DNA from: Bacteroidota bacterium
Lineage (GTDB): Bacteria > Bacteroidota > Bacteroidia > B-17B0 > Aurantibacillaceae
NCBI GenBank assembly: GCA_025362395.1
Contig: JANYGK010000084.1
Coordinates: forward strand, 1 to 36,492
Length of the DNA stretch: 36,492 nt
Direction: 5' to 3'
Shown here: positions 1-36,492 of the stretch, in pieces
Position numbering within the stretch: position 1 is the first letter of the stretch
Layout of the letters: each line of letters begins with the position of its first letter
Program-made: the position numbers and the translations under genes
The notes under the pieces: generated by a model
What the model saw: only the letters and a program-made list of their open reading frames with translations
The model's database searches: none
Told to the model about the DNA's origin: nothing

Positions 1-806
1 TTCGGATCCATACCTATCTGGCTGCCATAAATTTGTTTTCTGCCATTCCTGATCTCGATCCTATCTTCCAATAATGCTAAATCATTTCCACCTGCTTCGC
101 CCGCTTTTACAGCCTCACGCATCATTGGCAAATAATGTTCCTGTGTTTTTAGATCGGCATGCTGAATCACTAAAAATAAAGTTGAATTCCCTAAACCGCC
201 AACAAATTCAGGCCCTAACCAACCATAAGTATCGAGTATCGCTTTTACCTTAACTAAATTAATTGAATCTTTTTCATTTATAATTTTCCAATGGGCTTTT
301 ATCTCTTTCGAATCCCAACCATATTTTTTTCCAATTTCTTCACTTTGTACTCTATAGGTTTGGTCTTCATTATAAATAACTGCTAATTGATTTACTAAAG
401 GTTTATTCAGCTTAAGCTCGGCGTTATCTTTATTTTGTTTGACTAATTCCACTAAAGGATTCCAGCATTTGTCATTATGCAGGCCTGTCAAATCTTTATC
501 TTTTATAATGTGGTCGTAATCTTTAAAATTAGATCGTTTCGCAATTCTTTCTAAATTAAAAAAAGCACTGTCAGGATAATTAGCCATAGCCCATGAGCAA
601 GCGGCGTTATAACGATTATTAGGGTATCCTTTCCATCCATTGCTTTTAAACGCTTCTGAATACATAAACGCAGATTTTTTATATTCTTTTATTTGATATA
701 GTGAATCTGCTTTCCTGATCAGCTTAGAATATTCATTGTAAAATTCCTGCGCATAAGATAGATTTACGCATAATACTAATCCTGTTATCGCTGTTTTTTT
801 ATTCAT
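1..806 (-). CDS. DUF6624-like secreted protein, 3' end cut by window edge
   Basis: Reading leftwards from the ATG at 806-804 gives an open frame of 268 codons that runs off the window, so the C-terminus is missing. It begins with a short signal peptide (MNKKTAITGLVLCVNLSYAQ). A region rich in Tyr, Ala and Asn follows that resembles a TPR-like end-of-group segment (KEYKKSAFMYSEAF, then NNRYNAACSWAMA). The later part contains QHADLKTQEHYLPMMREA and DLALLEDRIEIRNGRKQIYG, which I recognise as the pattern of the DUF6624 family, whose function is unknown. The gene starts 29 bases after the parC stop and is probably read from the same transcript. The family call rests on remembered motifs, not on a search. 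Confidence 0.8.
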   Translation of the reverse strand, partial: MNKKTAITGLVLCVNLSYAQEFYNEYSKLIRKADSLYQIKEYKKSAFMYSEAFKSNGWKGYPNNRYNAACSWAMANYPDSAFFNLERIAKRSNFKDYDHIIKDKDLTGLHNDKCWNPLVELVKQNKDNAELKLNKPLVNQLAVIYNEDQTYRVQSEEIGKKYGWDSKEIKAHWKIINEKDSINLVKVKAILDTYGWLGPEFVGGLGNSTLFLVIQHADLKTQEHYLPMMREAVKAGEAGGNDLALLEDRIEIRNGRKQIYGSQIGMDP

Positions 807-835
807 TTATTATTAAGCCTAAGGCCCATACTAAA

Positions 836-3460
836 TTAAAAATCAAAATTAATTTGTCCGTCTTTGCCTCTCATGTTATCACCGTTCAGCTTCTCCATAG
901 CCCTGCGGTGCAGCTCCATGGGCGACATACCGTTCTGTCCTATCTCTTCATCTTCATCACTGTAATCATTCAACATAATTTCTTCAGACACACGCAAATT
1001 AATTTCTTTCACTTTGTAAGAGGTTAATTTTTTTCCTTTAGCTTTCATATTCACCAATGGCGAAAATTCAACTAAATTTACCACCTCATCTTTGATCTCT
1101 TTCTCTTTTTCCTTTCCGAATTTAATATCTACGATCGGTAATATTTGAGACGTGATCAGTTCTATACGCGAATTTTCATTCTCAGTAATGATCAACGATT
1201 TAGTAGAAATATTTTCGGGAACAAATCGTTTCGTTAAATAAGATTTACCTTCTCCATCGTAATAAATACAAGTTAAAACCAATTCAGGATAATATTTTTC
1301 AATCAATACAATATCCTCATCAAAATGGTTTAATACATCAAATGTATAAAGCTTATAAAAACCTTTACTTGTAACAGTCAGTATTTTATCGTCACCGGCA
1401 AATTTGCCTAAGTAAGTTCCTTTACCATCACGGTTTAAGCGGTGTACAGCATCATTGAACCAATAATCTTCTGCCGCTAAAGTGGATGTTCCTTTTGTTT
1501 TAAGCAATACTTTTTTAATGGCATATTTGGTAACGATATTTCCCGTTGATGCTCTTCCTTTAACCGGAATTTCAGAAAAATCAATATCCAATTCCATTTT
1601 ACGTAAACCACTCACCGGTTTTAAAATTACCTGTACTTTTTCGGCTTCACCGTTCGGATTTATTGTGAACCAATGAACCGCTGAGTTAGGCGTACCCTTA
1701 GTAAGATCATATTCTTTTTCGCGCGTGATCCCTGTTACATTAAAACGCTTAATAAACGTAACGCCTTTAGGGCCGTCACTATAAATCATATTATACGTAG
1801 TGCGCTCATCATTTTTCTTAAAAATGGCAATGTAAATAATGTCCTTACCAATAAATACTTTGTCAGATACTTTAAACACTTTCATTTTGCCTTCCTTGGT
1901 AAAAGCAATAAAATCATCCAGGTCAGAGCAGTCGCATACAAACTCATCTTTCTTCAGGCTCTTACCGGCGAAGCCTTCCACACGGTTTACGTACAGTTTT
2001 TCATTTGCCATAATTACTTCTGTAGCAACAATGGTTTCAAGTTCTTTCGTTTCAGTTTTACGTTCCCTGCCTGTGCCGTATTTTTTCTTTAAATTTTTAA
2101 AGTACTCAACGGCATAGTCCGTTAAATTTGCCAAATGTCCTTTAACAATTATTATTTTAACATCCAGGTCTTTCATGTGATCCTCTGCCTTAATGCTGTC
2201 AAAACGGGTAATACGAATCATTGGGATCTGTGTTAAACGTTGAAGATCTTCATCGGTAATGTCACGAATTAATTTTTTACGATGCGGCTTAAATTTATCA
2301 TATAAATATTCATATAACGTTTCCCTGTTTGAATATTTCTTAAAGTCGATATACATTTCTTCTTTAATAAATAATTTTTCCAACGATGAAAAATGCCATT
2401 TTTCCTCCAGTTCACTTTGCTCAATTTCTAATTCGCGTTTTAATAAGGCCAGTGTTTGATGCGTAGAAATTTTTAAGATTTCACTAACACCAACGAAGCG
2501 AGGTTTCGCATGTTCAATAATACAGGCATTTGGCGAAATACTCATTTCACAATTTGTGAAAGCGTATAAGGCATCAATGGTTTTATCAGGAGAAATACCC
2601 GGTTGTAAATGAATTAAAATTTCAACATTTTCGGCAGTATTATCTTCAACTTTTTTTACTTTTATTTTTCCTTTATCATTGGCCGCCAGTATAGAATCAA
2701 TTAACGAACCGGTGGTAGTGCCGAAAGGAATTTCAGAAATAATTAGAGTTTTAGAGTTTAACTCTTTAACCCTTGCACGAATTTTAATTTTACCGCCCCG
2801 AAGTCCATCCTTGTACTCACTGAAATCAGCAATACCTCCCGTAATAAAATCAGGAAATATAACCGCTTTGCGTCCACGCAAAATTTGGATAGAGGCATCA
2901 ATTAATTCATTAAAATTATGCGGTAAAATTTTTGTAGCTAAACCCACAGCAATACCTTCTACGCCATGTGCCAATACTAAAGGAAATTTTACCGGTAATG
3001 TAATAGGCTCCTTGTTACGACCGTCGTAACTTACTCCCCAATTAGTAGTTTTAGGATTAAAAATAATTTCCAGCCCCAATTTAGACAATCGTGCTTCAAT
3101 GTAACGGGGAGCCGCAGCGCTGTCACCGGTTAAAATGTTACCCCAGTTCCCCTGCATATCAATTAACAGGTCTTTTTGCCCTATTGCCACCAAAGCATCG
3201 CCAATACTGGCATCACCATGTGGGTGGTATTTCATAGTGTTACCTATTAAATTGGCAACTTTGTTATAGCGCCCGTCTTCAAGCTCCCACATACTGTGTA
3301 GAATACGGCGCTGCACAGGTTTTAAGCCATCTTCCATAGCCGGCACCGCACGTTCTAATATTACATAACTGGCATAATCAATAAACCAAGTTTTAAACAT
3401 TCCTGAAACATGCGTTACAGTATTTAATTCATCATGGCCGTTTGTTGTATTTTCTTCCAT
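836..3460 (-). CDS. parC: DNA topoisomerase IV subunit A (ParC)
   Basis: This is the breakage-reunion subunit of topoisomerase IV, which with ParE decatenates and relaxes DNA using ATP. The N-terminal half carries the winged-helix segment (LKPVQRRILHSM, about residues 46-57), then KYHPHGDASIGDAL, and the active-site motif AAAPRYIEARLS with catalytic Tyr120, the same number as in E. coli ParC. The C-terminal third (from about residue 490) is a beta-pinwheel-like region. At 874 residues it has the usual size for a Bacteroidota GyrA/ParC-type protein. ParC is preferred over GyrA because parE lies upstream on the same strand. A purine-rich AAGGAA lies just before the ATG and a -7 box lies about 56 bases upstream. 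Three envelope genes separate it from parE, which is unusual. Confidence 0.95.
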   Translation of the reverse strand: MEENTTNGHDELNTVTHVSGMFKTWFIDYASYVILERAVPAMEDGLKPVQRRILHSMWELEDGRYNKVANLIGNTMKYHPHGDASIGDALVAIGQKDLLIDMQGNWGNILTGDSAAAPRYIEARLSKLGLEIIFNPKTTNWGVSYDGRNKEPITLPVKFPLVLAHGVEGIAVGLATKILPHNFNELIDASIQILRGRKAVIFPDFITGGIADFSEYKDGLRGGKIKIRARVKELNSKTLIISEIPFGTTTGSLIDSILAANDKGKIKVKKVEDNTAENVEILIHLQPGISPDKTIDALYAFTNCEMSISPNACIIEHAKPRFVGVSEILKISTHQTLALLKRELEIEQSELEEKWHFSSLEKLFIKEEMYIDFKKYSNRETLYEYLYDKFKPHRKKLIRDITDEDLQRLTQIPMIRITRFDSIKAEDHMKDLDVKIIIVKGHLANLTDYAVEYFKNLKKKYGTGRERKTETKELETIVATEVIMANEKLYVNRVEGFAGKSLKKDEFVCDCSDLDDFIAFTKEGKMKVFKVSDKVFIGKDIIYIAIFKKNDERTTYNMIYSDGPKGVTFIKRFNVTGITREKEYDLTKGTPNSAVHWFTINPNGEAEKVQVILKPVSGLRKMELDIDFSEIPVKGRASTGNIVTKYAIKKVLLKTKGTSTLAAEDYWFNDAVHRLNRDGKGTYLGKFAGDDKILTVTSKGFYKLYTFDVLNHFDEDIVLIEKYYPELVLTCIYYDGEGKSYLTKRFVPENISTKSLIITENENSRIELITSQILPIVDIKFGKEKEKEIKDEVVNLVEFSPLVNMKAKGKKLTSYKVKEINLRVSEEIMLNDYSDEDEEIGQNGMSPMELHRRAMEKLNGDNMRGKDGQINFDF

Positions 3461-3515
3461 ATTCTATTCCTTCTGCAACGTTTTGAAAATTGCCGCTAAA
3501 TCATTTAACAAGGCA

Positions 3516-3523
3516 CAAATATA
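3516..3523 (-). promoter_or_regulatory. Probable -7 box of the parC promoter
   Basis: On the minus strand this reads TATATTTG, an exact match to the Bacteroidota -7 consensus TAnnTTTG. It lies about 55 bases before the parC ATG in the 206-base gap. No good -33 TTTG was found at the expected distance. It would let parC be transcribed separately from the envelope genes upstream. Confidence 0.5.
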
Positions 3524-3609
3524 AGTCTAGAAAGCCTTATTTTTTTCATGAAATATGAGAAATAGGCCTGAAATATTCACAATAACCGGGTAATAAATAT
3601 AAATTCAGA

Positions 3610-3658
3610 CGTCTTGACTCAGAAAAAATCAAATAAATTTAATTAATAATTCAAGACG
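3610..3658. repeat. Inverted repeat with 8-bp arms upstream of parC
   Basis: CGTCTTGA at 3610-3617 is matched by TCAAGACG at 3651-3658 across an AT-rich spacer of 33 bases. It sits just downstream of the 3667 stop codon and upstream of the parC -7 box. It could be a weak hairpin at the end of the envelope operon or a two-half operator; chance is also possible at this length. Confidence 0.3.
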
Positions 3659-3666
3659 GGAGTAAA

Positions 3667-5079
3667 TTAATAAACAATAAATTTCCTTTTAAGGAAAAAT
3701 AATGCTTCACTCATTTTAGTTTTGAGCTTATCTGAATAATAAGCATTAAAGCCTGCGGTTTCTTGTGTATTGGCATACCCGTATATTTCTGAAATATCCG
3801 CTTTATAAATCTGTTCCTTTGTCACTGTATTTCTAAGACTCAACGTTATCCTTAATCCGAATAACCAAACACCGTAATTTTTATTTAAAACATCTGAGCT
3901 GATGTCTTTTTGTGTGTCTGCCTGTACTTCTATCATAAAGTCAGACTGCTCTTTCATCTCTACAATTTTAACTTCCTCACCGGTAAATTTACTTTCAATA
4001 ATAGGTTCAATGATTTTTTGGTTAATTACAGTACCATTATTTTTTTCGATGCAGGAAATAAAAACAGAAATCGGGTTAACAGTTGCATAGGCTTTTAATT
4101 GCGATGTTTCAATAAATTGTTTCAATAGTATAATAGCAGATTTACTCACACTGTCACCACCCATTAATTTATCAATATCAGGATTCAATGTAAAATAAAC
4201 TTCCCGGTTTAATGGTTTTACTGTTTTAATATTAATTTCAATATCACCAAAAGCATTGCTGCTCGAGCTTTCTACGATCCTTACTTTTTCATTGTCCGAT
4301 TTTATAATAAAAGGAAAATCGGTCAGTACATTTTTAGTTTTTAAAGTTAATTTATAAACAAGCGGTTTATATGTTGGCTGATAAGGCTTTAGTATCAGTG
4401 TTGTTTTTGAGTTAGTAATAGTAATGGTTTGTAATTGTTTTTGAATAGTATTAGAAAGATCAAATATGGTTTTGACATTATTAGATGCTTCCAACTTAAC
4501 CTCTTCATTTAAATAAGGGCTTAAAATACCGAATGCCTGAATTCTTTTTTTTAGACTGGCTGTAAAGTTCCCGTCTTTTTCATCATTAAAAGAAAGATTG
4601 ATAAGGTTTACGGCTTTATCAATAAGCAATTGTTTTTTCTTTTGCTTAAGGTCTTCATACTCCTGCTTATCCAGTTCATAATACAACCAATACTGTTTAT
4701 CATTCTCGTAAGTATCTACAAGGCGGTAACCTTCAATATTATCTGTATTGGTGAGTTTTATTAATGAATTAAAGTTTTCATTGAATTGATTATTATTTTG
4801 TACGGTAAATAAAATTGAATTAGTAGATATATCTACTTTAATTTCTGATGAAAGATCAAACAAGGCATTTTTTTTTGCCTCCGACTGATAATTATTTCCC
4901 GAAGTTTTATCTGCTACGCCAACTCCTATATATTTACTAATATTAACAGGCCGTTTGCTTACCCAGGAAGGCGCGGAAACTGATTGCGTTACTTCTGTCT
5001 GAGAAAAAATAATATTATATTTAATATTAAGTAAAATATAAATTACACAGATTAAACTATATTTTAAACTTATTTTCAC
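3667..5079 (-). CDS. LPP20-like secreted protein, third gene of the envelope cassette
   Basis: A 470-residue protein with an N-terminal signal sequence (MKISLKYSLICVIYILLNIKYNIIFSQ, cleaved near Gln27). Residues about 38-140 resemble the LPP20 fold: APSWVSKRP, then YIGVGVADK, a helix AKKNALFDLSSEI, and an exit strand YWLYYELDKQEYEDLK. The C-terminal third (IEPIIESKFTGEEVKIVEM through GVWLFGLRITLSLRNTVTKEQIYKADISEIYGYA) looks like a CsgG/TolB-N-type sheet in which a strand describing what has been induced or added is followed by a long terminal helix. There is no lipobox, so it is likely periplasmic. It starts 3 bases after the preceding gene ends, so the two are translationally linked. The combination recalls Vibrio FlgT in outline; the exact function is unknown. 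Confidence 0.6.
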   Translation of the reverse strand: MKISLKYSLICVIYILLNIKYNIIFSQTEVTQSVSAPSWVSKRPVNISKYIGVGVADKTSGNNYQSEAKKNALFDLSSEIKVDISTNSILFTVQNNNQFNENFNSLIKLTNTDNIEGYRLVDTYENDKQYWLYYELDKQEYEDLKQKKKQLLIDKAVNLINLSFNDEKDGNFTASLKKRIQAFGILSPYLNEEVKLEASNNVKTIFDLSNTIQKQLQTITITNSKTTLILKPYQPTYKPLVYKLTLKTKNVLTDFPFIIKSDNEKVRIVESSSSNAFGDIEINIKTVKPLNREVYFTLNPDIDKLMGGDSVSKSAIILLKQFIETSQLKAYATVNPISVFISCIEKNNGTVINQKIIEPIIESKFTGEEVKIVEMKEQSDFMIEVQADTQKDISSDVLNKNYGVWLFGLRITLSLRNTVTKEQIYKADISEIYGYANTQETAGFNAYYSDKLKTKMSEALFFLKRKFIVY

Positions 5080-5082
5080 TTT

Positions 5083-6435
5083 TTATTTTGTGATATAACT
5101 ACTTAAGGTATTACCGAATAAATTTATTGCATTATTATCTGCTACTATTCTTAAATCAGCAAACGCTTTTAATTCTTTCCGTCCACTAAACGCGTTACGC
5201 CAGTTGTTTGGATTATATTGATTGAAGAAAGGCGTTACCAAAGGGTTATAGGGGAAAAATCTATCAACGCTTGAGGTAACCGGTCTCGCAAATTCATTGT
5301 AATTAATATTGTCTTGTCCTACGCAATTTTCGCTTCTAGAAGTTATCACCTGGTTTGATAAGGCATCGATTACTTTATATTTAAAATCATAAGAATAAGA
5401 ACGCTGTGCTGTAATCTGGTTATAGGTTGTGGCTTTATAATCTGTTATAAAAACAGTATCTTTTTTAGTAATCACCTTTTCATACCCTATGGCTGTACCT
5501 TTTGGAGGATTTGTAGTTTGTTCTCTTTTATTAGCAACATCAAATACATAAAAAAAATCGGCTCCTGTTGCCTTTCGTATAGCCTGTATTAGATCTACAT
5601 TACCGGCGTTTGAAATATCGTCGGCTTCGGGTATTACTAAAAAAGGTGTATTATTTATTAATTTTACTTTTGAGTTTTGCTTGTACGCCAATTCAATAAA
5701 GTTGTTAAACAATTTTTCTTCAATTTCTTTTTCCGTTGTATTTTTTGGTTGAAAAATAAGAAAACTTGTTTTTAAAAGATCGTCTGTTAAGTCTGTCAAT
5801 TCCTTTACATCTTTGTAGGTAGAAGACATATTATTGATGGAAGCTAAATTATTTTTAGCGGAACTGTAATTTTTAGATTCAATATTTTTTATGGCTAACT
5901 GATATAAAGGCTCGCAGGTTGCCGTAATTTCAAGGTCTTTTGTATTTTTAAAATTAGAGTTGTATTTTTTTATTTTTGAAATACTTTTTAGTGCGATGTC
6001 ATAATTACCTTGATTAACAAAATCGGCCGCTTCGTTATAATATTTATTTAAATAATAATCCATTGCCAGTGCATAGTCATCACTATAGGCTTGCGGATAA
6101 TTTAATGTAACACTCAATGTAGCGCTTTTATCGGTAAAGGCCTTTAATTTATCAAAGGTTTCAAGCGATTGTTCGTACTGCTGTGTGCTGAATTCCCTAA
6201 AAAACTCGGACGATAAATTATTAATATGCTTTTGACCTACTTCTTTTAATTTAATCCGCGCGTCTTCATTTTTACTTTTCCTCTCTAAGGATTCCATATA
6301 ATAAGTAGCCGCTTCGTCAACCAAGCCTTGCTTTTCCATTTTTTCGGCGGCTCTAAAATATTTTTTAGATCCTGAGCAGGATGCCAGAATAATGGATAGG
6401 ATTAAAATATAGGGGGAGATAAATTTCAATTTCAT
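5083..6435 (-). CDS. Lipoprotein with TPR-like N-terminus and CsgG/LpoB-like C-terminus
   Basis: A 450-residue protein with a lipoprotein signal peptide ending in the lipobox LASC at about residues 17-20. Residues 25-230 are helical and TPR-like: AAEKMEKQGLVDEAATYYME, ADFVNQGNYDIALKSISKIK, AIKNIESKNYSSAKNNLASI. From about residue 235 there is a possible CsgG/LpoB-like domain: a helix and strand (LIQAIRKATGADFFYVFDVA), then YSYDFKYKVIDALSNQVITS, the usual pattern for this fold. It follows the 6490-7068 gene after a hairpin and is nearly fused to the next gene (3-base gap). I infer an outer-membrane or periplasmic structural role alongside its LPP20-like neighbours; the family assignment is by pattern only. 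Confidence 0.6.
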   Translation of the reverse strand: MKLKFISPYILILSIILASCSGSKKYFRAAEKMEKQGLVDEAATYYMESLERKSKNEDARIKLKEVGQKHINNLSSEFFREFSTQQYEQSLETFDKLKAFTDKSATLSVTLNYPQAYSDDYALAMDYYLNKYYNEAADFVNQGNYDIALKSISKIKKYNSNFKNTKDLEITATCEPLYQLAIKNIESKNYSSAKNNLASINNMSSTYKDVKELTDLTDDLLKTSFLIFQPKNTTEKEIEEKLFNNFIELAYKQNSKVKLINNTPFLVIPEADDISNAGNVDLIQAIRKATGADFFYVFDVANKREQTTNPPKGTAIGYEKVITKKDTVFITDYKATTYNQITAQRSYSYDFKYKVIDALSNQVITSRSENCVGQDNINYNEFARPVTSSVDRFFPYNPLVTPFFNQYNPNNWRNAFSGRKELKAFADLRIVADNNAINLFGNTLSSYITK

Positions 6436-6442
6436 AACTCAT

Positions 6443-6479
6443 TAAAAACATAAAGAGCATCATGTGATGCTCTTTATGT
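6443..6479 (-). terminator. Intrinsic terminator or attenuator within the envelope cassette
   Basis: A perfect inverted repeat with 15-base arms (6448-6462 and 6465-6479, core AAAGAGCATCA) is followed on the minus strand by a run of T (6447-6443). It lies between the first and second envelope genes and only 8 bases before the start of the second, so it probably reduces rather than abolishes read-through. Confidence 0.7.
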
Positions 6480-6489
6480 AAATAATATA

Positions 6490-7068
6490 TTATTTTCCTT
6501 CGTCACCCAATTTTTTCATTTCTGAATCAAAAATCTGTTGAAACTTTTGTTTATCGTAATCTAGTTTTAATTTGCTGTCAGAAGAAATCTTAGCATCTAA
6601 TTTATCGAATACTTCCTTTTTGCCTGCTTCAATGGCTATCCAGTAGCTGTAAGCTCCATCTGATTCTTTGAAGATCTTCTCACCGATCTCTCTTACATTG
6701 GATAATTCCATGTTTACAACTTCACGTGCCAATTCTTCAAATTTATTTTCGAATTCCTGAGCATTTCCTACAGTACGCTGGTTTGTGTATTGATCGGTAA
6801 CTCTTTTAATAGTACTGTTGATATTACCTGCCATTTCAGCTTTCGCATTTTGAAAAGCGATCTTTTTAGCTGTAGCCAAATCAGGAGACTTACCTACTTG
6901 CTTTGCGCGGAACGCATCCGCATCTGTTCTGAATTCTTTACCGCTGAATGGAACCGAGATTTCTACGGCTGCTGTTTCTTTTTGAACGGGTACTGCTTTT
7001 TTTGATTTACATCCTGTAATTACTAATAATGCAATTGAGGGGATTGCTAAAAGTTGAATTGTTTTCAT
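6490..7068 (-). CDS. LPP20-like lipoprotein, first gene of the envelope cassette
   Basis: The start is placed at the ATG at 7068-7066 because that gives a clean lipoprotein signal peptide (MKTIQLLAIPSIALLVITGC), giving 192 residues; an upstream ATG at 7110 would put 14 charged residues in front of it. The mature part, SVPFSGKEFRTDADAFRAKQVGK, then AKKIAFQNAKAEMAGNI and YSYWIAIEAGKKEVFDKL, has the layout of the LPP20 family: a helix built from the residues after an Ala-rich segment, then a strand of the type YWIAIE. The C-terminal 30 residues are charged and helical. A TATATTTA box at 7128-7135 inside the parE-cassette gap could be its own promoter. Located in the envelope by its lipobox; role unknown. 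Confidence 0.65.
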   Translation of the reverse strand: MKTIQLLAIPSIALLVITGCKSKKAVPVQKETAAVEISVPFSGKEFRTDADAFRAKQVGKSPDLATAKKIAFQNAKAEMAGNINSTIKRVTDQYTNQRTVGNAQEFENKFEELAREVVNMELSNVREIGEKIFKESDGAYSYWIAIEAGKKEVFDKLDAKISSDSKLKLDYDKQKFQQIFDSEMKKLGDEGK

Positions 7069-7127
7069 ATTTAAGTTTTTATTTTGTTTAATGCGTTTGT
7101 TAAATTCCAATAACCATTCCGAAAATT

Positions 7128-7135
7128 TAAATATA
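7128..7135 (-). promoter_or_regulatory. Possible -7 box for the envelope cassette
   Basis: Reads TATATTTA on the minus strand, one base off TAnnTTTG, in the 73-base gap between the parE stop and the first LPP20-like gene. The -33 region would fall inside the end of parE. Weak evidence taken alone. Confidence 0.3.
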
Positions 7136-7141
7136 AGAATT

Positions 7142-9010
7142 TTAACTAATTTTAAGTAATTCTTCTTCCGCGTCTACCTCCACTCTTAAATTATCAATAA
7201 TAAATTCCTGGCGATCCTGTGTATTCTTACCCATATAATAGCTTAGTAATTGTTGTATAGACGATTGCTGATCCAATAACACAGGCTCTAAACGAATGTC
7301 TTTTCCGATAAAATGTTTAAACTCATCCGGCGAAATTTCTCCTAACCCTTTAAATCGGGTAATTTCAGGTTTAGGCCCTAATTTAGCAATGGCCGCTTTA
7401 CGTTCTTCGTCACTGTAACAATAAGCTGTTTCTTTTTTATTACGTACACGGAATAAAGGTGTCTGTAAAATATAGACATGATTATTCTTAACCAAATCAG
7501 GAAAAAATTGTAAAAAGAACGTTAATAATAATAAACGGATGTGCATACCGTCCACATCAGCATCGGTTGCAAGTACTACATTATTATAACGCAATTCATC
7601 CAGTCCGTTTTCAATATTTAACGCAGCTTGTAATAAATTAAATTCTTCATTTTCATACACTACTTTTTTGCCTAAACCAAATGAATTTAAAGGTTTTCCT
7701 TTTAAGCTGAATACGGCCTGTGTATTCACATCACGCGTCTTAGTAATAGAGCCGCTTGCAGAGTCACCCTCACAAATAAAGATAGTAGTTTCATGTGCAC
7801 GCGGATTTTTTGCGTCATCTAAATGCACGCGACAATCACGTAACTTTTTATTATGCAGCGACGATTTCTTCGCACGCTCACGCGCTAATTTTTGAATGCC
7901 TGATAGTTCTTTACGCTCACGCTCATTGGCTAAAATTTTTGCTTCAATAGCGCGTGCTGTTTCAGGATTTTTATGTAAATAATTATCGAATTGCTGTTTA
8001 ATAAAGTCGCCAATAAATGAACGCATGGATTGGCCACCCGGTGCAACATCTTGTGAGCCTAATTTTGTTTTAGTCTGAGATTCAAATACAGGTTCCTGCA
8101 CACGCACAGATATGGCCGCTACAATGGATTTACGAACATCCGTCGGATCAAAATCTTTTTTATAAAACTCACGGATCGTTTTTACAATTGCTTCCCTGAA
8201 GGCCGTCTGATGCGTACCTCCTTGGGTTGTATATTGCCCGTTTACGTAACTGTAATACTCTTCAGAGAAATGTTCGTTACTATGCGTCATGGCTAATTCT
8301 ATATCTTCACCGCGTAAGTGAATAATAGGATATAAAATTTCGCCGGTAATATTTTTTTCCAACAAATCTTTTAACCCGTTATCCGATTTATAAGTTTGCC
8401 CGTTAAACGTTAGTGTTAAGCCTGTATTTAAAAAGGCATAATTCCAAAGCATCCTGTCAATATACTCATGAACAAAATGGTATTTTTTAAAGATCGTATC
8501 ATCGGGTCTGAATTCAACATAAGTACCGTTTGCTCCGGTTGTTTTTTCAACCTTAGATTCTTTTACCAATTCACCGCGTGAAAACTCAGCTGTTTTAGAT
8601 TGTCCGTCGCGATAAGCTATTACTTTAAAGTTAACCGCCAAAGCGTTTACCGCCTTAGTCCCTACCCCATTTAAACCAATCGATTTTTTAAAGGCTTCGC
8701 TATCATATTTACCGCCGGTATTAATTTTAGAAACTACTTCTACGACTTTACCCAAAGGGATTCCACGCCCGTAGTCACGAATGGAAACTACCCCTTCTTT
8801 CACTTGTACTTCAATTTTTTTACCGGCGCCCATCATAAACTCATCAATAGAGTTATCCATTACCTCTTTGATCAGTACATAAATCCCATCATCAAATGCA
8901 GACCCGTCACCAAGCTTGCCAATGTACATACCCGGACGCATCCTGATATGCTCTTTCCAATCGAGAGACTTAATACTGTCTTCGTTATAACTTGCTATTT
9001 CTTTTGCCAT
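7142..9010 (-). CDS. parE: DNA topoisomerase IV subunit B (ParE)
   Basis: ATPase subunit of topoisomerase IV. The GHKL ATP-binding motifs are in place: [11 protein letters not shown] (Glu49, Asp52, Asn53), DYGRGIPLG (79-87) and [12 protein letters not shown] (112-123). The S5-like transducer follows, then the TOPRIM domain with EGDSASGS near residue 417 and DADVDG near residue 481, which bind the metal ions used in strand cleavage, and a short C-terminal tail. At 622 residues it matches ParE (about 630) rather than the longer Gram-negative GyrB. It starts 4 bases after the stop of the DUF1016 nuclease gene, with no room for an independent promoter in the gap, so its transcription probably depends on the ychF promoter or a promoter inside the nuclease gene. 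Confidence 0.95.
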
Positions 9011-9014
9011 TTCA

Positions 9015-10205
9015 TTACTTTTTTTGTTTTTTTCCTACTATATATTCAACCTCGGCCTCATTCATAATTTTAATTAAATCATCAGAACTTGGTAAATATT
9101 TTTTCAATTTTTTAGGAAGTTGTTCCATTAAATTATATTTAGAAACGCCAATTGGCTTATCCATATCCGCCACAGAGTATTCAACCGTACTATCATTTTT
9201 TTCCTTACATAAAATAATACCTATAGAAGGGTTTTCATCTTTTAACTTTATATATTTATTTAAAATACCTAAATAGAAATTCATTTTACCTGCGTATTCA
9301 GGTATAAATTTACCGCGTTTAATATCTATTGCGATCAGGCACCTTAATTCTCTATGAAAAAACAATAAATCAATAAAATATTCCATATCAGCATGTATTA
9401 TACGGTACTGATTCCCCATAAATGCAAACTCTTTTCCTAAAGATAAAATAAACAATCTTAAATTTTTAATAATCCCTTCTTCGATCTCTCTTTCATCAGG
9501 ATTGTCAGGATCCTGAATATTTATAAAATCCAATAAGTACTCATCTTTAAATGTAAGTATTGCTTTTTCATGTAAGCTTTTTGGTAAAGTTGTTTTAAAA
9601 TTGTTAGAGAGCTTCCCCTGCTTTTTAAAATAATTACTTTCTATTTGATATTCCAAAACAGATACAGTCCATTGGTTTTCTGCAGTTTTTTGAATATAAA
9701 ATTTTTTCTCGTCAATTGTTTTAGTTCGTTGTAAAATAGTTGTATGATGAGTAAACGAAATATTTAAAAAATAATTATAAAAATCATCAGAAAAAATTTC
9801 TGTTTTTTTTGTTTTAACTCTTCCAAAAACCATTGGTAATTGCGGCTGTAATTGTCCAGTCAGTGACTGGACAATTACAGCTTTTTGAGTATTTTTTTCC
9901 AATTGTCCGGTCAGTGACCGGACAATTGGAAAGGAAGAATAATAGCTGTAAAAATGTTTCATAGTGGCTAAATTACTTCTTGAAAATCCTCTTAACCCCG
10001 GCAAAGAATTTTGCAAATCAATAGAAATAGTTTCTAATACTTTTGCCCCCCAAGCTTCTTGTTCTGTTTTTTCACTTAATAATTTGCCTACATTATAATA
10101 TAAGATCAACAGCTCCTTATTAACCAACTTTGCGGCATTGTATCTGCTTGATACAATTTCTTGCTTTAATTGTTTAATAAATTTAATGTAAGCTGCTTTT
10201 GTCAT
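9015..10205 (-). CDS. DUF1016/YhcG-type PDDEXK nuclease carrying in-frame palindromes
   Basis: A 396-residue protein of the DUF1016 (YhcG) family. The N-terminal helical domain contains ARLVNKELL-like text ([20 protein letters not shown]) and [17 protein letters not shown]. The C-terminal PDDEXK nuclease-like domain contains [21 protein letters not shown] and [15 protein letters not shown] (about residues 272-305): the Asp, the later Ile-Asp-Ile-Lys and the Pro-Glu-Tyr are the expected active-site pattern. Between the two domains, residues about 92-121 hold two copies of SLTGQL encoded by two perfect DNA palindromes; without them the protein would be about 362 residues, close to what I recall as the family norm. 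It is packed between ychF (11 bases) and parE (4 bases). Such proteins are often near restriction-modification genes, but none is visible here. Cellular role unproven. Confidence 0.85.
9845..9881. repeat. Perfect 37-bp palindrome, copy 1, inside the nuclease gene
   Basis: Arms 9845-9862 and 9864-9881 are exact reverse complements (18 bases each) around a single central base at 9863. The core is AATTGTCCAGTCAGTGAC. It is translated on the minus strand as [11 protein letters not shown] in frame. Confidence 0.97.
9896..9932. repeat. Perfect 37-bp palindrome, copy 2, inside the nuclease gene
   Basis: Arms 9896-9913 and 9915-9932 are exact reverse complements (18 bases) around 9914. The inner 27 bases match copy 1 except one base pair (A/T replaced by G/C, changed on both arms), and the outer five pairs differ but remain paired. 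The centres lie 51 bases, or 17 codons, apart, keeping the frame; the peptide is [11 protein letters not shown]. Confidence 0.97.
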
Positions 10206-10216
10206 TACAATATGGG

Positions 10217-11317
10217 TTACACATTAAACCTGAAATGCATCACGTCACCATCAGCTACTATATATTCTTTTCCTTCCACCCTTAATTTACCAACTTCTTT
10301 ACAGGCAGCTTCCGAACCGTAAGTTACATAATCGTTATAGCCTATTACTTCAGCACGAATAAATCCTTTTTCAAAATCGGTATGGATCACTCCCGCTGCT
10401 TGCGGCGCCGTCATCCCGTATTCAATGGTCCAGGCACGCACTTCTTTTACTCCCGCCGTAAAATAAGTTTGCAGCTTCAATAATTTGTAAGCAAATTTTA
10501 TCAGCTTATTTACACCCGGTTCATCCAATCCCATTTCACCAAGAAACATTTGTTTTTCTTCATATGTTTCTAAAGAGGAAATCTCACTTTCCATTTGCGC
10601 CGTAATTACAAGAATTTCCGCACCTTCATTTTTTACGGCTTCTCTAACAGCATCCACGTGGTTGTTTCCTGATTTTGCTGAAGCCTCATCTACATTACAC
10701 ACATACATTACCGGTTTGATAGTTAACATATGTAAATCTTCAATATATGGCAGCTCGCTGTCTTCAAGTTTACACGCACGTGCTGATTGACCACTTTCCA
10801 AAGTTTCTTTTACTTTTAAAAGTGTATTGTATGTTCGCACAGACTCTTTATCATTACCTACTTTCGCTGCTTTTTCAAACTTTTTCAGTTTAGCATCAAC
10901 TGATTCCAAATCTTTTAATTGAAGCTCTGTATCAATAATTTCTTTATCACGAACCGGGTTTACATTACCGTCTACGTGAATCACATTATCATCATCAAAA
11001 CAACGAAGCACATGCAATATCGCATTGCACTCCCGAATGTTCGCTAAAAATTTATTACCTAAACCTTCTCCTTTGCTTGCTCCTTTTACCAAGCCTGCAA
11101 TATCAACGATCTCAACAGTAGTCGGTAAAATATTTTGAGGCTTTACTAATTCAGCCAGTTTATTTAAACGTTCATCCGGAACAGTTATAACTCCTACGTT
11201 TGGTTCAATCGTACAAAACGGGAAATTTGCCGCTTGTGCTTTTGCATTACTTAAACAATTAAAAAGAGTTGATTTTCCTACATTTGGCAACCCTACAATT
11301 CCACATTTTAAAGCCAT
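10217..11317 (-). CDS. ychF: Redox-regulated ATPase YchF (Obg-family)
   Basis: A 366-residue ribosome-associated P-loop ATPase of the Obg family. The P-loop GLPNVGKSTLFNCLS is at residues 9-23 and the switch motif DIAGLVKGASKGEGLGNKFL follows; the base-recognition motif is NVDE rather than NKxD, which in YchF fits ATP preference. A helical hairpin, LKKFEKAAKVGND, is inserted in the G domain, and a C-terminal TGS domain ends in ADGDVMHFRFNV. Length and order of domains are normal. It is the first gene of the minus-strand block; a TATATTTG box lies 82 bases upstream, sharing the 250-base divergent gap with the transketolase promoter. Confidence 0.95.
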   Translation of the reverse strand: MALKCGIVGLPNVGKSTLFNCLSNAKAQAANFPFCTIEPNVGVITVPDERLNKLAELVKPQNILPTTVEIVDIAGLVKGASKGEGLGNKFLANIRECNAILHVLRCFDDDNVIHVDGNVNPVRDKEIIDTELQLKDLESVDAKLKKFEKAAKVGNDKESVRTYNTLLKVKETLESGQSARACKLEDSELPYIEDLHMLTIKPVMYVCNVDEASAKSGNNHVDAVREAVKNEGAEILVITAQMESEISSLETYEEKQMFLGEMGLDEPGVNKLIKFAYKLLKLQTYFTAGVKEVRAWTIEYGMTAPQAAGVIHTDFEKGFIRAEVIGYNDYVTYGSEAACKEVGKLRVEGKEYIVADGDVMHFRFNV

Positions 11318-11398
11318 TCTATATCAGTTTGAAGTTTCTTGTTTTAGGTTTTCGGGTATAACTAGAACCTAAACAAAAAATAATTAATAAATAATTTG

Positions 11399-11406
11399 CA
11401 AATATA
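11399..11406 (-). promoter_or_regulatory. Probable -7 box of the ychF promoter
   Basis: Reads TATATTTG on the minus strand, an exact TAnnTTTG match, in the divergent gap 11318-11588. It probably drives ychF and, by read-through, the nuclease gene and parE. No convincing -33 element was seen. Confidence 0.5.
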
Positions 11407-11562
11407 TTAAAATCGGTTGCCCGCCCTTACTATTATTTGTAGCAAAAAAAAGCAGTTTTTAACAAAATGGGCTTTCTATTGATAAAAAATAGGTCTGAAA
11501 GCTTATTTTTTAACATCCTTGTATTATTATTAACATTGACACGATATAGCTTAAGCAAATAG

Positions 11563-11570
11563 TATTTTTG
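11563..11570 (+). promoter_or_regulatory. -7 box of the transketolase promoter
   Basis: TATTTTTG matches TAnnTTTG. A TTG at 11536-11538 lies 24 bases upstream, slightly further than the usual spacing for a -33 element. The ATG at 11589 is 18 bases downstream, giving a short leader. This box also shows that an in-frame TTG at 11568 is part of the promoter and not the start codon. Confidence 0.6.
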
Positions 11571-11588
11571 CGCAAAACTACTTTATTT

Positions 11589-12437
11589 ATGGCCGACGTT
11601 TCCCAATTAGAAAAACTTGCTACACAAGTAAGAAGAGATATTTTAAGAATGGTACATGCCGTAAATTCAGGCCATCCGGGCGGTTCATTGGGTTGTACCG
11701 AATATTTAGTTGCGCTTTACAACGGTGTTATGAAACACAACCCGAAAAACTTTACGATGGACGGTAAAGGGGAAGACCTTTTCTTTTTAAGTAACGGTCA
11801 TATCTCACCTGTTTTTTATAGTGTTTTAGCACGTTGCGGCTATTTCCCTGTAGAAGAATTAAAAACATTCCGTAAATTAAATTCACGCTTACAAGGCCAT
11901 CCTACTACACACGAACATTTACCGGGAGTACGTATTGCCAGCGGTTCCTTAGGACAAGGCATGAGTGTTGCCATTGGTGCAGCGCTTGCTAAAAAATTAA
12001 ATAACGATCATTCTATTATATACAGCCTGCACGGTGATGGTGAGTTACAGGAAGGCCAAATTTGGGAGGCAGCTATTTACGCGGCTGCCAATAAAGTAGA
12101 TACTTACATTGCAACTATTGATTATAACGGTCGCCAGATTGACGGTGATGTGGAAAATGTATTATCACTCGGTAATTTAAAAGCAAAATTTGAAGCCTTT
12201 GGCTGGCAGGTTGTTGAAACCAATGAAGGCAACACTATGGCTGCTGTAATTGAAGGCTTGAACAAAGCAAAAACATTTATCGGTAAGGGCAAGCCTATTG
12301 TTAACATCATGAAAACTGAAATGGGAGCCGGTGTTGACTTTATGATGGGAACCCACAAATGGCACGGTTCCGCACCTAACGATGATCAATTACAAAAAGC
12401 GCTCGATCAGCTGGTTGGTAATGAATCTGATTACTAA
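11589..12437 (+). CDS. Transketolase, N-terminal (thiamine diphosphate-binding) subunit
   Basis: First half of a split transketolase, 282 residues from the ATG at 11589. Transketolase moves two-carbon ketol units between sugar phosphates in the pentose phosphate pathway. The thiamine diphosphate-binding motif GDGELQEGQIWEA begins near residue 148 and ends at the Asn of IDYNGRQIDG; GHPGGSLGCTEYLVAL and GHPTTHEHLPG near the N-terminus, and the residues around ASGSLGQGMSVAIG, are also as in the family. The protein stops after the first domain because the pyrimidine-binding and C-terminal domains are encoded separately at 13945-14898. The two halves must assemble to make the active site. A 1.4-kb gene separates them, although in many genomes with a split enzyme the two genes are next to each other. 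Confidence 0.93.
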   Translation: MADVSQLEKLATQVRRDILRMVHAVNSGHPGGSLGCTEYLVALYNGVMKHNPKNFTMDGKGEDLFFLSNGHISPVFYSVLARCGYFPVEELKTFRKLNSRLQGHPTTHEHLPGVRIASGSLGQGMSVAIGAALAKKLNNDHSIIYSLHGDGELQEGQIWEAAIYAAANKVDTYIATIDYNGRQIDGDVENVLSLGNLKAKFEAFGWQVVETNEGNTMAAVIEGLNKAKTFIGKGKPIVNIMKTEMGAGVDFMMGTHKWHGSAPNDDQLQKALDQLVGNESDY

Positions 12438-12440
12438 TAA

Positions 12441-12470
12441 TTGAAAATTGAAAATTGAAAATTTAAAATT
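12441..12470. repeat. Heptanucleotide tandem repeat at the VWA gene start
   Basis: Three copies of TTGAAAA (12441, 12448, 12455) are followed by the variant TTTAAAA and TT. The unit is 7 bases, so the three TTG codons fall in three different frames; only the one at 12448 is in frame with the VWA protein. Confidence 0.85.
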
Positions 12471-13848
12471 AAGAACGCGTTCTTTTTATAAAAAGATATG
12501 CTTTTTGTTGTTCCTTTTCCATTTTCCGGTTTCCGGTCTTCATTCTCAACCTACCAATCGCATTCTTTTTATTTTTGATGATTCCTACAGCATGTATGCG
12601 CCCTGGAACAGCAACATTAAAATAGAAGTCGCTAAAAAAATAATGGGCGAATTTTTAGACAGTCTTAAAGGATTGCCGAATTTAGAATTAGCCCTCCGTT
12701 GCTACGGACATACCACTTTTATTAAACCGGAACGTAATTGTAAAGATACAAAACTGGAAGTTCCTTTTGCTAAAGCAAACATCAACGCCTTAAAAATTAA
12801 GCAGCGTATTCAAAAACTGGAGCCCTTAGGTACAACCCCTATCGCTTATTCTTTAGGTGAAAGTGCTGCTGATTTTACTCCGTGCAGCAGTTGCCGTAAT
12901 ATTATTATTTTAATTACCGATGGTATAGAAGAGTGTGGAGGCGTGCCTTGCGAAGTATCGGCAGAACTGCAACGTAAAGGAATTTTCCTTAGACCGTTTG
13001 TAATTGGCGTAGGGCTTGATGTAAAATTTGCCGATGTGTTTGGTTGCATGGGTAAGTTTTATGATGTAAGTAATGAAGCTAATTTTAAAGACGTATTGAA
13101 CTTAGTGTTAACGGAAGCTATTTCTCAAACTACTGTAGAAGTTGATTTGCTGGACCTTACAAAGAAACCCACAGAGACAGATGTGAACATGACCTTTTAC
13201 GATGCCAATACAAAACAGGTAAAATATAATTATTTGCATACCTTAAATCATCGCGGAAACCCCGACACAATTATCTTAAATCCTACTATTTCCTACGATC
13301 TCATGGTACATACCATTCCACCAATTGAGAAAAAAAATATTACTATTCAGCAAGGCAAGCATAATATTATCTCGGTAGACGCGCCGCAAGGCTATTTAAA
13401 ACTGGAGCTGGATGGCCCGTTGAGCAAATATTTCCCGACCTGTGTAGTTCGTAGACAAAACGACATGAATACTTTAAACATTCAGGATTTTGGAAAGACC
13501 GATAAATACATTGTAGGCAAATACGATATTGAAATTTTAACGCTGCCGCGTATTAATCTAAATGATGTAGAAATTCAACAAAGTACTACCAACACTATAA
13601 AAGTACCTACCTCGGGGAATGCTTATATTACTAAGGTTGGAGCCGGTTACGGAAGTATTTATACCGACGATGGCAAAAAAGTAACCTGGGTGTGTAACTT
13701 AAATAAAAACTTAGTGAATGAAATTATTTACCTGCAACCCGGCACTTATAAATTAGAATTCAGATACGATGGTGTAAAAGAAACAATAGGAACATTGGAA
13801 AGAAAATTCACGATCACTTCTGCCGTCACCACTAACATTAAACTTTAA
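12448..13848 (+). CDS. Secreted von Willebrand factor A domain protein
   Basis: Up to 466 residues. A hydrophobic signal peptide (ICFLLFLFHFPVSGLHSQ, residues 17-34) is followed by a VWA domain (about 38-225). The metal-ion (MIDAS) site is visible as DDSYS (Asp44, Ser46, Ser48), with GTTPIAYSL supplying the Thr and ITDGIEECGG the second Asp. Six Cys residues in this domain may form disulfides. The C-terminal 230 residues appear to be beta-sandwich repeats. The start is uncertain: no ATG precedes the signal peptide in frame, and the best candidate is the TTG at 12448 inside the heptamer repeat. It lies 10 bases after the transketolase N-subunit and is probably co-transcribed. Its substrate is unknown. 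Confidence 0.8.
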   Translation: MKIENLKLRTRSFYKKICFLLFLFHFPVSGLHSQPTNRILFIFDDSYSMYAPWNSNIKIEVAKKIMGEFLDSLKGLPNLELALRCYGHTTFIKPERNCKDTKLEVPFAKANINALKIKQRIQKLEPLGTTPIAYSLGESAADFTPCSSCRNIIILITDGIEECGGVPCEVSAELQRKGIFLRPFVIGVGLDVKFADVFGCMGKFYDVSNEANFKDVLNLVLTEAISQTTVEVDLLDLTKKPTETDVNMTFYDANTKQVKYNYLHTLNHRGNPDTIILNPTISYDLMVHTIPPIEKKNITIQQGKHNIISVDAPQGYLKLELDGPLSKYFPTCVVRRQNDMNTLNIQDFGKTDKYIVGKYDIEILTLPRINLNDVEIQQSTTNTIKVPTSGNAYITKVGAGYGSIYTDDGKKVTWVCNLNKNLVNEIIYLQPGTYKLEFRYDGVKETIGTLERKFTITSAVTTNIKL

Positions 13849-13944
13849 ATAATAACCGAAACTCTTAATAAATCGGGAGAAAAATAAATAAAAAACTAAA
13901 TCTCTTTTATTAGATTAGCACACTCGAACGACACATACCGCTAC

Positions 13945-14898
13945 ATGAAAAAATATACTTACACCGAAAAAAAAGACACACGCTCAGGCTTTGGCGCCGG
14001 CTTATCAGAACTTGGAAATTCAAATCCCAACGTAGTTGCCTTGTGCGCCGATTTGACGGGCTCTCTAAAAATGGATGCCTTTCAAAAAGAACAGCCCGAT
14101 CGTTTTTTTCAGGTTGGGATTGCAGAAGCAAATATGATAGGAATTGCAGCAGGTTTAACTATTGGCGGTAAAATTCCGTTTACGGGAACTTTTGCTAATT
14201 TCAGTACAGGCCGTGTGTATGATCAGATTAGGCAAAGTATTGCTTACTCCGGGAAAAATGTAAAGATCTGTGCATCGCATGCAGGGCTTACCTTAGGAGA
14301 AGACGGTGCTACACATCAAATACTGGAAGACATTGGCTTAATGAAAATGTTGCCCCACATGTGTGTGATAAATCCTTGTGATTACAATCAAACTAAAGCG
14401 GCAACCATTGCCATTGCAGACTATAAAGGCCCCGTTTACTTACGTTTCGGGAGACCAACGGTTCCTAACTTTACGCCTGCCGATCAAAAATTTGAAATAG
14501 GAAAAGCCGTCATGTTGAATGAAGGAACGGATGTAACTATTATTGCTACAGGCCATATGGTTTGGAAAGCCATTGAAGCAGGTGAAAAGCTTGCAGAGCA
14601 AGGCATTTCGGCAGAGATCATAAACATACATACTATTAAACCGTTGGATGATGCAGCTATTTTAAAATCGCTTGCAAAAACCAAATGCGTAGTCACTGCC
14701 GAAGAACATCAGATGAACGGAGGCTTGGGTGACAGTGTTGCTCAGTTGCTTTCCCGCAATACGCCTGCCCCGCAGGAATTTGTTGCCGTTAATGACAGCT
14801 TTGGCGAAAGCGGAACACCCGATGAATTAATGACCAAATATGGCTTGGATACCATTAATATTATTGAAGCCGTTAATAAAGTGATCAAGAGAAAATAA
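13945..14898 (+). CDS. Transketolase, C-terminal (pyrimidine-binding) subunit
   Basis: Second half of the split transketolase, 317 residues. It has the pyrimidine-binding domain ([19 protein letters not shown], with the Glu that activates thiamine diphosphate, then [16 protein letters not shown]) and the C-terminal transketolase domain ([20 protein letters not shown], then [19 protein letters not shown]). Its own ATG is at 13945. The split is not a frameshift, because an entire unrelated gene lies between the halves and each half has its own start and stop. An intrinsic terminator follows within 20 bases. Confidence 0.93.
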
Positions 14899-14910
14899 TT
14901 TAAGACCCAT

Positions 14911-14948
14911 AAAAAAAGCCCATACTATATTTAGTACGGGCTTTTTTT
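14911..14948. terminator. Bidirectional intrinsic terminator
   Basis: AAAAAAAGCCC at 14911-14921 is complementary to GGGCTTTTTTT at 14938-14948, with a few further pairs before a short loop (one A/C mismatch). It has A on one side and T on the other, so it can end both the transketolase operon and the convergent 1514-residue gene. Confidence 0.85.
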
Positions 14949-14968
14949 GTAGTTATACCAACCGGTAA

Positions 14969-17900
14969 TTATTTTTGAACAGTAAATTTATTTACGATTT
15001 CTTTGGTATCAGTTATAACCTTTAAAAAGTAAATGCCTTCCGCTAAAGTTGAACAGTCCACAATTACTTTATTGCCTGTAAGCGTTGAAGAAACACTCAC
15101 CAATTTACCTGTAACATCAGTAATAGAAAATACTTTACCGGTATTTTCCGAAGAGGTGTAATCAATAGTTAAGGTGTTTTGTACAGGATTAGGATAAAAT
15201 AAAACATTGCCTTTTGTTCCGTTATTCGTTATAGAACATATCTCTGAGTATCTGAATTTCCCGGTAAAATCGACCTGTTTCAAACGATAATACGACACGC
15301 TTTTTAATGTATTTCCATCATTAAATTTATAGTATGAAGTGGATACACTGATTCCTGCCCCCGGTTGTTTTCCGACCTCGGTAAAATTAATTCCGTCCGA
15401 TGAACGCTCAATAGCAAAATAATTACTATTGGTTTCAGAAGCTGTAGCCCATGCCAATTCAACATTACCCGCGTTTATTAAATTACAATTAAAACTTAGT
15501 AATTCAATCGGAAGAGGATTATTACCGTTTCTGGAAGCTAAAGTAAACGGGCTGAACAGTGTTACGGGAGCGCTTGTTACAATTGACCCTGCAGTGGTAT
15601 TTCCTGTAGTTCCTCCATTACCTTCATCCTTCCATTTCACCTGTCCTGCATCCCACCTGGCAACCAATAAATCAGGTAAGCTGTTAACGCCGCAACTTGT
15701 TACATTCCAGGTTAAGGACACACGAACATTTGAGCTGCCTCCTGTCCTGTTTAAGATCCAGTATTCACACTGCCCGATATGATCGATGGTGACATCCTTC
15801 GATGTATTAATATAAGTGGGACTTGGATTTGATAAAAAGTACTGAGCCGTAAAATGATCTGTAACTACAGCAGGGGCAGTAATAGATATAGGCCTGTAAT
15901 AGGATGCCGTACCAACCGGGAACGTAAATGCCTGTGTTCCTACTTTTATAACCGGCCCGTTAACATAACTATTGTTAGTGGCACCTGAAACCGTTGATCC
16001 ATTTAAAAATCTAAGCGTAGCAGTTTGGTTTATAATACCGTTTGTAAGGTTTAAAGAATTCCCTATTTGGTGCGCCCCGGAAGACATGCTCACTGCAATT
16101 GCCCCGGTTTTATTAATGACCAGGTCATAAAATGTTTGAGTAGCTGTTCCGGTTATAGACGTTGATGTTGTCCCTAAAATATTTACTACGCCTGAGCCGG
16201 AAGTAAATACGCCGTTATTGACCCAGTCACCATAAACATCTAAAGCATTGGTGCCCATAACCGTTAAACTGGCTGCAGGTAAAGCAGCATTGATGCTGTT
16301 TGAAGGCGTTGCCGCTGAAATGGTTAAACTTCTGCAAGCGGCCCCTGCTCCCGCAATAACCGGCATAAACTGAGGCTTGGAACTTGGAATTAAAGCATCT
16401 ATAGAAACGGTGGGTACACCCGAACCGCACCAGTTAGAAGCCGTAAACCAATCGGTACTTGTACCGCCAACCCATGTAGATAAGGAAGCTGCAGGTACAG
16501 CGGCCGTAAACTTCACATTAAGCCCGGAAGTACCGGTTCCCTGGTTTAACCTGAACTCAACCTGTGAATTAGAATTCAATGTTCCAACCCATATAGTAAG
16601 TGATGTGGTAGCTGTAGGTCTTACAGCCACTTGCACACCATCTATTATTAAAGCCATATTATCGTCGTTTGATAATGTAGCAATACTGTAAGTTCCGCAC
16701 GTAAAATTAGTTCGCTTAAAACTTAAAGAAATATTTGTTGCCCCCATGGTACACCCTTGGTAAGCCGTACCCGAAGCATTTGCCGTTGCCGTAGAAGGGG
16801 CGGCGCCACTCGCCCATTGTGTAGCAGTATTAAAATCATAGCCTGTTGTTCCTGTTCCAAAATGGGTGTAATAGCCGTAATAATTACTGAATGTTGTATT
16901 ATTATGCCCGTACACATTCCAAACTGTAGGAGAAAATACACTTTGCGGAACTAAAGGAACCACAGTTATTGTAGCAGTAGCAGATACATTGGCACACACA
17001 TTATTACCGGTAACCGTATATATAGTAGTTACAGTAGGTGTGGCTATAACAGACGACCCTGTTGTTGTATTTAAACCTGCGGCAGGCGACCAGGAATATG
17101 TATTTGCACCGCCGGCGTTTAGAGTAACGGATTGTATCGGGCAGGCAATTGATCCTGATGTGGGGGAAACAGTTGTTGAAGGTAAAGGGTTAACATTAAC
17201 ACTTTGTGTAGCACTGGCGCTGCATGAAGTGACAGGGTCAGAAACAGTTACCGTATAAATGATACTTGTAGTCGGCGAAATGACAACGGCTGTTCCGGTA
17301 GTAGAACTCAATGCTGTATTGGGCGTCCAGCTGTAGCTTGCTCCCGAAATAAAAGGTGTAGCAGTTATGGTAGCAGGCCCGCCGGCACATATAGTAATGA
17401 GAGGGCCTGTATAAGGATAAGGTAAAGAAGTGAAATTCGCGCTCATATTACCTGAGTTGCTTACATTTACTAATGTAAACTCAACTAATGTGCTTGGTCC
17501 GATAAAACCTGACCAAATATTTGTAACAGCTCCGCTGCCGTTTGCGGAATATGTAAGGGCACCATTAATATATAATCGTAAATTATCATCCTTTGAAGGA
17601 ATATCAATTTGATAATAGCCGCATGGAATATTGGTTCTTCTGAACTTCATCGACCAGGAAGTAGGTATAATATTACATCCCGAGTAAGCTAAGCCGGTCG
17701 ACGTAGTTGTGCAACTGGAAGGTGCATTAGCAGCATTCCATCTTGAAGTTGTTGCAAAACTCAAATTATTTTCTGTATAATAACCATAATAATTAGTAAG
17801 GGTTTGATCATTATAACAATATACATTCCAGATGTTATTCCCGTAAACAGTGGGAGTAGGTGCCGCCGGAATATTCTGAACCGTAATAACTGTTGATGCA

Positions 17901-19513
17901 TTAACAGTACTGCAATTATTTGAACCGCTTACTGTGTAACTCGTTGTTATTGTGGGATTAGCAATAACAGAACTACCGTTTACCGAACTAAGGCCTGCCG
18001 CAGGACTCCAAGTGTAGGAAGCTGCTCCCCCTGCCGTTAATGTGGCCTGTGTCATACCTGAACAGATAACCGTAGTGGTTGCCGCAACAGTTGTAGTAGC
18101 TACAGCATTAACCGTTACTTGTATGGTGTTTGAAGCGCTGCAACCTGAAACAGGTTCATTAGCCATAACTGTATAAACCGTAGTAGACAGAGGCGAAGCT
18201 GTAATCACACTTCCTGTCGTAGCTCCTGTTATAGAGGATGCCGGTGACCAAGAAAATGTAGAGAGAGGAACGGTAGTTGTATTTGCAGCTGCAAGAGTTC
18301 CGGACGTTCCCGCGCAAATGGTTATGGGGGAATAAGGATTTATTACGTTTACGGTAGTAATATTAATAGCCATGTAACCGGGGCCTGAACCTGTATTACT
18401 GTATCTGACCTCTACAGTATTTGTTGGACTGATAAATGCTCTGTAAGCATTTGGTACAGCAACACCGCCAATGTAAGGGTTATAATAAACCTGAACACCG
18501 TCAATTAATATTCTACCTTCATCATCATGCCCCACTATACTAAAATCATAATAGCCACAGGGTATATTTGTCCGTTTCAAATTCACGGAATAATTATTTG
18601 TATTGGTAAAGGAACAGCCGGCATAAGCGTTACCATTGGCAGATGCGGAAGTGGTGGACGGGCATAATGTACTGGTATACCTTACCCGTGAATCGAAACT
18701 GAGATTATTTTCCGTATAATAACCTTCGTAATTAGTTATGTAGTTATTAGCGACATTAAAACACGAGGCATACCAAAATCCGTTGCCTGACACGTTTGGA
18801 GTTCCTGCCGTAGCATTGATCAGTACATTGTATCCATTGTCCGGACTTGTAATAGCCGGGTTTGAGCTTACAATTCGTATTAAATACCCGGATCCTAAAG
18901 CAGACATGGGAACTGTACAGGTTATGGCTGCGGCTGTCGTGGCACTTCTTGTACCAATAGTAACAGGTGCCGTAAAACTCCCGGAAGCATCAGACAATTG
19001 AACCGAATAGGTATTACTGCTAGCAAAAGCGCAGCTTTGAGTAAAGGAACATGAAAAGGTTTCACCCTGGCAAAAAAACGTATTTTGTAATGTTGGAGTG
19101 CTGATAGACAACCCGTTAATCGTTAGATCAACTCCGTTTGATTGACTTGTAAAAGTAGTGTTGGAGGTTAGCACCCTCACCCTGTAAGCTGAACCGCTCG
19201 GCGTGAGATAAGGAATTAAAAATGCGCTTCCACCCGAAGTTGAGGCTGTCCTGGTTCCTAAGTTAGAAGGTGCGGCAAAATTTCCTGAAGGATCGGATAA
19301 TTGCGTGGTAAAGATATTACCTGCTCCAAAATTTGACGTTACTGTATAATTTACCGTGATATTAGTTCCGGCACAATACGTGGCAGACGCTATAGGAGCT
19401 ACTATAGTAACCGTTTGGGATATAAATGGCAAAGAAAAAAAAGAAAGACTAAAAAAAAGAAAAATCCGGTTTTTCAAATAATTTAATTTTTCAGGAAAGT
19501 AAAAAGATAACAT
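14969..19513 (-). CDS. Large T9SS-secreted adhesin-like protein with PA14-like modules
   Basis: A 1514-residue surface or secreted protein. A signal peptide ends near residue 33 (SLPFISQ). Two Ig-like repeats follow (about 34-235). Three related modules then start near residues 243 (FWYASCFN), 556 (IWNVYCYN) and 863 (VWNVYGHN); each has a NYYGYYT-type segment, a late KRTNI/FxCG motif and a stretch such as DDNLRLYINGALTY or DDEGRILIDGVQVY, as in PA14/GLEYA-type carbohydrate-binding sandwiches. Ig-like, PKD-like domains link them (TICAGTSGTL...). A third section begins near residue 1011 (STWVGGTSTDWF). The C-terminus from about 1436 (VLFYPNPVQNTLTIDY ... GIYFLKVITD) is a type A T9SS sorting domain. 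Probably an adhesin; a hydrolytic role is not visible. Confidence 0.85.
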   Translation of the reverse strand: MLSFYFPEKLNYLKNRIFLFFSLSFFSLPFISQTVTIVAPIASATYCAGTNITVNYTVTSNFGAGNIFTTQLSDPSGNFAAPSNLGTRTASTSGGSAFLIPYLTPSGSAYRVRVLTSNTTFTSQSNGVDLTINGLSISTPTLQNTFFCQGETFSCSFTQSCAFASSNTYSVQLSDASGSFTAPVTIGTRSATTAAAITCTVPMSALGSGYLIRIVSSNPAITSPDNGYNVLINATAGTPNVSGNGFWYASCFNVANNYITNYEGYYTENNLSFDSRVRYTSTLCPSTTSASANGNAYAGCSFTNTNNYSVNLKRTNIPCGYYDFSIVGHDDEGRILIDGVQVYYNPYIGGVAVPNAYRAFISPTNTVEVRYSNTGSGPGYMAINITTVNVINPYSPITICAGTSGTLAAANTTTVPLSTFSWSPASSITGATTGSVITASPLSTTVYTVMANEPVSGCSASNTIQVTVNAVATTTVAATTTVICSGMTQATLTAGGAASYTWSPAAGLSSVNGSSVIANPTITTSYTVSGSNNCSTVNASTVITVQNIPAAPTPTVYGNNIWNVYCYNDQTLTNYYGYYTENNLSFATTSRWNAANAPSSCTTTSTGLAYSGCNIIPTSWSMKFRRTNIPCGYYQIDIPSKDDNLRLYINGALTYSANGSGAVTNIWSGFIGPSTLVEFTLVNVSNSGNMSANFTSLPYPYTGPLITICAGGPATITATPFISGASYSWTPNTALSSTTGTAVVISPTTSIIYTVTVSDPVTSCSASATQSVNVNPLPSTTVSPTSGSIACPIQSVTLNAGGANTYSWSPAAGLNTTTGSSVIATPTVTTIYTVTGNNVCANVSATATITVVPLVPQSVFSPTVWNVYGHNNTTFSNYYGYYTHFGTGTTGYDFNTATQWASGAAPSTATANASGTAYQGCTMGATNISLSFKRTNFTCGTYSIATLSNDDNMALIIDGVQVAVRPTATTSLTIWVGTLNSNSQVEFRLNQGTGTSGLNVKFTAAVPAASLSTWVGGTSTDWFTASNWCGSGVPTVSIDALIPSSKPQFMPVIAGAGAACRSLTISAATPSNSINAALPAASLTVMGTNALDVYGDWVNNGVFTSGSGVVNILGTTSTSITGTATQTFYDLVINKTGAIAVSMSSGAHQIGNSLNLTNGIINQTATLRFLNGSTVSGATNNSYVNGPVIKVGTQAFTFPVGTASYYRPISITAPAVVTDHFTAQYFLSNPSPTYINTSKDVTIDHIGQCEYWILNRTGGSSNVRVSLTWNVTSCGVNSLPDLLVARWDAGQVKWKDEGNGGTTGNTTAGSIVTSAPVTLFSPFTLASRNGNNPLPIELLSFNCNLINAGNVELAWATASETNSNYFAIERSSDGINFTEVGKQPGAGISVSTSYYKFNDGNTLKSVSYYRLKQVDFTGKFRYSEICSITNNGTKGNVLFYPNPVQNTLTIDYTSSENTGKVFSITDVTGKLVSVSSTLTGNKVIVDCSTLAEGIYFLKVITDTKEIVNKFTVQK

Positions 19514-19648
19514 ATATATGATTTAGTATTAAAAGTACGAATTACGAGACCAATTAGATTAAATTTTAGACTGAATGAATACTAATGCAGCTAAAAGCCA
19601 ATCCTTATTCTTTATAAGCTTAAAAACTACACATTATTACCTTATATA

Positions 19649-20122
19649 TTATTCGTGATGGTATTTCTCATTCTTTAAAATAGAGAAGCCCCTGTACAGC
19701 TGCTCACTAAAAAACAAGCGTACCATTTGATGAGAAAAAGTCATATCCGATAATGAAAGCACATACGATGCTTTATTCAAAATAGAAGTGTCAATACCAA
19801 AAGGCCCACCTATCAAAAACACCAGTCGCTTGCAACCGGAAACCATGCGTTTATTTAAAAATTCTGCAAATTGTATGGATGTAAATTGTTTTCCGTGTTC
19901 GTCCATACACACCAAGTAGTCAGATGTTTCAAGCAATTTTTGAATCTCCAACGCTTCCGCTTTTTTTTGTTCATCAAAAGGTTTTTGTCTTACAGCCTTT
20001 GGCATAGCTATAGTTTCAGTAGAAAATTGTACATAATTTTTTAAGCGGTCTGCATATATTTTTATCCCTTCTACAAGATATAAATCAGTTGTTTTTTCAA
20101 TCTGGATCAGTAAAATTTTCAT
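19649..20122 (-). CDS. rlmH: 23S rRNA (pseudouridine1915-N3)-methyltransferase RlmH
   Basis: A 157-residue SPOUT-class methyltransferase acting on pseudouridine 1915 in helix 69 of 23S rRNA. The SAM-binding knot contains LIGGPFGID (103-111), and the C-terminus has MTFSHQMVRLFFSEQLYRGF and a terminal YHHE, as in the family. Length is normal. It faces away from DUF4783-nadC, whose start is 67 bases away, a grouping I have seen in other Bacteroidota. Confidence 0.95.
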   Translation of the reverse strand: MKILLIQIEKTTDLYLVEGIKIYADRLKNYVQFSTETIAMPKAVRQKPFDEQKKAEALEIQKLLETSDYLVCMDEHGKQFTSIQFAEFLNKRMVSGCKRLVFLIGGPFGIDTSILNKASYVLSLSDMTFSHQMVRLFFSEQLYRGFSILKNEKYHHE

Positions 20123-20160
20123 ATTTCACAAATGTTAAATCACTTAGGCATAATAATTGT

Positions 20161-20168
20161 TAACTTTG
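20161..20168 (+). promoter_or_regulatory. -7 box of the DUF4783-nadC promoter
   Basis: TAACTTTG matches TAnnTTTG exactly, 20 bases before the ATG at 20189. It lies downstream of the in-frame start at 20132, which supports the later start codon for the DUF4783 gene. A -33 element is not clear. Confidence 0.6.
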
Positions 20169-20188
20169 AAGTAAATTTACACTATAAA

Positions 20189-20563
20189 ATGAAAGCACTT
20201 ATACTATTTTTAGCGGCCCTTTTAAGTTTTTCGTTTTCATTAAAAGATGTAAATGATGATGTAAATAACGCTTTAAAGCAAGGCAACGCATCAGAACTGG
20301 TTAAAATATTTGCTGATAAAGTTTCCATTAAAGTTTTAGATCAGGAAGATCTTTTAAGTAAATCGCAGGCACAAGCGCTTATTGAAGACTTTTTTAGTAA
20401 ACACAAAGTAAAAAGCTATCAAACTTCTCATACCAGCATTGTAAACGGTGATCAACAATTTATTACGGGGGCTTTAGAAACCTCGAACGGAAAATTCAGA
20501 ATTTCCATATTAGTGAGAGGAAACGTAATTTCGCAGTTCAGAATAGAGAACGATAATGGCTAA
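20189..20563 (+). CDS. DUF4783 domain protein, probably periplasmic
   Basis: A 124-residue protein starting at the ATG at 20189 (MKALILFLAALLSFSFS signal peptide); a longer frame from 20132 would run across the promoter box. The mature part has VNNALKQGNASELVKIFADKVSI and ends in FRISILVRGNVISQFRIEN. This is the layout of DUF4783, an NTF2-like small domain of unknown function that is often found beside nadC in Bacteroidota. It overlaps nadC by 8 bases, so translation is probably coupled. Confidence 0.75.
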   Translation: MKALILFLAALLSFSFSLKDVNDDVNNALKQGNASELVKIFADKVSIKVLDQEDLLSKSQAQALIEDFFSKHKVKSYQTSHTSIVNGDQQFITGALETSNGKFRISILVRGNVISQFRIENDNG

Positions 20564-21425
20564 TTACATTCAACTCCACAAAAAACATTTCAATTTCAAA
20601 ACCTTTGTTCAAAATGCTTTGCAAGAAGATGTCGGTGACGGCGATCATTCTGCGTTAGCAACCATACCGGCCGCACATAAAGGTAAGTGCCGGTTAATTG
20701 TAAAGGAAAACGGAATTATAGCAGGCATTGAAGCTGCTAGAGAAATTTTCAAGATCATTGATCCTAAATTTAAATTTACTGAACTCATAAAAGATGGAGT
20801 AAGTGTAAAAGTTGGCGACATTGCTTTTTTAGTGGAAGGTAATACTCAAAAACTCTTAACTGCCGAGCGCCTTGTATTAAACGTCATGCAGCGTATGAGT
20901 GCTATTGCTACCAAAGCAAACTATTTACAAAGCTTATGCAAAGGCACTAAAACAAAAGTAATTGATACCCGTAAGACAACCCCTAATTTTCGCTTTTTCG
21001 AAAAATGGGCTGTGGTTATAGGAGGTGGCGCTAATCACCGTTTTGGCCTGTATGATATGATTATGATAAAAGACAATCATATAGATTTTGCAGGGGGCAT
21101 TATTGAAGCCTTAGATGCGACCCAAGCTTACCTTAAAAAGACCAAAAAGAAATTACCGGTAGAAGTAGAAACCCGCACGATTAATGATGTAAAACTCATT
21201 TTAAAAAGAGGTGGATTTCAACGCATTATGTTGGATAATTATTCGGTTGCCGAAACTAAAAAAGCGGTTGTTTTAATTAAGGGTGCCTTTGAAGTGGAAA
21301 GCTCGGGAGGCATTACAGAAAAAACAATAGCAGCTTACGCTAAATGCGGAGTTGATTTTATTTCGGTAGGGGCATTAACGCATCATGTCAAAAGCCTTGA
21401 CTTAAGCCTGAAAGCCATTAAATAA
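20556..21425 (+). CDS. nadC: Nicotinate-nucleotide pyrophosphorylase (carboxylating)
   Basis: Quinolinate phosphoribosyltransferase, 289 residues, which forms nicotinate mononucleotide from quinolinate and PRPP in NAD synthesis. Recognised by NVMQRMSAIATKA, DTRKTTPNFRFFEKWAVVIGGGANHRFGL, IMIKDNHI and the C-terminal SSGGITEKTIAAYAKCGVDFISVGALTH. The Arg and Lys residues that bind the substrate are present. The start ATG lies inside the end of the DUF4783 gene (8-base overlap). Confidence 0.95.
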   Translation: MANYIQLHKKHFNFKTFVQNALQEDVGDGDHSALATIPAAHKGKCRLIVKENGIIAGIEAAREIFKIIDPKFKFTELIKDGVSVKVGDIAFLVEGNTQKLLTAERLVLNVMQRMSAIATKANYLQSLCKGTKTKVIDTRKTTPNFRFFEKWAVVIGGGANHRFGLYDMIMIKDNHIDFAGGIIEALDATQAYLKKTKKKLPVEVETRTINDVKLILKRGGFQRIMLDNYSVAETKKAVVLIKGAFEVESSGGITEKTIAAYAKCGVDFISVGALTHHVKSLDLSLKAIK

Positions 21426-21430
21426 TACCA

Positions 21431-21547
21431 CTAACTACAGCCGCAGTTTTTATCGCCACATTTTTTTTTTGTAAAGGATTTATAAAATCGCCGGCCCAAG
21501 TAAAAAACTGCCGCTATTAAAATAAATATAACTAAACTATTTTGCAT
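21431..21547 (-). CDS. FeoB-associated Cys-rich membrane peptide
   Basis: A 38-residue frame read from the ATG at 21547-21545: MQNSLVIFILIAAVFYLGRR, then FYKSFTKKKCGDKNCGCS. One membrane helix (5-18) is followed by a basic loop and a Cys-rich tail (C30, C35, C37), which is the layout of the small Pfam family named for its link to FeoB. Its first 11 bases overlap the end of the GH16-like gene. A run of ten A bases (T on the plus strand, 21461-21470) encodes the Lys residues and could be slippery. No feoB is visible in the window. Confidence 0.75.
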   Translation of the reverse strand: MQNSLVIFILIAAVFYLGRRFYKSFTKKKCGDKNCGCS

Positions 21548-22796
21548 CTTTTTGCTCGCCTACTTTTTCAGGATTAATAATAGGAATATCCTGCTCTAAT
21601 ACCTGGTTCAAGACACTTATTTTAACCTTATAAGGGCCTGTGGGCAAGGCGCTCAGGTCCATAATATAATATTGCACATTGCTTAACGTAAAGCCCGCAA
21701 CCTTTTCATTAAACCTGTCAGTTACTTCAACCTGTAGTCCATTTAGTGCATTACCTTGTATGGAAATACTGTATTTATTATATAAAACAGGCAATAATGT
21801 AATAGTGCCTATTTCGTTTTTTAGTTCGTCGGCCTTCGAAATTGCTTTAGATTTCTTTTTTACTTCGACACTATAAAGCTCCCTGTTATCAATAGTTTCA
21901 GGTGAATAAGCAAAATAAGAATAATTGTCTTTGTACTTTCCGGATGTATCTGCCTTTCCCCATATACGAACATAATCCACATCTAACTTACCGGGAAATT
22001 TTGTATTCGCATCAGGCCCGTCTTTAAATCCGTAACCTTTTTTAGAAACAGAATTACTCAGTACTAAGGATTTTCCGGCAGTAATAATCCCTTTATAATA
22101 AGCTACCGGAGTTCCATTTATAAAATACTTAATATAATCAGTACCCCATTCTGCTGACACAATGTTCCAGTTTTTAGATAAGCTTCCGGTTAATTTGGTA
22201 AAGCCGCCCCAATTTTTTTTAGAATACATTTCCGCTGTCGTATTACATCCGTTAAGGCAATGCACATCTATATAAGTTTGTTCCGGGATTTCACCATTCC
22301 CTTCAAACAAAGTTATTCCTTCTTTTGAGTTTCCGCCTGCAAGCAGAAGAGAAGGCCAAATTCCTTTTTGATCAGATGATTTAAAGCGCATTTCAAAATA
22401 ACCTGAATTATACATAGCACTGCTTGTCAATAAAGCTCCCGAATACATAAATAGGTATTCACCGGTCGTGTTCAGAGTTTTAGTGTTATTTTTTAAATAA
22501 GCCGTTTCTTCATCTGTTAATAATACTTTTGAAGTAAACGTTTCTTTTTTTACCGCTAAGGAAATAAAACCGTTATTATATTCAATATTTTCAGCTTTGT
22601 AATAAATATCAAGGTTAACGTTATACGGGCGATCTGAGCTAATTGGCTTCCATATATCAGAATTTATTTTAGTGTCATTAAACTCGTCGGTTTGCATTAA
22701 ATACCATTTTTGTGAACTGCCGTTGCTTACTTGCCACATTACTTGTGCATATAAAGTTGTACTTAGTATACTGTAAAAAAAAAGCAAGCGCGCCAT
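21537..22796 (-). CDS. GH16-like secreted protein with a substituted active site
   Basis: A 419-residue protein with a signal peptide (MARLLFFYSILSTTLYAQ). Residues about 35-275 follow the GH16 (laminarinase/agarase-like) sandwich: DEFNDTKINSDIWKP, SGYFEMRFKSSDQKGIWPSLLLAGG and the terminal KLDVDYVRIWGK. In active members the sequence near residue 160 is E-I-D-I-x-E. Here it is G160-I-T-L-F-E165: the nucleophile Glu is Gly and the supporting Asp is Thr, while the acid/base Glu165 remains. It therefore probably binds rather than cuts glycan. The C-terminal 130 residues contain an Ig-like or T9SS-linked fold but no obvious sorting motif. Confidence 0.75.
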   Translation of the reverse strand: MARLLFFYSILSTTLYAQVMWQVSNGSSQKWYLMQTDEFNDTKINSDIWKPISSDRPYNVNLDIYYKAENIEYNNGFISLAVKKETFTSKVLLTDEETAYLKNNTKTLNTTGEYLFMYSGALLTSSAMYNSGYFEMRFKSSDQKGIWPSLLLAGGNSKEGITLFEGNGEIPEQTYIDVHCLNGCNTTAEMYSKKNWGGFTKLTGSLSKNWNIVSAEWGTDYIKYFINGTPVAYYKGIITAGKSLVLSNSVSKKGYGFKDGPDANTKFPGKLDVDYVRIWGKADTSGKYKDNYSYFAYSPETIDNRELYSVEVKKKSKAISKADELKNEIGTITLLPVLYNKYSISIQGNALNGLQVEVTDRFNEKVAGFTLSNVQYYIMDLSALPTGPYKVKISVLNQVLEQDIPIINPEKVGEQKDAK

Positions 22797-22933
22797 AAGC
22801 TAAAAATTTGTTTAAAAATTGTATTTCAAAAGTACTATAAATTTTAGTTTTATAAAGCGCAGGTATATTATATATTGTTAATTGATATTTACATTTTATC
22901 CCTAATGAAAGCCGGTAAAAGAATATTTTTTTA

Positions 22934-22941
22934 TACTTTCG
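22934..22941 (+). promoter_or_regulatory. Possible -7 box of the E1 gene
   Basis: TACTTTCG differs at one base from TAnnTTTG and lies 20 bases before the E1 ATG, a spacing like that of the other promoters here. No -33 element is clear. Confidence 0.35.
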
Positions 22942-22961
22942 TTACCTAATTTTCCTATATT

Positions 22962-24962
22962 ATGATAACTGCTGAATCTCCTGTAAAATTTGATAGACGT
23001 AAACAAAAAGACGATATACTTTTACAGCTTTATAAAAATATTTTAACGCCGCGGATGATAGAGGAAAAAATGCTTTTATTATTACGCCAAGGACGTATCT
23101 CTAAATGGTTCAGCGGCATTGGGCAGGAAGCTATTTCAGTGGGCGTCGCAACAGCTTTAAATGCCGATGAATTTATTTTACCGATGCATCGTAATTTAGG
23201 AGTATTCACTACACGCGGTATACCTATGAACCGCTTGTTCTCTCAATTTCAAGGAAAACCAAGCGGTTTTACACAAGGCCGTGACCGCTCATTTCACTTT
23301 GGCACACAAGAGTATAATATTGTGGGTATGATCTCACATTTAGGCCCCCAGTTGGGTGTTGCCGATGGCATTGCCTTAGGGAATAAATTACGTAATGAAA
23401 AAAAAGTGACCGTTGTATTTAGCGGCGACGGTGGTGCAAGCGAAGGCGATTTTCACGAAAGTATTAATACCGCTGCTGTGTGGGACCTACCTGTTATTTT
23501 TATAATCGAAAATAACGGTTATGGTTTATCTACACCGAGCAACGAACAATTTAAATGTAAATCGTTTGCAGATAAAGCCATTGGCTATGGTATTGAAGGA
23601 ATATCAATAGACGGGAACAACGTATTAAAAGTTTATGAAACTATTAAAAACCTGGCGGAGTCTATTCGTGAAAACCCAAGGCCGGTATTATTAGAATGTG
23701 TGACCTTTCGTATGCGCGGGCACGAGGAGGCATCAGGCACAAAATATGTTCCTAAAGAATTATTTGATGTATGGGGAAGAAAAGATCCGGTAAATAATTT
23801 CGAAAAATTTTTAATAGATGAAGGCGTTTTAACGGAAGAGATCGTTGAAAAATTACGTGCCGGTATTAAGCATGATATTGAAGAAGCCTTAGAAAAAACG
23901 TTTGCGGAAACATTACCTCCTCCAAATACAGAAAAAGAAGTGAGTGATTTATTTGCTCCATACTCCGCTGTGGATACTTCTGCATCGGGTGGCACAAAAA
24001 CCAGCAAACGCTTAATTGACGCCATTTCTGACGGGATGCGCTTAGCCATGCGCAAACATGAAAATTTGGTATTAATGGGCCAGGATATTGCAGATTACGG
24101 TGGGGTTTTTAAAATTACGGAAGGCTTTGTAGAAGAATTCGGTAAAGAGCGCGTACGTAATACGCCTTTATGTGAATCAGCTATTTTAGGAACAGCCTTC
24201 GGACTTTCCATCAATAAACACAAAGCAATGGTAGAGATGCAGTTTGCTGATTTTGTAAGCGAAGGCATGACGCAGATCGTTAACAACCTTGCTAAATCAC
24301 ATTACCGTTGGGGACAAAATGCCGATGTGGTAGTTCGTATGCCCACAGGCGCGGGTGTTGCTGCCGGCCCTTTCCACAGCCAAAGCAACGAAGCATGGTT
24401 CTTTAAAACACCCGGGTTAAAAATTGCTTACCCTGCTTTTCCGAGTGATGCCAAAGGTTTATTGTTAACCGCTTTTGAAGATCCGAATCCTGTGATGTTT
24501 TTTGAACACAAAGGTTTATACAGAAGTGTAAGCGAAGATATTTTAGAGGAGTATTATACCATTCCTTTTGGTAAAGCAAACCTTTTAAAAGAAGGAACGT
24601 CTGTAACTATTGTTACGTATGGCTTAGGTGTGCATTGGGCTTTGGAGTTATTAAACTTACATCCTGAAATTTCGGCAGATTTAATTGATTTAAGAACGTT
24701 AGCCCCTTTAGATACTGAAGCCATTTATACTTCCGTTAAAAAAACGGGCCGCGCATTTATATTACATGAAGATACGTTAACAGGTGGTATTGGCGGTGAA
24801 TTGAGCGCGTTAATTACAGAGCATTGCTTTAAGTATTTAGATGCGCCTGTAATGCGTGAGGGAAGCTTAGATACGCCGGTACCAATGAACGCGGACCTTG
24901 AAATTAATTTTTTACCTAAAGAACGTTTTAAGGAAAAATTAATGAAGCTTATTAGTTATTGA
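22962..24962 (+). CDS. 2-oxo acid dehydrogenase E1, fused alpha and beta subunits
   Basis: A 666-residue thiamine diphosphate-dependent decarboxylase: the alpha half (1 to about 335) has QGRISKWFSGIGQEAISVGV and the cofactor motif GDGGASEGDFHESINTAA ending at IENNGYGLS (about 155-185); the beta half (from about 343) has LMGQDIADYGGVFKITEGF, FADFVSEGMTQIVNNLAK and a C-terminal transketolase-like domain (SVTIVTYGLGVHWALELL). Fusion of the two subunits is a known arrangement in Bacteroidota and not an error. The closest relatives are branched-chain 2-oxo acid (2-oxoisovalerate) or pyruvate-type E1 enzymes; substrate cannot be decided from sequence alone, and the E2 and E3 genes are not nearby. 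Confidence 0.9.
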   Translation: MITAESPVKFDRRKQKDDILLQLYKNILTPRMIEEKMLLLLRQGRISKWFSGIGQEAISVGVATALNADEFILPMHRNLGVFTTRGIPMNRLFSQFQGKPSGFTQGRDRSFHFGTQEYNIVGMISHLGPQLGVADGIALGNKLRNEKKVTVVFSGDGGASEGDFHESINTAAVWDLPVIFIIENNGYGLSTPSNEQFKCKSFADKAIGYGIEGISIDGNNVLKVYETIKNLAESIRENPRPVLLECVTFRMRGHEEASGTKYVPKELFDVWGRKDPVNNFEKFLIDEGVLTEEIVEKLRAGIKHDIEEALEKTFAETLPPPNTEKEVSDLFAPYSAVDTSASGGTKTSKRLIDAISDGMRLAMRKHENLVLMGQDIADYGGVFKITEGFVEEFGKERVRNTPLCESAILGTAFGLSINKHKAMVEMQFADFVSEGMTQIVNNLAKSHYRWGQNADVVVRMPTGAGVAAGPFHSQSNEAWFFKTPGLKIAYPAFPSDAKGLLLTAFEDPNPVMFFEHKGLYRSVSEDILEEYYTIPFGKANLLKEGTSVTIVTYGLGVHWALELLNLHPEISADLIDLRTLAPLDTEAIYTSVKKTGRAFILHEDTLTGGIGGELSALITEHCFKYLDAPVMREGSLDTPVPMNADLEINFLPKERFKEKLMKLISY

Positions 24963-25063
24963 TCTAATAATATATTCACTATAAATGAGTATCATTAATT
25001 GAACTTATTGCTTAGTCTTAGTATACTGTTAATATTGACAGTATAGTTTAAAAATAATTTATT
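24963..25063 (+). other. Gap after E1 with a small dyad
   Basis: AT-rich sequence before the small peptide gene. It holds one dyad: TATACTGT (25022-25029) and ACAGTATA (25038-25045) around an 8-base loop. There is no run of T after it, so it may be a weak terminator or an operator for the gene that follows. Nothing else is recognisable here. Confidence 0.5.
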
Positions 25064-25259
25064 ATGAAACATTAAAAAAGTAATTATCGCCGGATTGTTA
25101 ACATTCGCTTTAAGTCATTCTTTTGCTAGCGCACCGGGAAGAGATGGTACCAGATCACAATCAGGAGGTGGATCGGATGGATATGATAGAGTTGAGAAAA
25201 AAACAGAAATGAATAAAACGAATAAGAAAGATAGTAAACCACCTACCTTTTTTATTTAA
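25064..25259 (+). pseudogene. Short secreted peptide with a broken or non-standard start
   Basis: An open frame from 25071 to the TAA at 25257-25259 encodes a typical signal peptide (IKKVIIAGLLTFALSHSFAS) and then a Gly-, Ser- and Lys-rich tail (APGRDGTRSQSGGGSDGYDR and KKTEMNKTNKKDSKPPTFFI), 62 codons in all. No ATG begins this frame. The ATG at 25064 is out of frame by one base and meets a TAA after three codons; deleting the T at 25073 would join them as MKHKKVIIAG. Either the start is the rare ATT at 25071, or there has been a one-base insertion or sequencing error. No family recognised. Confidence 0.6.
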
Positions 25260-25288
25260 AACCAATTAATTTTGACCGAATATATCCC

Positions 25289-26494
25289 ATGAAACAAATA
25301 TTATCTATACTTTTTTCGCTGTATTATTTTTCATTTTTTTCTCAAAGTAATATTAATAAATTTGTAAAACTTGATACAATTATTTCTTCCGGTATTAAAA
25401 TTGACAATGAACCCACTTCATTTGAAAACATAAAAGCTAAAATTTATGATAATAATTTGTGGATTTTCTATCCAAATTGGAAAGATAATGATAGCATACA
25501 TTTTTTAAAAATAGATTTAACCACATTAAAAAAAACAGATATTAATCTTTATTTTCCCGGAATCGATTTTAAAACACCGAATCCTAATATTACTAGATTC
25601 GATGTCAATGATGATGCGTTAGTTATACTATTTTCTAATAGTTTTGCTTACTTTGTGAAAAACAAAAAGCAATTCATTTTTAGTTTTATAGAACCATTAG
25701 GAAGTTCTTATTCCGAAATATTTTTACTGTCAAAACAAAAAGTATTAATTGCAAATTTATACAACACACATCCTTATTCTAATCCTGATAAAGTGATCTT
25801 AAACGTTTATGATTGCGGCAAAAAAGTATTATTAAGCTCATTGAAACCACATTTTAACAGTATTGAGTTCTCTCATTTCATTCCCAATTCTTGGATAGAC
25901 GTCACTAAAAATTATATTGTACTAAGCCAAACAACTGATTATAAAGCCACTTTCTTTGATTTCAACTTAAAAAAAATTAATAGTTATTCATTTACAGAAA
26001 AAAATTGGCTATCGGCAGATACAAATTACATTAAAGGTTTAAGTAGCATAAAACCAAGGATTCAGCCAAAAGAATTGATTGGAAAGATTACACAAATGAA
26101 AGATACCGTATCTAGAATTGAGGGTATATTTTGTTTAAATTCAGATAATATTCTTGTAAGAAAGGTACCGCCTTATAATAAAAATAAAAACAGGGTACGT
26201 TTTTATGACTTATTAAAGTTAAATAAAAGCAATAGCTGGGAAGTATGCAATAGCAATTTAGTAGACGAGATCCCAAAAAATGATGATATTTGTACTAAAA
26301 GTGATTTCCCGATATTTTCTGTAGAACAAACTGTTGTTTTTAGTGAAGGATATTATATTAAATTAACTAATAGATTTAATAATTTTGTATTTGGTAAAAC
26401 TTTTGCAGAATTAAATAAAATGGAGGAAGAATCGCTGGAAAAAAAGGATCCTTATTTATTTATAGAAATATTTAAAATTAACTTTGACAGATAA
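25289..26494 (+). CDS. Secreted protein, possibly a six-bladed beta-propeller
   Basis: A 401-residue protein with a signal peptide (MKQILSILFSLYYFSFFSQ). The body is a series of alternating strands with no known motif: LWIFYPNWKDNDSIHFLKID, DALVILFSNSFAYFVKN, VILNVYDCGKKVLLSSL, NYIVLSQTTDYKATFFDF, NILVRKVPPYNKNKNRVRFY. The repeating pattern of strands ending in short loops suggests a propeller like those of the 6-bladed group seen in Bacteroidota, but I cannot confirm it. It is AT-rich relative to its neighbours. It overlaps the next gene by one base (TAATG), so the two are translationally coupled. Confidence 0.5.
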   Translation: MKQILSILFSLYYFSFFSQSNINKFVKLDTIISSGIKIDNEPTSFENIKAKIYDNNLWIFYPNWKDNDSIHFLKIDLTTLKKTDINLYFPGIDFKTPNPNITRFDVNDDALVILFSNSFAYFVKNKKQFIFSFIEPLGSSYSEIFLLSKQKVLIANLYNTHPYSNPDKVILNVYDCGKKVLLSSLKPHFNSIEFSHFIPNSWIDVTKNYIVLSQTTDYKATFFDFNLKKINSYSFTEKNWLSADTNYIKGLSSIKPRIQPKELIGKITQMKDTVSRIEGIFCLNSDNILVRKVPPYNKNKNRVRFYDLLKLNKSNSWEVCNSNLVDEIPKNDDICTKSDFPIFSVEQTVVFSEGYYIKLTNRFNNFVFGKTFAELNKMEEESLEKKDPYLFIEIFKINFDR

Positions 26495-26928
26495 TGCGAT
26501 TTTTTCTTTTTTTTATATTAAGTGGAAATGTAACTGAAGCACAAACTTACTTATATACATTAGGCAATGATTCAGTATTAGTCGATGCATCTAAAAAAAT
26601 TACTTTTATTTATTCTACCAACAGGTCATGCCATGAGTGTTTCTATATTATAAATGATTATTTAAGATCTGATACATTAATAAATTATTATTTTGTCATA
26701 GAAAAAAATTTATCACCAATTTCAAACTACGAAACATATAAGACATTTATTGCAGGAGGTATAAACAAAAAACATCTTTTTTTCGCAAAAACAATAACTC
26801 AGGAAATATCTCCTTTTATAAAAGTATTTGTAAATAAAAAAGAAACCTATGTCCCATATTCCGAAATTTTTGAAAATAAAGAAACTATGTCACTATCTAA
26901 AAAACTTATAGATATCATATCGAATTAA
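26494..26928 (+). CDS. Small secreted thioredoxin-like CxxC protein
   Basis: 144 residues with a short hydrophobic N-terminus (MRFFLFFILSGNVTEAQ). Residues 36-50 read ITFIYSTNRSCHECF, with Cys46 and Cys49 in a CxxC pattern immediately after a strand, the position of the thioredoxin active site. No other motif confirms a redoxin. It is coupled to the propeller-like gene upstream by a one-base overlap. Possibly a secreted thiol-disulfide protein serving its neighbour. Confidence 0.5.
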   Translation: MRFFLFFILSGNVTEAQTYLYTLGNDSVLVDASKKITFIYSTNRSCHECFYIINDYLRSDTLINYYFVIEKNLSPISNYETYKTFIAGGINKKHLFFAKTITQEISPFIKVFVNKKETYVPYSEIFENKETMSLSKKLIDIISN

Positions 26929-26984
26929 GTAACTAAATACAATAAGATTCAACTATTTTTATGTAATTTAATATTTCAAAAATC

Positions 26985-26992
26985 TATCTTTT
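26985..26992 (+). promoter_or_regulatory. Possible -7 box of the DinB-like gene
   Basis: TATCTTTT differs from TAnnTTTG only at the last base and lies 19 bases before the ATG at 27012, a spacing similar to the other promoters in the window. Confidence 0.35.
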
Positions 26993-27011
26993 TAAACAAT
27001 TAAATTACGCT

Positions 27012-27587
27012 ATGACAGCTCAAGAATCCTTTCTAGCCAGCACCATAAAACAGTTTTTATATTACAAAACACTGGGTGAAAAAGCCATGGATCAGTTGGA
27101 ACCGGAACAGTTATTTTATTCAATAAATGAAGATACAAATAGCATATCTGTTATTGTAAATCACCTGCATGGGAATATGTTATCGCGTTGGACCGACTTT
27201 TTAACCACCGACGGCGAAAAAGAATGGCGTAACCGGGATGCGGAGTTTGAAAATTCCTTAACCGACAAAGCAACACTTTTAAAAAAATGGAATGAAGGTT
27301 GGGAATGCTTATTTAACGCATTAAATGAGCTTAAACCTGAGCAGCTTTCTCAAATTATTTATATCCGGAACGAAGGGCATACCGTTACAGAGGCTATTAA
27401 CCGTCAGTTGGCTCATTATCCGTATCATGTGGGGCAGATTGTATTTTATGCCAAACAATTAAAAAAAACGGATTGGAACAGCTTATCCATACCTAAACAT
27501 AAATCGACCGATTATAATGCCGGTAAATTCTCGAAAGAAAAGTCCATAAAAAATTTCACCGACGACGAACTGAAGAAACTAAAATAA
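27012..27587 (+). CDS. DinB-like / DUF1572 family protein
   Basis: A 191-residue four-helix protein of the DinB superfamily. The metal-binding His residues are in place: VNHLHGN (His51 and His53) and LAHYPYHVGQIVFYAKQL (His135 and His139). Some relatives are thiol transferases, others have unknown roles; no substrate can be named here. A near-consensus -7 box lies upstream and a spacer separates it from pyrG, so it is probably a single-gene unit. Confidence 0.8.
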   Translation: MTAQESFLASTIKQFLYYKTLGEKAMDQLEPEQLFYSINEDTNSISVIVNHLHGNMLSRWTDFLTTDGEKEWRNRDAEFENSLTDKATLLKKWNEGWECLFNALNELKPEQLSQIIYIRNEGHTVTEAINRQLAHYPYHVGQIVFYAKQLKKTDWNSLSIPKHKSTDYNAGKFSKEKSIKNFTDDELKKLK

Positions 27588-27653
27588 ATGGTTCACGATT
27601 TTTTCAAAAATTTTATAATTCATTTTCATTATTTAGACCAAGGGCGTATAATA

Positions 27654-27688
27654 GCCGGTAAAGGCTTGTGTCTTTATAAAATACCGGC
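27654..27688. repeat. Short inverted repeat between DinB-like gene and pyrG
   Basis: GCCGGTA (27654-27660) and TACCGGC (27682-27688) flank a 21-base AT-rich loop, upstream of the pyrG promoter. It could be a weak terminator for the DinB-like gene; no T run follows. Confidence 0.35.
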
Positions 27689-27699
27689 GACGCGGGTAG

Positions 27700-29352
<1,653 letters not shown>

Positions 29353-29366
29353 AAGATAGTTATAAA

Positions 29367-29398
29367 GAAAAGCCGGAGTTATAACTCCGGCTTTTTTT
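29367..29398. terminator. Intrinsic terminator after pyrG
   Basis: A perfect 20-base dyad centred on TATA (29372-29391, core GCCGGAGT) is flanked by A and T runs (29368-29371 and 29392-29398). It can act in both directions for pyrG and the convergent channel gene. Confidence 0.9.
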
Positions 29399-29421
29399 GT
29401 ACAATAATAATCCAAATAAAT

Positions 29422-30360
29422 TTACAATTTTTTGTATTCATGCAGATCATTAATATTAATAGAGATGCTTCCGTTTTTATGGGGTGTTTGAGGAACGGGA
29501 ATAAATTTAGCATTCCATTCAATTTCATCTGCCTTATAAGACATTCTTGAATAAACCGTTTGAAAATACGTATCATTAATTGCTTTTACAAGGATCACGA
29601 ATTCCGCGTCTCCCAAATGAAAATTCTCTTCTGTTAATCCATAAATAGGGCTCTTGTCATCTATAGGGTGTACAATAGTCCAACTTAAAGGCAAAAAATT
29701 AATACGATTTCTTTCCAATTCTAAAAAGTGAAAAGCTCTTTTTTTGGTAACAGGATCATTATAAGCAAAGCCAATCTGACATTCAATTTCAATAAGCTCA
29801 TTTTGTTTTTTGTTGGCAATGCGGAACATAAACCCTACATGATCTCTAAATGGGGCTATTACTGCTTTATCGCTGTATTGTATATCCGCTTTAGGTTTTG
29901 AGAACCTGCCGTAAAGTAGTCCTGTTACCAATGCAAAACCCATTAAACCAAGCATAGATTCGATTGCTGACACTGAGCTTGTAGATACACTATTCGGAAA
30001 GATATGACCATACCCAACGGTAGTAAGGGTTTGCGCGCTAAAAAAAAACAGCTGAGAAAATTTTTCAGAGCCGGAGTATAATTCCAGTCCTCCAAACTTA
30101 TCGGCACCGATAGAAAAATAAACTAAAGCAAATAAAGTATTAACTCCTACATAACTAATAAACACTAAAGCAATAAATTGCTTCCAGGTAATGCCTAATA
30201 ACCAATGGTACAGATCAAACCCAATATGGTTTTTAGAATCTTTACGCTTTACATTAACTGTTCCATCCCTGTTTAAAAACCGAACAGACTCATTATAATT
30301 CTTTGTCCCGAAACCTAACTCAGCTTCTTCCTTTTTTTTGTTTAACTCTTCTTTAATCAT
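29422..30360 (-). CDS. Inward-rectifier potassium channel, KirBac type
   Basis: A 312-residue inner-membrane channel. The selectivity filter is TTVGYGH (Thr114 to His119) between a first helix (about 61-83, FIALVFISYVGVNTLFALVYF) and a second (131-152, MLGLMGFALVTGLLYGRFSKP). An amphipathic slide helix precedes (DLYHWLLGI), and the C-terminal half is an immunoglobulin-like Kir domain (FRIANKKQNELIEIECQIGFA and later strands). Its start codon overlaps the -7 box of the divergent SCO gene. It probably conducts K+ outward or inward depending on gating; ligands cannot be inferred. Confidence 0.93.
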   Translation of the reverse strand: MIKEELNKKKEEAELGFGTKNYNESVRFLNRDGTVNVKRKDSKNHIGFDLYHWLLGITWKQFIALVFISYVGVNTLFALVYFSIGADKFGGLELYSGSEKFSQLFFFSAQTLTTVGYGHIFPNSVSTSSVSAIESMLGLMGFALVTGLLYGRFSKPKADIQYSDKAVIAPFRDHVGFMFRIANKKQNELIEIECQIGFAYNDPVTKKRAFHFLELERNRINFLPLSWTIVHPIDDKSPIYGLTEENFHLGDAEFVILVKAINDTYFQTVYSRMSYKADEIEWNAKFIPVPQTPHKNGSISININDLHEYKKL

Positions 30361-30367
30361 ACCTTTG
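30337..30367 (+). promoter_or_regulatory. -33/-7 promoter of the SCO-TlpA operon
   Basis: TTTG at 30337-30340, then exactly 19 bases, then TACCTTTG at 30360-30367: the best full match to the Bacteroidota TTTG-N19-TAnnTTTG pattern in the window. It ends 4 bases before the ATG at 30372, implying a leaderless or near-leaderless transcript. Confidence 0.75.
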
Positions 30368-30371
30368 TAAA

Positions 30372-31037
30372 ATGAGTACTAAAGGTAATTATTATTGGTT
30401 ATTAATATTGATCCCTTGTGCATTTATAGCGTGGTTTTTTTTTAATAAAAATAAACAAGAACCCTTAAGATCCCTTCCCTACTTCGGGAAAAAAAGTAAA
30501 GAAAACACAGCTGATACAATGTATCACACTGTAAAACCTTTTATGTTTATAGATCAGTACAATGAAAAAGTAACGGAAGAAACCGTAAAAGGCAAAATAT
30601 ATGTAACTGATTTTTTCTTTACAACCTGTCATTCTATCTGCCCTATTATGAGCAATCAATTAGAGCGCGTTTACAAAACATTTTATAATAATAAAGAAGT
30701 TATGATCCTCTCCCATACTGTAGCGCCCGAAGAAGATTCGGTTAATGTAATGATGGACTACGCTAAGCTGCACGGGGTTAATAATAAGCAATGGTTATTT
30801 TTAACCGGTGATAAAAAACACCTTTATGAGATGGCGCGTCAAAGTTATTTATTAAATGCCGAGGAAGGGAACGGTGGTGAAGCTGATTTTATTCATACGC
30901 AAAATTTTGCTTTGGTCGATAAAGAAAAACATTTACGAGGTTTCTACGATGGAACTGACAGTATAGAGGTATCGCGCCTGATCACAGATATTAAATTATT
31001 ACTGGAAGAATATGATTACAAGCAAAAACAAAACTAA
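30372..31037 (+). CDS. SCO1/SenC family copper protein
   Basis: A 221-residue protein with one N-terminal membrane anchor (YWLLILIPCAFIAWFFF, 8-24) and a periplasmic thioredoxin fold. The copper-binding motif CxxxC is at Cys86 and Cys90 (TTCHSICP), and His175 (FIHTQNF) completes the site. SCO proteins deliver copper to the CuA site of cytochrome c oxidase or act as thiol-disulfide partners. The next gene, a TlpA-like thioredoxin, starts at the last base of its stop codon, so the pair is coupled. No oxidase gene is nearby. Confidence 0.93.
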   Translation: MSTKGNYYWLLILIPCAFIAWFFFNKNKQEPLRSLPYFGKKSKENTADTMYHTVKPFMFIDQYNEKVTEETVKGKIYVTDFFFTTCHSICPIMSNQLERVYKTFYNNKEVMILSHTVAPEEDSVNVMMDYAKLHGVNNKQWLFLTGDKKHLYEMARQSYLLNAEEGNGGEADFIHTQNFALVDKEKHLRGFYDGTDSIEVSRLITDIKLLLEEYDYKQKQN

Positions 31038-31519
31038 TGAATAAACAGCTTATAAAGATGCTGTTTGTTTATGTATGCCTTATAAGTTTTGCGGGGAACG
31101 CCCAAACTGTAAGCATTTATAAAATTGATGCTCTCTTAAAAAGAATTTACAATAACAGTGATACGATATATGTGGTCAATTTTTGGGCTACTTGGTGTAA
31201 ACCTTGTGTAGCAGAGCTTTCCGGTTTTGAAAAACTGCATAAAGCACACAGGGGTCAGCCTGTTAAAGTACTTTTGATAAGCATAGATTTTAAGGAGGAA
31301 TTGAATAAAAAATTAATTCCTTTTGTTGCTAAAAACAATTATACCGCAGAAGTAATATTACTGGACGAAGTAAACGGCAATGACTTTATTAATAAGATTG
31401 ATGAACGTTGGAGCGGCGCTATTCCTGCCACTTTAATAACTTCAAAAAATAAAAGCAGAAATGAGTTTATTGAAAAAACAATGACATACGATCTTTTAGA
31501 AGAAAAGCTGAAAAACTAA
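31037..31519 (+). CDS. TlpA-like periplasmic thioredoxin
   Basis: 160 residues with a signal peptide (KMLFVYVCLISFAGNAQ). The active-site motif WATWCKPC (Cys54 and Cys57) follows a VVNF strand, and the cis-Pro loop (GAIPATLI) is visible. It overlaps the SCO gene by one base and is likely its reductant or a partner in copper-site maturation. The stop is 3 bases from the stop of the convergent T9SS gene. Confidence 0.9.
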   Translation: MNKQLIKMLFVYVCLISFAGNAQTVSIYKIDALLKRIYNNSDTIYVVNFWATWCKPCVAELSGFEKLHKAHRGQPVKVLLISIDFKEELNKKLIPFVAKNNYTAEVILLDEVNGNDFINKIDERWSGAIPATLITSKNKSRNEFIEKTMTYDLLEEKLKN

Positions 31520-31522
31520 TCC

Positions 31523-33640
31523 TTAATCACTTTCTTTTACAAACTTTCGAATAATTATTTTAGTGTTTGTTTTAACGGTTATAAAATAAATGCCGGCGGC
31601 TAATGCGGACACATCCATTGCTTCCGTATTTGAATTAACTGCAAAATGCAAACTATTACTGCCATTTACAGAATTTAGGGTAATTTCTTTTATCAGTTCG
31701 TTACAGGTAATATTCAATATGTTTTTTGCAGGATTAGGATACAGCAAACAAATGGCGTTATCGTTTTGCGTATTTGTAATTCCTGTGGCAGTAGTGGTGC
31801 TTGTGACTACAGTGGTATTAGTAGTTACCGGTATAAAAAAGAATGCCCATACATCTTTCATTAAGCCATTTCGCTTTGTGCCGTCATAAACTGTTTCAAA
31901 CGGAAAAGCAAGATATACTACTTTTCCTTCAGCGATTCCGCCGGTAAAAATTCCTTTAAAATAAACGGCAGAACCGTTTGGCACCGCACTAGTATAGTGC
32001 ATGGTTAAAGTTCCATTGTTAGCTGCGGATATAACATCCGGGTAATCCACATTATAAGTACCGTGTGTGCCGTTGTCAAAATAAACCGTGTCCGTTAAAT
32101 TAAAAATACTGCCAGCCTGTTCATTAATACTTTTGTACCATGCAGATGCTTGGTTGTTTGGCGCATCGCTTACATAATTTACTTTTAAGTAATTGGAAAT
32201 AAAAAATTTATCTGCTGTAGTCCCACTATGATCAAGGTCCCAAGCTATTTCTGAGCCGCTCACCAATAAATTGCCGCCTTGCTTTAAATAAAAGGATACG
32301 AGCGTTTGTTCCGAAGTATTAAAGGTTTCATCCACCGTGCTCTCTTTCCCTAAAATCCAATCCACCCCTTTATAATTTGCTAAACTTACTAATCCATCCT
32401 GCACTGACTCATTGGTTGCCGACGAAAAACAGTGATTTCCCACAAATAACGAGCTGCTGTGCTGTTTCACAAAATCAAACGTATTACCAGTTACCACCCT
32501 GTCGAAACCATTCACAAAAAGCATAGTATCCTGAACTGAAGAGGGTACCGCCGCTAACAGTTCGCTCACTGCCGATGTAACCGAATACGTTGAGTTGTAT
32601 GAAGCAATTTTTACATAGTAAGGTTGATTTGCCGTTAAACCGGTTAATATCAGCGCTGCCTTTGCTAACGTAACCGGTGCTCCAAAAGTGTTGCCATTAG
32701 TGCTTATGTATACTTTATAGTGAGTAGCATTATTATCATTCTTCACTTTTATTTCGAGTGTATTATTTAATTTATTGATCACCGCAAACGATTTTGGAAC
32801 CGATAAAGAAGTTACGGGATTACCATAAGGATACTCCGGGATACTGATCACACCTTCATCGCTCAACAACGTATTTAAGCTCGAAGATTGTAAAATTGCT
32901 TTTACCGTAGTAGGCGAGCCGTTATACATAACGCTGTTTTGCACAAATCGCATGCCGTGGCTGTAATCCATATACGTATCGGCATGCACATTTGTTAAAG
33001 GCTGTATAGGATTACCTATTGATGTATGCCAGCCGTAAATAATTACCCTGTTAGCTGTTGTGTAAATTTGATTTGATATGATAATATCTTTTTTATCTCC
33101 TCCCGTTAATGTACCTAAAGGATATGCCGTTAAAGAGCCGCTTCTTTGTGAACCCACCATACCGTTATGCTGTGCAAAAGCCTGAACGGTTGTCATAGTA
33201 CCGCTTGCAGGAATAGTTAAAGGTGTTAATTTTAAAGCTGCCTGTGCATAAATATCATTTACCATTTTGCGTGTTGGCAATGTACAGCCAATGGAATCCG
33301 CTATTTTAGTAGCAACGATAGGCGACATAGGGCATAAAAAATAATTTGTGTCTGTACCTATCGCTAAATAATCAGGTATAACGTAATAGGTCAAGCTTTT
33401 GGTAACACCGCCTATAACGGCGGTTGATGTAACAGCAGCAAGTGTTCTGTAAAAGTTTGGTACGTTACCGTTTAATATTTCCTGCATAATAAGGTTTTCG
33501 CGACCGGTAAATGATAAAGGAGTAATGGCCGTTACAAACTGTGCCCCGTTCATAGCTGCCGCCTGACGCGCAGGAACATTTAATGTTTGCGACAACAGGT
33601 TAACTGAGCAAAGTAAAAAAAGATATTTTATATATTGCAT
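31523..33640 (-). CDS. T9SS-secreted multidomain protein
   Basis: The start is placed at the ATG at 33640-33638, giving a typical signal peptide (MQYIKYLFLLCSVNLLSQ) and 705 residues; a further ATG at 33727 would add 29 residues that do not resemble an export signal. The N-terminal domain has conserved-looking motifs, VIIYGWHTSIGNPIQPLTN and HADTYMDYSHGMRF (about residues 195-230), of unknown function. A fibronectin type III domain follows (HYKVYISTNGNTFGAPV). Next comes a Rossmann-like section (LFVNGFDRVV, NLLVSGSEIAWDLD) similar to that of xanthan-lyase-type proteins. The C-terminus (LLYPNPAKNILNITC ... YFITVKTNTK) is a T9SS sorting domain. Probably secreted to or beyond the outer membrane; whether enzymatic is unclear. 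Confidence 0.8.
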   Translation of the reverse strand: MQYIKYLFLLCSVNLLSQTLNVPARQAAAMNGAQFVTAITPLSFTGRENLIMQEILNGNVPNFYRTLAAVTSTAVIGGVTKSLTYYVIPDYLAIGTDTNYFLCPMSPIVATKIADSIGCTLPTRKMVNDIYAQAALKLTPLTIPASGTMTTVQAFAQHNGMVGSQRSGSLTAYPLGTLTGGDKKDIIISNQIYTTANRVIIYGWHTSIGNPIQPLTNVHADTYMDYSHGMRFVQNSVMYNGSPTTVKAILQSSSLNTLLSDEGVISIPEYPYGNPVTSLSVPKSFAVINKLNNTLEIKVKNDNNATHYKVYISTNGNTFGAPVTLAKAALILTGLTANQPYYVKIASYNSTYSVTSAVSELLAAVPSSVQDTMLFVNGFDRVVTGNTFDFVKQHSSSLFVGNHCFSSATNESVQDGLVSLANYKGVDWILGKESTVDETFNTSEQTLVSFYLKQGGNLLVSGSEIAWDLDHSGTTADKFFISNYLKVNYVSDAPNNQASAWYKSINEQAGSIFNLTDTVYFDNGTHGTYNVDYPDVISAANNGTLTMHYTSAVPNGSAVYFKGIFTGGIAEGKVVYLAFPFETVYDGTKRNGLMKDVWAFFFIPVTTNTTVVTSTTTATGITNTQNDNAICLLYPNPAKNILNITCNELIKEITLNSVNGSNSLHFAVNSNTEAMDVSALAAGIYFITVKTNTKIIIRKFVKESD

Positions 33641-33676
33641 GAAATACCGATGAAAAAATAAATACAAATTGAGTAT

Positions 33677-33684
33677 TAAAGATA
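33677..33684 (-). promoter_or_regulatory. Possible -7 box of the T9SS gene
   Basis: TATCTTTA on the minus strand, 36 bases before the start at 33640; the last base deviates from the consensus. The divergent SET gene has the same 8 bases upstream. Confidence 0.4.
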
Positions 33685-33714
33685 AGATTTTTTTTAAATA
33701 TCCAATGCAGATGC

Positions 33715-33722
33715 TATCTTTA
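33715..33722 (+). promoter_or_regulatory. Possible -7 box of the SET gene
   Basis: TATCTTTA, one base off TAnnTTTG, ends 7 bases before the ATG at 33730, so the transcript would have almost no leader. Confidence 0.45.
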
Positions 33723-33729
33723 CCCAACT

Positions 33730-34146
33730 ATGGCATTAATTGTTAAAACATCGAAACTACCCAATTCGGGTAAGGGTTTATTTACCACCACCGCAATAAA
33801 AAAAGGAGCTGTAATAATAGAATATTTAGGCGAAATTATTGATTGGAAAGAATATGAAAAACGGGTTGAAAAAGATGAGGACGGCTATTTATTTTTCATA
33901 AATAAAAAACGCTGTATCGACGCTTATAATACTCCTCAACATAAAGCGCGTTTTGCCAACGACGCTGCCGGGTTAACTAAGATAAAAGGATTGATTAACA
34001 ATTGTATTTATGAAATAGAAGGTGACAAATGTTTTATTAAAGCAAAAAAAGATATTTCTGCCGGTGATGAAATTTTTGTAAGTTATACTAAAGAATATTG
34101 GGATTGCGTTCGCTACAATATTAGTATTGGCAGAGGAAAACATTAA
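33730..34146 (+). CDS. SET-domain protein (predicted lysine methyltransferase)
   Basis: 138 residues that consist almost entirely of a SET domain: GKGLFTT (14-20, SAM site), IIEYLGEIIDWKEY, RFANDAAG (74-81) then NNC (90-92), and the tyrosine segment DEIFVSYTKEYW (Tyr119). In eukaryotic enzymes the middle motif is RFxNHS; here it is RFAND, so His is replaced by Asp. No post-SET Cys cluster is present. A small bacterial SET protein; substrate unknown, perhaps a ribosomal or histone-like protein. Divergent from the T9SS protein gene. Confidence 0.85.
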   Translation: MALIVKTSKLPNSGKGLFTTTAIKKGAVIIEYLGEIIDWKEYEKRVEKDEDGYLFFINKKRCIDAYNTPQHKARFANDAAGLTKIKGLINNCIYEIEGDKCFIKAKKDISAGDEIFVSYTKEYWDCVRYNISIGRGKH

Positions 34147-34405
34147 TGAATAGAACGAGCGACAATTTGATTTGGTCGATATGCTAAGAACCGCGTTTAA
34201 ATACATTTATGCAACAAATGGCTCGAAGAAGATCTTTTACTCGAATCTCTTTTCTTTAATTATTATTGCATTTTTTTATTAAGAAAAACGCTCATCAAGC
34301 GAAGATACAAAGCTTTACCAAGCTCCATATAATTTAAATTAAAGAAACTGTTTTACTAAATGTAAATAAGACTTTATAAAAACAAAAAACTATTACATTT
34401 AACCG
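34147..34405. other. Intergenic gap with no recognised feature
   Basis: Between the SET gene and the first sulfotransferase. AT-rich; no gene longer than a few codons and no clear terminator was seen. Confidence 0.6.
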
Positions 34406-35461
34406 GTGAAATACGATTATTTAAATAAAGTTAAAATTAATTTTATAATTGGTGCCGGACGAAGCGGTACAACGCTTTTGGCACTTATCTTAAATCATCA
34501 TCCCAATTGTATTTCCACTCCCGAACTAAAACATTTTTTGTATTTCTATAAAAAATACAAAAACCTTACAGAAGTTACAAACGAATTGCTTGCTGATCTT
34601 GAAAAATATTTCAGCGTAGTCGGTAGCACCAGGAAAAACATTTTATTTAATATTGATGATAATTTTTACATTAAAAATTTAAACCCGGGAGACGCCTTAA
34701 CCTACGCCCAATTAATAAAACTCATTTATCTTGGTTTTTTCAGCAATGTAAAAAACACCAATGAAATTACCTGCATTATTGATAAAAATCCTTTTTACAC
34801 GTTTCATACAGAAAAAATCACCGAAATATTTCCTGATGCTAAATTTATCTGTATTATGAGAGATTACAGGGCATTTGTACTCTCGAACAGACAAAGTCAA
34901 ACACCTTTTATTTCGGTACGATCAACCTCTTATTATGCTTATGCATGGAACTATCATGCCGATAAAATTATTCAATTAAAAACGATAAGCCCTGATAAGC
35001 TTTTAATTATACATTATGAAAATCTTGTAACAAGTAAAGAAACAGAAGGCGCAAAAGTATTTCAATACCTGGGTGTAAATTTTACAAATGACGTGTTTGA
35101 CTTTCGTAAAACCTTATCTGAAAAAATAGCGGCCGGCAACTTAACTGGAAAAAATGAACATAATATAAAAAAAATATCAGACTTAAGCAGACCTATAAAT
35201 GCGGATCGTGTATATGCATGGAAAAAGAACTTAACTTCATTCCAATTAAAGAACATTGAATCTATAAGTTCAAGCCGCGGTGAGTTTTTTGGTTATAAAT
35301 CTGAAAACCCTTCTAACTTATTTGAAAAAATGCTATATACTTTAATAGGTTTTCCGGGAATGTTAAGGGTGTTTGTTTTTTATTTTTTGAATTCTGTAAA
35401 GATCCATCATTACTTGAATGAGGTTCGCAAAGCTAACTTTGAAAGAAAGCATTTGAAGTAA
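34406..35461 (+). CDS. Sulfotransferase family protein, first of a tandem pair
   Basis: 351 residues starting from a GTG at 34406 (no ATG precedes the domain in frame). The PAPS-binding P-loop-like motif FIIGAGRSGTTLLALILN is at 13-30 and the 3'-phosphate-binding motif IMRDYRAFVLSNRQS is near residue 150. It would transfer sulfate from PAPS to an unknown hydroxyl or amine; similar proteins modify glycans and tyrosines. The second sulfotransferase starts 6 bases after its stop, so the pair is one operon. PAPS synthesis genes are not in the window. Confidence 0.85.
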   Translation: MKYDYLNKVKINFIIGAGRSGTTLLALILNHHPNCISTPELKHFLYFYKKYKNLTEVTNELLADLEKYFSVVGSTRKNILFNIDDNFYIKNLNPGDALTYAQLIKLIYLGFFSNVKNTNEITCIIDKNPFYTFHTEKITEIFPDAKFICIMRDYRAFVLSNRQSQTPFISVRSTSYYAYAWNYHADKIIQLKTISPDKLLIIHYENLVTSKETEGAKVFQYLGVNFTNDVFDFRKTLSEKIAAGNLTGKNEHNIKKISDLSRPINADRVYAWKKNLTSFQLKNIESISSSRGEFFGYKSENPSNLFEKMLYTLIGFPGMLRVFVFYFLNSVKIHHYLNEVRKANFERKHLK

Positions 35462-35467
35462 GCCGAC

Positions 35468-36492
35468 ATGGATTTGACTTTTAAAAAAATAAATACAGTT
35501 CAAACCCACTTCTTATTAAGTACAGAAAGAACGGGAAGCTCTTTGCTTTCATTAATTCTCAACTTACATCCTTTTATTTTATCTCCCTCTGAAGAACCGT
35601 TCGCAATCTATTTTTATAAAGCTTATAAAAATAAAATTAAATGGTCGGATAGCGAAATCAGAAAGTTTGTGGATGAGTTTTGGTTGATGTCAGAAAATAA
35701 TTTAAATCTGTTCTTTATTACAAAAGAAAATCTATATACTGTACTTATACAACATAAAAAAAATCTACCATATCATTTACTTATTAAAATTATATACTTA
35801 CAGTTTATTGAACCCAAACCAAAACAGAATATCCAATTAATAGTAGATAAACAATTAAAATATTTTTTCTATCCTAAGCAATTAATCAGCTTATTTCCCG
35901 AGGCCAAATTTATAATAATAGTACGCGATCCGAGAGTAAACGCGCAAAGAAAGAAATTACGTAATTTAAATTCAGGTTCTAATGCCGTTTATTTAACCGG
36001 TATTTGGAATTATACTTATAAAAACATTTACTATTTCAAAAAACACAACAAACAACTTAAAATAGTAAAGTATGAAGAATTTGTCAGTAACCCCGCATTA
36101 ATCATAGAAGACATTTGCCGGTTTTTAGATGTCCCTTTTATGCCGGAAATGCTTATTACTAAAGGGGTATACGAGTCCTTCCTCGATCTGCAAAAAAATA
36201 AAATAAGTAATGCGGAACTGGCTCATTTAAAAGATTTTCAGAGTGGATTATTTACAGATATAAACACGGATAAAATAAGGTTGAACGAAAATGAAATAGA
36301 TGAAATACTCAATAATAAAATTATTAAAATTACTCAGTCTCTTTTAACTGAATTCGGATACGAAATAAATTCTACAAAACAAACTAAGCTTAATTTAAAT
36401 GACAGGTTACAATTAATAAAAGCGTATTTATACAGGCCATTATTGCTTAAGTTTTATTTACAGATACCCTTAAGTATAAAAGTTCTCATTAA
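35468..36492 (+). CDS. Sulfotransferase family protein, second of the pair, cut by window edge
   Basis: An open frame of 341 codons from the ATG at 35468 runs off the right edge. It has the PAPS motif STERTGSSLLSLILNLHP (19-36) and a 3'-phosphate motif IIIVRDPRVNAQRKK. It is diverged from the first copy (different residues in most positions) but has the same layout, so likely an old duplication or a pair with different acceptors. Only the first 341 residues are visible. Confidence 0.85.
   Translation, partial: MDLTFKKINTVQTHFLLSTERTGSSLLSLILNLHPFILSPSEEPFAIYFYKAYKNKIKWSDSEIRKFVDEFWLMSENNLNLFFITKENLYTVLIQHKKNLPYHLLIKIIYLQFIEPKPKQNIQLIVDKQLKYFFYPKQLISLFPEAKFIIIVRDPRVNAQRKKLRNLNSGSNAVYLTGIWNYTYKNIYYFKKHNKQLKIVKYEEFVSNPALIIEDICRFLDVPFMPEMLITKGVYESFLDLQKNKISNAELAHLKDFQSGLFTDINTDKIRLNENEIDEILNNKIIKITQSLLTEFGYEINSTKQTKLNLNDRLQLIKAYLYRPLLLKFYLQIPLSIKVLI

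Follow-up and report, generated by a model that had tools for sequence, protein, structure and literature searches.

Two long palindromes lie within the codons of one gene in the stretch of DNA analyzed here (the window, 36,492 nucleotides), and the question is why a coding sequence should contain them and what keeps them paired. The original prediction described them as twin 37-bp palindromes read in frame, each with exact arms of 18 nt and one central base, and the sequence confirmed this at the positions given in Table 1. The shared 27-mers start 51 bp apart and differ at two positions, which form a single base pair, while the outer five pairs are GCTGT/ACAGC in one and TTTCC/GGAAA in the other, also as first described. 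Palindrome 1 encodes residues 92-104 of the protein and palindrome 2 residues 109-121, each in frame and ending on the first base of the next codon. Among the five palindromes of the window with exact arms of at least 11 nt and a loop of up to 6 nt, the twin pair had the longest arms. The window also contains palindromes at 6448-6479 and 29368-29395, with arms of 15 and 14 nt, outside the DUF1016 gene.

Table 1. Features of the window gene and the palindrome of an ORF6N gene in the same genome.
Feature	Position	Strand	Description
DUF1016/YhcG gene	9015..10205	-	396 aa, unbroken ORF; matches PDC-S02 models
Palindrome 1	9896..9932	-	37 bp; 27-bp site proper at 9901-9927
Palindrome 2	9845..9881	-	37 bp; 27-bp site proper at 9850-9876
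DUF1016_N domain	9621..10169	-	Residues 13-195 (Pfam); ParB/Noc-like fold modelled in the compact relative L067
ISFTH	9747..9761	-	Residues 149-153, at the place of the family motif LSWSH
YhcG_C domain	9090..9554	-	Residues 218-372 (Pfam), putative PDDEXK nuclease; also matches to PD-(D/E)XK nucleases
ORF6N palindrome	L285:1501-1525 = G000:C95:59352-59376		

The gene runs from 11 bp after a ychF-like gene (10217-11317) to 4 bp before a parE-like gene (7142-9010), both named by eye. Its protein scored above the curated Pfam cut-offs for DUF1016_N (PF17761, 112.9 bits against 32.8) and YhcG_C (PF06250, 185.5 against 32.5), and the PDC-S02 models that it matches belong to a library covering both known and candidate defence proteins. 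D279 and K296 were invariant across 26 aligned proteins, and the nuclease activity is putative. The palindromes had been placed between the two domains, which proved wrong, because the Pfam bounds put both of them in an insertion within DUF1016_N. In compact relatives, LSWSH directly follows the palindrome, whereas in the window protein an insertion parts ISFTH from the palindromes. In relatives (loci L144-L171), the ychF-parE interval varies: many have an AIM24-like gene there, some have other genes (ORF6N and PIN-like ones among them), and gaps of 9-151 bp are also seen (gene names assigned by eye, ORF6N excepted). A boundary of an empty site for the window gene was sought in these relatives and no clean one was found, the place being mostly taken by another gene or a short gap.

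DUF1016/YhcG genes of many phyla carry a 27-bp palindrome of the form AATT-N9-N-N9-AATT, usually inside the coding sequence. It encodes the DUF1016_N motif xIVxTLSxQL, which precedes SWSH, nearly always in one reading phase. By record title, the loci with a site are from Bacteroidota, Proteobacteria, Clostridia, Spirochaetia, Planctomycetota and archaea, and homologues among 60 relatives often have a palindrome of their own with other letters. The comparison of homologues proposed earlier therefore gave a positive answer: the letters of the stem differ and the pairing stays. The usual pairing is 13 bp per arm, and the 18-nt arms of the window palindromes are atypical of the family. In the window gene, the family motif and its site occur twice, 51 bp apart. 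The idea of a domesticated foreign linker fell away, since the peptide is a variant of the family motif itself.

The pattern was derived with 80 loci from one-genome-per-species records, which were the top protein matches among 587 relatives, and with 28 loci from viral contigs. After short, ambiguous or duplicate ORFs were left out, 141 of 151 ORFs entered a test in which synonymous codons were permuted within each gene. A 27-mer with at least 11 of 13 pairs was present in 112 of the 141 ORFs, in the same phase in 109 of these 112. Windows with at least 10 pairs numbered 194, compared to 40.8 expected. The gene-wide p was below 0.01 in 72 and below 0.05 in 109 of the 141 ORFs, while 32 missed 0.05; for the window gene it was 0.002. 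A second test fixed the location by the protein motif alone, the DNA playing no part in the choice. From 200 ORFs, 34 without the motif and 9 duplicates were dropped, and the remaining 157 genes had a mean of 9.68 of 13 pairs compared to 5.65 from synonymous codons, with p < 0.01 in 107 genes. Windows shifted by 1-6 codons gave only 2.06-4.32 pairs. Nine pairs or fewer were found in 43 of the 157 genes; some of these have a site elsewhere within the gene (L006, L008, and L026), and in others no site was found. These results clearly support the earlier claim that the pairing is preserved beyond the peptide. Chance origin was ruled out by the synonymous-codon controls. An assembly artefact, which had been named as a possible refutation, was rejected because independent genomes share the layout.

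The pairing also reaches into the protein sequence. In the 157 genes, V at motif position 2 occurred with Q at position 8 in 54 of 62 cases (p = 4e-19), R with E in 14 of 20 (p = 2.5e-8), and F or C with K in 6 of 13 (p = 0.0014), where the p values take genes as unrelated. Positions 2 and 8 are coupled because GTN faces CAA, CGN faces GAA, and TTY/TGY faces AAA. An earlier amino-acid pair test with sites picked by their DNA was weaker, owing to rare cells: 52 of 2000 permutations reached the observed chi-square. The inner letters of the site vary from gene to gene without losing their pairing, even where this entails a change of amino acid, and IVxTLSxQL seems to owe its conservation partly to the DNA.

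To locate the sites in whole genomes, the pattern AATTN7CASTGN7AATT was searched in 77 genome entries, namely those of 38 relatives and 39 genomes reached via 40 of the 80 loci. It matched 96 times, 63 times with at least 11 pairs, and 55 of these 63 palindromic matches lay within 1 kb of a DUF1016 hit. (The hits of G031 and G098 coincide and probably come from a single genome; one palindromic and one other hit were therefore counted twice.) Of the eight distant matches, two lay in decayed or truncated DUF1016 pieces (G063:C48 and G070:C7) and one close to the end of a contig (G067:C19); another was separated by about 1.5 kb from a DUF1016 nuclease domain (G076), and the remaining four were solo sites (G065, G063:C55, and two in G085). 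Only 4 of the 33 matches with fewer pairs were near DUF1016. In the genome of the window itself, the core pattern matched at the twin sites only, with up to 3 mismatches allowed, so the genome search proposed for the 27-base core returned two places. A dispersed repeat was thereby ruled out in this genome, and the mobile REP-like element of the original prediction found no support in it or in the 77 entries. Another palindrome type, roughly AATTCTTGGGTN...ACCCAAGAATT, was seen near DUF1016 pieces (upstream in L019 and downstream in L126).

In 167 loci, sites with at least 12 pairs were counted by location: the genes contained 100 of them (0.552 per kb), the 100 bp upstream 5 (0.303 per kb), and the 100 bp downstream 6 (0.363 per kb), the last two being small counts; the counts near genes include one locus under two names (L016 = L113), a terminator (L027), and a palindrome of another type (L125). 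Beyond 1 kb of the gene, the density was 0.020-0.039 per kb. Non-coding copies stand directly before the start or after the stop of DUF1016 genes. In G320, one gene has no in-gene site and six copies in 55-60-bp units directly after its stop, and a second gene has no in-gene site of at least 11 pairs and two copies before the ORF. The gene of L109 has one copy on either side, identical over 37 bp. Cores of one gene were alike (0.745 compared to 0.408 between genes; 36 pairs in 34 genes, a set that includes a few chance windows, as in L030 and L041), and 0 of 2000 permutations were as high. The exceptions, with dissimilar cores in one gene (0.29-0.50), were L036, L053, L068, and L117. The spread was patchy, covering 32 of 295 genomes and 21 of the 60 relatives.

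The yhcG gene of Escherichia coli allowed alleles of one locus to be compared. In K-12, it contains sites at 303-329, 342-368, and 381-407 (12, 11, and 12 pairs), and a fourth (12 pairs) follows the stop codon. The first site reads CGCC in most fetched strains and GTGC in E21, EC-10, and others, with the opposite arm changed to match, so that three paired changes separate the alleles at one in-gene site. The non-coding 3' site reads CTGC in K-12 compared to CTCC in EC-10 and MSB1_4I, again with both arms altered. Sites in one E. coli locus differ at positions 5-7 yet mostly stay paired. An O157:H7 strain is without the second and third sites, and its yhcG is 78 bp shorter. A yhcG match, at least partial, was present in 4,417 of 5,426 genomes.

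Among the alternatives, the best supported takes the palindrome as a site of recombination or mobility, at which the nuclease acts and the gene and its passengers are gained, lost, or reshuffled, solo sites being empty sites or scars; we consider this rather unlikely, though it accounts for several observations. In strain ABU 83972, where yhcG is missing, a single perfect site remains between gltD and nanQ, and its exact 27-mer was found inside yhcG of other strains; a 32-nt query of this site had its best place at 99% identity or more in 949 genomes. In K-12, the gltF-yhcG stretch has a site at either end (11 and 12 pairs), and its outer flanks resemble the empty strain, nearly identical on the left and similar on the right, which fits either a loss between two sites or a gain at one. 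The identical flanking copies of L109, the four solo sites with no nuclease-domain hit within 1 kb, and the patchy spread point the same way. Junctions also fall at sites: the yhcG match of BL21(DE3) (L174) and L178 stops at base 406, inside the third site, and an ORF of G070 leaves DUF1016_N about two residues past its site. On the other hand, deletion between direct repeats gives the same scars and needs no enzyme. The BL21 and ECCWS199 junctions adjoin transposase genes, the BL21(DE3) sequence past base 406 being a segment with a small transposase gene. Moreover, the window gene has no flanking site between itself and its close neighbours, its palindromes are absent elsewhere in the genome, and a copy inside the gene would be cut as well. 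As a further observation, an ORF at L210:1281-1715 matches DUF1016_N positions 2-58, ending slightly beyond the palindrome, and its C-terminal part had no DUF1016 match. A family search for solo sites in other enterobacteria reached 7 genomes, 3 of them with a match, and the 4 enterobacterial loci checked had weak palindromes, none with AATT at both ends and the best with 11 pairs.

Quasipalindrome correction is template switching that repairs near-palindromes. Upkeep of this kind, in which a near-palindrome is perfected and the DNA has no function of its own, would produce the paired changes of both arms seen in the E. coli alleles, and a yhcG relative that contains stop codons (L217/L249) has kept a perfect palindrome. 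We regard such upkeep as improbable. In 123 sites with at least 11 pairs, the pairing fell to 0.15-0.34 just beyond 13 pairs, about the expectation from column composition, and positions 5-11 paired far above the column expectation, although in this set, as in those used for mismatches and for within-gene similarity, inner pairing is high by construction because sites were preselected at 10 or 11 pairs or more. The AATT ends and the CA-S-TG centre are nearly constant across sites, and palindromic hits of that pattern lie mostly at DUF1016 genes. The existence of non-coding copies and of an array also speaks against such upkeep.

The mismatches within the sites discriminate between DNA and RNA. 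In 157 motif-like sites (19 of 176 were dropped as not motif-like, some of them real variants), sense-strand mismatches were 74 G.U and 69 A.C, with synonymous opportunities of 660 and 705. With position 1 left out, where wobble codons favour G.U, the counts were 46 and 63. Since G.U and A.C are about equally frequent, the constraint acts on DNA rather than on mRNA. A translated RNA hairpin that regulates how the nuclease mRNA is translated or degraded is very improbable and was ruled out as far as tested by this mismatch balance; the fixed length and the copies past the stop codon also oppose it. In its favour, a scan called palindrome 2 terminator-like, though on the strand opposite the gene. 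The hairpin of the original prediction, read as RNA, is therefore unsupported. The palindrome is a DNA-level, family-wide element of fixed length, tied in cis to DUF1016 genes.

To find a candidate reader, the N domain was compared with known folds. An AlphaFold model of the N domain of L067 alone (51 sequences) had a mean pLDDT of 90. Rows 1-7 of its Foldseek search were ParB/Noc at E values of 0.06-0.27, with no row at E <= 0.001. VIA-align, which re-ranks the Foldseek list, placed ParB/Noc/Spo0J in rows 1-12, where about 100 residues were aligned with Z values of 8.6-7.3, all short of the 13 recommended for helical folds; the next row had 6.2. HTH_ParB (PF17762) matched 20 of 51 N domains at E <= 1 (best 8.4e-6) and the second DUF1016 gene of this genome (L029) at 23.7 bits, over the cut-off of 22.6; a Pfam search of the window protein gave no HTH_ParB match at E <= 0.001. 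In hhalign against ParB, the E value was 3.9e-5 with a probability of 70%, and a second comparison gave 54%; LSWSH was paired with SMGHAR of ParB, and the stretch encoded by the palindrome comes before it. When solved structures were searched with a profile of the N domain, Spo0J came up at E 0.15 and a Listeria protein at E 0.34. Model and profiles together moderately support DUF1016_N as a ParB-like DNA-binding domain. The similarity of cores tracks protein similarity about equally for the N part and the nuclease part (partial correlations of 0.141 and 0.164), and thus does not single out the N domain as the reader.

The reading we favour is that the DUF1016 protein probably has its cognate DNA site in the palindrome of its own gene, to which it would bind as a ParB-like dimer, most plausibly for autogenous control. 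ParB recognizes palindromic parS sites and is able to silence genes in their neighbourhood (PMC4368675). The protein itself is the likely reader, we infer, because its N domain resembles ParB and ParB binds palindromes. The N-terminal domain would bind the site as a symmetric dimer, with each gene carrying its own site within its codons, just before its start or just after its stop, and each lineage having its own inner letters. The likeliest effect of occupied sites would be to retain the nuclease at its own locus and to keep expression of the gene low. Repression, as opposed to cleavage or movement, is a guess; if it resembles the silencing of genes adjacent to parS, the flexible position of the sites would be allowed. 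Of the three readings in the original prediction, recognition by the nuclease itself fits best, the ParB-like N domain of relatives being in its favour, while the binding is what we infer.

Some observations qualify this reading. The likeness to ParB is moderate, and both the dissimilar cores within some genes and the E. coli positions 5-7, which vary while mostly paired, also fit recognition by shape. The 34 of 200 ORFs without the protein motif and the 43 of 157 genes with nine pairs or fewer at the fixed location count against it too. The YhcG nuclease domain was earlier placed nearest to YraN-like Holliday-junction resolvases (PMC1189080); on account of this and of positions 5-7 in E. coli, the site may be recognized as a cruciform. 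A site after the stop codon is also unusual for an operator.

A DNA-binding protein with palindromic sites in cis is of a known kind; what is unusual is that the site forms part of the coding sequence for the putative binding domain and that paired changes maintain it across phyla. ParB/parS partition systems have an N-terminal CTP-binding domain and a ParA partner, and a parS lies inside the spo0J gene of Bacillus subtilis. ParB/Noc with parS/NBS share with the DUF1016 system palindromic sites in cis and, as fold and profile comparisons moderately suggest, a helical ParB-type DNA-binding domain. In contrast, the DUF1016 protein has a predicted PDDEXK nuclease (the window protein matches DUF1016_N and YhcG_C only), and its site is 27 bp long with one central base and letters that vary by gene, while parS is described as highly conserved (PMC4368675). 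Rickettsia palindromic elements likewise sit in coding sequences without disrupting them (PMC4316617). Those elements are about 100-150 nt and also occur in intergenic regions and RNAs, whereas the DUF1016 site is 27 bp, belongs to one family, lies mostly at one place, and has varying letters; its pairing ends at 13 bp per arm and its palindromic hits are mostly at DUF1016 genes, which sets it apart from them. PARCELs are also coding sequences with dyad symmetry and horizontal spread (PMC2996958), but they are tandem repeats of 25 residues, and the word nuclease is absent from the main text of that paper. The coding palindromes of Nematomorpha mitochondria similarly keep protein function and pairing together, but reach 284 bp and occur in mitochondrial protein genes (PMC6649704).

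RAYT/REP and homing endonuclease genes each have a gene with a cognate palindrome or target nearby, and the insertion of a homing endonuclease gene destroys its target. Unlike REP, the window palindromes have no dispersed copies in their genome. Unlike the target of a homing endonuclease, the DUF1016 site stays intact inside the gene, and the 27-mer of the empty E. coli strain is present inside yhcG of other strains, which rules out that class. A literature search, with subscription journals outside its scope, returned no paper joining DUF1016 with ParB and none joining PDDEXK nuclease domain-containing proteins with palindromes; in the literature searched, as far as its texts were accessible, no established function of YhcG/DUF1016 was found.

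A second DNA-binding family appears to have a similar layout. The palindrome TTGATATCAC-N5-GTGATATCAA lies inside an ORF6N gene of this genome (Table 1) and, in G051, ahead of the start of another ORF6N gene. Many ORF6N (PF10543) genes (L287-L316) have palindromes of their own, 23-33 bp long, in the codons around a [SC]Q motif. From 30 loci fetched by family, the ORF-finding rule gave 22 genes and none in 8 loci; L285 and L286, which came from the palindrome search, were left out. A palindrome at the [SC]Q motif with arms of 11-15 was present in 13 of the 22 genes, a length reached by at most 1 of 60 synonymous shuffles, and 9 of the 22 were without it. In L290 and L312, the palindrome is upstream. 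It is possible, and we put it forward tentatively, that some stand-alone genes for DNA-binding proteins form a class in which the protein's target is written into the codons for its own DNA-binding domain. Site and protein would then change in step, and the site would serve both as a control element and as a place of gain, loss, or recombination of the gene.

The original observation was right, and it is larger than first described. Pairing across phyla, kept even at the cost of amino acids, offers a handle on YhcG/DUF1016, a widespread and patchily distributed family that matches models of a defence library, since it predicts a ligand and a mode of binding. It is also a clean case of selection at the DNA level shaping a conserved protein motif. 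If the same is true of ORF6N, mobile DNA-binding genes may generally carry their own sites within the coding sequence, a trait that has been overlooked.
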